Source: a virus. Taken from it: a DNA stretch of 39,236 nucleotides. The notes under the pieces are model-generated. The model was not told where the DNA came from. It ran no database searches and saw only the letters and a program-made list of their open reading frames with translations. Below are positions 1-39,236 of this stretch, one piece after another. The first letter of the stretch is position 1. Every line of letters begins with the position of its first letter. A program made the position numbers and the translations under genes. The stretch lies in the IMG/VR virus record IMGVR_UViG_3300046507_000138, positions 1 to 39,236 of that record; one strand, given 5' to 3'.

Positions 1-179
1 GGGCTGCCATAGCGCTGGGCCATCGCCTCGTAATAGTCGCGCCCGACGCGGTCGAGCTCGGCGGGAGAGTTATTGGCGGCAGGACGAACGCCGAAGCCGG
101 GATCAGTCTTCGTGTTCGGCATGACCTGCCACGCGCCCTGAGCGCCCTTCGGCGATACCGCGTTCGGGTTGCCGTTGCT
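1..179. repeat. Terminal redundancy, left copy
   Basis: These 179 bases match the last 179 bases of the window (39058-39236) except for one base: T at 52 against G at 39109. The repeat lies inside an open reading frame and not in a noncoding end, so it looks like the overlap of a circular or circularly permuted molecule rather than a dedicated direct terminal repeat. Removing one copy gives a circular map of about 39,057 bp. Confidence 0.9.
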
Positions 180-1160
180 CTCCGTCTGAACGATCGCAGA
201 ATGAGCCGGGTTAGACGCCTCCGCTTCGTTCCCATACTCCATCTGGCCGGTCTGCTTGTTGAAAATCGGGATCGCCTTGAACTGAGCATTCCCAGCCGCA
301 GCCGCCGCGGCGTTACCCTGCATCGCCGCCTGCGCCCCCGGAAGCGGGACATACCCTGCGGAATTACCGCCGGCGTCGAAAACCTGAGTCGTTCCGGGGA
401 TGTCCTGCGCCGTATAGGCAAGAGGCTGCATCGTGCGCGGATCGCGGAACGTGCCCGTCCCGGTCACCGGCGCGATGTAGTTGTTCTTCTCGATGAGAGC
501 CTTTGCGAGCGCGTGGCCCTGCTCGCTGTTCGGATCGATGCCGGCCGCACGAAGCTGCGGGACGATATCGGCCTGCTTATATGCCGCCGCCTGACTCTCG
601 AAATACTTGTCGGGCGACTGCATCAGCATCATGGCCGCCAACTGAGGATTCATCCCGAGCGGGTTCAGCGGCGCGCTTCCGCCTACGTTGTTTGCCAGTT
701 GAGGCCCAGCAGAGACGACATTGACGGGTCCGCCTGTTGCGGTGCCTGGAGTCCCATTGCCCCCATCAGCCCCATAGAAGGGGTTAGCGACGCTCCCTGC
801 GATGCCGCCCCCGACCCCGCCATCGGCAGAGTCGGGGCTGAGCTGTGGGGACTGCGCGGCGGCACCTCCTCCACCCAGCGCGCCGATGAGACTCGCCCAT
901 TGGTTCTGACCGAGCTGATTCATGCCCTGACCGGCCTGCTGGCCGATCTTGTTGGCGAGCAGCCCCTGCGCGATATTGGAGATCGGCGCGATCGGCGACG
1001 TGCGCGCTGCCACCGTATATTGGCCGGAAGTCCCAGCCTGCGGGGTCTGAGGTTGCGTCATTGCACCCTGCATGAGAGCGTTCGCCAGCGCTTGCTGCCG
1101 CTGGAGATCGTACATGCTGCCTTGGTACTGCGGCAGCACAAATGGAGTCGAGCCGGCCAT
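1..1160 (-). CDS. Virion transglycosylase (SLT domain) internal protein, N-terminal part
   Basis: The reading frame starts at the ATG at 1160 and runs off the left edge without a stop. Across the terminal redundancy it continues in frame to the stop at 38223, giving one protein of 664 residues. Residues 1-320 are Gly/Ala/Gln-rich. A lytic transglycosylase (SLT) domain begins near residue 320 with catalytic Glu327 in TESNGNP and the SPKGAQGAWQVMP block. Such proteins are carried in podovirus virions and locally cut peptidoglycan during DNA entry. The start overlaps the stop of the upstream gene (TAATG), so translation is probably coupled. The one polymorphic base of the repeat changes residue 370 (Asp here, Ala in the right copy). 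Function is well supported by the motif; ejection as inner-core protein is inferred from neighbours. Confidence 0.85.
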   Translation of the reverse strand, partial: MAGSTPFVLPQYQGSMYDLQRQQALANALMQGAMTQPQTPQAGTSGQYTVAARTSPIAPISNIAQGLLANKIGQQAGQGMNQLGQNQWASLIGALGGGGAAAQSPQLSPDSADGGVGGGIAGSVANPFYGADGGNGTPGTATGGPVNVVSAGPQLANNVGGSAPLNPLGMNPQLAAMMLMQSPDKYFESQAAAYKQADIVPQLRAAGIDPNSEQGHALAKALIEKNNYIAPVTGTGTFRDPRTMQPLAYTAQDIPGTTQVFDAGGNSAGYVPLPGAQAAMQGNAAAAAAGNAQFKAIPIFNKQTGQMEYGNEAEASNPAHSAIVQTESNGNPNAVSPKGAQGAWQVMPNTKTDPGFGVRPAANNSPAELDRVGRDYYEAMAQRYGS

Positions 1161-1750
1161 TATTGAACCCCGAATTTAGAGATTGCCGAACCGATGTAGA
1201 GCGCTGTCTGAACTGCGTTCTGCATCACCAACTGAAACTGCTTGTCATCGAGAAGATCGATTTCGTCGAGCACATCGGCGCCGTGCGAAACATCGTGCTC
1301 GGCGTGGTAGCGAAGCGTGCGGCAGAGTTCCTTGCCGTGGATCTCTTCGAGCTTTTCGAGTGCTTCGACGTCGATCGGGAAACACTCGAGAACTGCCATA
1401 TAGCCGAGCAGCGCGACCGGGTCGACGTGATGGATCAGGTAATACTGCGACCCCGCCATCGCGACCGCCTCGGGAAGCACAGGAAGCGACTTAACGTGAA
1501 TATCCGCGGTCGCGAGGTCATTGCGCAACCAGAATTCGTGGCCCGCTTCTTCCTTCAGGTGATCGGCGAAATATGCCTTCAATTCACCGATCGACCGATC
1601 GCACGCCGCGCGCAGAAGGCTCTCACTCGCGGCGATTACGTTGTGAATGAAGATCAGGTTTCGAAGAAACACGTCCCGGCGCGTCAGGTCGATACCCGGA
1701 TACGCCGCGCGCACGTCGCGCACCGCCTGCATCAGTTGATCGCGCTTCAT
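1160..1750 (-). CDS. Haem-oxygenase-like di-iron protein (iron-containing redox enzyme type)
   Basis: This 196-residue, all-helical protein resembles the haem-oxygenase-like fold (TENA/PqqC/HDO, Haem_oxygenas_2). The metal-ligand pattern of di-iron members is visible: EEAGH (Glu68, His71), Glu122 in the YMAVLECF helix, and HxxxDxxH with His149, Asp153 and His156; Glu43 is a possible extra ligand. Known members oxidise amino-acid or fatty-acid substrates using O2 and two irons; the substrate here cannot be read. It overlaps the preceding gene by TGATG and the following one by TAATG, so it is locked into the virion operon between two internal-protein genes. That is an odd place for an oxygenase: it may be a structural reuse of the fold, a virion-carried enzyme or a moron. 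Fold call fairly confident, role unknown. Confidence 0.7.
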   Translation of the reverse strand: MKRDQLMQAVRDVRAAYPGIDLTRRDVFLRNLIFIHNVIAASESLLRAACDRSIGELKAYFADHLKEEAGHEFWLRNDLATADIHVKSLPVLPEAVAMAGSQYYLIHHVDPVALLGYMAVLECFPIDVEALEKLEEIHGKELCRTLRYHAEHDVSHGADVLDEIDLLDDKQFQLVMQNAVQTALYIGSAISKFGVQ

Positions 1751-2898
1751 CAGAAGAACGCCAGTGCAGCGGCGCCAGCAAGCCCCGCGATCGCGCCTGT
1801 CGTCGAGTTCGCGCTTTGAACGTCCGCGTTGTGGCCGGCGAGCTGCGCTTGGTACTGGTTGTTGATGTTGCCAGCAATATCGGCCGCCTGCGCCGAGGAT
1901 TGGCCGACGCCGGAATAGCCCGGAATCAGGCTTGCGATCGATCCAAGCTGCTGGTACGGGAGCATGCCGAGCGTGCCTTGTTGGCCATACAGCGCGCCTT
2001 GCTGGCTGAGGTTCGAGCCAAGCTGACCATACAGCCCCGCCTGCTGCCCGATGAGGTTACCTTGCTGCCCGAGATTGCTCGCCTGCTGCCCGAAGAGTCC
2101 CGCCTGCGTGTTGATGCCGGCAATCTGATTCTGCAAGTTCTGCGCGCCGAGCTGCGATCCGGTCATGACGGCCTGATTCTGCGCGTTGCTGTACGCCTGC
2201 TGCTTCTGGTTGTTGAAGTTGGTCATGGCGTTGTTGTACGCCTCCGATCCCGGCGTGAGCCCGGAATTCGCCAGCGACGCGGAGAGCGATTCGCCCTGCT
2301 GCGAGAACTGCGGATCGAGATACTGCGTCTGCGCCTTGTATGCAGCATCCTGCCCCTGCTGCTGAGCCTTCAACGCTGCGCCCTGATTCAGCTGCGAACC
2401 GAGTCCGGCGAGACCTTGGTTGATCGACCCGTATTTCGAGCTCAGGGCATTGATCGATGGCGTCAAGCCGGCGATGTTGTCGTTCAGACCGCCGTAATTC
2501 GCCTGCAACCCGTTGAGCCCGGACTGAATCTGAGAGTTCAGCCCATTGCCCTGCCCGATCTGGCCGAAAAGGCTGTTGAACTGGTTTTCGACAAGTGGAT
2601 TGGCGCTCTGAAACGTCGAATAGATCGGAGCGCCGGTCTGCGGATCATCCGCAATATGCGTCGTCGCCTGCGCCCCGAGCAAGCCCTGATAATTATTCAG
2701 GTTCAGCGCCTTGTTATAGGCGGCCGTCTGCTGGTTTGTCTGCGTGGTCGCGGCGGCCGTCGTGTACGGATCTGGCGCGGCCGGCGAAGAGCCGCCCTTA
2801 CCGCCTTCGAGCGTTGCGGGACGAGTATTCCAGAACGACTTGCGGAAAGCGTTCGGCGGAAGGTCGGGAGTGTCCGACGTCAGCAAGTAGAGCCGCAT
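1750..2898 (-). CDS. Glutamine-rich internal virion protein
   Basis: This 382-residue protein is rich in Gln, Asn, Gly and Ala. The second half is built of short imperfect repeats around LGQQ, LIGQQAGLYGQ and LSQQGALYGQQ (encoded about 1980-2110), and the C-terminus (TGAIAGLAGAAALAFF) is hydrophobic and could insert in a membrane. Composition and position, just before the SLT protein and after the tail-hub genes, fit an internal or ejection protein of a podovirus. The start ATG at 2898 has AAGG upstream and lies 101 bases inside the acetyltransferase gene, an unusually long overlap for this operon. I do not recognise an enzymatic domain; the virion role is inferred. Confidence 0.7.
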   Translation of the reverse strand: MRLYLLTSDTPDLPPNAFRKSFWNTRPATLEGGKGGSSPAAPDPYTTAAATTQTNQQTAAYNKALNLNNYQGLLGAQATTHIADDPQTGAPIYSTFQSANPLVENQFNSLFGQIGQGNGLNSQIQSGLNGLQANYGGLNDNIAGLTPSINALSSKYGSINQGLAGLGSQLNQGAALKAQQQGQDAAYKAQTQYLDPQFSQQGESLSASLANSGLTPGSEAYNNAMTNFNNQKQQAYSNAQNQAVMTGSQLGAQNLQNQIAGINTQAGLFGQQASNLGQQGNLIGQQAGLYGQLGSNLSQQGALYGQQGTLGMLPYQQLGSIASLIPGYSGVGQSSAQAADIAGNINNQYQAQLAGHNADVQSANSTTGAIAGLAGAAALAFF

Positions 2899-3319
2899 GG
2901 TATTTGCCTTCGATGTATCGGCATTCTTCTTTCAGCATGCCGTAGATGATGAGGTCTGTTCCATCGGTGCAAGCCGCGCGGAGTTGTCCCTCGCGTTTGA
3001 ATCCGAGATGCTCATCGAAGCGCTGCGCGTCGACGTTATCGGCCCGCACGAGGCCGGTGATGCGATTGCATTTCTCATGCACGAACGCGTAACGGAAGCA
3101 GGCCGCCATATAGGCCGGCGTCATCCAGTGCCGGGTTCCGTTCGAAGCGACGTGCATGGCGATGTTGGCGCCCGTCTTGCCATCGAAAACGACGCCCGCT
3201 ATCAGTTCGCCGTCTTGTTCCAGACCGATCGCCGCATAGTCCTTGAACGTCTCGGCATCGACGCGCGCGGCGACGTATCGCATCACGCGCTCCTGTTCGA
3301 ACCAGACGATGCGCTTCAC
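2798..3319 (-). CDS. GNAT-family acetyltransferase-like protein
   Basis: The 173-residue product has the GNAT layout: N-terminal helix, GELIAGVVFDG strand pair, helix with the ACFRYAFVHEKCNRI segment that precedes the acetyl-CoA strand, then VRADNVDAQRFDEHLGFKREGQLR, a typical GNAT C-terminal half. Such genes recur among the tail genes of podoviruses; the acceptor is unknown. A GTG at 3319 lies one base after the upstream stop and gives the family-like N-terminus; an ATG at 3283 has a much better Shine-Dalgarno (AGGAGCGCGTG) and gives 161 residues. The last 33 residues overlap the next gene and look less conserved. Fold call good, function unknown. Confidence 0.75.
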   Translation of the reverse strand: MKRIVWFEQERVMRYVAARVDAETFKDYAAIGLEQDGELIAGVVFDGKTGANIAMHVASNGTRHWMTPAYMAACFRYAFVHEKCNRITGLVRADNVDAQRFDEHLGFKREGQLRAACTDGTDLIIYGMLKEECRYIEGKYHAALLADVGHSRPSAERFPQVVLEYSSRNARRR

Positions 3320-3320
3320 T

Positions 3321-4901
3321 TCAGATCGTCCAGCCGGTCTCGAATACGATGTCGGATGCGGCCCAGTGGACCTCGTTACCGTTCACCGCAGCTTTGATAG
3401 TCGGGGAGCCAGTCATGCCGATCCCCGTCACGCCCTGCCATGCCTTCGCGATCTGCAGATTGCCGCCCCAGATACCCATGTCCCAGATGGCCGAATCCCA
3501 CACGGCAAAGCCGGTCGGCAGAAAAGAGAGCGTGGATTGCGGGATGTTCTGGTCGTAGTCAACGTTGATGCCGACCGCGATTGCAGGCGAACTATTCGCC
3601 CACAAGATCGGCCGCATCATCGTGAAACGCTTCTGAAGCGGCGTACCGAACTCGGTGAATGCCTGCTGCGCTACGGCATTGATGTTCGTGCTGTCGTCAG
3701 CGTTGCTGTTCCAGGCGAGGCCAACGTAATTCGGGCCGCCGAAGAAGATCCGATCCTGAAAACGCTCCCAGTGATTTGCATACCAGCCGGTGAAATTGCA
3801 CCATGCCCCGGTAATGGTGTTCATCACGTATTGCTCTTGCTGCCCAAGCCCGACCGGGATGTTGAGGATGATCATGTTCTCCAGCGGGAACAGGACCATG
3901 CACCATCCGTAGTTGTTCGGATATAGGCTCGTAGCACTCGAAATCGCGCCTTGAATCTTTGCTGTCAGATTGATGTTCGTGTTGACGCGCGATGACGCCA
4001 ACGCCTGAGAGATCGGCGCAAGACCGTCCTTGCCGACGTACAGGAGATCGCCGCCGTACTTCATGAACGACCGGAAGCCCATCGGCGAGCCGAGTTGATA
4101 GACGCCGTTCAGGCTGAACGTGCTCGCCTGAGACGGATCGGTTCCACCATAAACAGCGATTTCTCCCTGGTTCGTGCAGATGCAGAGATAGTCCTGCATC
4201 CCATAGCCGCCGTCGACCGTCCAGACGCCCATCGAAACGAGCGAGCCGCCCATGCGGAAGATTGCGCTGAAATCGAATGCCTGAACCGCACCGCCGATGC
4301 TGCCGACCGGCGTGTAATACGCCTTGAGGCTGTTCTTTTGGATGAACCAGACGCGAGACGCGAACGACGTGACAAAGGAAAGCGTCGTCGGGTCAACGCC
4401 AGTGATCGATATCGGCGTCGAAACCGCGGTGACGCTCTGCCACGTCGAGCCGTTGTAGACGTAATAACCATCCTGCCCGTTGACGCAAAGCAGGAACGCG
4501 CCGGCCGCCGTCGAGAAGTTCGTGTACGACCATTTGTCATTGGTCAGGCTGCTGACCGCGGGCGCTCCGATCGCCCCGCCCGAGGTCACGTCGTAGATGC
4601 CCGTCCCAGACGCCGCGAAAAGCTTTGACGTGCCGATGGCCGGGTTGTACCCCATCACGGTGTTGACCTGAGTGATAAAGCCCGTGGCCCACTTTGTGAA
4701 GCCGTCACGGACCATCACATCGGAGGTCGTCGGAAACCAGTTCGTGAGGGAAACGGCATCCTGCGGAGGCATCTCGGCGAGCGAGTCGCGCGCGTTCCAG
4801 CCGCCAATCGGAGCAGGCATGTTGACCGTCTGCGATCGCTGCCCCTGAGCCTGACGCTTGCGGCGCTGCGCGGCCGCGGCGATGCCGGTTACGTTCGTCA
4901 T
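3321..4901 (-). CDS. Tail hub / head-tail closure protein
   Basis: This 526-residue, beta-rich protein has a basic N-terminal tail (QRRKRQAQ) and an early conserved segment IGGWNARDSLAEMPPQDA followed by LTNWFPTTSDVMVRDGF. That signature recurs in a podovirus structural family encoded just downstream of the connector proteins. Repeating beta-strand blocks with aromatic pairs suggest a propeller or beta-sandwich hub. Its start overlaps the stop of the upstream connector gene (ATGA). Position suggests a role in closing the portal or stabilising packaged DNA, comparable in place but not clearly in sequence to P22 gp10. Virion protein likely; exact role inferred. Confidence 0.7.
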   Translation of the reverse strand: MTNVTGIAAAAQRRKRQAQGQRSQTVNMPAPIGGWNARDSLAEMPPQDAVSLTNWFPTTSDVMVRDGFTKWATGFITQVNTVMGYNPAIGTSKLFAASGTGIYDVTSGGAIGAPAVSSLTNDKWSYTNFSTAAGAFLLCVNGQDGYYVYNGSTWQSVTAVSTPISITGVDPTTLSFVTSFASRVWFIQKNSLKAYYTPVGSIGGAVQAFDFSAIFRMGGSLVSMGVWTVDGGYGMQDYLCICTNQGEIAVYGGTDPSQASTFSLNGVYQLGSPMGFRSFMKYGGDLLYVGKDGLAPISQALASSRVNTNINLTAKIQGAISSATSLYPNNYGWCMVLFPLENMIILNIPVGLGQQEQYVMNTITGAWCNFTGWYANHWERFQDRIFFGGPNYVGLAWNSNADDSTNINAVAQQAFTEFGTPLQKRFTMMRPILWANSSPAIAVGINVDYDQNIPQSTLSFLPTGFAVWDSAIWDMGIWGGNLQIAKAWQGVTGIGMTGSPTIKAAVNGNEVHWAASDIVFETGWTI

Positions 4902-5827
4902 TGCGATACGCCGTAATTGCTGTCTGGAATGTTCTCAGGCCCGAGCAGGATGTTCGAAAGTCGCGGCGCCATCGACAACATCGGCGAGCCCTGCTCTGCG
5001 CCCATGACTGCCGCAAGGATCGAGTCATAGTCGTCTTGCAGAAGCTGCGTTTCGAATCCCTTCGTGGCGAAGTACTTCAGCTTCAACCCTGCGACCATCA
5101 GCCGGTCATCGAAGAGACACGTATCGGCATCTGCCGTGAAACTTCCCTTTGCGTTACCCGAGCCGTCGAGGACCCAGTTCTTCGAGACGTATTCGAAACC
5201 GAGATATTCTGCGGTCGTGACGCCCGGCCAGATTTGGAAGGCGTTGCCGAGGACACGCCAGCGGATGCGCGGACCGGTCGCGATGTAGCCAGACTTCAGC
5301 CATTGCCACTGTTGAGGAGATTCCGGCCCCAGCATTTCCCAATGCTTCGACTTGTCCCATTGCGTGCGATCGATCAGGCGTTGGAAATCGGACGGGAAGG
5401 AATATTTCGTCTGCACGAAGCTGAGCGTCGCGCCGGTCGCGCTCGATGCTGCGGCCTGGGACATCGTGACCTGCGTCGACGAATCGACCGAAACGACGTA
5501 GGTATCCTGGTTGATGCCAGTTCCGGTAACCATGAACGTGCCGGCGACGATTCCGGTCGTCGACGGAATGCCTGTGATGACCTTCGATCCGCTCGTCACA
5601 TTGCCGGTCTGGATGACGAACTGCGTCGTGAAGCGGTATTCCGTCGTGAGCGCCTGCCAGTTGAACTCGGGGTGATCGGCAGGCGCTCGAAGCAGTTCGT
5701 ACCCGACAGCGTTCAGGAGCGCGAGCTGCTGAATCGTGTCCTGCGCTGTGTTGCCTGCGACCGAAACGGGAACTGCGAGCCCGAGTTCGCCAGTCGCCTG
5801 CTGTACCAACTGCAGCATTGTTGCCAT
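4898..5827 (-). CDS. Head-tail connector/adaptor protein
   Basis: This 309-residue protein begins with a helical segment (MLQLVQQATGELG to LNAVGYELL) and ends with a helical block (LMVAGLKLKYFATKGFETQ), the arrangement of podovirus adaptor proteins that dock under the portal. Between them, at about residues 72-132, lies an inserted beta domain (SGSKVITGIP, TYVVSVDSSTQVTMSQAA) of a type often inserted in phage structural proteins. It begins three bases after the upstream stop and overlaps the downstream gene by ATGA. Role inferred from architecture and position; no catalytic motif. Confidence 0.65.
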   Translation of the reverse strand: MATMLQLVQQATGELGLAVPVSVAGNTAQDTIQQLALLNAVGYELLRAPADHPEFNWQALTTEYRFTTQFVIQTGNVTSGSKVITGIPSTTGIVAGTFMVTGTGINQDTYVVSVDSSTQVTMSQAAASSATGATLSFVQTKYSFPSDFQRLIDRTQWDKSKHWEMLGPESPQQWQWLKSGYIATGPRIRWRVLGNAFQIWPGVTTAEYLGFEYVSKNWVLDGSGNAKGSFTADADTCLFDDRLMVAGLKLKYFATKGFETQLLQDDYDSILAAVMGAEQGSPMLSMAPRLSNILLGPENIPDSNYGVSQ

Positions 5828-5830
5828 GGC

Positions 5831-6430
5831 TTACGCCTCTTTCGGTGGGCGGCCGGGGCCGCGTTTGACTTCGCCGCCTTGCAACGACTCAAGCGCTTCA
5901 ACGCGGGAACCGAGACGCAGGATCGTTGCGTTCAGATCGGCGATTTGCTGATCCTTCAACGCGATCTCCTCCGCCTGCTTCTGCGCCAGCGCTGAATCTT
6001 TCGCAGCCGCCACATACGCCGCCGCCTTCGTGCGCAATTCGAAACAACCCATCCCGATCCGCTGGCACTGCTGGTCCGAACTTTCCGCAACCTGCTCGAC
6101 GGTATGGAATTCGAGCGCCTTCAGTTTCGCGACGGTCGCGACATCGAGGCGCGGCCAGTCTTCCAGCGGCGTGCCGGACTCGGGGCGATAGGACGTGCGA
6201 CGCTCGAAGGCAGCCCACTGTTGCGGCCATTCGTCTTTGTCGCCGTCATTCGCGGGACGCTCGACGATGTTCGTCGGATCGCCGGGGTTGCACTTCTTGA
6301 TGAACGTGATGAGATCGAACTCGGGTTTGCCCGTTTCCTTCGAGCGGAACTCGTTGTAGCGCTTGCCGGGGTAGAACTCGACCCACAGGCCGGCCTTCGG
6401 ATTCTTCTCGTCGCTTTCGAGTGCGTACAT
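5831..6430 (-). CDS. Virion-operon protein with coiled coil and C-terminal AT-hook-like tail
   Basis: The 199-residue product has an N-terminal domain (GLWVEFYPGKRYNEF), a middle part with LEDWPRLDVATVAKLKAL, a heptad-rich segment at about residues 140-180 (AQKQAEEIALKDQQIADLNA) that should form a coiled coil, and a C-terminal RGPGRPPK, which matches an AT-hook core (GRP flanked by basic residues). Related proteins occur after the coat and cement genes in epsilon15-like phages without a named function. A strong Shine-Dalgarno (AAGGAG) precedes the ATG. It could bridge capsid and DNA or bind DNA before packaging; that is a guess. Confidence 0.65.
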   Translation of the reverse strand: MYALESDEKNPKAGLWVEFYPGKRYNEFRSKETGKPEFDLITFIKKCNPGDPTNIVERPANDGDKDEWPQQWAAFERRTSYRPESGTPLEDWPRLDVATVAKLKALEFHTVEQVAESSDQQCQRIGMGCFELRTKAAAYVAAAKDSALAQKQAEEIALKDQQIADLNATILRLGSRVEALESLQGGEVKRGPGRPPKEA

Positions 6431-6454
6431 GGTTTCTCCTTGCGTTTGCGGGGT

Positions 6455-6706
6455 TTATTGTTGGTCGTCGTGATGCTCTTCCGACTCTGCGGCCGGCTGT
6501 TCGACGGGTGCGGCAGCCTTCAGCGCTTCGTCATCTTTCTGGACCGCTTCGGTGATCTCGCCGGTTTCGTCGTCTTGCTTCGCGATGTCGCGAGCGTGGC
6601 CGACAACGACGTCGGCGAAGATATGCGGCTGTTCATCACCGCGCGCACGTGCGAAAGCCTGCGCAACAAGGTGAATGAACGCTTCCATGTCTTTGATCAA
6701 TTCCAT
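6455..6706 (-). CDS. Small acidic protein of the head operon
   Basis: This 83-residue protein starts at an ATG with GGAGGGTAAGGAA upstream; a TTG 15 bases earlier is the only longer option and would bury that Shine-Dalgarno. The C-terminal half is acidic and Glu/Asp/Ala-rich and ends in HHDDQQ, likely disordered. It is the first gene after a strong terminator, whose T-tract touches its ribosome-binding site. I do not recognise the family; an assembly accessory is the neutral guess. Confidence 0.6.
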   Translation of the reverse strand: MELIKDMEAFIHLVAQAFARARGDEQPHIFADVVVGHARDIAKQDDETGEITEAVQKDDEALKAAAPVEQPAAESEEHHDDQQ

Positions 6707-6719
6707 TTCCTTACCCTCC

Positions 6720-6746
6720 AAAAAAACCGGGAGCCGAAGCCCCCGG
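6720..6746 (-). terminator. Intrinsic terminator after cement gene
   Basis: Read leftward, an 8-bp GC-rich stem (CCGGGGGC with GCTCCCGG, one G-T pair) closes a TTCG tetraloop and is followed by seven T. It sits just after the cement-protein stop at 6773 and directly abuts the ribosome-binding site of the next gene. It should cap the abundant coat/cement message and let only part of the transcription reach the tail genes. Confidence 0.85.
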
Positions 6747-6772
6747 AAAGAGACGCCCGCAGGAGAACCCTG

Positions 6773-7066
6773 TTACACCGATGCTTTCGAGAACCAGCCG
6801 TAGTCGCCGGTCACCATTGCCGTTGCCGGGGACGTGTAGGAGCCGCCCGAAGCCGTCGCGAGGAACGTCGTCGGGCTGACCGTGCAAACGGCCGTCGAGG
6901 CAGAGATCGACGCGTTCGCTTGCGCGAGCACGTAGAGCTTGCCGTCACTGCCGAACACCTGTTCGCCGAGACGGTTGGGAACGGCCGCCTGCCCTGCGGC
7001 GATCTGCGCAGCGGTGACCGTGTTGTTCAGATCCAGCCCGATCTGAGGGGTTACGCTGAAAGCCAT
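6773..7066 (-). CDS. Capsid cement/decoration protein candidate
   Basis: This 97-residue, Ala/Thr/Ser-rich, beta-prone protein is encoded six bases after the major capsid gene with a strong Shine-Dalgarno (AAGGAG) and is followed by a terminator. It has the size, place and composition expected of the epsilon15-type staple protein (gp10-like) that locks coat subunits. It contains a KLYVLAQANASISA stretch and ends GDYGWFSKASV. Family identity is inferred from context, not from a definite motif. Confidence 0.65.
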   Translation of the reverse strand: MAFSVTPQIGLDLNNTVTAAQIAAGQAAVPNRLGEQVFGSDGKLYVLAQANASISASTAVCTVSPTTFLATASGGSYTSPATAMVTGDYGWFSKASV

Positions 7067-7075
7067 GATTGCTCC

Positions 7076-8080
7076 TTAGGCGATGAGGACGCCGTTGAAC
7101 TGCGGACCACGCGACGTGAGGTTGCCCGCCCAACCGATGAGCTTCACGACGGCGTCCTGGTTGACTGCCTGACGATCGCCACCGATCGGCACGAAGTTGC
7201 GATCGCGGTGCGGACGGAAGCTGATGTACTTCGTATTCAGCCCCCACATGTGGTTGGCGGTCGCGTTGTTGCCGATACCGCCGTCGAGGACCACATCGGC
7301 CGCCATGCCGCCACCGTAGAACTTCAGCGCCGGGAAGCCTGCGCCGGCCAGCTTCGTGTTGCCTTCCGACATCACACGCTGCTGCGCCTGCATCGATGCG
7401 ACGTACATCGAGTAGTAGTTGTTGTCCGCGACGAACAGGTCCATGCGATCACGGCCGCGCACTGCCTTCAGCGCGAGCTGCGTCATGTAGTTCTGGATGT
7501 TCGCTGCCGACACCGGAGCGCCGCCGTTCGTGGTGCCCGAGAAGACCTGCGATTGCCAGAACGCGAACGAAGCACGGTTGATACCGCCATATGTGCCCGA
7601 GGTCGGCGAATCCGGAACAGCCGCGGCGAGGCCGGTGATGTTCTTGCCGCTGTTGCCGGTGCCGTCGAGGTAGATGTCCGAGGCGATGCGGTTGATGAGC
7701 TGCGATTCGGCGATGTCGATGCGCGAGTCGAGCAGATCGATGATCGCTTCCTTCGACGAGTTCTGGAGCATTTCCAGACCCGAGATGGTCACGGCCGCCG
7801 CGTATTGCTGGATCGAGAACTGAGCCGCCGAGATCGGGCTGTTCGGGCTGATGTTCAGCACTTCATAGCCCGAATACGAGTTGACGTTGGTCGTCGTCGA
7901 GTCGGTGTACATGATTTCTTCCAAAATCACGTTACCGCCGCCGAACGGTCGGACGTTGCCACGCTCGCGCAGGACCATCAGAAGCGCGTTGTTGTTCGTT
8001 ACGTTGTCAGCGAGTTCGCCGCTACGGCTTTGAATGGTGGTAGCGATGATGTCGCTGATAGCACTGTTGGCAAATGCCAT
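7076..8080 (-). CDS. Major capsid protein (HK97-fold, epsilon15-like)
   Basis: At 334 residues it matches the length of the epsilon15-type coat protein. The N-terminus (NSAISDIIATTIQSRSG, ADNVTNNNALL) is the conserved N-arm of this group, followed by a long helix with EMLQNSSKEAIIDLLDSRID, typical of the HK97 spine helix, and a C-terminal segment with FVPIGGDRQAVNQDAVV. It lies between scaffold and cement genes with a strong Shine-Dalgarno (AGGAG). It assembles into the icosahedral shell; no protease gene is nearby, so the coat is probably not cleaved, in line with this group. High confidence in the coat call. Confidence 0.9.
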   Translation of the reverse strand: MAFANSAISDIIATTIQSRSGELADNVTNNNALLMVLRERGNVRPFGGGNVILEEIMYTDSTTTNVNSYSGYEVLNISPNSPISAAQFSIQQYAAAVTISGLEMLQNSSKEAIIDLLDSRIDIAESQLINRIASDIYLDGTGNSGKNITGLAAAVPDSPTSGTYGGINRASFAFWQSQVFSGTTNGGAPVSAANIQNYMTQLALKAVRGRDRMDLFVADNNYYSMYVASMQAQQRVMSEGNTKLAGAGFPALKFYGGGMAADVVLDGGIGNNATANHMWGLNTKYISFRPHRDRNFVPIGGDRQAVNQDAVVKLIGWAGNLTSRGPQFNGVLIA

Positions 8081-8101
8081 GACTAGCTCCTATCAGAAAA
8101 A

Positions 8102-9181
8102 TCAAATACGGTTTGCAGAGATGGATTCGAACGCGTCTTCCAACGCTGCTCGCCGCCCTTTCGGTGCCACGCCGTTCGCCGCTGTGCCGGGTGTGGCCGA
8201 TCGCGTGCTTACTGCGTTCGCTTTGGCAGCTTTCGCCGCCTTATCCGCATCGATTCGACGCTGCTTTTCTGCCGCTTCGCGTTGTTGCGCTTGCGACTTC
8301 TCGAACAGCGTGTCATTGAGGCGGAGCGCCTTCGAATAGGCGCTTTCGAGATCGGATGCAATGCCCGTTTGTAGGAGGCGTTGCATTTCCGTTCGAAGTT
8401 CGTCGAGGTGGGGATGCGTTTCCCTGAACGCTTCCACCTGTGCTCGCGCTGCCGCGTCCATATCGGCCTGCTGCTGCGCTTGAATCTGGTTTGCCTGCAA
8501 TTCCGCGTTGCGGGCGCGTTGGTTCGCTGCCATCACTTGCGGATCGAGATGCTGTTGCATGTGCTGCGGCAGCGCCGCGCTCTGCTGGAGCATCTGCTGA
8601 AGGGGAATTCCAACCGAATGCGCGACGTTCACGATCGTCTGAATACGCGTCGCTTCGTCGCCCGAGCGCAAAAGCTTGAACGTGTACATCACGTCACGAA
8701 CGACGGCCTCCGGCGATCCGCCTGCGCTGCGAATCTCGGCAACGTAGGGCTCAACTTCCTTGAAGATCGGATCACGTGTCGAACGGTATTCCTCAAAGCC
8801 GCGCGCTTGTTCTTCCTCGCGCTGGTGCAGATATGCGGCAGTGTCGGGATCGAGCTTGTCCCATACGGCTCGCTTCTCGGCCTTCCATGACTTCGGCGGC
8901 TCCGGGCGCGTGACTTCTTCCGTCTGCGCCGTGGGAGCCTCGCCGACAGGCTTCTGAACGTCCGTCGTGAGCTTCTGAGCATCTGCGTTCGCTTCGATCG
9001 CTTCCTTTCGCGAGAAGCGGCCGGCTTCATCGCGGGTGCGCGATTCTTCCGATATCGGCCTATCGATATCGACATCTGCCGCCGATGTTTCCTTTTCGAC
9101 GTGCGTTTCAGTCGTTTCGATCGGCGTGTTCGCCTCAAGTGCACTGAGCGCTTCTTCCAGACCTTCTCTACGTGTCGACAT
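8102..9181 (-). CDS. Capsid scaffolding protein
   Basis: This 359-residue, highly charged helical protein has an acidic, disordered N-terminal third (ETHVEKETSAADVDIDRPIS) and long Gln/Glu/Ala-rich coiled-coil stretches in the middle (QIQAQQQADMDAAARAQ). The basic C-terminal region (QREAAEKQRRIDADKAAKA) would contact the coat protein. It directly precedes the coat gene, as scaffolds do. An intrinsic terminator lies just upstream, and no obvious promoter is seen between that terminator and the ATG. The Shine-Dalgarno is weak (GAGAAAA), which is odd for a highly made protein. Confidence 0.8.
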   Translation of the reverse strand: MSTRREGLEEALSALEANTPIETTETHVEKETSAADVDIDRPISEESRTRDEAGRFSRKEAIEANADAQKLTTDVQKPVGEAPTAQTEEVTRPEPPKSWKAEKRAVWDKLDPDTAAYLHQREEEQARGFEEYRSTRDPIFKEVEPYVAEIRSAGGSPEAVVRDVMYTFKLLRSGDEATRIQTIVNVAHSVGIPLQQMLQQSAALPQHMQQHLDPQVMAANQRARNAELQANQIQAQQQADMDAAARAQVEAFRETHPHLDELRTEMQRLLQTGIASDLESAYSKALRLNDTLFEKSQAQQREAAEKQRRIDADKAAKAAKANAVSTRSATPGTAANGVAPKGRRAALEDAFESISANRI

Positions 9182-9194
9182 GGCGTTTTCTCAA

Positions 9195-9216
9195 TAAAAA
9201 AGCCCCTTTCGGGGCT
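9195..9216 (-). terminator. Intrinsic terminator between zinc-ribbon gene and scaffold
   Basis: Read leftward, AGCCCC pairs with GGGGCT around a GAAA tetraloop, followed by a run of six T. It lies between the stop at 9242 and the scaffold start at 9181, splitting the head operon into terminase/portal and scaffold/coat parts. Confidence 0.85.
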
Positions 9217-9241
9217 CGTTTCTGCGGGTGGCTGTCTCGGC

Positions 9242-9655
9242 TTACTTGAGAGCGTTGACTTGTTCGATCAGTGTTTGCTTCCGGGCCGCGCGAGATTCCT
9301 TGCTCAGCTCCGGCTTCTGCTTCGCCTTCATGTGATGCATTTCGTTGCCGATCTCGATGCAGCCGTGCGCCTTCAGATGCTCGTTGTGGCGCGAGCGCGA
9401 GGTGATCCATGAGCCATCGATCATCGATTGGTACGGCGCCATGTCGGCGGCCACATACGGAGCGGTAACGACGCGATGCATTTGCCGATACGAGCCAATA
9501 TTCAGCACCTCATAGCCAAGTAGGCCATCCGCTGTATCAACCGGAATAAGGCATGTTTCGGATTTGCAGAACGGAGCATCATCGCGATCATCGATCTTGC
9601 GATATTCATCCTGTTCTCGATCGCAATCCGAGCATTTGTATCGATAAATCGGCAT
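9242..9655 (-). CDS. FmdB-type zinc-ribbon protein
   Basis: The 137-residue product opens with MPIYRYKCSDCDREQDEY, the start of FmdB-like zinc ribbons; Cys8, Cys11, Cys30 and Cys35 can bind one zinc. The remainder has a central domain (YRQMHRVVTAPYVAADMAPY) and a basic helical C-terminus. The start overlaps the portal stop (TAATG) and a terminator follows the gene, so it closes the portal transcript. FmdB ribbons are mostly uncharacterised. In a phage between portal and scaffold it could be an assembly factor or a transcription modulator; neither is shown. Confidence 0.7.
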   Translation of the reverse strand: MPIYRYKCSDCDREQDEYRKIDDRDDAPFCKSETCLIPVDTADGLLGYEVLNIGSYRQMHRVVTAPYVAADMAPYQSMIDGSWITSRSRHNEHLKAHGCIEIGNEMHHMKAKQKPELSKESRAARKQTLIEQVNALK

Positions 9656-11856
9656 TACTCTTCGCTCCCTTGCTTGGCCGCACTGATCTGCGCTGCATCC
9701 AGCGTCGTCTGCGCACCGATCTCCGCGACCTCGAGCTTGACCTGATTGTTCATGGCCGCGATCAGCATCTGGAATTGACGGTCGCGCTCGGCACGCTCCT
9801 GTTCGAGCATCGCTTTGAACGTCTCCGTCTGCTGCTGAGCGCGGCGATCGAGCTCGTCCCGGTGAATCTCCATGGCCGTTTCCTGAGCCGCTTGCTGGGC
9901 CTGCGCGCGCTGGGCGAAATCGTCGGATTGCTGCTTCAGATGCGCCTTCAGGATCTCAATCTGGCCGCTCTGCTGGAGCTTCGCGGCTTCGAGTTGCGTG
10001 CGGTGGCCTTCGACCTGCATGTCGATCTGCGCCTGCGCCTGCTTCTCCTGCATGCGCGCTTGCGATTCGGCCTGCACCTTCTGGATTTCGATCGGAGGTG
10101 GCTTCGGCTGCCCGGCCTGCTGCTGAATCTGCTTCTGAAGCCCTTCTAGCGTGGTGTCGAGCATGCCCTCCAGCGTCTTTCCGGCCTTGAACGCCGAGAC
10201 GCCGAACTTCATCATCTCCAGCAGAACCGGAGCCATTTCAGGCGTTTGCTGAGCCGCAGGAACGGCCTGCTGAAGGAACCCGGAGATTGCCGTGAGGAAC
10301 TCGACGCGATCCTTCTTCTGCGCGTCCTCGTCGATCTGGACGAGCGAATCGGCGTCAACCTCGATGCGGAAACTGCGCGAGACGTTGTTGCGCAGCATCT
10401 GAAGCGCTTGCGGGATCAGCATCTGATCGGTCGGCAGCAACTGCCCCGCGGAAGACATCTGCAGGATGGTTTGGTCCGTGAACTTCCCGCAGATGACCTC
10501 TGCTTTCAGGCGCAGAAGCTCGGTCGCGTAGATCGCCACGTCATCTTGCGTATTGCGAAGCCGAACGGACCCGAATCGCGCCTTGATCCCCTGAGCCGCC
10601 GCCGTCTCGGCAGCGTCGCTCTCGCCGCGCATGATGTCGCTGATGCCGGTGATCGCGTAGATCTGGCCCAAGACGTTATCGCGAGCCTGGAATGCGATGT
10701 CGAGAGCCTGAGCAATCGGAGCAAGATCCACCAGATCGATAGCACCCTTCAAACCTCCTTTCTCAGCCAGCGCAGCGAAGCTCTTGACCGGAATGAGATC
10801 GTTGTTTCCCGTCTCGGTAAAGAGCCGCTGCAGTTCCTTGAATTCCGCGTTGTAGACGCCGCGTACCTTCAGCGCCTTGATCAGCCCGTCGATGCGATCG
10901 CTGATCGTGTCGAGTTCGTTCGCCTGATCCTGATACTGGATGAAGTCGGGAACCGGGACGAGCGAATCGCTCGTGATCGTGCCGAAAAGAGGTTTCGGGC
11001 AGGGCCAGAAACCGTCGAGCCCGAGCGGGTCGTCTTTCTCGTCGAGAATCAGGCCAAGCGGCTTGCTCAGCCATATGGCTTTCTGCGTTGTCTTGTCCCA
11101 AATCTCATAGATGCAGGCTTGCTTGTAGCGCTGCTCCTGACCGGTCGCCATGCGCTGTGCGCCTTGCTCTTCGCTGTTCTTCGAGAAGGGCGACGCGTCG
11201 AGCGGAATCAGCTTGGCCTTCTCTTCGCCGAATCGCTCGCATAGCACCGGATAATCGAGATAGACGCGGCGCCATACGCACGGCACTTCTTCCCACGTGC
11301 GCGCCGGCACATGGCCGAAGTCGCGCCAGTGAACGTAATCGATCGGGGCCGTCTCGTCGTCGATCTGCTCCATCGGCTGATCGTCGCTTACCTGCGCCGC
11401 GCCTGCGCCTTCGACAACGGCTTCACCCTCGGCATAGTCCGGGCTGAGCGGCTCTTGAATGCTAGTCTTCGGCTCGTAGCGGACCCACGCCACACCGCGG
11501 CCGCCGAGGAATCGATCGAGCACGGAATTCTTCATGGCCTCCCGGAAATCCGGGTAATGCCTCACTTCGAATTCGAGCGCGCGCTCCAGCAGCAATGAAG
11601 CCACACGGCCCACAGGATCAGAGTCACGAAACCGGCGCGAAACGTCAGGTTGTGGAAGACGTGAAAACGTGGCGGGAACAAGCGTTTGGACGTTCGACCA
11701 CAGAACATTGAAGCGCGCAGCTTCGTTGCCATACGTGTAATCCTTGGCATCATCACGATAGCGCTTGACGATCTTTTGCGTGCGCTCGATCCACTTATCG
11801 AACGCCTTGTCGTAAGCGGAGATGTACCCGAGGTAACGTTCGACTTCTACGCTCAT
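9655..11856 (-). CDS. Portal protein
   Basis: This 733-residue protein has the layout of large podovirus portals: N-terminal helical region (AARFNVLWSNVQTLVPATF), crown/wing domain with an acidic insert, stem region near FWPCPKPLFGTITSDSLVPV and DIMRGESDAAETAAAQGIK, and a long Gln/Glu/Ala-rich C-terminal coiled coil (about residues 580-733) resembling the barrel of P22-type portals. It forms the dodecameric ring for DNA packaging and tail attachment. It follows the large terminase with one small gene between, the usual order. High confidence. Confidence 0.9.
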   Translation of the reverse strand: MSVEVERYLGYISAYDKAFDKWIERTQKIVKRYRDDAKDYTYGNEAARFNVLWSNVQTLVPATFSRLPQPDVSRRFRDSDPVGRVASLLLERALEFEVRHYPDFREAMKNSVLDRFLGGRGVAWVRYEPKTSIQEPLSPDYAEGEAVVEGAGAAQVSDDQPMEQIDDETAPIDYVHWRDFGHVPARTWEEVPCVWRRVYLDYPVLCERFGEEKAKLIPLDASPFSKNSEEQGAQRMATGQEQRYKQACIYEIWDKTTQKAIWLSKPLGLILDEKDDPLGLDGFWPCPKPLFGTITSDSLVPVPDFIQYQDQANELDTISDRIDGLIKALKVRGVYNAEFKELQRLFTETGNNDLIPVKSFAALAEKGGLKGAIDLVDLAPIAQALDIAFQARDNVLGQIYAITGISDIMRGESDAAETAAAQGIKARFGSVRLRNTQDDVAIYATELLRLKAEVICGKFTDQTILQMSSAGQLLPTDQMLIPQALQMLRNNVSRSFRIEVDADSLVQIDEDAQKKDRVEFLTAISGFLQQAVPAAQQTPEMAPVLLEMMKFGVSAFKAGKTLEGMLDTTLEGLQKQIQQQAGQPKPPPIEIQKVQAESQARMQEKQAQAQIDMQVEGHRTQLEAAKLQQSGQIEILKAHLKQQSDDFAQRAQAQQAAQETAMEIHRDELDRRAQQQTETFKAMLEQERAERDRQFQMLIAAMNNQVKLEVAEIGAQTTLDAAQISAAKQGSEE

Positions 11857-11862
11857 TTGGCG

Positions 11863-12135
11863 TTACCCCACGATCGCGGTAGCACTGAGCGTGCCGCCGA
11901 CGACGATGTAATGCCCCTGGCTGCACGCGAGATAGAGCGGCAGAAACTGCCCCGCGACAAGCGGAGTAGCAGCCAACAGGGGAACCGCCGTGGACGTGCC
12001 GTTGCTGTCGTAGATGGCGACCGTTCCGGACGTGCTGGCAGCAGCAACGATGCCGATCAGCGTATTGCCGGGGATCTTGTTGACCGTTGCATTCGCTGCG
12101 AACGGCACGCCGCTGCCGCTGATCATTGCCGTCAT
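11863..12135 (-). CDS. Small beta-rich protein between terminase and portal
   Basis: The start is taken at the ATG that overlaps the terminase stop (TGATG), with GGAG seven bases upstream, giving 90 residues; a longer frame to 12180 would lie inside the terminase and lacks a better signal. The sequence is Gly/Ala/Thr-rich and strand-prone (GTVAIYDSNGTSTAVPLLAA, QGHYIVVGGTLSATAIV). It resembles in composition the protein at 13905-14294, and both could be virion decorations. No named family recognised. Confidence 0.6.
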   Translation of the reverse strand: MTAMISGSGVPFAANATVNKIPGNTLIGIVAAASTSGTVAIYDSNGTSTAVPLLAATPLVAGQFLPLYLACSQGHYIVVGGTLSATAIVG

Positions 12136-13475
12136 CACATTCTCCGATGCGCAGTTACCGTGCGCGAGTGATCGATCCACGCGTCATTGAGCGTGCCGAT
12201 GGTTTCAAGGTTGTTCCAGTCCGGCTCTTGCGGCGGTGCTTCGTATTCGAGAACGCTCATCACCTGAGCGCCGTATGCGAAGCCGTCAGACGGGTGAGAA
12301 GCCCAGTTGTGTTTCGGCTCACGAGAGAAGACCTGCGTCTCTTCGTTGTAGTCGTATTCCCACGCGCGAAGTCCATCCAGCCCAGCCTCGCATGCGGTCG
12401 CGTTGAATGCGCATTTCGCGATTACTGCGCGAGCTGCGTTGATCTGATCCAGCTTCTTGCTCTGCGGAACGACATCGACCTTCCCGGCGCCAAACGCGCT
12501 CAGGAAGCGCTCGGCCGTCGTGTGCTTGCTCTGGAACGTCTTCGCGCGCGCATCATGCGGTAGCCAGATTTTCCCGAGCCGCATGCCGGTGCTTTCGAGG
12601 TTGCGCTTGATGATCTCGATCCAGTCGTCAGCGTCGTAGCCTGATTCGCCTTCGTACTTCAGCAGATGGAAGCCGCCATTGACGCGCTGCCAGTACCACC
12701 ACGTGGCCGTATCGTGAAACCCGATGTCGCTCGAAATTTCCACGCCGGCGCCGTTCGGATCGAACGCGATCTCGTCGTTGATCCGCCCTTCGCGCTCGGC
12801 CCTGTTGACCCACTTGGCCAGGATCGCGCCTTGGCTCGTCCCATAAGCCCCGTTCCAGGTGTGCTCTGCCTTGTCCTCGTCGTCGACGAAGTCATGGGCC
12901 ATTTCGCGGTAAAGAACGTCTGGAAACCAAGGGTTGTCGCGCCAATTCACCATCACGGAGATGGCGTCAGGAGACGGATTCTTGCGGAAGAACATGTCGA
13001 CCGGATCGGTCTTGAAACGCGGATTCCAACTGAACCACAGTTCCGATCCTTCCTTCCGGATCGTCGGCCGAAGGAGATCGAGCGAATGCTGGCTGAACGT
13101 CTGTGCCTCTTCGACCCATGCCACGTCATACGCTTCGAGCGACTTGACGTTTGTAGCGTTGTACGACTGCATGCCCTTGAAAACGATCAGCGAGCCATGC
13201 GGGCCGCGAATTTCAGCATCGAGCACGTCGAACATGGTCTGAACGCCAAATTTCGCGATCTTGTCGACCAGAAGCTGACGCACCGAATCTTTGATCGAGC
13301 TTTGCACTTCGCGAATACACACGACGCGCGTCTGAGACTGAATGCAACGCAGAATGGCCTGCTCTGCGAAGAAATGCGACTTGGCGCCCCCACGGCCGCC
13401 ATATGCGCCCTTGTACCGCTTGGGCGCGAGCAACGGCTTAAGCTTGCGAGGAACCTGGATCTTGAGGGTCGACAA
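12135..13475 (-). CDS. terL: Terminase large subunit
   Basis: This 446-residue packaging motor belongs to the PBSX/Terminase_3 kind. Walker A is GGRGGAKS (residues 26-33) and Walker B with catalytic Glu is DVAWVEEA (residues 117-124). The C-terminal nuclease part has an Asp in EISSDIGFHDT, LPHDARAK, and the late SDGFAYGAQ motif. It pumps DNA through the portal and cuts concatemers. The only start codon after the in-frame stop is a TTG at 13475, with GAG seven bases upstream, overlapping the small-subunit gene by 38 bases; this probably keeps translation low and coupled. Function certain, start fairly certain. Confidence 0.93.
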   Translation of the reverse strand: MSTLKIQVPRKLKPLLAPKRYKGAYGGRGGAKSHFFAEQAILRCIQSQTRVVCIREVQSSIKDSVRQLLVDKIAKFGVQTMFDVLDAEIRGPHGSLIVFKGMQSYNATNVKSLEAYDVAWVEEAQTFSQHSLDLLRPTIRKEGSELWFSWNPRFKTDPVDMFFRKNPSPDAISVMVNWRDNPWFPDVLYREMAHDFVDDEDKAEHTWNGAYGTSQGAILAKWVNRAEREGRINDEIAFDPNGAGVEISSDIGFHDTATWWYWQRVNGGFHLLKYEGESGYDADDWIEIIKRNLESTGMRLGKIWLPHDARAKTFQSKHTTAERFLSAFGAGKVDVVPQSKKLDQINAARAVIAKCAFNATACEAGLDGLRAWEYDYNEETQVFSREPKHNWASHPSDGFAYGAQVMSVLEYEAPPQEPDWNNLETIGTLNDAWIDHSRTVTAHRRM

Positions 13476-13902
13476 TTTCGAACTCGACTTTGTGGATCAC
13501 CGCTCCGCCACCCTCGCCCATGTGCTCGTTTAGCACACGATCGCCGTACTTCTTCGGATTCATGCGGGCGCAAATCCATTTCCGTGCATCGATCTGCACT
13601 CTCGCCCGTTCGACCATGTCGACTTCAACGGTCTCGACGTCGCCGTTTGCCTTCGTGGTCACCTTCTTGCCGACACGGCATTCATCAGCGATGTCGACGA
13701 TCTGCTCGGCGTAGTGATCGATTCGATCCATCTGCGCTTTTGCATACTGCTTTTGGAGCTCTTCATCGGAAGCGACCCACCGAAGCACAGTGCGCTTGGC
13801 GGGATAGTCCTTCGTCTTGCAGATGGCGCGCAGGCTCTCCCCTTCGGCCATTCGCTCGCAGATGCGGTCGAAAAGCTTCTGGTCGAAAGTCGTCGCAACC
13901 AT
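13438..13902 (-). CDS. terS: Terminase small subunit
   Basis: The 154-residue protein opens with an HTH-like DNA-binding segment (FDRICERMAEGESLRAIC, then RTVLRWVASDEELQKQYAKA), followed by a helical oligomerisation region (QMDRIDHYAEQIVDIADEC) and a motif ARKWICARMNPKKYGDR found in Sf6-type small terminases. It would form a ring that recognises the packaging site and activates the large subunit. It is followed by the large-subunit gene with a 38-base overlap. High confidence. Confidence 0.88.
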   Translation of the reverse strand: MVATTFDQKLFDRICERMAEGESLRAICKTKDYPAKRTVLRWVASDEELQKQYAKAQMDRIDHYAEQIVDIADECRVGKKVTTKANGDVETVEVDMVERARVQIDARKWICARMNPKKYGDRVLNEHMGEGGGAVIHKVEFEIVDPQDPGSSQA

Positions 13903-13904
13903 GA

Positions 13905-14294
13905 TCAGCCGCCGATGCTCGCAGCCCAGACGTTGTTGCCGATGCAGTACAGATCGGCCGTCTTGCCTGCCGGAAGGCTCACCGAGGTGTTTGCCGAGAG
14001 CGTGACGAAGTTGCCACCGGTCGGCGGATAGATCGCCAGCGCGTTCGCCCCGCCGTTCACGACGATGTAGATGTCGCCGGCCAGCGCGGTCATGCTCGGC
14101 GCGCTTTGAGCCGGGAGACGTGCGCCGGTGCTGGCTGCGACCGTGCCGAACACGACGAAATCGCTCGTGATGGCGTAGGCGTTGGCCTGCGTGGTGCCTG
14201 CTGCGGTCTGGTTCGTCAGCGGCGCTCCAGCGTTCGTGCTTTGCGCCTGCGCCGCCGGAACACCGGCGCCCATCAACTTGGCGATTGTCGTCAT
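13905..14294 (-). CDS. Small beta-rich protein before terminase
   Basis: This 129-residue protein has a strong Shine-Dalgarno (GGAGCAAGGA). It is Ala/Thr/Gly-rich with strand pattern and a C-terminal block DIYIVVNGGANALAIYPP then SVSLPAGKTADLYCIGNNVW, a beta-sandwich-like signature found in small phage proteins thought to decorate virions or fibres. It sits two bases upstream of the small terminase. Function unknown; a structural accessory is the likeliest reading. Confidence 0.65.
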   Translation of the reverse strand: MTTIAKLMGAGVPAAQAQSTNAGAPLTNQTAAGTTQANAYAITSDFVVFGTVAASTGARLPAQSAPSMTALAGDIYIVVNGGANALAIYPPTGGNFVTLSANTSVSLPAGKTADLYCIGNNVWAASIGG

Positions 14295-14304
14295 TCCTTG
14301 CTCC

Positions 14305-14610
14305 CTATGCTGCGCGCTCGGCGCTGTGTTGAACCGTTACGAATTGCTTGCCGTCCCATGTCGCGATCACCTCGTGAACGTGAACGTCGCTCAAGCGTAC
14401 CCATCCGGTGATTTCGTCGCCCTGCCCCATTCCATCGCCCCACTGGCCGAAGCGGATGAACTCGCCGGAGGGCGAAAGGCGCTCCGGGTCCATCGTCACG
14501 GAATAGGTCACTACACGCGGCACGGGATGGCCGAGGCCGGCGAACATCTTCGCGTTCTTCTCGTCCTGCTCGAACGAGACGATTGCGACATGTTTTTCGA
14601 ATGGGATCAC
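14305..14610 (-). CDS. Hypothetical protein, first gene of the late operon
   Basis: This 101-residue protein starts at a GTG with GGAG eight bases upstream. It has beta strands (HVAIVSFEQDEKN, VVTYSVTMDPERLSP, DEITGWVRLSDVHVHEVIA) and no cysteines or transmembrane segment. It directly follows the terminator at 14631-14660 and is therefore the first gene made only when that terminator is read through. Family not recognised. Confidence 0.65.
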   Translation of the reverse strand: MIPFEKHVAIVSFEQDEKNAKMFAGLGHPVPRVVTYSVTMDPERLSPSGEFIRFGQWGDGMGQGDEITGWVRLSDVHVHEVIATWDGKQFVTVQHSAERAA

Positions 14611-14630
14611 GGAAAAGGCTCCAGAAACGC

Positions 14631-14660
14631 AAAAAGCCCAGCGGGTTAGGCTGGGCTTTT
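14631..14660 (-). terminator. Bidirectional-looking terminator between early and late leftward genes
   Basis: An 8-bp stem AGCCCAGC/GCTGGGCT with a 7-base loop is flanked by five A on the left and four T on the right, so it can act in both directions; leftward it ends in a T-run. It separates the last early gene (stop at 14752) from the first late gene (start 14610), the position of lambda tR' between Q and the late genes. The bases from 14661 to 14751 hold no gene and no convincing consensus promoter. Confidence 0.8.
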
Positions 14661-14751
14661 CGTGGGATTGGGAGTGAGAGAACGGCCGCGCACTCGCAAC
14701 CCCGGCGCGCTTCTCGTTTCGTCCAGACGCGCGCTTCCCCCACGCGGCGCA

Positions 14752-15153
14752 TCATAGAGCAAATTCATGCGGTTTACAAGCTGATTTGTCAAGCAGCCCG
14801 GATGCTACCAATTTCGGGCAGAGAACCAGCTTGGCTCGCTCGTAATCCTCATCCTGGGTGTCGGCGTGTCGCGGGTTGACCCAGACCGTTGCGCCGGCTC
14901 CGAAGTTGCGCATCGCGGTGTTGATTGCGAGTCGGCAGCGCATGTCCAGTTTCTGGATCATCGGGTCGATGATTTTGCCGATGTAGGCGCGCTGGTTGGC
15001 CTCAACCTCGGCATTGAGGTCGTCGAAGTCCATCCATTGCCGACTGATGCGGAAATCGCGGCATGCCGGGTCAGCGCCGCCGTAGTCAAGGTTCGGCACG
15101 TAGCTGCGTTGCCACTCGTACCAGTCCAGCAAGAGTTCGTCGATTCTGTCCAT
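14752..15153 (-). CDS. Conserved phage protein in the position of the Q antiterminator
   Basis: The 133-residue protein starts MDRIDELLLDWYEWQRSY and contains DPACRDFRISRQWMD and MRCRLAINTAMRNFGAG, with late cysteines at CPKL and ACKPH. This family is common in Burkholderia phages without a firm name. Being the last gene of the leftward early operon, immediately before a terminator that guards the late genes, it occupies the place of lambda Q, so a late-gene antiterminator or activator is the best hypothesis. The Shine-Dalgarno is GGGGAAG. The product is real; its function is inferred from position only. Confidence 0.7.
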   Translation of the reverse strand: MDRIDELLLDWYEWQRSYVPNLDYGGADPACRDFRISRQWMDFDDLNAEVEANQRAYIGKIIDPMIQKLDMRCRLAINTAMRNFGAGATVWVNPRHADTQDEDYERAKLVLCPKLVASGLLDKSACKPHEFAL

Positions 15154-15265
15154 GCGCTTCCCCGGTGGTTTGATGTTGTGACTCTCAAGGCGGGCGGCTC
15201 GCTCAAGCCAGTGAGCGTTGACAATCGAGGTGATAAGGCCCGATTGGAGCCGCTCTGCGTGAGAG

Positions 15266-15286
15266 CCCGGAGGGTTTGCCTCCGGG
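15266..15286. other. Intergenic hairpin
   Basis: A perfect 8-bp stem CCCGGAGG/CCTCCGGG with a 5-base loop lies in the 141-base gap between two leftward genes (15154-15294). It has no T-run on either side, so it is not a classic terminator; it could be an RNA-processing or stability element. Nothing else is seen in the gap. Confidence 0.4.
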
Positions 15287-15294
15287 TGATGCCG

Positions 15295-15654
15295 TTACAG
15301 ACGAGTTCGCGCGTGAACACGATCGAGGTAATCGGCCGTCGCATGGATACGCGTTACGAGCCTGTCCATCTCGTTCAACGCAGGAGGCTCGCAACCAGCC
15401 GTTTGGCAATTGCCTTCCTGTGTTGGCGGCTCAGGATCCAACACCGTCATAAGGCGATTTTCGATCTCACGAACGAGCGAATAGAGTCTGTCCATGGCGT
15501 CATGCGCACGACAGATCTGATCGTTCAGGGAGACGCGCGAAACAGCCGCTTGACTCGCGCCCAACACACTACCGAGCGAGTAACCCTGCATCTTCAGTTG
15601 CTCCTGCGCCTTCATCTGCTCAGCGCCGCTAGACGAAATGTTTTGGTAGTTCAT
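15295..15654 (-). CDS. Hypothetical early protein
   Basis: The start is taken at the ATG with GGAG six bases upstream, overlapping the previous stop (ATGA), giving 119 residues; the longer frame would bury this signal. The protein is mostly helical (LNDQICRAHDAMDRLYSLV, then MDRLVTRIHATADYLDRVH), with two cysteines in a Pro-rich linker (GNCQTAGCEPP). No family recognised. It lies in the replication operon between nuclease and Q-like genes. Confidence 0.65.
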   Translation of the reverse strand: MNYQNISSSGAEQMKAQEQLKMQGYSLGSVLGASQAAVSRVSLNDQICRAHDAMDRLYSLVREIENRLMTVLDPEPPTQEGNCQTAGCEPPALNEMDRLVTRIHATADYLDRVHARTRL

Positions 15655-15899
15655 GCGTTCTCCAGGTGGTTTTCCTTCCATGCGAGGAAGGTTTTGCGAA
15701 TGTTTGCGTGAAAGCGCTGCTGTGCTTCTTGGTTGGTGGCGAGCTCGCGGCGCGACTCGACCTTGCAGGCGTCACGGATGAACGTAGCGGCTTCGTCTAC
15801 GCTCACGTGGTCGCGTGCTGGCACCATGAAGTAGCCGACGAAGGCGCGGAACTCGGGATCGCGCGGGAGCATGCCGGAGAGCTGGAGGATGGAGGCCAT
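15651..15899 (-). CDS. Hypothetical early protein
   Basis: An 82-residue helical protein with DPEFRAFVGYFMVPARDHV and SVDEAATFIRDACKV. The latter part looks like a small conserved phage domain of unknown function. It is coupled to the genes on both sides by one- to four-base overlaps, which supports translation. Confidence 0.65.
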   Translation of the reverse strand: MASILQLSGMLPRDPEFRAFVGYFMVPARDHVSVDEAATFIRDACKVESRRELATNQEAQQRFHANIRKTFLAWKENHLENA

Positions 15900-16126
15900 C
15901 AGCGCTTGATCCCGGTTTCGAGTTCGTGCAGCAAGGCGTGGATCGGCGCGTTGACTTGCGCGATCATCGCAGCAATGGCGAGATTCGTTTCGGCCGTGAT
16001 GCGTTCTTGCTCTAGCAATGCCTCCGCGTGGCGCTGCATTTGCTCCTGATGCTGACGCACGTTCTCGTGATAGATCGCCATTTGCTGGCGCAAGCGACGA
16101 CGGTCGCGAAGCTTTTTCGGGTTCAT
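15899..16126 (-). CDS. Small coiled-coil protein
   Basis: The 75-residue product has a very basic start (MNPKKLRDRRRLRQQMA) followed by a heptad-like helix with Gln/His/Glu (ENVRQHQEQMQRHAEALLEQ), consistent with a coiled coil that could bind nucleic acid by its basic end. It overlaps its neighbours by one and four bases. No family recognised. Confidence 0.6.
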   Translation of the reverse strand: MNPKKLRDRRRLRQQMAIYHENVRQHQEQMQRHAEALLEQERITAETNLAIAAMIAQVNAPIHALLHELETGIKR

Positions 16127-16614
16127 ACCAAGTTCCTCAGTCCGTATCGTCCGATCAGCAGCGCATCAGGCCGGCCGCTGGTCTTCGTGATCTTCACGTC
16201 CGGGTAGAGCTGGCGAGCGATGCGCAGGCTTTGATCCTTGGTGTCCTCGCGATCCGTCTTGCGGATGCCAAAGAACGCATGCCACGCCTGCGGCGTCACG
16301 TAGGCTATGTCCATGCCGCTCAACTCGCATACGGCCGCTATGACGGCTTTGGTTGCGGCCAGCGATGCCTGCGAAGCCATCGAGCCAACACGCTTGCCAC
16401 CGCCGCCCATGAACGCGTGCGCGCTCTCCATCACCACAAGCCCTTTCTCGTCGGCCGGCACGTAGTTGCGAAGCATCTGCTGCAGCACGCGAGGATCTAC
16501 CTCGTTGCCGCCGTTCGATTTCTTGCGCGTCGGAACGTCGAGCACAACCTGACGGCCGTCGTCGTAGAAAAAGGCCAGTGCGCCTGTAATGCCCGGGTCG
16601 ATGCCGATCAGCAT
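16123..16614 (-). CDS. RuvC-like Holliday-junction resolvase
   Basis: This 163-residue protein has the RuvC nuclease pattern: first acidic residue in IGIDPGITGALAF near the N-terminus, second in VVMESAHAF, and the C-terminal pair region SGRPDALLIGRYG. Such enzymes resolve branched DNA before or during packaging. The ATG at 16614 with GGAGG six bases upstream is preferred to a GTG five codons earlier that would contain the ribosome-binding site. It lies in the replication operon and overlaps neighbours by four to seven bases. Good confidence in the family; junction specificity not shown. Confidence 0.85.
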   Translation of the reverse strand: MLIGIDPGITGALAFFYDDGRQVVLDVPTRKKSNGGNEVDPRVLQQMLRNYVPADEKGLVVMESAHAFMGGGGKRVGSMASQASLAATKAVIAAVCELSGMDIAYVTPQAWHAFFGIRKTDREDTKDQSLRIARQLYPDVKITKTSGRPDALLIGRYGLRNLV

Positions 16615-16877
16615 TCCGAGCCTCCGCACGCGCGCGTAGCGGTGACTGTGACAAAGCGCATCGCGTCTCTCACGACCGAGTAATCCGCCTTCCCGCGTGG
16701 CGTGGTGTCTCGGTGCATGTGAAACACGGCGATTTCGAGAGCGCGTTTGATTGCTTGAAATTCATCACGTGAGAGGAACCGGCCACTGGCCACAGCCGCA
16801 GCGTGCTCCGCCCGACACTCGACCGAATGATTCGTCCCATCGGTGCTGTTGCAGTTCATGCCTTTGCAAGCGCTCAT
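16608..16877 (-). CDS. Small cysteine-containing phage protein
   Basis: The start at 16877 follows GGGGGAAAAC and overlaps the stop of the upstream peptide (ATGA), giving 89 residues. The N-terminus has MSACKGMNCNST and SVECRAEHAAAV, a Cys/His pattern (CxxxxC, then C and H) that may bind zinc and that I recall from Burkholderia phages. The rest is a helical domain (RDEFQAIKRALEIAVFHM). The C-terminal residue is Cys. Function unknown. Confidence 0.65.
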   Translation of the reverse strand: MSACKGMNCNSTDGTNHSVECRAEHAAAVASGRFLSRDEFQAIKRALEIAVFHMHRDTTPRGKADYSVVRDAMRFVTVTATRACGGSEC

Positions 16878-16984
16878 TGTTTTCCCCCATGTTGCGAAAG
16901 AGCGGCCATTCCGAGCAGACACAGCCCGGTCCAGACGAAGACGAAGACGACGCCCATTGCGTCAGGGTGGTTTGCGAGGGTCAT
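16874..16984 (-). CDS. Tiny membrane protein (36 aa)
   Basis: An ATG with AGGAG five bases upstream opens a 36-residue frame whose middle (MGVVFVFVWTGLCLLGMAAL) is one hydrophobic segment long enough to cross the membrane. Start and stop overlap the flanking genes by ATGA, typical of coupled translation in this operon. Function unknown. Confidence 0.65.
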   Translation of the reverse strand: MTLANHPDAMGVVFVFVWTGLCLLGMAALSQHGGKQ

Positions 16985-17064
16985 TTCGGCTCCTGTTGCT
17001 GGGTCCATCTGCGGCGGCGGATGCCGAGCGCGGCGTAGAGTGGATCGAAGTCTGCGGGCAGCAT
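16981..17064 (-). CDS. Tiny peptide (27 aa) downstream of helicase
   Basis: The frame starts at an ATG overlapping the helicase stop (TAATG) and ends overlapping the next start (ATGA). The 27-residue product has DFDPLYAALGIRRRRW and is basic. Its coupling on both sides makes it a plausible gene, perhaps mainly a translational bridge. Confidence 0.5.
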   Translation of the reverse strand: MLPADFDPLYAALGIRRRRWTQQQEPK

Positions 17065-18797
17065 TACGCGATCTCGTTGGAGTTTTTCATTGAGTAGGTA
17101 TTCGGGAGAACGGGCCGGCGAGTGGGCGAATATCTGCCGCTTACCGTGTCGTAATCGAACTCGACCATCCCTACGCGGCCGTTTGCCTTTTTTCGGATCT
17201 TTTGGACATGCACCTGAACCGATGCGGCATCGTCCGCAACGTCGCGATACACCGTGATGCAGTTGTCAGCCTTGTTTCTCCAATGCGCAGAACCGCTCAC
17301 GTCGTATGGCGTAGGGACGGGGTATACGCCGGTCTTGAAATCTTTCTGAAGCTTCGTGGGATGTGCGACCAGCCAAACGTGAACCTGATTCACTCGAGCG
17401 AACGTTCGAAGCTTTGTGAGGGCTTGCGAGATGTAGTCCGTTTCGCTTACCGACGAGTCCCGAGATGGGTTGATCTCGTTCCACGGATCGATAATCCAGC
17501 CGCGGATTCCGCGGGTTTGCACCAGCTCGCGCGCAGTCTCGATTAACTGGTCGAGCGTCGGATATTCCGGCAGCATGAAAGTGAAATGGTCCTGGATGAA
17601 GTCCATCGCGCGTTCTGCCTCGGCAGATGTCATGCGCCCGGGCCGGTTCTGGCGGAACGGCTTGCCGATGACCTTTTCCATAAGCTTGTGGACGTGATCG
17701 TTCAAAGGCTGGTTTTCCGGCGAGAACACGGCGAAGTTCCAGCCTTGCGTGCGGGCGAGATTGATCGTCAGAGCATCGAGCCACTCGGACTTGCCGTGAC
17801 CAGGAATACCCGTGACAAGCGTCCACTCGCCCGGCATGACCCGATACGTCTCGTCCATTTCGGCCCATGCGGTCGACTCGCCGCGTTGCACGCCGTGGTG
17901 GTAGTCGTTCAGGATCGCTTCGCGCAGATCGTTGACGCAGTACGTACCCTCAATCGGAAGCGGACGTGCGTTACCCAAGCATTCAGCGAGCACCGCGGCG
18001 CCGTGCTTCAGCAGCACGTCATTCGCATCCTTGCATCCTTCCGGCCAAACGACCGTCTGGCATTTCTGGCGGCCAAGGCGACGCACCAATTCTTCCTGAA
18101 GACGCACGCCGGGAGCATCGTTGTCCACCGCGATGATGTGAAGCGAAACATCGTCCAGGATTGGCTCGGACAGAAAATCGAACTTGTTGCTGTACGATTT
18201 GGAATCGACCGCCGGCGCACCGTCTGGAACCGAAACACAGCTCGTCAGCCCCGTCATTTCGACTGAAAGCTTGTCGATCTCGCCCTCAACCCAAACGAGA
18301 ACCTTCGTGTCGATGTCGTTGAGCCCGTACAGGACACGCTCCGCGCCGGCTGCCATGCGAAAAAGCTTGTCATGCGTCCGGTATTTGACGTTGACGACTT
18401 CATCGCCGCGGTAGTACGGGAACTGGATGCAGCCCTTTTCTTCCTCGACTTGCGGGAAATACGCCGTGCCGAGCGAGATGCGATTGCGCTCGAGCACGTC
18501 CGCGCCAATGCCTCTTTTCTCGAACCACGCCGTGAGCTTGTCCGCAGGCTTAGAAGCAGGCGCGACATACACAGGTTTCGAATAAACCTTCCGAATTTCT
18601 GGCTTTTGCCACTCCCCGCCTTTGAGTGTGCCGCTCCAGCCACAATGCCAGCAATTCCAGCATTCCTTATCCGTGTTGACGTTCAGGCACGGATAATTTT
18701 TCTTTTTGCGCGTCGGCGAGCACTGCGGGCAAGTCGTCTTGACTTCGACGCCGCTCTTGCCGCCAAGTTGGATTCCGAAATCGCCGAAGGTCTTCAC
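17064..18797 (-). CDS. Primase-helicase (T7 gp4 / Twinkle type)
   Basis: The 577-residue protein joins an N-terminal zinc-binding domain (CPQC at 23-26, CWNCWHC at 46-52), a TOPRIM primase core (VLVWVEGEID with Glu171, IIAVDNDAPG with Asp225 and Asp227) and a C-terminal RecA-type DnaB helicase (Walker A GIPGHGKS at 330-337, Walker B region GWIIDPWNE). It should unwind DNA and prime lagging strands as a hexamer. It follows the O-like initiator with a four-base overlap, so the two are probably made together. No phage DNA polymerase gene is seen, so replication must use the host enzyme. High confidence. Confidence 0.92.
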   Translation of the reverse strand: MKTFGDFGIQLGGKSGVEVKTTCPQCSPTRKKKNYPCLNVNTDKECWNCWHCGWSGTLKGGEWQKPEIRKVYSKPVYVAPASKPADKLTAWFEKRGIGADVLERNRISLGTAYFPQVEEEKGCIQFPYYRGDEVVNVKYRTHDKLFRMAAGAERVLYGLNDIDTKVLVWVEGEIDKLSVEMTGLTSCVSVPDGAPAVDSKSYSNKFDFLSEPILDDVSLHIIAVDNDAPGVRLQEELVRRLGRQKCQTVVWPEGCKDANDVLLKHGAAVLAECLGNARPLPIEGTYCVNDLREAILNDYHHGVQRGESTAWAEMDETYRVMPGEWTLVTGIPGHGKSEWLDALTINLARTQGWNFAVFSPENQPLNDHVHKLMEKVIGKPFRQNRPGRMTSAEAERAMDFIQDHFTFMLPEYPTLDQLIETARELVQTRGIRGWIIDPWNEINPSRDSSVSETDYISQALTKLRTFARVNQVHVWLVAHPTKLQKDFKTGVYPVPTPYDVSGSAHWRNKADNCITVYRDVADDAASVQVHVQKIRKKANGRVGMVEFDYDTVSGRYSPTRRPVLPNTYSMKNSNEIA

Positions 18798-19543
18798 AGT
18801 ACGAGCCTCGGCCGGTTGTCATCACCACGCCCATAGACGCCCGCGCCTCGAGTTGCTGAACGCTTCACCTCGTAGAACGAGTCCCACGAATGCAGAACGC
18901 TCTGTTCGATCACCTCTTCGACGTCCTGCCCGCTCGAGCGGAGCTTTTCCAACTCCTTGACCGCCAATGCCCGCGCACGATCCGTCAACGGTTTTTTCTT
19001 TTTGCGCCGCAGATCCTCGAAATCGGCCCATTGCTCGACCGGGATCCAGTCCGGTAGTTCGAACTTCCCCGCCGCTTTTGCGACTTTCGACGGGCGGCCT
19101 GTAGTCTCAGTGTTAGTCTCTGTATTCTCAGTACTAGTGATGTGCTCATTTTGAGCAGATCTGAACTGCTCATTTTGAGCCGATCTAGATGTGCTCAATT
19201 TGAGCAAATCGCTTTCTACATCTAGAACATGCAAGGCGTTGGTATCAACCGAGTACCAAAGCGTGGCATCGAACTTGTTCTCGCTGAGCTTTCTCTTGAG
19301 CAAAAGACCCTTCTCGACCAGCGAATCGATCGTTCGGCGAATCGTGGCGGATGACCAGAAGGGAAACTGCTTCTGCCACCCGGAAATTGTGTTGTATGTC
19401 CAGGAGCGGCCGTCCACGACATTGCGGCGCTCAGCAGTCCAGTAATGCACCTGTTGCAGCACGATCGCCTCATTGAGGCCGATCTGGGCGGCAAGCTGAG
19501 GAAGCACCATCAAAGGTTGCTCATCAATCAAAAGACGGCTCAT
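18794..19543 (-). CDS. Replication initiator, O-like winged-helix protein
   Basis: The 249-residue protein starts with a winged-helix domain of the phage replication type (VLPQLAAQIGLNEAIVLQQV, WTYNTISGWQKQFPFWSS, TIRRTIDSLVEKGLL). A low-complexity linker follows (RSAQNEQFRSAQNEH is an eight-residue repeat; then Thr/Glu-rich), and a C-terminal domain with WADFEDLRRKKKKPLTDRA and a helical end. As in lambda O, the linker is encoded by DNA iterons, and the C-terminal domain would load the helicase encoded next. The ATG at 19543 opens the gene just after a 35-aa peptide. Function inferred from fold, order and iterons; good confidence. Confidence 0.82.
   Translation of the reverse strand: MSRLLIDEQPLMVLPQLAAQIGLNEAIVLQQVHYWTAERRNVVDGRSWTYNTISGWQKQFPFWSSATIRRTIDSLVEKGLLLKRKLSENKFDATLWYSVDTNALHVLDVESDLLKLSTSRSAQNEQFRSAQNEHITSTENTETNTETTGRPSKVAKAAGKFELPDWIPVEQWADFEDLRRKKKKPLTDRARALAVKELEKLRSSGQDVEEVIEQSVLHSWDSFYEVKRSATRGAGVYGRGDDNRPRLVL
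19143..19206. repeat. Three palindromic iterons, probable replication origin
   Basis: Three copies of TGCTCA-N3-TGAGCA start at 19143, 19167 and 19192, spaced 24-25 bases, so they lie on about the same face at 2.3-turn intervals. Copies one and three are perfect palindromes; copy two has one changed end base (TGAGCC). The first two are followed by GATCT. They sit inside the linker-coding part of the O-like gene, the place of ori in lambdoid phages, so they are probably the initiator's binding sites. A somewhat AT-richer stretch flanks them at 19105-19142. Confidence 0.75.
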
Positions 19544-19544
19544 G

Positions 19545-19652
19545 TCAGTGGTTCCTCAGGTCAAACAAACTGAACGCTTTCACTACGGTCATCGACGTGA
19601 TCCAGCCGCGGCAGTACGCGTGCATGACGGCGCGCTTGATGATTGCCTTCAT
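19545..19652 (-). CDS. Small basic peptide (35 aa)
   Basis: The ATG at 19652 with AGGGGG upstream overlaps the stop of the preceding peptide (ATGA), giving 35 residues starting MKAIIKRAVMHAYCRGW. The peptide is basic and amphipathic. It ends one base before the O-like start. I recall similar peptides next to phage replication genes but know no function. Confidence 0.55.
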   Translation of the reverse strand: MKAIIKRAVMHAYCRGWITSMTVVKAFSLFDLRNH

Positions 19653-19732
19653 GCAGCCCCCTTCCACGCGGCGATGCCCGAGATCACGAAGAGCGCGAGC
19701 ATAAAAAGAGAGACGAAATCGGCGGAATTCAT
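19649..19732 (-). CDS. Tiny single-span membrane peptide (27 aa)
   Basis: An ATG with AAGGA eight bases upstream opens a 27-residue frame dominated by one hydrophobic helix (FVSLFMLALFVISGIAAW). It overlaps the next gene by ATGA and begins three bases after the upstream stop. Membrane localisation is likely; role unknown. Confidence 0.6.
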   Translation of the reverse strand: MNSADFVSLFMLALFVISGIAAWKGAA

Positions 19733-19735
19733 GGG

Positions 19736-19933
19736 TCAATCCTTCTCACGTTTCCCAACTTGTCCCGTTTCGGCCAGCCTTCTGACGGCGTAATTCATGC
19801 CGAAACAGAGGTGTCGAATCCAATAAAGCAGGTAGTCGGGGGTGGAAACACCTTGCGTCTTAGCGGCCTGATCGAGTCTTTCTGCTTCTTCCTCGGTGAC
19901 TTCGATCGTGTAGTTCTTGTTTTTGGCATTCAT
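19736..19933 (-). CDS. Ribbon-helix-helix-like small protein
   Basis: The 65-residue product starts with a short strand (NYTIEVTEEEAERLDQAAK) and two helices with a turn (GVSTPDYLLYWIRHLCFGM), the order of RHH DNA-binding domains such as Arc/MetJ. It overlaps the upstream gene by four bases. In this place of the PR-type operon it may act like a small early regulator comparable to CII in position; the sequence does not prove it. Confidence 0.6.
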   Translation of the reverse strand: MNAKNKNYTIEVTEEEAERLDQAAKTQGVSTPDYLLYWIRHLCFGMNYAVRRLAETGQVGKREKD

Positions 19934-20157
19934 GCAGCGTCCCTGAACGTCCCACTTGGGGACCGATTGCCAGAGTCGTCACTGACCGCTACGCGCTGAG
20001 CCGGGACAATTCCACACAACAGCATTTCGGCAAGACGCGCGAGCGCAGCCGAATCGCTGTCGATGAAGTGGAGTTGTTTGAAGTCCTGAAGGCGCGTGTA
20101 GACCTCATCGCGTAGTCGGGTCTTCACTTCGTTGCGGTACTCAGCTCGTCGAGCCAT
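19930..20157 (-). CDS. RHH/Arc-like small protein
   Basis: The 75-residue basic protein has RNEVKTRLRDEVYTRLQDFK followed by DSDSAALARLAEMLLCGIV, a strand-helix-helix pattern like Arc-type repressors, then a polar tail. It is the second gene after the Cro-like regulator and overlaps the next RHH-like gene by four bases, so two small DNA-binding candidates are made in tandem. Assignment tentative. Confidence 0.6.
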   Translation of the reverse strand: MARRAEYRNEVKTRLRDEVYTRLQDFKQLHFIDSDSAALARLAEMLLCGIVPAQRVAVSDDSGNRSPSGTFRDAA

Positions 20158-20193
20158 GTCACTTCCCCGGTTTTTGTTGGGTTTGTATTGGGA

Positions 20194-20412
20194 TCAAGCG
20201 GCGACAGTGCCGCGGACGTAGGCCCAATCGACCGTGTCGTTGAGCTCTTCGCAGCGAACAGCGCCGTTGAGGGCTTTCTCGATCTTCGGGCAGTGCTCAG
20301 GCGGAACGCCGCGCGATTTCCAGTTGGTCACGAGGTTCGGATGAACATCGATCTTTCGGGCCAGCGCAGCGGTGCCACCGGCGAGCTCTACGGCTTTGGC
20401 AAGTCCTTTCAT
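20194..20412 (-). CDS. cro: Cro-like HTH regulator (YdaS type)
   Basis: This 72-residue protein has an HTH of the Cro/YdaS type: GGTAALARKIDVHPNLVTNW with recognition helix around HPNLVTNWKSRG, then a short C-terminal cap. It is the first gene of the leftward early operon, transcribed from the promoter at 20446-20474 and divergent from the repressor. Its recognition helix is nearly identical to that of the repressor (VH-N-VTNWK-RG in both), so both should read the same operators. Strong call for a Cro role. Confidence 0.82.
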   Translation of the reverse strand: MKGLAKAVELAGGTAALARKIDVHPNLVTNWKSRGVPPEHCPKIEKALNGAVRCEELNDTVDWAYVRGTVAA

Positions 20413-20445
20413 GTCTGCTCTCAGAGTTGCGTGGATGACAGACCC

Positions 20446-20474
20446 ATACTACACAAAATGAGTGTTGAATGCAA
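20446..20474 (-). promoter_or_regulatory. Leftward early promoter (PR-like)
   Basis: Read leftward: -35 TTGCAT (20469-20474), a 17-base spacer, and -10 TAGTAT (20446-20451), with TGTGTAGTAT identical to the rightward promoter at 21605-21614. Transcription would start near 20439 and lead directly into the Cro-like gene. Confidence 0.8.
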
Positions 20475-20497
20475 ACAGAAAAAGAGTTGAGTCAAAC
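20464..20497. promoter_or_regulatory. Operator repeats over the PR-like -35
   Basis: Two similar elements occur on the minus strand: GTTTGCATTCAAC (20464-20476, overlapping the -35) and GTTTGACTCAAC (20486-20497). Each is weakly palindromic (GTT...AAC). A third related copy, GTTTGTCTTTAAC, overlaps the -35 of the PL-like promoter at 21584-21596. They are the likely binding sites for the CI-like and Cro-like proteins. Confidence 0.6.
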
Positions 20498-20522
20498 AGA
20501 CCGTGTTGATAGCGTGGCGCGC

Positions 20523-21005
20523 ATGAAAACCAAAATCACATGGCCTGTTATCCAGGCGAATCTGGACCGCCTAGAGCGGGATCAGGCTTGGCTTGCGCGT
20601 CAGCTTGGCGTGCACACGAACGTGGTCACGAATTGGAAGCAGCGCGGCGGTGCGCCGGCCTCTCGCGCGTGGGAACTGCAGCAGATATTCGATATGCCAG
20701 TTGACCAACTGTTGGGAAATGGCCCGAACGAAACTCTGAAAAGAGTCCAGAAAAGGCATCTTTCCCATGAAGCGCAGGCGCTGATCTTATGTGTCACCCG
20801 TCTGGACGGCTTCGGGGAACAGGCGAGGAAACTGTTCGCAAATCAGCTTTCGACGATGGAAATTGCAGCAGAAGGATGGGGCGTGCAATATATGGACAGA
20901 GGGCAAATGACTGAGGAAATCGATGATTTGCTAACGGCCCTCGCAGAAGCCACAGGAACCCATGATGCAGCCACACACCGCCAAAAAAGATCGTCGAGTA
21001 ATTGA
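20523..21005 (+). CDS. CI-like repressor without self-cleavage domain
   Basis: The 160-residue protein has an N-terminal HTH (DQAWLARQLGVHTNVVTNWK, recognition helix VHTNVVTNWKQRG) and a helical C-terminal region (LSHEAQALILCVTRLDGFGE, MTEEIDDLLTALAEA) that probably dimerises. No S24/LexA Ser-Lys dyad or cleavage site is visible, so RecA-driven autocleavage is unlikely. The start is chosen at the ATG at 20523, giving the family-like N-terminus; an ATG at 20469 would add 18 residues but lies within the PR -35. Neither has a Shine-Dalgarno, in line with leaderless repressor mRNAs. Divergent to the Cro-like gene. Repressor role well supported by context. Confidence 0.8.
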   Translation: MKTKITWPVIQANLDRLERDQAWLARQLGVHTNVVTNWKQRGGAPASRAWELQQIFDMPVDQLLGNGPNETLKRVQKRHLSHEAQALILCVTRLDGFGEQARKLFANQLSTMEIAAEGWGVQYMDRGQMTEEIDDLLTALAEATGTHDAATHRQKRSSSN

Positions 21006-21153
21006 CCTCAACGAATATAGGAAGGCGAAGACCAATCGTGCGACGGCGGCCGAGGAAACAGGCGAGCGCACGGAGGACGAAGTTCTAACCAAGGTCTCTT
21101 ACTATCTGCTGATGGCCGCGCGCACGATCGCCGGCCAAAAGGGGAAACACTGA
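20962..21153 (+). CDS. Small protein in the lysogenic operon
   Basis: The 63-residue frame begins 44 bases inside the repressor gene at tandem ATGs preceded by AGGA. The product has a basic N-terminal part (KKDRRVIDLNEYRKAKTNR) and a helical C-terminal part (LTKVSYYLLMAARTIAGQKG). It is followed two bases later by the lipoprotein gene, so repressor, this gene and the lipoprotein are probably one prophage-expressed message. Family not recognised. Confidence 0.65.
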   Translation: MMQPHTAKKDRRVIDLNEYRKAKTNRATAAEETGERTEDEVLTKVSYYLLMAARTIAGQKGKH

Positions 21154-21155
21154 CC

Positions 21156-21470
21156 ATGAAAAATAAGCTCCTGGCGCTCGTCGGATGCGCCGCTCTTGCC
21201 GCGTGCGTGCATCAGGTTCCTATCCCTGACGCGAGCGAAGACATGAAGCAGCTCGATGCGGCTGCTCAGTCGCGCTGTGCCAAATCCGGCTATCAGCCCG
21301 GTACGCCAGACTTCAATAAATGCGTCTACGGCGTGAAATCAAGCTTCCTGCAGGCGGTTATGGTGCCGGCTGGGCCCGTGCCAGACGTGCGCCCCCTTCC
21401 ACCGGCGCCACCGCCAATCCAGACTCATTGCTACTCGTCCGGATCGACGACGAACTGCACCAGCTACTGA
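21156..21470 (+). CDS. Phage lipoprotein, candidate superinfection exclusion factor
   Basis: This 104-residue protein has a lipoprotein signal (MKNKLLALVGCAALAAC, lipobox LAAC with Cys17) and a small mature domain with four more cysteines (SRCAKSGYQPG, NKCVYG, THCYSSG, TNCTSY) and a Pro-rich linker. It should be lipidated and held in the envelope. Its place directly behind the repressor and before a terminator means it is likely made in lysogens, which suits a surface-exclusion or conversion factor. The exclusion role is inferred from context; lipoprotein processing is clear from sequence. Confidence 0.75.
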   Translation: MKNKLLALVGCAALAACVHQVPIPDASEDMKQLDAAAQSRCAKSGYQPGTPDFNKCVYGVKSSFLQAVMVPAGPVPDVRPLPPAPPPIQTHCYSSGSTTNCTSY

Positions 21471-21487
21471 TCCCCGCCTCTACCTAG

Positions 21488-21511
21488 ATCCCGCTTCGGC
21501 GGGATTTTTTT
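21488..21511 (+). terminator. Terminator of the repressor-lipoprotein operon
   Basis: The stem ATCCCGC/GCGGGAT with a TTCG tetraloop is followed by seven T on the plus strand. It lies 18 bases after the lipoprotein stop and isolates the lysogenic operon from the rightward early promoter. Confidence 0.9.
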
Positions 21512-21585
21512 CGTCCACACGAAACGAATCTATCGGGTCTATCGATCCGATTAAAAAAATCACGCTCCTTCGACTCACATTTTGT

Positions 21586-21614
21586 TTGTCTTTAACCAAC
21601 GTGCTGTGTAGTAT
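21586..21614 (+). promoter_or_regulatory. Rightward early promoter (PL-like) with operator
   Basis: -35 TTGTCT (21586-21591), 17-base spacer and -10 TAGTAT (21609-21614). The 10-mer TGTGTAGTAT around the -10 is identical to that of the leftward promoter. GTTTGTCTTTAAC (21584-21596) overlaps the -35 and matches the PR-side operator GTTTGCATTCAAC at 10 of 13 positions. This promoter should drive the whole rightward operon up to integrase. Confidence 0.8.
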
Positions 21615-21619
21615 TACCT

Positions 21620-21707
21620 CATGCGCTGAACAACAAGCAAACGCATCGGATAGCCCGGGAACGTGACTCGGGAATGTCTAGCCCGAACTGCAATCGAGGC
21701 CGACCTA
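21620..21707 (+). other. Leader of the rightward early transcript
   Basis: The roughly 90-base untranslated leader has TAGCCCG twice (21651 and 21679) with CGGG between (21669-21672), so two alternative short hairpins can form around the same CGGG. A nut-like or regulatory leader is possible, but no clear boxA is seen. Confidence 0.35.
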
Positions 21708-21815
21708 ATGACCCAGCGAAATCCGAGCTGGCGAGGCGACAGAGCGGAAGAGCTTTACCTAGGCGCCCCACGAAAGGACGCCGAGTTAAGGCAACCACAC
21801 CGGGGCAAACCATGA
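21708..21815 (+). CDS. Possible 35-aa leader-operon peptide
   Basis: An ATG with GAGG upstream opens a 35-residue hydrophilic frame (MTQRNPSWRGDRAEELYLG...) whose stop overlaps the next ATG (ATGA), as at most junctions of this operon. It would be the first gene after the PL-like promoter. Support is start signal and coupling only. Confidence 0.45.
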   Translation: MTQRNPSWRGDRAEELYLGAPRKDAELRQPHRGKP

Positions 21816-21979
21816 ACGAACGCACCTACGAATTCAACACGATCAGCAACGACAACGGCGTGTTCACGATCGTCAAGTTTTACCGCAGTCCGACGCTCGG
21901 CCAATGCCATGTCGGATATCTGAAGGTTTCGGCGCACAGCGAAGCTGCAGCCCTCGAAATCGCACGTCAAGCAATGTGA
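21812..21979 (+). CDS. Small early protein (55 aa)
   Basis: The ATG at 21812, preceded by GGGGC, gives 55 residues with strand-rich sequence (FTIVKFYRSPTLGQCHVGYL) and a C-terminal helix (SEAAALEIARQAM). An upstream in-frame ATG at 21674 lacks a ribosome-binding site. First or second gene of the rightward early operon, so a host-takeover function is conceivable; family not recognised. Confidence 0.6.
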   Translation: MNERTYEFNTISNDNGVFTIVKFYRSPTLGQCHVGYLKVSAHSEAAALEIARQAM

Positions 21980-21986
21980 GACGACC

Positions 21987-22307
21987 ATGAAACACAACCT
22001 GATGCACACCCAATCCGTCGTCGATCATACGCTCGAACGCATCGTCGATCTGATCCTCGCGACGGGCCTCGTCAAGCTGCCGTCGCAAGACGTTCTGGCG
22101 AAGCAACTCGACGTGAGCCGTCCGGCTCTTCGCGAGGCAGTTTGCAAGCTTCAGATGCTGAACATTGTGACTCTGAAGCCGAAGGTTGGCACGACTGTGA
22201 ACGAGCCATCCAAGTGGCGTCTCGTCAATTTGAACGTCGCAGCATGGCGCGTTCGGGCAGGCGATACGGAAGAACAAGTGAAGGCCGAAATCGAACTCGC
22301 CATCTGA
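21987..22307 (+). CDS. GntR-type winged-helix protein
   Basis: The 106-residue protein is a stand-alone GntR-like DNA-binding domain: VVDHTLERIVDLILATGLVK, LPSQDVLAKQLDVSRPALRE and AVCKLQMLNIVTLKPKVGTT match helix 1, the HTH and the wing of FadR-type regulators. No effector-binding domain follows, only a short tail. It could regulate the operon it lies in or host genes. Family call strong; target unknown. Confidence 0.78.
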   Translation: MKHNLMHTQSVVDHTLERIVDLILATGLVKLPSQDVLAKQLDVSRPALREAVCKLQMLNIVTLKPKVGTTVNEPSKWRLVNLNVAAWRVRAGDTEEQVKAEIELAI

Positions 22308-22322
22308 GCGCAGGAGACCAAC

Positions 22323-22451
22323 ATGAACAAGCTCTACAACTGGCTGTACATCGGCTCGAACGCATACGACGAGTACACGTTCGTAAGTTGGCTGAATCGA
22401 AGCGTCTATAGACGAACGGTTGATATCTGCAAAGAGGTGGTGTGGTGTTAG
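22323..22451 (+). CDS. Small aromatic-rich protein (42 aa)
   Basis: An ATG with AGGAG upstream opens a 42-residue frame (MNKLYNWLYIGSNAYDEYTF...) ending in ICKEVVWC. It is rich in Tyr and Trp and overlaps the HNH gene start by ten bases. No family recognised; the start signal is good. Confidence 0.55.
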   Translation: MNKLYNWLYIGSNAYDEYTFVSWLNRSVYRRTVDICKEVVWC

Positions 22452-22870
22452 CCGCCGTCATTTTTCCCGGTTACGAGGTAACCGACGACGGCCGCGTCTT
22501 TTCAGTTGACTCGAATTGGCGCGGCTACGGAAGACGCGAAATGCGTCAAAAGCTCTGTCCGAAGGGTTATCCGCGTGTGCGGCTTATGGTCGACGGGAAG
22601 CGCAGACCGTTTCATGTCCACGCGCTTGTCGCAAGAGCCTTCCTCGGCCCCGCGCCAAGCACCGCTCACGAAGTTCGACACCTTGACGGTGATCGTCTGA
22701 ACCCGAGATTGGTGAATCTTGCGTGGGGAACTGCCAAACAGAACGCGGCTGATCGAGAGCGCCACGGAAAAACGTCGCGCGGCGAGAAGCATAGCGCGGC
22801 GATCAGGGGCAGCAATCAACTTGAGCGCATCCACGCGTACCACGCGTCGAGGAAATCATGCCGCGCCTAG
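22442..22870 (+). CDS. HNH homing-type endonuclease
   Basis: The 142-residue protein (GTG start) has a NUMOD4-like N-terminus (FPGYEVTDDGRVFSVDS) and an HNH domain: VHALVARAFLGP, then EVRHLDGDRLNPRLVNLAWG with the His and Asn metal/catalytic positions, and a basic tail. It is free-standing in the early operon, not next to the terminase, so a selfish homing nuclease is more likely than a packaging cofactor. It ends inside the start of the next gene. High family confidence. Confidence 0.85.
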   Translation: MVLAAVIFPGYEVTDDGRVFSVDSNWRGYGRREMRQKLCPKGYPRVRLMVDGKRRPFHVHALVARAFLGPAPSTAHEVRHLDGDRLNPRLVNLAWGTAKQNAADRERHGKTSRGEKHSAAIRGSNQLERIHAYHASRKSCRA

Positions 22871-22986
22871 TAGACACCTGGACCGATCACGATGACCTGC
22901 TTCTGCGTGATCTGCCTGACGACGAAGACGAAGCAGAAGAAGACGACGACCACTCGGACGAGTGGTTCCAGCGCAACGAGGATTGA
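22858..22986 (+). CDS. Highly acidic small protein (42 aa)
   Basis: An ATG with GAGGAAATC upstream opens a 42-residue frame with 13 Asp and 6 Glu against three Arg; the middle is almost all acidic (LPDDEDEAEEDDDHSDEW). Such charge can mimic DNA, as anti-restriction or histone/HU inhibitors of other phages do. The start overlaps the HNH gene and the next ATG follows two bases after the stop. Gene likely real; function speculative. Confidence 0.6.
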   Translation: MPRLVDTWTDHDDLLLRDLPDDEDEAEEDDDHSDEWFQRNED

Positions 22987-22988
22987 CC

Positions 22989-23177
22989 ATGCAACTCTGC
23001 CACGGCACGACGCCGACAACGATTATCCCGACGTTCCTGATCGACGACTTCGGCGACGAACTCTGCTTGATTCCCGGCGAACACTGCCGGGTCGGCGAAG
23101 ACGATTTCGAACTGATGCTGATCAATCCGTACGCGTGGGATCGGCTGATCTTCGCAGGACTCAGGGTCGACGACTGA
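22989..23177 (+). CDS. Small early protein (62 aa)
   Basis: The 62-residue acidic product has strands (TTIIPTFLIDDFGDELCLIP) and ends INPYAWDRLIFAGLRVDD. It is coupled to its neighbours (two-base gap upstream, TGATG downstream). No family recognised. Confidence 0.6.
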   Translation: MQLCHGTTPTTIIPTFLIDDFGDELCLIPGEHCRVGEDDFELMLINPYAWDRLIFAGLRVDD

Positions 23178-23260
23178 TGCGCGCTGTCACCTTCTACACC
23201 GCGACGTGCGCGTGCGCGGTTCTTCTCACCGGTTTGATCGTCACCATCATCAGGGGCTGA
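23177..23260 (+). CDS. Tiny membrane peptide (27 aa)
   Basis: The frame starts at TGATG with the previous stop and encodes MRAVTFYTATCACAVLLTGL plus VTIIRG: a single hydrophobic span with two cysteines. Coupling on both sides supports it. Function unknown. Confidence 0.55.
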   Translation: MRAVTFYTATCACAVLLTGLIVTIIRG

Positions 23261-23262
23261 CC

Positions 23263-23436
23263 ATGTTCGATCTCTACACCGAGCAACGCAAGGCGATGCT
23301 GAAAAAGCTTTACGAGTATGTCGATTCGCACGAGGAGCGCATCGCGCGCGCCAAGGAAGCGCTCGGCGACAAGTATCTGCTGGCGCCGTGCAACCGCGTG
23401 CAGCGCCGCGCCACGCCATACGGGAGCATCCGATGA
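23263..23436 (+). CDS. Small helical protein (57 aa)
   Basis: The 57-residue basic product is mainly one long helix (YTEQRKAMLKKLYEYVDSHE, then ERIARAKEALGDKY) with a basic tail. It overlaps the next gene by ATGA. No family recognised. Confidence 0.6.
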   Translation: MFDLYTEQRKAMLKKLYEYVDSHEERIARAKEALGDKYLLAPCNRVQRRATPYGSIR

Positions 23437-23795
23437 GCCGAATTGAAAAGATTGTCGAGGCAATCGGTCAGCAAGGACGTCTGACAGTGAAAAAGATTTC
23501 TGAATTGACTGGCATCGAGTTCACCGAGGCGAGCAAGTTGGTTTTCCTGCATCGCAAACGCGGTGGACTGCCGAACATCCGCATTTGCGGGCGTCTGCGT
23601 GAGGGCTCAACGCGGCTGAGCAAGGTGTACGAGATCAGCGATGAGATCGACGCCGATGATTCTCTCGTCCTTCCTGCGATAGACGTAATCGAAGACTTCG
23701 AAGAAGTGGATCGGCGCAATCTTGCGCGGCTGGCTGCACGCATTCAGCCATTCAGGGATCCGATGCTGTTCCGCACGGCTGGGAGATCGCCATGA
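23433..23795 (+). CDS. Winged-helix-like early protein
   Basis: The start is the ATG at 23433 overlapping the previous stop (ATGA), giving 120 residues. The N-terminal part (IVEAIGQQGRLTVKKISELT, then FTEASKLVFLHRKRGGLPN) has the helix-turn-helix plus wing pattern of small winged-helix domains; the C-terminal half is acidic and helical. Possibly a DNA-binding regulator. It overlaps the following gene by ATGA. Confidence 0.62.
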   Translation: MSRIEKIVEAIGQQGRLTVKKISELTGIEFTEASKLVFLHRKRGGLPNIRICGRLREGSTRLSKVYEISDEIDADDSLVLPAIDVIEDFEEVDRRNLARLAARIQPFRDPMLFRTAGRSP

Positions 23796-24022
23796 CCGAT
23801 TCATGGCGCCAGCAGCAAGAGCAGGAAGAGCTACAAGAATTTCTCGAATGGCACGAATCACAAGGACATCGACACCATGAGCATCGCAACCATGATCATC
23901 GGCGAGAGCGGCACGGGAAAGAGCGCCAGCATGCGCAATTTGGACCCGGAGAAGACCCTCTTGATTCAGGCAGTGCGCAAGCCCCTGCCTTTCAAGTCAA
24001 CAGGCTGGAAGCCCGTTGTTAA
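23792..24022 (+). CDS. Small Gln/His-rich protein overlapping the ATPase gene
   Basis: The ATG overlaps the previous stop (ATGA). The first 28 residues (DSWRQQQEQEELQEFLEWHE) look like a normal small helical protein. After that the frame runs 146 bases into the ATPase gene in another frame, yielding a His/Arg-rich run (HRHHEHRNHDHRRERHGKER) that comes from the DNA encoding the ATPase Walker A. Either an original stop was lost, or the tail is tolerated. Translation of the start is likely; the tail's function is doubtful. Confidence 0.45.
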   Translation: MTDSWRQQQEQEELQEFLEWHESQGHRHHEHRNHDHRRERHGKERQHAQFGPGEDPLDSGSAQAPAFQVNRLEARC

Positions 24023-24539
24023 GGGCGGAGGCGGATCTGTGTTCGTGACGGACGACAGCGCCAAAATCGTCGCCGCCATGCAGCGCACCGACAAGGAAAT
24101 GATCGTCATTGACGACTTCCAATACATCCTCGCGAACGAGTTCATGCGACGCGTAACGGATGTTGAAGTCGGCAATGCCGCGTTCGCGAAATACAACGAG
24201 ATCGCCCGGCATGCCTGGGACATCCTCATGGCCTCGAGCGCATTGCCCGACTCGAAGCGCGTGTACATCCTGAGCCACAGCAGCACTGACGACTTCGGAA
24301 AAACCAAAATCAAGACCATCGGCAAGCTGCTCGATGAAAAGATCGTCATGGAGGGCCTTGTGACGATCGTCTTGCGCACGGATGTGAGCGACGGTGAATA
24401 CACCTTCACCACGCGAAACAGCGGACGGGACACCGTTAAAAGCCCAATGGGACTGTTCGACGCCGACCGCGTGCCGAACGATCTCGCTGCAGTCGATTCT
24501 GCAATCGCTGCCTTCTACGACATCACCACAACCGCCTGA
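23877..24539 (+). CDS. RecA-fold ATPase (AAA_24 / Sak4-like)
   Basis: The 220-residue protein is a minimal RecA-like ATPase: Walker A GESGTGKS near residue 9, Walker B MIVIDDFQ, then an LSHSS segment and a strand-rich end with FTTRNSGRDTVKSPMGLF. Phage proteins of this kind (Sak4-like, AAA_24) promote single-strand annealing or strand exchange with a partner SSB. The next gene indeed encodes an SSB-like protein, then NinB. Ribosome-binding site AAGGA lies inside the preceding frame. Good confidence for the ATPase, moderate for recombinase. Confidence 0.85.
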   Translation: MSIATMIIGESGTGKSASMRNLDPEKTLLIQAVRKPLPFKSTGWKPVVKGGGGSVFVTDDSAKIVAAMQRTDKEMIVIDDFQYILANEFMRRVTDVEVGNAAFAKYNEIARHAWDILMASSALPDSKRVYILSHSSTDDFGKTKIKTIGKLLDEKIVMEGLVTIVLRTDVSDGEYTFTTRNSGRDTVKSPMGLFDADRVPNDLAAVDSAIAAFYDITTTA

Positions 24540-24553
24540 CTTTGAGGATCAAC

Positions 24554-25192
24554 ATGTACTCGCTCAACACGACAGCAGCACGCCAAGCAGAAGAACGCAG
24601 CGGCCGTATCAACGAGATCGGCAAGTTCGTCGGCGTCTTCACCCGCGCCGAAGACGTCGTCAGTTCCAAGGACACGCGCGGCATCGACTTTGCGTTCGAA
24701 ACGCCTGAGCGCCAGAGCGCGAACTTCACGCTGTGGACGTTCAACGCAGAAGGAAAGGAACTCTACGGCTTCAAGCAACTGCAATCGCTCATGACCTGCC
24801 TGCGGGTCAAAGAGATGGCGCCGAAGGCTGCAATCGTGCGCAAGTGGGATCGTACGTCGGGCGGCATGGTCGACGTCGAAGGCATGATTTTCGAAGCGCT
24901 GATGAAGAAGCCGATCGGCATCCTCTTCGAGACCGAGGAATACCAGAAGTACGAGAGCAAGCAGCCTGCTGGCGTTGGTTCGAAGGTGGTTCCGGCCTAC
25001 TTCTTCGACGCCAGTTCAGAGATGACGGCAAGCGAGATCCTCGACAAGAAGGTCACGCCTGCGCAGCTCGCGAAGCTGGTCCTGACGCTGCGCCATCGCC
25101 CGCTGCGCGGCAAGGCGCCCACGGCAACGGATTCCGGTGGCGTGCCGGCTGGTGCAGGCGGTTCGATCGAAGATGACGATATCCCGTTCTGA
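24554..25192 (+). CDS. SSB-like protein with acidic C-terminal tip
   Basis: The 212-residue protein is beta-rich in its first two thirds (GRINEIGKFVGVFTRAEDVV, ANFTLWTFNAEGKELYG), compatible with an OB-type ssDNA-binding fold. It ends in a Gly-rich linker and DDDIPF, the exact type of tip by which bacterial SSBs recruit repair proteins. The start at 24554 has GAGGATC upstream; a TTG four codons earlier would bury it. Following the Sak4-like ATPase, it is probably its cognate SSB. The tip is clear; the fold is inferred. Confidence 0.75.
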   Translation: MYSLNTTAARQAEERSGRINEIGKFVGVFTRAEDVVSSKDTRGIDFAFETPERQSANFTLWTFNAEGKELYGFKQLQSLMTCLRVKEMAPKAAIVRKWDRTSGGMVDVEGMIFEALMKKPIGILFETEEYQKYESKQPAGVGSKVVPAYFFDASSEMTASEILDKKVTPAQLAKLVLTLRHRPLRGKAPTATDSGGVPAGAGGSIEDDDIPF

Positions 25193-25590
25193 TGCCCTCC
25201 CTATCGAAGACCTTCGTGCTGCGGACGGAAGGCAACACGGCCGCGCTGTGGACCTTCCTGAAGCAGAACGCTAAGGCGATGGCGGAGGCTGGCAAGCCTC
25301 TCGCCGTCACCGTGAGCGAGCACAAAGAGCGCCGATCGCGTGACCAGAACAAGCGGTATTGGGCGCTCCTGACGTGCATGTCCGAGCAGATAGGGATCGG
25401 CGGCAAGCAATTCGCGGCCGAGACGTGGCACGAACACATGCGCGAGTCCTTCGCACCGAAGGAAGACGCTCCAGGCGGCGGCCTGATCGCAATGAGCACG
25501 TCGCGCATGGACGTCGAGCAGTTCTCAGCCTACATGCTCGCCGTCGAGCTCTACGCCATCACCGAACATCAAGTGGAGTTTTCGCTATGA
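25192..25590 (+). CDS. ninB: NinB-type recombination mediator
   Basis: The 132-residue protein matches lambda NinB/Orf: KPLAVTVSEHKERRSRDQNK followed by RYWALLTCMSEQI, then AETWHEHMRESFAP and STSRMDVEQFSAYM. Lambda Orf substitutes for RecFOR in loading annealing proteins on SSB-coated DNA, which fits the SSB-like gene directly upstream (TGATG overlap). The gene downstream starts inside its last codons. High confidence. Confidence 0.9.
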   Translation: MPSLSKTFVLRTEGNTAALWTFLKQNAKAMAEAGKPLAVTVSEHKERRSRDQNKRYWALLTCMSEQIGIGGKQFAAETWHEHMRESFAPKEDAPGGGLIAMSTSRMDVEQFSAYMLAVELYAITEHQVEFSL

Positions 25591-26087
25591 GTCTTTCTCT
25601 TTACGTCCTGTCGCAGGAATATCGCGCGGCGGCCGATCAACTCGCCGATTTGGATCTTCCCGAAGACGTCGTGCGCGACACGCTCGAAAGCATCAGCGGC
25701 GATCTCGAAGCGAAGTCGGTGAACGTTGCCTCGTTCGTGCGCAATCTCGAAGCGTCTGCAGAGCAGATCAAGGAAGCCGAAGCCGCGATGGCGGCACGCC
25801 GCAAGGCGATCGAGAAGCGCGCCGCGAATGTGCGGAAATACCTGCTCGACAACATGCTTGCTGCCGGCATCAGCAAGATCGAATGCCCGTATTTCAAGCT
25901 TGCCGTGCGCGACAACCCGCCGTCTGTCGTGATCAATGAGCCGGCACTGATCCCGGATGCGTATCTCACCGATCCGCCGCCACCGCCGCGAGCGCCGGAC
26001 AAGGCCCTGATTAAGAAGGCCATCCAAGACGGCTTTGACGTGCCCGGAGCACATCTCGCACGCGGCAAGCGCCTCGAAATCAAATAA
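25587..26087 (+). CDS. Gp157-family phage protein
   Basis: The 166-residue protein is helical with a long charged coiled coil (ASAEQIKEAEAAMAARRKAI, then EKRAANVRKYLLDNML) and the conserved C-terminal block KIECPYFKLAVRDNPPSVVI ... PDKALIKKAIQDGFDVPGA typical of the siphovirus Gp157 family. The family accompanies recombination/SSB genes and has been linked to phage resistance in Streptococcus, but its mechanism is unclear. ATGA overlap with ninB. Confidence 0.85.
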   Translation: MSLSLYVLSQEYRAAADQLADLDLPEDVVRDTLESISGDLEAKSVNVASFVRNLEASAEQIKEAEAAMAARRKAIEKRAANVRKYLLDNMLAAGISKIECPYFKLAVRDNPPSVVINEPALIPDAYLTDPPPPPRAPDKALIKKAIQDGFDVPGAHLARGKRLEIK

Positions 26088-26113
26088 CCCTTTCTCACCC
26101 CGGAGGAAACCCG

Positions 26114-26701
26114 ATGTTCAGTCTCGATCGAGCCAAAGTAAAGATCGTCGCCGTGACCGCAGTCAGCGAACTGCACGGCAGCGAACGCAAGCCCGCCTGC
26201 TGCATCACGTTCGAAATGACGGCCAACAACTCGTATCTGTCGGAGTTCCACGAGTTACTTCGCTCGTGTCTCTACAGCCGCGAAACGCAGCCGAATCGCC
26301 AAGCCAATATCGACATCGACGATGACGCCGACGGTCTGACGAACCTGCGCTTTCCGCAGATGGGCGCGCCGATCAAGTGGGATTGGGACGGCGCCGGATA
26401 CGAGGCGACGCTGCACATCGGTGCTAGCGGGAAAGGCGATATCGAATTGACGGACGTCGATCTGAAGAACTTCGCCTTCACGCCAAAAGATGGCGGCTCG
26501 TGCATCTACAAGTTCCAGGCGATGACGCATCCGACGGCGAAGGATCAAGGCCAGATCGATCAGATGCTTCAGAGCGAAACGGAACTGACGCTGATCCCGC
26601 CGACGGCCGACGCTGGTCTGTTCGACGACGAAGACCGCGGCCCGGCATACAACGTTCTGAGCGGTACCGGCCTCGCGAAGAACGATCCGGTCAGCGCATA
26701 A
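26114..26701 (+). CDS. Conserved early protein of unknown function
   Basis: The 195-residue acidic protein follows a strong Shine-Dalgarno (GGAGGAAACCCG). Two strand-rich halves are seen (KVKIVAVTAVSELHGSERKP; YEATLHIGASGKGDIELTDV), with SYLSEFHELLRSCLYSRETQ between. It closes the recombination cluster, so a ssDNA-handling or modulator role is conceivable. I do not recognise a named family. Confidence 0.65.
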   Translation: MFSLDRAKVKIVAVTAVSELHGSERKPACCITFEMTANNSYLSEFHELLRSCLYSRETQPNRQANIDIDDDADGLTNLRFPQMGAPIKWDWDGAGYEATLHIGASGKGDIELTDVDLKNFAFTPKDGGSCIYKFQAMTHPTAKDQGQIDQMLQSETELTLIPPTADAGLFDDEDRGPAYNVLSGTGLAKNDPVSA

Positions 26702-26748
26702 CCACCGCCCGGCGCCGCGCGCGCCGGATAACGATTAAAGAGGACAGC

Positions 26749-27039
26749 ATGAGCGAGAAGAATCATGAGCCCGGCCCATGGGAAGTGAATGACCAGCGGG
26801 GAAACGGATGGCTTGCCAACGCGATGTATGTCAGTTCAGGAAATACCGGCGCCATCCTAGCTCGCGTCTACGACGACCAAGGAAGCGAGTTTCCCAACGC
26901 TCGCCTGATCGCCGCCGCGCCCGAGTTGCTCGAAGCGCTGCAAGCCATCTGCGCACACTGGGACGCCGGCAACTTCAGCAGACAGCCGAATCTGTGGGAT
27001 GGAATGCGCGCCGCAATTGCAAAAGCCACCGGCCAATGA
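26749..27039 (+). CDS. Conserved small phage protein
   Basis: The 96-residue product starts at an ATG with AAAGAGG upstream and has EPGPWEVNDQRGNGWLANA and the widespread phage motif FPNARLIAAAPELLEALQAI. Proteins with this end are very common in phage accessory operons; function unknown. ATGA overlap with the next gene. Confidence 0.7.
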   Translation: MSEKNHEPGPWEVNDQRGNGWLANAMYVSSGNTGAILARVYDDQGSEFPNARLIAAAPELLEALQAICAHWDAGNFSRQPNLWDGMRAAIAKATGQ

Positions 27040-27245
27040 TCCGCCACCTTCGCCCCTACCTCGCGCTGCTCGAAGCACTCGACCGCCTCGGCCGCGCGAA
27101 GAAAGCCACTGACGCCCTGATCCACGCCGCGTGCGTGGCCTTCGTGGAAGTGCTCTCGCACATAACCGGGCAGAGAGTCAGCGTCATTGTCGGGAATGCT
27201 GTTATTGCGAGAACAACGTGCCGCGAGCCTATTACAACGAGATAG
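27036..27245 (+). CDS. Small helical protein (69 aa)
   Basis: The 69-residue frame starts in ATGA overlap and encodes a basic helical protein ([20 protein letters not shown], then [20 protein letters not shown]). Its last 28 bases overlap the methyltransferase start. No family recognised. Confidence 0.6.
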
Positions 27246-28280
27246 ACCCATACGCCGCGCAATGGCTGCGCAACCTGATAACCGCCGGGCGCATCGCACC
27301 TTGGCGACGTCGACGAAAGGAGCATTGAGGATGTTCGACCTGACGACCTCCGAGGATACGACCAGTGTCATTTCTTCGCCGGAATCGGCGTCTGGTCGTA
27401 TGCCCTTCGGCTCGCCGGATGGCCTGATGACCGACCTGTTTGGACCGGTTCCTGTCCGTGCCAACCTTTCAGCGCGGCAGGCAAAGGACTTGGGTTTGAT
27501 GATGAGCGGCACCTTTGGCCCGCTTGGGCATGGCTCATCGGCGAGCGCCGACCTCCAACGATCCTTGGAGAGCAGGTTGCGAGCAAAGACGTCGAACCTT
27601 GGATCGACCTTGTTCAAGCTGACTTGGAAGCAATGGGTTACGCCCTCGGGTGTGTCCCGTTCCCGTCTGCGGGCGTCGGTGCTCCGCACATCCGCGACCG
27701 AACGTACTTCGTGGCCCACATGCCGCAGCGCGGACGGCGAAAAGAACGTACGCACGCTCGAGGGTTCGCTGCGGGAGATCGCGCGCAAGGGATCACCGCA
27801 GGACCTGTCGATGGCAGCGTGCCTCGCATCTTGGCCGACGCCGGTTGTGAACGATTCACAAGGATCGACGCACTGCTACAGCCGAGGCGACAAGACAAAG
27901 CAGGTGTTGAAGTTACCGGGCACCGCGAAGCTGGCGAGTTGGCCGACGCCGCAGACATCGGACTCGACGGGCGGCGGTCAGGCGAAGCGGGCGATGGGCG
28001 AGACGCGGCACGGATCGAACCTGAACGACTTCGCTTTGTTGAGCGTATCGAACCAGCCGGCCCGACTAACGGCTTCTGGCGAGATGCTGACTGGCTGCTC
28101 TGCCGGGACGAAAAGTGGCGGCCAGTTGAACCCGGCACATTCCCGCTGGCTGATGGGGCTGCCTCCCGAGTGGGACGACTGCGCGCCTACGGCAACGCGA
28201 TCAACGCGCGCCAAGCTGCCGCGTTCATCCAAGCGGCTGACGAAGTGATTGGCGAAACACCTATTGCGAGAGAGAAATGA
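27218..28280 (+). pseudogene. Cytosine-C5 DNA methyltransferase, frameshifted
   Basis: A GTG at 27218 begins the family N-terminus ([20 protein letters not shown]), but that frame stops at 27328. The rest continues from 27303 in another frame: [20 protein letters not shown] (motif I), [14 protein letters not shown] (motif IV with catalytic Cys), GEQVASKD (motif VI region), [14 protein letters not shown] (motif VIII) and [17 protein letters not shown] (motif X), ending at 28280. One extra T in CCTTGG (27299-27304) explains the break; without it the protein would be 353 residues. No other start codon serves the catalytic part until an internal TTG at 27624, after motif IV. So it is a recent mutation, a sequencing indel, or a +1 frameshift site. 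Intact, it would methylate phage DNA against restriction. Confidence 0.8.
27331..28248 (+). CDS. Long overlapping frame inside the methyltransferase gene
   Basis: A 305-codon open frame begins at an ATG with AAAGGAG eight bases upstream and runs through the methyltransferase gene in a different frame. Its sequence ([38 protein letters not shown], repeated WPTP blocks, then [20 protein letters not shown]) is a pattern I recall being annotated separately in other phages. It may be an overprinted gene or just the shadow of conserved methyltransferase codons (WPTP comes from repeated ADA codons). Kept as a low-confidence gene because here it is the only intact long frame. Confidence 0.35.
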
Positions 28281-28477
28281 GCGAACGATTACCGTGTTCC
28301 GCGCTTGTAGACGGCGCTTGCAAAAATGGCTTTTACGTGACCGCCGTATGCCATGGGATAGGCACAGAAAGCGTCGTACCGACTTGCATGAACGAAGAGC
28401 GTTGCGCCCATCTGTACGCTCATAACGGCGGTGTGCCGATCGTCATATCGCGGGCAGTCCTGAAACCGGGCGCCTAA
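28277..28477 (+). CDS. Small cysteine-rich protein (66 aa)
   Basis: The 66-residue product overlaps the methyltransferase stop by ATGA and has five cysteines (LPCSAL, GACKNGFYV, AVCHGIG, PTCMNEERCAHLYA) plus two His, which could bind zinc. No family recognised. Confidence 0.6.
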   Translation: MSERLPCSALVDGACKNGFYVTAVCHGIGTESVVPTCMNEERCAHLYAHNGGVPIVISRAVLKPGA

Positions 28478-28515
28478 CCTCCCCGCCCTTTAGCGATTAA
28501 CTTTGGAAGACTGAG

Positions 28516-28719
28516 ATGAGGCGAAAAAGTAAAACGACGCCGTGGTTTCCGGGGGATGTAAAGCCTGTTCGAATCGGACTATACGAGCAGAAACACTACT
28601 CAGTCGATTGCATTGAAAAGTATTTCTGGAACGGCTCAGTGTGGGAGTTGCCCACCCTCCCAGTCGAATGCAACGACCAAAACAGACCTTGGCGCGGATT
28701 AACGGAGAAAGCGGAATGA
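28516..28719 (+). CDS. Small protein (67 aa)
   Basis: The 67-residue basic/aromatic product (TPWFPGDVKPVRIGLYEQKH, then YFWNGSVWELPTL) is followed by a gene in ATGA overlap. This stretch looks less GC-rich than the structural genes, a sign of a recently acquired cassette. Function unknown. Confidence 0.6.
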   Translation: MRRKSKTTPWFPGDVKPVRIGLYEQKHYSVDCIEKYFWNGSVWELPTLPVECNDQNRPWRGLTEKAE

Positions 28720-28871
28720 CTGTCGAAGAGCTGATGGCCGAATTGGAAAGGCATCCAAAGGACGCTCAGGTTTATGTGTATGAGGACAGAACCGATTGCA
28801 AGGTCTATGTGGGCCTGAGAGTCGAGACAGACGAACGCGGCGATGTGCTTATTTGTGAGGTGTGGAAATGA
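28716..28871 (+). CDS. Small protein (51 aa)
   Basis: The 51-residue product has a short helix (MTVEELMAELERHPKDAQVY) followed by strands (KVYVGLRVETDERGDVLICE). This layout, with HPKDAQV, occurs in small phage or bacterial proteins of unknown role. ATGA overlaps at both ends. Confidence 0.62.
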   Translation: MTVEELMAELERHPKDAQVYVYEDRTDCKVYVGLRVETDERGDVLICEVWK

Positions 28872-29527
28872 CAGATGACCAGATTAACAAAATAGGACTG
28901 TCTACTGGACTTCTCATCGAGAAAGATGAAGGGAGCGACATCGCTATGAATCCCGAGGCGCGATACGTGACCGTTATGCGCTTCGCCCACGCCCTTCTCG
29001 CCACCCCCGCCCCTCTCTCAGATGAACCGGTGGCGATTCATAGCGGTCACGGTGCTGTTAGCTGGCTTCCTGAAGGTGCCGACTTGCCGGAAGGCGCTTT
29101 GCTCTACGCCGCCCCACCCGCCACTCCGAGCGACAAGCAAGAGGCGGTTAGTGCGAACGCGGCTGATGTTCAGAGAGACGCAAATCGTATTGCCTACGAG
29201 AATTGGGAAAAAGAAACCGCTGATGGGGAATTCGAAATAGCCGTTGACAGCAGAGACCTGTTCGATGTTTTGCGGGCATGCTGGCGAGACGGGCAGAGCT
29301 ACGGGGAATCCTCAGAACAAGCATCTTGGTCGATGGCATCCGACTACGCGAGCAAGGCTCTAAAAGAATGGTGGAACACTGGCGCCGCCCCTCTCGCCCA
29401 GTCCGCAGAGCAAGACAGGATTGATGCGCTTTTTGCGCGTGTAACGGATTGGGTGAATGCAAATGGCATTCCGTTTGAAGCGCAAAACGAGTTGTTCCGA
29501 ATTCTCGGCAATGGGGCGAGTAAATGA
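28868..29527 (+). CDS. Mosaic accessory protein (219 aa)
   Basis: The protein has an N-terminal segment with RYVTVMRFAHALLATPAPLS, a Pro/Ala-rich linker with LPEGALLYAAPPATPSDKQ, a domain with ANRIAYENWEKETADGEF, and a C-terminal helix with RIDALFARVTDWVNANGIPF. The linker block is frequent in modular phage accessory proteins. ATGA overlap on both sides. Function unknown. Confidence 0.62.
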   Translation: MTDDQINKIGLSTGLLIEKDEGSDIAMNPEARYVTVMRFAHALLATPAPLSDEPVAIHSGHGAVSWLPEGADLPEGALLYAAPPATPSDKQEAVSANAADVQRDANRIAYENWEKETADGEFEIAVDSRDLFDVLRACWRDGQSYGESSEQASWSMASDYASKALKEWWNTGAAPLAQSAEQDRIDALFARVTDWVNANGIPFEAQNELFRILGNGASK

Positions 29528-30006
29528 CCGACGACGAACGTTTGGCGCTTGCCGAGCGCGCGTGGATGGAGAACCGGCACGACGAACGCGCGTATCTGCT
29601 TGCATTCGCCCGCGCCCTCGAATCCCGCGTATTGGCGGAGAGGAAGCAAGAGCCGATCTATCAGGTGCGCCCACGAAACGGCGAAGAGTGGACAGACGTG
29701 AGCGGGGCGGAATACCTCATTTGTGGCGGAGCAGGTTATTTGCAGCGCATCGTATTCGCCCACCCCACGCCGTATGATGCAAAGGACGATAAGGAGCGCC
29801 GGTTCGAGGTGCGTCAGGGCGGCATGACGGTAGCCGCCACGGAAGGGCCAAGGAAAGACGCCTACCGGGATGCAGTTCACTACTTCTGGCAATACCAGCA
29901 GGACGCTACAGAAGACGAACCTGTCGAAATGGTCGAATTGATAACCGTGATGCGCATCGACGCCGCCATCGACCGAGCAAGGCAATCCGGGGAGGAAGGG
30001 AAATGA
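29524..30006 (+). CDS. Accessory protein (160 aa)
   Basis: The 160-residue acidic protein starts TDDERLALAERAWMENRHDE, has a beta-rich centre (YQVRPRNGEEWTDVSGAEYL) and ends with a helical region (MVELITVMRIDAAIDRARQS). It is coupled by ATGA at both ends. No family recognised. Confidence 0.62.
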   Translation: MTDDERLALAERAWMENRHDERAYLLAFARALESRVLAERKQEPIYQVRPRNGEEWTDVSGAEYLICGGAGYLQRIVFAHPTPYDAKDDKERRFEVRQGGMTVAATEGPRKDAYRDAVHYFWQYQQDATEDEPVEMVELITVMRIDAAIDRARQSGEEGK

Positions 30007-30278
30007 CTGACGCGGACATCATCCAGAAATTCGAGGCCGAAATCGAGAACGACCCGGCCGCATACGAGCGTCCCGGCGAGTGCGTCTATCAGATCACCGC
30101 GAAAGAGCTTGTAAGGGCTGCGCGCGCCATCGAGCGCCAAACGCTTGAGCGGGCGGCGCAACGCGCTGAAGCCAAGGCGATGGACTGCCACACGCTCGGC
30201 AACGCGGAAGAGTTCAGAGAGTTGTCGGCATGCATCCGCGCCCTGATAGACGCGCAGAGCGGCGAGGAGAAGAAATGA
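30003..30278 (+). CDS. Accessory protein (91 aa)
   Basis: The 91-residue product follows GGGGAGGAAGGGAA and has a helical C-terminal half (RQTLERAAQRAEAKAMDCHT, then FRELSACIRALIDAQSGEE), a module common in small phage proteins. ATGA overlaps at both ends. Function unknown. Confidence 0.62.
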   Translation: MTDADIIQKFEAEIENDPAAYERPGECVYQITAKELVRAARAIERQTLERAAQRAEAKAMDCHTLGNAEEFRELSACIRALIDAQSGEEKK

Positions 30279-30469
30279 CCCCCACCCTCGCCCAGCGCAT
30301 CGAGCATCAGATCGACGCGGCGATCTACTCGCTGGATGCGCTCCCGGCGCGCACCGCTGGCCTGCACGAATACGTCCAACAGAACATCACCCGGCGCATC
30401 ACGCTCGACGCATACCGCTATGTCGAGTTCGCGCATTGGCTGCTGATTAAGGATGAGGAGGAAACGTGA
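30275..30469 (+). CDS. Accessory protein (64 aa)
   Basis: A 64-residue helical protein (TLAQRIEHQIDAAIYSLDAL, then YRYVEFAHWLLIKDEEET). Overlaps neighbours by ATGA and GTGA. No family recognised. Confidence 0.6.
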   Translation: MTPTLAQRIEHQIDAAIYSLDALPARTAGLHEYVQQNITRRITLDAYRYVEFAHWLLIKDEEET

Positions 30470-30693
30470 GCAAAGAACTGAAACCTTGCCCATTCTGCGG
30501 ATTTCAGCCGGAAATAGACGAAGCAGATTTCATTTACCCGATAAACCGAGACAGAACGGTTTGGGGAGCGCATTGCTACGACACAGGAGGTGGATGCGAT
30601 GCGTCTGTTCTTGGGACTTCTAGAGAGGACGCCCTAGCAAAATGGAATTGTAGGGTGACGATGCAAGATGCGAGAAAAGAGGAACAACGGTGA
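30466..30693 (+). CDS. Lar-family restriction alleviation protein
   Basis: The 75-residue protein (GTG start) has the Lar pattern: KELKPCPFCGFQPEI with CxxC, two later cysteines (AHCYDTGGGC) to complete a zinc knuckle, and the closing LGTSREDALAKWNCRV block with AxxKWN. Lar of Rac prophage lowers type I restriction by modulating the host enzyme. Located with anti-restriction candidates and before excisionase. Family call good; activity inferred. Confidence 0.82.
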   Translation: MSKELKPCPFCGFQPEIDEADFIYPINRDRTVWGAHCYDTGGGCDASVLGTSREDALAKWNCRVTMQDARKEEQR

Positions 30694-30887
30694 AACTCAG
30701 ACTCGAGAAATGGCTTGAGCGCCAGTTCGACCCTCCCCCAGCCATCGTCACAGCGCGCGGCTGGATCCGGGATGGCAAGATCTATCCTGCGCCGGTCAAG
30801 GTCGGGCGCGCGTACTATGTCGACGAGAACGCAACCTTTCAGGACCGCCGGACGCGACCGTCGCTGGCTTCCCGCATCCCGAGGTAA
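30690..30887 (+). CDS. xis: Excisionase
   Basis: The 65-residue basic protein (GTG start, overlap GTGA, AGAGGAAC upstream) has the excisionase signature: WLERQFDPPPAIVTARGWIR followed by DGKIYPAPVKVGRAYYV. It is a winged-helix DNA-bending protein that directs integrase to excision. The gene lies two bases before integrase. High confidence. Confidence 0.88.
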   Translation: MKLRLEKWLERQFDPPPAIVTARGWIRDGKIYPAPVKVGRAYYVDENATFQDRRTRPSLASRIPR

Positions 30888-30889
30888 TC

Positions 30890-32008
30890 ATGGCTGCACG
30901 ACCACGCATCCGCAAACGCGCAAACTGGCCTGAGCATCTGCACGAGCCGCGTCCGAATTATTATGTTTGGCGCGATCCACGGGACGGCAAGACGCATGTA
31001 CTAGGTCGAATCTCGCTCGCCGAGGCCATTTATCAGGCTCAGGAGGCGAATGTGATCGTGGCGAATGCCAAGGTTACACGCACACTTGCCGAGCGACTGA
31101 CGGAACAGCAGAAGACGATCGCTGATCTGATCGACCGCATGCCGACCGAAGGCGTCAAGGCATCCACGCTCAAGACGCGCAGCTATGTCGACGGCGCCAT
31201 CGTGAAAGCGCTCGGCACGATCGAGTGTGACAAGCTGACGACGAAGCATATCGCCGACTTCATTGAGCCGATCGTGGAGGAAGGAAAGAAGCGCTGGGCA
31301 CAATCGATCCGAAATCGCCTCGTGACAATCTGCCGGCGCGGTATGGAGCTCGGGCTGATCACGACGATGAACCCGGCCAAGGAAACGTCACGCCCGGTTC
31401 CGAAGACGAAGCGCCGCCGACTGACGATCGAAGAGTTCCAGGCGATCTACGACAAGGCACCGGAGGTCAATGACTGGCTCCAGAACGCGATGCTGTTGGC
31501 GCTCGTGTCAGGACAGGACAGATCGACAATCGGCCGCTGGCAGCGCTCGTTCTCGTCTGGAGATGTCGTGCTTCTTCAGCGCTCGAAAACCTCAATCAAG
31601 ATTGAAATTCCGCTGGCGCTGCGTCTCGACGCGATAGGCATGTCTCTCGGCGATGTCATCGCGAAGTGCAAGTCGACCGGCGTCGTCAGCAAGTATCTGA
31701 TTCACCATGTCAGGAATCAGGGCCGTGCGAAGACTGGAACTCATGTGAAGCTGGGAAGCATCAGTCAATCATTCGCTGATGCGCGCACGCTCGCTGGCAT
31801 TACGAACGACGATTCTGCTCCGACTTTTCACGAGATTCGCAGTTTGTCGAAGCGGCTCTATGACGCTCAAGGTGGCATCGACACCAAGGCGCTGCTCGGT
31901 CACATGACCGATGCGATGGCTGAAATGTACGCCGACAGCCGCGGAATCGCGCCGATAAAGGTGACGATCGCCACAAATCATTCTGAACGAATTAACCACA
32001 CCGGTTGA
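30890..32008 (+). CDS. int: Tyrosine integrase (lambda Int type)
   Basis: The 372-residue recombinase has an N-terminal arm-binding domain (NYYVWRDPRDGKTHVLGRIS), a core-binding helical domain and a catalytic domain with Arg211 (SGQDR), His314-x2-Arg317 (FHEIR), His338 (LLGHMT) and the nucleophile Tyr347 (AEMYAD). Spacing closely follows lambda Int. It integrates the phage at attP, presumably just downstream. Last gene of the rightward early operon. High confidence. Confidence 0.95.
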   Translation: MAARPRIRKRANWPEHLHEPRPNYYVWRDPRDGKTHVLGRISLAEAIYQAQEANVIVANAKVTRTLAERLTEQQKTIADLIDRMPTEGVKASTLKTRSYVDGAIVKALGTIECDKLTTKHIADFIEPIVEEGKKRWAQSIRNRLVTICRRGMELGLITTMNPAKETSRPVPKTKRRRLTIEEFQAIYDKAPEVNDWLQNAMLLALVSGQDRSTIGRWQRSFSSGDVVLLQRSKTSIKIEIPLALRLDAIGMSLGDVIAKCKSTGVVSKYLIHHVRNQGRAKTGTHVKLGSISQSFADARTLAGITNDDSAPTFHEIRSLSKRLYDAQGGIDTKALLGHMTDAMAEMYADSRGIAPIKVTIATNHSERINHTG

Positions 32009-32227
32009 ACGCCTCGCCTCAAAGCCTTGCCAGATAAGGAAGAGGGGCGATCGTCGTTTACTCGGACATGCTCGCGCCTGAAAACTGCATAAATCGATTA
32101 AAAATCAAACGCTTAACCCGATGATTGCGCGACTTATAAACGTCTCGAAACGTCGATTAACGCCTCAATAAAATCAACCACTTATATAGCCGTTATACAC
32201 GGCTGATAGAATCCCCGCGGAGTAAAA
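32009..32227. other. Probable attP region
   Basis: These 219 noncoding bases after integrase are clearly AT-richer than the surroundings. They hold CGATTAA twice (32094 and 32153), a tandem AAACGTC spaced 10 bases (about 32139-32155), CTTATA twice, and an inverted repeat AGCCGT-TATAC-ACGGCT (32188-32204). Such arrays are what arm- and core-type sites look like, but which bases form the core cannot be told without the host junction. No tRNA fragment was recognised. TAGAAT at 32207 could be a -10 for the next gene, with no convincing -35. Confidence 0.5.
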
Positions 32228-32950
32228 ATGAACGGAAAAATCATGAAAGGTTTCGCTGCATCCTTGGCCGGGATGTTTCTGATTGCATGCGCTGGGTGCG
32301 GAGGCGGAGGCGGAGGCGGGAGCGCGCCGGCTTCGCAATCGGCTCCTATGACGAAGAAGGCCGTGACGATCGACGCGGAGGGAGATTCGACCTATTACGG
32401 CACGCAGGTCATCAACGGAGAGACGCTGAGAACTGCGGCCAATCCTCCGGCGCTGCTTCAGCAGAAGTTTGGAGCCAATGCCACAGTCATCAACAGCGCG
32501 AGGGGCGGCGCAGATGTCACGCAGGCATTGTTCGGCATTGCGCCGCGCTACACCGACACCCTCACAACGCGATTGGCCGCGAACGGTGCGCAGCTCGTGA
32601 TCTCGAATTTCGCGATCAACGATTCGATCCGGCTGAGCCAGGAGGATTATCGGAACGGGCTGATTTCGTGGGTCAACGCCGTTCGCAATATGGGGCGCAC
32701 GCCGATCCTGGAAGAACCGAACCCGACGTGCGCTCCGAACGTAACGCGGCTCGATGAGTACGTCACCATCCTGCGCGACGTGGCCGCCCAGCAGAGCGTC
32801 ACGCTGATCACGCAGTACGACTACATCAAGTCGCTGCCGAACTGGCAGGGGATGCTCTCAGACTGCATTCACCCGCTCGATCCGCTCTACGCGATCAAGG
32901 CGCAGCGTGAGTATGACGTGCTTGCACCGATCGTGGCGAAGATGCAGTAA
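32228..32950 (+). CDS. SGNH/GDSL-hydrolase lipoprotein
   Basis: The 240-residue protein has a lipoprotein signal (lipobox LIAC, Cys21) and a Gly-rich tether, then an SGNH hydrolase: block I EGDSTYYG with nucleophile Ser54, block II Gly93 in ARGGAD, block III NFAIND with Asn131, and block V DCIHP with Asp212 and His215. It should be an outer-membrane or periplasmic esterase, perhaps removing acetyl groups from surface polysaccharide. It stands alone between attP and the convergent late genes (GGAG Shine-Dalgarno), typical for a lysogenic-conversion gene. Family high; substrate unknown. Confidence 0.82.
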   Translation: MNGKIMKGFAASLAGMFLIACAGCGGGGGGGSAPASQSAPMTKKAVTIDAEGDSTYYGTQVINGETLRTAANPPALLQQKFGANATVINSARGGADVTQALFGIAPRYTDTLTTRLAANGAQLVISNFAINDSIRLSQEDYRNGLISWVNAVRNMGRTPILEEPNPTCAPNVTRLDEYVTILRDVAAQQSVTLITQYDYIKSLPNWQGMLSDCIHPLDPLYAIKAQREYDVLAPIVAKMQ

Positions 32951-33625
32951 TCAGGAGCCGCGGTAGATGTCGCCCTGCATGCCGGGAACAGTCGGAGGGT
33001 CGGATTCGACCGGATTCGACAGCGGAAGCGTGGCACCCGTACCGCTCGTTGGCGAAATCAGCAGAGGCTGCGCGCTTGCCGGCGCCTGAATGTTGATAGG
33101 CGCATTCGCCGCCGCATATCCCACGTCGGCGATCATCTGCGTTTTGCCGGCGCTATCCTTCGACGAGCCGAAGTAGTAGGAGATGATCGCGACCCACGCC
33201 GTTTGCAGCGTGCCAGTCATCACCAGAAGCAGGTTCTGCGCGGCACCTTCGAGCTTGGCGAACATCACGAGCCCGAGGGTTGCAAAGAAGCCCACAGAGA
33301 CGCCCCATGCGATATAGGTGGGTGTCTTGTCGTTCGGGTTGGACGTCTGCCGCGCGCGGGCGTTCTGCACGTCTGCAAGCCGGTTTGCTTCGGCTGTCAC
33401 CGCGAGCTGCTGCAACTGCACCTTCGCGTTGGTCTGCAACTCCTGAATCTTGACGATGGCGTCAGGATTGCCGAGGAGAGCCGCAGAAACGGCATCAGGC
33501 GTGTTCTCGGTGCCGAGCGCTGCCGAGATCAACCCGCCTACTGCTGCGCCTGCGGGACCGCCTAGAAGCGTGCCGACGATCGGTGCCGCCTTCCCGACGA
33601 CAGATGCAATGTCTTTCCATTCCAT
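32951..33625 (-). CDS. Holin (3TM, GTA-holin type)
   Basis: The 224-residue protein starts MEWKDIASVVGKAAPIVGTL with a Gly/Ala-rich hydrophobic segment (GGPAGAAVGGLISAALG), then a charged helical stretch, two more membrane spans (YIAWGVSVGFFATLGLVMFA and LLLVMTGTLQTAWVAIISYY) and a Pro-rich tail. This is the layout of the '3TM holin' family. It is the last gene of the late operon, one base behind the endolysin, and its stop directly abuts the convergent SGNH gene without a terminator. Holin role likely. Confidence 0.78.
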   Translation of the reverse strand: MEWKDIASVVGKAAPIVGTLLGGPAGAAVGGLISAALGTENTPDAVSAALLGNPDAIVKIQELQTNAKVQLQQLAVTAEANRLADVQNARARQTSNPNDKTPTYIAWGVSVGFFATLGLVMFAKLEGAAQNLLLVMTGTLQTAWVAIISYYFGSSKDSAGKTQMIADVGYAAANAPINIQAPASAQPLLISPTSGTGATLPLSNPVESDPPTVPGMQGDIYRGS

Positions 33626-33626
33626 T

Positions 33627-34106
33627 TCAAACCCCTCGTTCCATATTCGAGGCGATGCGTTCCGTCCAACCGCGGCTGAACGTCGGCCACGCTTTAAGCC
33701 CCTTCAGGTATCTAAGACGCTGCGCGAGGAATCGGAGGACGAAGGTATGAGGATCAACGGCTTTCAGGGCTGCGATGGTCGCAGGCCCCATCTTTCCGTC
33801 GACGGCCGCGCCTGACGCCGCCTGAGCCCATTTCACGGTCTGGCCTCCGTTGTAGTTCGCATCGAGCATCTGAAACGCGACGCGCGGGTCGAACTCGTCG
33901 AGATGCAACGGGTCCCAATAAACGGCCTTGGCGATGCTCTTCGCGGTCTCCAGAGAAAGCGACTTCATCGGCCCCGCATAACCGTTCGCGCGCGCGACGC
34001 GGGCAGTTATCCCCCACATCGTTTCCCCGCCCGGATCGGCGGGATTATTGACGTAGCCGCCTTCGTTTCCGATCAAGGCAGCGAAAGCATCATCAAAAGA
34101 ACTCAT
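33627..34106 (-). CDS. Endolysin (GH108 muramidase-like)
   Basis: The 159-residue enzyme has the GH108 N-terminus with catalytic Glu in LIGNEGGYVNNPADPGGET and the WGIT motif, followed by a peptidoglycan-binding_3-like C-terminal half (AAVDGKMGPATIAALKAVDP). It should cut glycan strands of the cell wall for lysis. No signal peptide is seen, so release depends on the holin encoded next. High confidence. Confidence 0.9.
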   Translation of the reverse strand: MSSFDDAFAALIGNEGGYVNNPADPGGETMWGITARVARANGYAGPMKSLSLETAKSIAKAVYWDPLHLDEFDPRVAFQMLDANYNGGQTVKWAQAASGAAVDGKMGPATIAALKAVDPHTFVLRFLAQRLRYLKGLKAWPTFSRGWTERIASNMERGV

Positions 34107-34113
34107 ACCCGCC

Positions 34114-34488
34114 TCACGTCTTGATCTTCGATGTCACAAAGAAACAAAGCGCGGTGCCAAGCATCACGATCAACGCCCATAACCCACGCTCAACAAGCTT
34201 CAATCGGAGATCCTCATAAAACTTCGCGCGAGACTCTTCTTTCCGCGCGAGAGCTTCATGCAATCGCCGATGTCCGTCAGGATCACCATCTGGGAATCCC
34301 TTTGCGAGCCCATCGACCCGCTCGATAAGAACGTTCACCTTCCCCTCCACGACCTCCAATGAACTCGTATTCTCGACGTGCCGCTGGCCTATATCGATGC
34401 GCAGTTGGTTCAGCGCTTCTGCGACTTCCCTGAATCCGTCGCCTTCGGTATGCGGGGGATTTTCTGTGTACCGCATACGATCATTCAT
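34114..34488 (-). CDS. Lysis-cassette membrane protein with C-terminal anchor
   Basis: The 124-residue protein is helical and charged over its first 95 residues (REVAEALNQLRIDIGQRHVE, LEVVEGKVNVLIERVDGLAK) and ends in one hydrophobic span (GLWALIVMLGTALCFFVTS) and a short basic tail. Coming just before the endolysin, it is a candidate second holin/antiholin or spanin-like factor; the coiled coil plus tail anchor fits small phage lysis accessories. No Rz/Rz1 pair was identified. Confidence 0.62.
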   Translation of the reverse strand: MNDRMRYTENPPHTEGDGFREVAEALNQLRIDIGQRHVENTSSLEVVEGKVNVLIERVDGLAKGFPDGDPDGHRRLHEALARKEESRAKFYEDLRLKLVERGLWALIVMLGTALCFFVTSKIKT

Positions 34489-34524
34489 CCTTTCCCCGTT
34501 TATGGTCTTTTGTATGTCTCGCTC

Positions 34525-34707
34525 TTATTTGGCGGGAGGCTCCAGTCCTGTCAGGATCGTCCCGCTTGGCAACGCATTCCACCATGCCGCATAGCGCGGG
34601 TCGGATGGCTCGATTTCAGACTGATATGGGACCTCCTCTGAAGATTGTTCGGAATAGAAGATGCCGATGACCATCGACATGTCTGCATCGTTGAACTGTG
34701 CGTACAT
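34525..34707 (-). CDS. Small protein following the tail fibre
   Basis: The 60-residue acidic protein (MYAQFNDADMSMVIGIFYSE; SDPRYAAWWNALPSG) is a type I recall immediately after tail-fibre genes of Burkholderia phages, perhaps a fibre chaperone. Shine-Dalgarno GAGGGC. Function unproven. Confidence 0.6.
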   Translation of the reverse strand: MYAQFNDADMSMVIGIFYSEQSSEEVPYQSEIEPSDPRYAAWWNALPSGTILTGLEPPAK

Positions 34708-34716
34708 GGGTTGCCC

Positions 34717-35979
34717 TCAGAATTCGTAGCTGTTCACATTGATGGTAAAGCTCGGCGTTCCAGCGCTGTTCGCTGACGTTTGGAAGATGGTTTGAGCCGT
34801 AAGAACTTCTGTGCGGTACGGAATCGCGAGAGATGCCCCAGCCTGCACCGTCGTTGCATTCACCTGTACACCGAGCGCGGCGACGTTCGTCGGCCCGAGA
34901 AACTGCGAGATGACGCTGACGGCCGTGCTGCCGACCTGATTGAACCCACTCACGAACCGTGCATTGAACGGGATGACTGCCGATGTTCTAGATGCCGTTC
35001 CGACGAACGATGACCCCGACAGAATGTTCTGACCGACGATGTCCACTTTCCGATCTTTCAGGACATACGGCGCATAGGTGAAGTTGATGCTTCCGATCGG
35101 AAGAACCGCCGCGAGAGCCGATACCGTGAAGCCGGACGGGGCCGCGCCTCCCGAATAAATCTCTGGTGCGGCTGCGCTGGTTGCGTTCGTGGAAAGCGTC
35201 CCGAGCACGCCCGTGGTCGGGTTGTACATCCAATACAAAGCCGCGTAACCATTCGCCGGCGCAGTGCCGGTATCGAAGCCGTTGATGACGCCTACGGTCG
35301 AGATATTGTTGTTCAGGGAGACACTCTTGAACTTATACGGGATGCCGCCGAGCGCGTCCTGCAGGATGATTTCGTCGGCCGTAATCGGGATCGTCGGACC
35401 TTGAACCACCAGGGAGGAACTAACGTTCCGGCCATACCCGATGACGCCGCTGGCGCCGATGATACCCGTGATCTGAAACTGCGTGCCGTCATAGGTGACC
35501 GTGACCACGGAGCCGCTTCTGATGTCGCCAGGAACAATGCCGGCCGTGCCGTTGCGCGTGATATTTTTGGCTCCGAGAGCGTTGATATTCAGCGTCGGGA
35601 TGCCCGTCGTGTTCGTGCCAGCGGCGACGAATCGGAAGGATTGGCCGGCTGCGTAAGCGGTGATGCCGGGCGAAGTCGTTGCGGTGATCGTGTCTGTGCC
35701 CGCCACCGCGGCGAGCGTCACGAGGCCGCCGTTCTGGATCTGCTTCGCGGTCGTCGCGTCTTGCAGGTTGACGGCGTCGCCGAGGCCGGTTGCGCGGAAG
35801 CCGCCGAAAGGAATATTTCCGGTCGGGGTTTGCTGGCCGTCCTTCGTGAGAGCGTTCGTCAGGCCGTTGTTGGCGATGTCCGAAAGCGTATTATTCGCCC
35901 ACGTCGAGCTGATGATCGTGCCGGTCACTACGGGGTTCCCCGCGACCAGCGAAAACACACCTGAGCCGTTATATGGCAT
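34717..35979 (-). CDS. Tail fibre protein
   Basis: The ATG with GGAG seven bases upstream gives 420 residues; a longer frame adds six residues and buries the signal. The N-terminus (VTGTIISSTWANNTLSDIAN, TPTGNIPFGGFRATGLGDAV) is the virion-attachment part common to many phage fibres. The centre is a Gly/Thr/Ala-rich beta region and the C-terminal part (from about residue 230) is strand-rich and probably binds the host receptor. First gene after a terminator, and preceded by the 703-aa internal protein. No depolymerase active site was recognised. Confidence 0.82.
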   Translation of the reverse strand: MPYNGSGVFSLVAGNPVVTGTIISSTWANNTLSDIANNGLTNALTKDGQQTPTGNIPFGGFRATGLGDAVNLQDATTAKQIQNGGLVTLAAVAGTDTITATTSPGITAYAAGQSFRFVAAGTNTTGIPTLNINALGAKNITRNGTAGIVPGDIRSGSVVTVTYDGTQFQITGIIGASGVIGYGRNVSSSLVVQGPTIPITADEIILQDALGGIPYKFKSVSLNNNISTVGVINGFDTGTAPANGYAALYWMYNPTTGVLGTLSTNATSAAAPEIYSGGAAPSGFTVSALAAVLPIGSINFTYAPYVLKDRKVDIVGQNILSGSSFVGTASRTSAVIPFNARFVSGFNQVGSTAVSVISQFLGPTNVAALGVQVNATTVQAGASLAIPYRTEVLTAQTIFQTSANSAGTPSFTINVNSYEF

Positions 35980-35990
35980 GGGACTGCTCC

Positions 35991-36018
35991 AAAACAAAAG
36001 GGCCGCACTTGGCGGCCC
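35991..36018 (-). terminator. Terminator before the tail fibre
   Basis: Read leftward, GGGCCGC/GCGGCCC with a 5-base loop is followed by TTTTGTTTT. It lies between the 703-aa protein and the tail-fibre gene and would attenuate fibre and lysis gene expression unless antitermination acts. Confidence 0.8.
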
Positions 36019-36031
36019 GAAGGGGAATGAG

Positions 36032-36157
36032 ATGAACGTGACGCAAGGATTTATTGCACTCGGCGGAATCTTCTCGCTGCTGATCTATCACCTATTGACG
36101 AACGCAGTTTCATCGTTTCGACGGTGGCGTGAATTGCGACAAGCTGCGCGCAAGTAG
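36032..36157 (+). CDS. Possible 41-aa membrane protein on the opposite strand
   Basis: A plus-strand ATG with AAGGGGAATGAG upstream opens a 41-residue frame with one membrane span (FIALGGIFSLLIYHLLTNAV) and a basic C-terminus (SFRRWRELRQAARK), a typical positive-inside small protein. It is antisense to the late operon and overlaps the end of the 703-aa gene by 48 bases. No rightward promoter is evident. Plausible but unproven. Confidence 0.45.
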   Translation: MNVTQGFIALGGIFSLLIYHLLTNAVSSFRRWRELRQAARK

Positions 36158-38221
36158 CTGCGGATCTACCTTTACATTCGGCGCCGTTGCGTTGACGAGG
36201 TCAGCACTGAGCGCCTTCGAAACGAACATGCGGTTCTGAGCGTTGTCGATCAGACCGCCGACATACGGGATTTTCTTAATGCCAGAGCCGAGTACAGATG
36301 CGAGCGCCGAAGCCGTGTTCGATGTGTTGACCGGAGCGGATGACGGAAACGCGTTCATGTACGAGCCAACGCGGCCGATCGTGTTGAGTTGGTTGATTTC
36401 CTCTGGCGTGTAGAAGGCACCCAGTTTGGAAGGCCCGAATGCTGACATTTGCTGAGCGAACCCGGCAGGCTTGAAAGGCGCATCGCCGGCGACGTTCTGA
36501 CCGAAGCCTTTCATCGCGAGCTGTGCGCCGATTTGGTTACGCGCCTCAGTGAACGACTCGGGAGCCTGCTCGCGTAGCAAGTTCGCCAGCGCGCTTACCT
36601 GATCCGTCTTCCCGCCAACGATGAACTTTTTTACGAAGTCGTCAGCGTTGATCGAATTGCTCGCCGATGCTTCGAGCGCTGGGATCTGTTCATGCAGCGC
36701 GAATCGCTGCGCGGCGAGTTGCCGAGCCGGCGCGAATACGCCTCCCTTGTCATCTGCCGTGAGAATCGCATTCTTCACGCTGTTTCGGAGCGTCGCGAGC
36801 GCCGCATTCGTCGCCGGATCGTTGCTCTGGTTCGCGTTGATGACCTTCAGCAGATTCTCGGCGTTCTCGATGGTGAACGTCTTTTGTTGAGTCCCTCCCA
36901 TCAGCCCGAGCTGATTGAAGTTGTTGCGAACGCCGCTCGGGACCTTATCGCCAAAATCGTTTAGAACCTGCGCATAGTCCTGCGCAACGCCAGTCAGCGG
37001 GACGTCGAGGTTCTTCCCGCTCGATGCTTTGGCGGCCGAATACGCGTTGCTTACCTGCTTGGAAAGAGTGTCGTCGATACTCTGGAGCGACTGCTTGATC
37101 GACGTCCCTGCCTGATAAGCATCGGTAGCATTTCCGGTGAGCCCGTAGAGTGCCTGCTGAAGTTGCGTGTTCTGCTGATTGAAGCGATTCGCCAAAGGTG
37201 ATCCGATGCCATTCACGCCACGCATATTCAGTTCATTAGCGAACTGCGTCGGATCGCGCGTGATCTGCCCCAGCGTCGGCGAAATCCCTACATTTCGGAA
37301 ATCTTGTGATCGAAGAGCCGCTGCAGGATCGACACCTGGATTCTGCTGAATTACTTCCGCTGCCTGCTGTCGGATCGGAACGAACGTGCTCGGAGCGCCG
37401 CGCGTCGGTGTTACGCCAGGAGGTTTAGGAGGACCGACCGGAACGGCGCCAGCCATCGGGGAAGCCGTTGGCACAGGCTGCGGCATGTCGAACGTCTGCT
37501 GCGCCTGCGGGCCAAGTTCGCGGATCGTCTTATCGACTGCGGTATTAGCGAGATCTGCGGCGAGTTGCGGACTCGTTTTCGCGGTCGGCGTGAGTGCGTT
37601 CGAGAGCGCACGAGCGCCGGCCGTCATGCCAGAACCTGCCAAAACGCCGCCAGTACCGCCGAGGATTCCGCCAGCAACTTGCCATGCGGGGTTGAGCCCA
37701 AGTTCCCGCGCGCCCCCTGAGCCAGCAGCAGAGCCGGCCGCCCCAAACATTTGCATACCCGGCATAGCCGCCAGACCAGATCCTACCGCCTGCGCAACAG
37801 GCGAAGATGCGCCGGCCAACGCGCGCCCCAGTCCGACCGTTGGCGATACGCCAGCCATCGCCGATGAGGCGTCTTGCACGAGACGCTCTGTCGCGTTCGC
37901 GGGCTGCGGAAGGCCCGCACTGTTCTCCAGATTCTGGATTGTCTGGGAGACGGGCGCGAGGTTCGTGCCGAATACCTTGTTGACGCCAGCATTCAGCGCA
38001 TCGCCGAACATGGCAGGAAGAGACGTAAGACCGGTAATCCCTGCACGGGCCGTCAACCCAAGCTGTCGGCCGAGTTCGCTCCCTCCAGAGGACGTCGCCG
38101 CTTTCGGTGCCTGCTGCACCACAGCGGGTGCCCTTGCATCGGCAACGAATTGTTCAGCGAGAGAGGTTTGCGGCTGCGCCTGTCCAGCATCGGCCGCGAA
38201 CTGATCCGCAAGACTAGGCAT
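36110..38221 (-). CDS. Large internal virion/ejection protein (703 aa)
   Basis: The protein opens with two copies of a short motif (SLADQFAADA and SLAEQFVADA), then a Gly/Ala-rich hydrophobic region (about residues 120-210, e.g. AGGILGGTGGVLAGSGMTAG) able to contact membranes, and a long helical remainder with many Asn/Gln. It follows the SLT protein by one base, and both precede the fibre. Size, composition and order fit an inner-core protein ejected with DNA to span the envelope. No enzyme motif seen. Confidence 0.72.
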   Translation of the reverse strand: MPSLADQFAADAGQAQPQTSLAEQFVADARAPAVVQQAPKAATSSGGSELGRQLGLTARAGITGLTSLPAMFGDALNAGVNKVFGTNLAPVSQTIQNLENSAGLPQPANATERLVQDASSAMAGVSPTVGLGRALAGASSPVAQAVGSGLAAMPGMQMFGAAGSAAGSGGARELGLNPAWQVAGGILGGTGGVLAGSGMTAGARALSNALTPTAKTSPQLAADLANTAVDKTIRELGPQAQQTFDMPQPVPTASPMAGAVPVGPPKPPGVTPTRGAPSTFVPIRQQAAEVIQQNPGVDPAAALRSQDFRNVGISPTLGQITRDPTQFANELNMRGVNGIGSPLANRFNQQNTQLQQALYGLTGNATDAYQAGTSIKQSLQSIDDTLSKQVSNAYSAAKASSGKNLDVPLTGVAQDYAQVLNDFGDKVPSGVRNNFNQLGLMGGTQQKTFTIENAENLLKVINANQSNDPATNAALATLRNSVKNAILTADDKGGVFAPARQLAAQRFALHEQIPALEASASNSINADDFVKKFIVGGKTDQVSALANLLREQAPESFTEARNQIGAQLAMKGFGQNVAGDAPFKPAGFAQQMSAFGPSKLGAFYTPEEINQLNTIGRVGSYMNAFPSSAPVNTSNTASALASVLGSGIKKIPYVGGLIDNAQNRMFVSKALSADLVNATAPNVKVDPQLLARSLSQFTPPSKR

Positions 38222-38222
38222 G

Positions 38223-39236
38223 TCAGAACGCTCCCATCTGTTCGAGATTCTTGATCTTCTGGACGATCTTCGGATCCTGCTTGATCAACTTCTGCGCGAA
38301 CGCTTGACGCTGAGCCGGGTCCTGAATGTTCGCGTATTGGAAGATGCGAGGATCGGCGTTCTGGTCGAATTTCTGCTCGGCATTGTTGTACCCGACTGCA
38401 TCGCGCGAGTTGGCGAGAGGCGTCAGGAGACGCGATTTCGCCTGCGTCATTTGCTGCGCGCCGATGAGGTTGTCCGCGGCCTCATTGATCGCCTGCGGCG
38501 TCATCTTCGCGTTCGGGTATGCCGACTCGAGAATCGAGCGGGCCGCGTCGGTCCCCATTCCGTTTGAACTCAGGCGCGCGACGATCTGATTCGAATACTT
38601 CTTGAGCAGGTCGTTTGCCGTTACTGCATCGGTCGCCTTTTCGCTGCCGGCGAGCGAAAGGAGTCCGTTGACGTAATTGATTCGATCAGACTGCTGGCCG
38701 GTAGCGGCCTTCGTCGACAGATCCTTGATGCTTTGCAGGTAGGAAATCGTATTCTGCGCCTCAGAGTTGCTCCCACTCAGCGCCTTGTATTTCGTGGAGA
38801 GCTCGTCCTGAATATTGCGCGCTCCGCTTTCTGCCCCGGCTTGCGCGCCCATCGGTGCGCCTGCCGCGAACCGAGAAGGCTGCTGCTGAGTCGGCGCGGC
38901 TCCTTGGTTTGCTGCCCCACTATTCACTGCCGTCAGCGTAACCACCTTGCCGACGTAGTTGCGTGTCTCCGCAGGAAGCTTCTCGAACTGAGCGCCGTTC
39001 TTGAGCCACGTGTCGGTCGCGCCGGGTCCCATGTTATAGGCGATTGCACCGAGCGCCGGGCTGCCATAGCGCTGGGCCATCGCCTCGTAATAGTCGCGCC
39101 CGACGCGGGCGAGCTCGGCGGGAGAGTTATTGGCGGCAGGACGAACGCCGAAGCCGGGATCAGTCTTCGTGTTCGGCATGACCTGCCACGCGCCCTGAGC
39201 GCCCTTCGGCGATACCGCGTTCGGGTTGCCGTTGCT
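38223..39236 (-). CDS. Virion transglycosylase (SLT domain) internal protein, C-terminal part
   Basis: This is the continuation of the gene starting at 1160. At the right edge the frame is open; the ATG at 39179 is an internal Met (residue 347 of 664), not a start. The rest of the SLT domain is here, with YYEAMAQRYGSPALGAIAYN then MGPG (AYNMGPG at residues 393-399). A helical C-terminal half follows (ELSTKYKALSGSNSEAQNTI, RSILESAYPNAKMTPQAINE). The stop is one base before the 703-aa gene. In this copy residue 370 is Ala. Confidence 0.85.
   Translation of the reverse strand, partial: SNGNPNAVSPKGAQGAWQVMPNTKTDPGFGVRPAANNSPAELARVGRDYYEAMAQRYGSPALGAIAYNMGPGATDTWLKNGAQFEKLPAETRNYVGKVVTLTAVNSGAANQGAAPTQQQPSRFAAGAPMGAQAGAESGARNIQDELSTKYKALSGSNSEAQNTISYLQSIKDLSTKAATGQQSDRINYVNGLLSLAGSEKATDAVTANDLLKKYSNQIVARLSSNGMGTDAARSILESAYPNAKMTPQAINEAADNLIGAQQMTQAKSRLLTPLANSRDAVGYNNAEQKFDQNADPRIFQYANIQDPAQRQAFAQKLIKQDPKIVQKIKNLEQMGAF
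39058..39236. repeat. Terminal redundancy, right copy
   Basis: Second copy of the bases at 1-179, differing only at 39109 (G; T at 52). See the left copy for interpretation. Confidence 0.9.

Follow-up and report, generated by a model that had tools for sequence, protein, structure and literature searches.

A gene for a haem-oxygenase-like dimetal oxidase (HDO) lies in the virion operon of a temperate podophage-type virus, and among its relatives, phages that have this gene tend to show an aromatic residue at the very end of the adjacent virion protein; on comparative sequence evidence, this suggests a chemical modification by the virus at the end of one of its own DNA-delivery proteins. The window, that is, the whole stretch of 39,236 nucleotides that was analysed (IMG/VR record IMGVR_UViG_3300046507_000138), carries an integrase gene (30890-32008), a terminase, a portal and P22-like tail genes in addition to the operon considered here (Table 1). 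We regard it as somewhat probable that the HDO oxidises the C-terminal residue of a protein of the same virus, the candidate substrate being most likely the terminal Phe of the coupled ejection-type protein. The broader proposition has about an even chance of being correct, namely that a viral HDO oxidises the C-terminal aromatic residue of its own genome-delivery protein in a RiPP-like maturation of a virion protein, that this occurs in tailed phages only distantly related to each other as well as in one or more phages of the tectivirus-like type, and that it has a sister system in Streptomyces.

Table 1. Features of the HDO gene and its operon in the window.
Feature	Position	Strand	Evidence
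HDO gene, 196 aa, PF14518 family	1160..1750	minus	ORF; Pfam; AlphaFold2 model; Foldseek
Codons of predicted metal ligands E68 (1547-1549) and H71 (1538-1540)	1538..1549	minus	helix 55-80
Codon of predicted ligand E122	1385..1387	minus	end of helix 111-122; invariant in 105 sequences of three groups
Codons of H149-x3-D153-x2-H156	1283..1306	minus	helix 144-165; invariant in 105 sequences of three groups
Upstream coupled virion/ejection-type protein, 382 aa, phrog_6121, candidate substrate	1750..2898	minus	PHROG E 1e-31
C-terminal tail TTGAIAGLAGAAALAFF of the phrog_6121 protein, whose last residue is Phe-COOH; proposed tag for recognition and site of modification	1753..1803	minus	
Downstream coupled lytic-transglycosylase virion protein	3..1160	minus	SLT domain, Pfam E 7e-9
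GNAT-fold protein	2798..3319	minus	phrog_4470 E 5e-46
P22 gp10-like tail protein	3321..4901	minus	phrog_5107 E 7e-126

The assignment of the 196-aa product as a real HDO is well supported by its profile match, predicted fold, ligand conservation and phylogeny, in agreement with the original prediction of an enzyme of the UndA, SznF and CADD kind, which had placed the reading frame and all six presumed ligand residues exactly where they are found while giving no strand. The product matches the Pfam family PF14518 ('Haem_oxygenas_2') with an E value of 3.9e-9 and 37 bits against a cutoff of 28.9; no NCBIfam family and no significant PHROG family was obtained. An AlphaFold2 model built with eight homologues in the input (pLDDT 92.7, pTM 0.87) consists entirely of helices, and Foldseek comparison with the PDB returned as top matches 3dde, TenA proteins, CADD (TMq 0.79) and UndA (0.73), an HDO/TenA-like fold and not an unlike one; against predicted viral structures no match reached E 1e-3. 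In addition, a profile of 30 sequences finds 3dde (E 1e-4) in an alignment that covers all ligand positions (E-x2-H, E and H-x3-D-x2-H), and the E-x2-H spacing is of the UndA type.

In the model, E68 and H71 are located on helix 55-80, E122 on helix 111-122 and H149, D153 and H156 on helix 144-165, so that three His and three carboxylate ligands are present on three core helices. HDOs are defined by such a 3His/3carboxylate motif (PMC13108848), which has been placed on three core helices (PMC11363339), matching the arrangement in the phage protein. Similarity of the predicted fold to TenA is as high as to HDOs and the full HDO ligand set is present; TenA and PqqC do not need a metal (PMC11363339). 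Five of these residues (E68, E122, H149, D153 and H156) are conserved in every one of 48 viral, 33 Streptomyces and 24 Burkholderiales sequences, while H71 is kept in all sequences of the two bacterial groups and in 98% of the viral ones, the sole viral exception being L036, where it is replaced by Glu. The ligands are thus retained in close homologues, to a degree far beyond chance, and their invariance argues against a purely structural reuse of the fold, which the original prediction had offered as its alternative. Between the window and its closest relative, the HDO gene has a dN/dS of ~0.06 (dN 0.056, dS 0.88). Overall, the protein is predicted to be a catalytically intact dimetal oxidase, probably a di-iron one. 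A canonical haem-degrading oxygenase was rejected, as structural matches to HmuO were weaker than those to HDO/TenA proteins and six non-haem ligands are present; a ferritin/rubrerythrin-type di-iron protein gave insignificant matches only. L044 was a spurious weak match.

The neighbours of the HDO gene are virion genes, as had been proposed: PHROG assigns the upstream product to 'virion structural protein', and the downstream product is a transglycosylase-domain virion protein. The gene shares one base with each of them, in TGATG at 1750 (upstream neighbour) and in TAATG at 1160 (downstream neighbour), although what had been described as translational fusion is translational coupling. The transglycosylase gene, which runs from 1160 down to 3, resumes at 39236-38223, and a full homologue matches both ends by tblastn; the ends of the record (1-180 and 39058-39236) have about 180 bases in common, which means that the genome either closes into a circle or is terminally redundant and that this gene continues at the other end. 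The homologue of the GNAT gene in Sulfitobacter phage phiGT1 is annotated as a head assembly protein at the position of P22 gp14/T7 internal protein A, and the genes after it are annotated as injection proteins, which places the HDO inside an ejection-protein cluster. In related IMG/VR contigs the order capsid, adaptor, gp10-like tail protein, GNAT, phrog_6121 protein and HDO is kept, and the HDO follows the P22-like ejection-protein (phrog_6121) gene directly in 43 of the 48 HDO-bearing viral records. Two further observations concern the window: the genes for the GNAT and phrog_6121 proteins overlap by about 100 bases (2798-2898), each of them being conserved in relatives, and a GDSL lipase/acylhydrolase gene (32228-32950; PF13472, E 1e-10) adjoins the integrase.

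The HDO has a fixed slot in the virion operon, and this slot is often empty or filled by another gene in related phages. Only three of 80 contigs fetched by the tail protein carry it, and no homologue was detected in 50,697 named phage records (tblastn with three divergent HDO queries; one stray weak match, E 0.02). In ten related phages the slot is occupied by a PAPS-reductase-domain enzyme, again overlapping by one base, indicating that it accepts alternative enzymes; two have a DUF7694 gene, and others show small Gly-rich proteins or nothing. Among named phages with the same module, Mx8 and Mx9 have a small gene there and in others the slot is empty. The PAPS-reductase-domain enzyme has 227 aa and stands after the phrog_6121 gene at L074:3521-4204 and in nine related contigs. 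Four contigs (L053, L054, L055 and L060) have a tail protein 71-86% identical to that of the window and yet lack the HDO; their phrog_6121 protein has a different C-terminal domain, and the slot holds a Gly-rich protein of 110-119 aa.

The last residue of the upstream virion protein in HDO-bearing phages is Phe in 34, Tyr in six and Leu in three (n=43), the near-constant pattern first noticed being a Phe after a Gly/Ala/Met-rich stretch. For comparison, HDO-bearing and HDO-less relatives were placed together on a tree of the tail protein (P22 gp10-like, phrog_5107), in which Phe (seven) or Tyr (one) ends the protein in 8 of 62 HDO-less relatives. The association between HDO presence and the last residue gave a Fisher value of 3e-17 for loci that were collected with different queries for the two classes and sampled by similarity, not at random. 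On the same tree, with at least 14 gains or losses of the HDO, a Pagel-type test yielded a likelihood ratio of 60.6 and a p value of ~2e-12, which is approximate because some rates lay at the optimiser bounds. Loci fetched after the rule had been noticed ended in Phe/Tyr in 14 of 16 cases and in Leu in the other two. Moreover, close pairs switch together, as is the case for the window (HDO, Phe) versus L053-L055 and L060 (no HDO, different C-terminal domain) and for L011 versus L057. In L024, where the HDO lies upstream of the terminase and far from the ejection gene, the ejection protein ends in GGLAALGFAMF, aromatic as predicted beforehand; in L030 and L036 the upstream proteins have no detectable homology to phrog_6121 and end in LTALAGF and GLVGLAGF, respectively. 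It was also considered whether the coupling itself forces a terminal Phe, a view that was rejected since the upstream protein in the ten PAPS-reductase phages, with the same overlap, mostly ends in Ala or Met.

The nearest non-viral HDOs are found in Streptomyces, between a radical SAM gene and a gene for a peptide of 67-80 aa of the NCBIfam 'aroma-sacti' type. All 30 loci examined, the original locus included, have the radical SAM reading frame and a peptide ending in (V/I)AGGALF, and the viral and Streptomyces enzymes form one clade (support 1.0) with H64, Y104, H108 and Y117 in common, residues that are mostly absent from the chromosomal relatives in Burkholderiales, which form a separate branch of the HDO tree. 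A ribosomally made candidate substrate with a conserved end thus stands beside the HDO in both groups (AGGALF in 30/30 Streptomyces loci, F/Y/L in 43/43 phages), which is a correlation. The Streptomyces operon (L040-L043, L209-L238) is widespread and comprises genes for the radical SAM protein, the HDO, the AGGALF peptide, a cyclase-like/ATPase protein, a subtilase and a GAF-like protein; our literature search for this radical SAM/HDO/AGGALF operon type found nothing relevant.

Taken together, the co-occurrence of the HDO with an aromatic residue at the C terminus and the RiPP-type relatives favour a modification of the C terminus of the virion protein, as judged from the sequences compared. 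In such a mechanism, the active site of the HDO would receive the hydrophobic tail, rich in Gly, Ala and Met, with the free carboxylate of the tail bound to one iron, and the enzyme would use O2 for an oxidation in the region of the beta-carbon of the terminal Phe, Tyr or Leu. A beta-methylene is present in all three residues alike and would sit near the oxidising iron. In the mangotoxin enzyme MboA, the C-terminal carboxylate of the peptide substrate coordinates Fe1 and the enzyme desaturates the last residue in its side chain, and carboxylates coordinate Fe1 likewise in AetD, UndA, HrmI and PolF (PMC13185094), while the haem-oxygenase-like VarO of the thiovarsolins has been proposed to desaturate Arg in a RiPP (PMC6511847). 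The MboA and VarO precedents, combined with this shared chemical group, suggest that the ejection protein would be oxidised at the beta position of its last residue. By precedent, the likely candidate products would be dehydro-Phe, beta-hydroxy-Phe or a decarboxylated enamide, and the modification may prepare the ejection protein, at its membrane-active end, for assembly of the virion or delivery of the DNA. No redox partner for the phage HDO was identified. Points against the proposal are the Phe/Tyr end in the eight HDO-less relatives, where the terminal aromatic has another use or history, the Leu end in three HDO-bearing phages, the Glu that replaces H71 in L036, and the fact that HDO and tail could partly move together by recombination.

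A different role would be that of a moron-type metabolic enzyme acting on a small host metabolite during late infection or in the lysogen, for which the slot is merely convenient. The alternative genes found in the slot (PAPS-reductase-domain and DUF7694) agree with this, as does the optional presence of the HDO and the fact that amino acids or fatty acids are the substrates of most characterised HDOs (PMC13108848). However, such a role would leave unexplained the C-terminal aromatic rule, its persistence in L024 where the HDO is not adjacent, and the RiPP-type relatives with a terminal Phe, and we consider it unlikely. Of the original prediction, the HDO identity is supported, but its two proposed functions (an enzyme carried along with the phage or changing the host, or a fold reused structurally) are not those favoured by the evidence, which points instead to modification of the virion protein's C terminus.

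It may also be argued that the HDO is a non-catalytic chaperone or virion component, whose pocket holds the hydrophobic aromatic tail of the ejection protein without oxidising it, either keeping the tail soluble until assembly or anchoring the HDO in the virion. This would account for the tail correlation and the coupled translation, and the GNAT-fold gene at the P22 gp14 position shows by precedent that a gene for virion assembly can have the fold of an enzyme; the model of the 382-aa candidate substrate is of low confidence (52.6), including the tail region, as for a flexible end. On the other hand, near-complete conservation of the metal ligands across viral, Streptomyces and other bacterial sequences would be unexpected for mere binding, which makes this explanation quite improbable. 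Finally, tail and HDO might be one recombining block without any functional link. Most genomes have the two side by side, and genes are often exchanged at this spot, as illustrated by the HDOs of the window and L009, which are 91% identical with HDO-less phages between them on the tail tree. Nevertheless, the genes are not adjacent in L024, the upstream proteins of L030 and L036 are non-homologous and still have LAGF ends, and the Streptomyces peptide is unrelated, lies downstream of the HDO and ends in AGGALF; with the tree-based test also contrary, a by-product of linkage or shared ancestry is very improbable.

An outlier of the collection is a record of 17,994 bases (L188/L243) from a tectivirus-like phage, as judged from its P3 major capsid protein (PF09018/PF25514, E 3e-51), in which the HDO lies between a packaging-ATPase-like gene and the capsid gene, just upstream of the latter. 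A 184-aa protein of this phage with an apparent N-terminal membrane segment ends in TGAISAIAGVALAAFF (GVALAAFF), and its end VKTGAISAIAGVALAAFF may be set against TTGAIAGLAGAAALAFF in the window, a likeness that is no more than suggestive, since it was picked out from about 20 genes after the fact.

If modification of the virion protein is correct, the end of a DNA-ejection protein undergoes O2-dependent chemistry in phages, a virion maturation of which we found no report; our literature search for oxidised ejection proteins returned nothing relevant, and neither the collection of named phages nor the library of viral structures nor the literature searched yielded a viral HDO. It would furthermore deorphanise a type of Streptomyces RiPP operon and provide a compact oxidase that modifies a protein C-terminus.

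In comparison with known systems, podophages of the Mx8/phiGT1 type, with their P22-like tail and ejection genes, have the same order from the major capsid through the GNAT and ejection proteins, but their named members lack the HDO and have an empty slot or another gene there. The Streptomyces radical SAM/HDO/AGGALF operons ('aroma-sacti cluster domain', StsA-related), whose enzymes are the sister clade of the viral HDOs, encode a linked ribosomal peptide with an invariant C-terminal Phe, as at the end of the phage candidate substrate, whereas their radical SAM partner and short precursor are both absent from the phages. No short precursor, protease or exporter gene was found beside the phage HDO, the candidate substrate being the 382-aa virion protein, and the phage system, which in our analysis would work like a RiPP system, is not classed as one. 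With the HDO superfamily (UndA, BesC, SznF, CADD, AetD, PolF and MboA) the phage protein shares the seven-helix haem-oxygenase-like fold and the 3His/3carboxylate ligand set on three core helices, while differing from its members in being viral, of 196 aa, without extra domains and in a virion operon, and in its proposed substrate, the C terminus of a large virion protein instead of a metabolite. MboA oxidises a residue within a peptide and VarO is proposed to do so, as is proposed for the phage enzyme; the substrate residue of both is Arg, whereas the phage candidate is a Phe, Tyr or Leu on a large structural protein.
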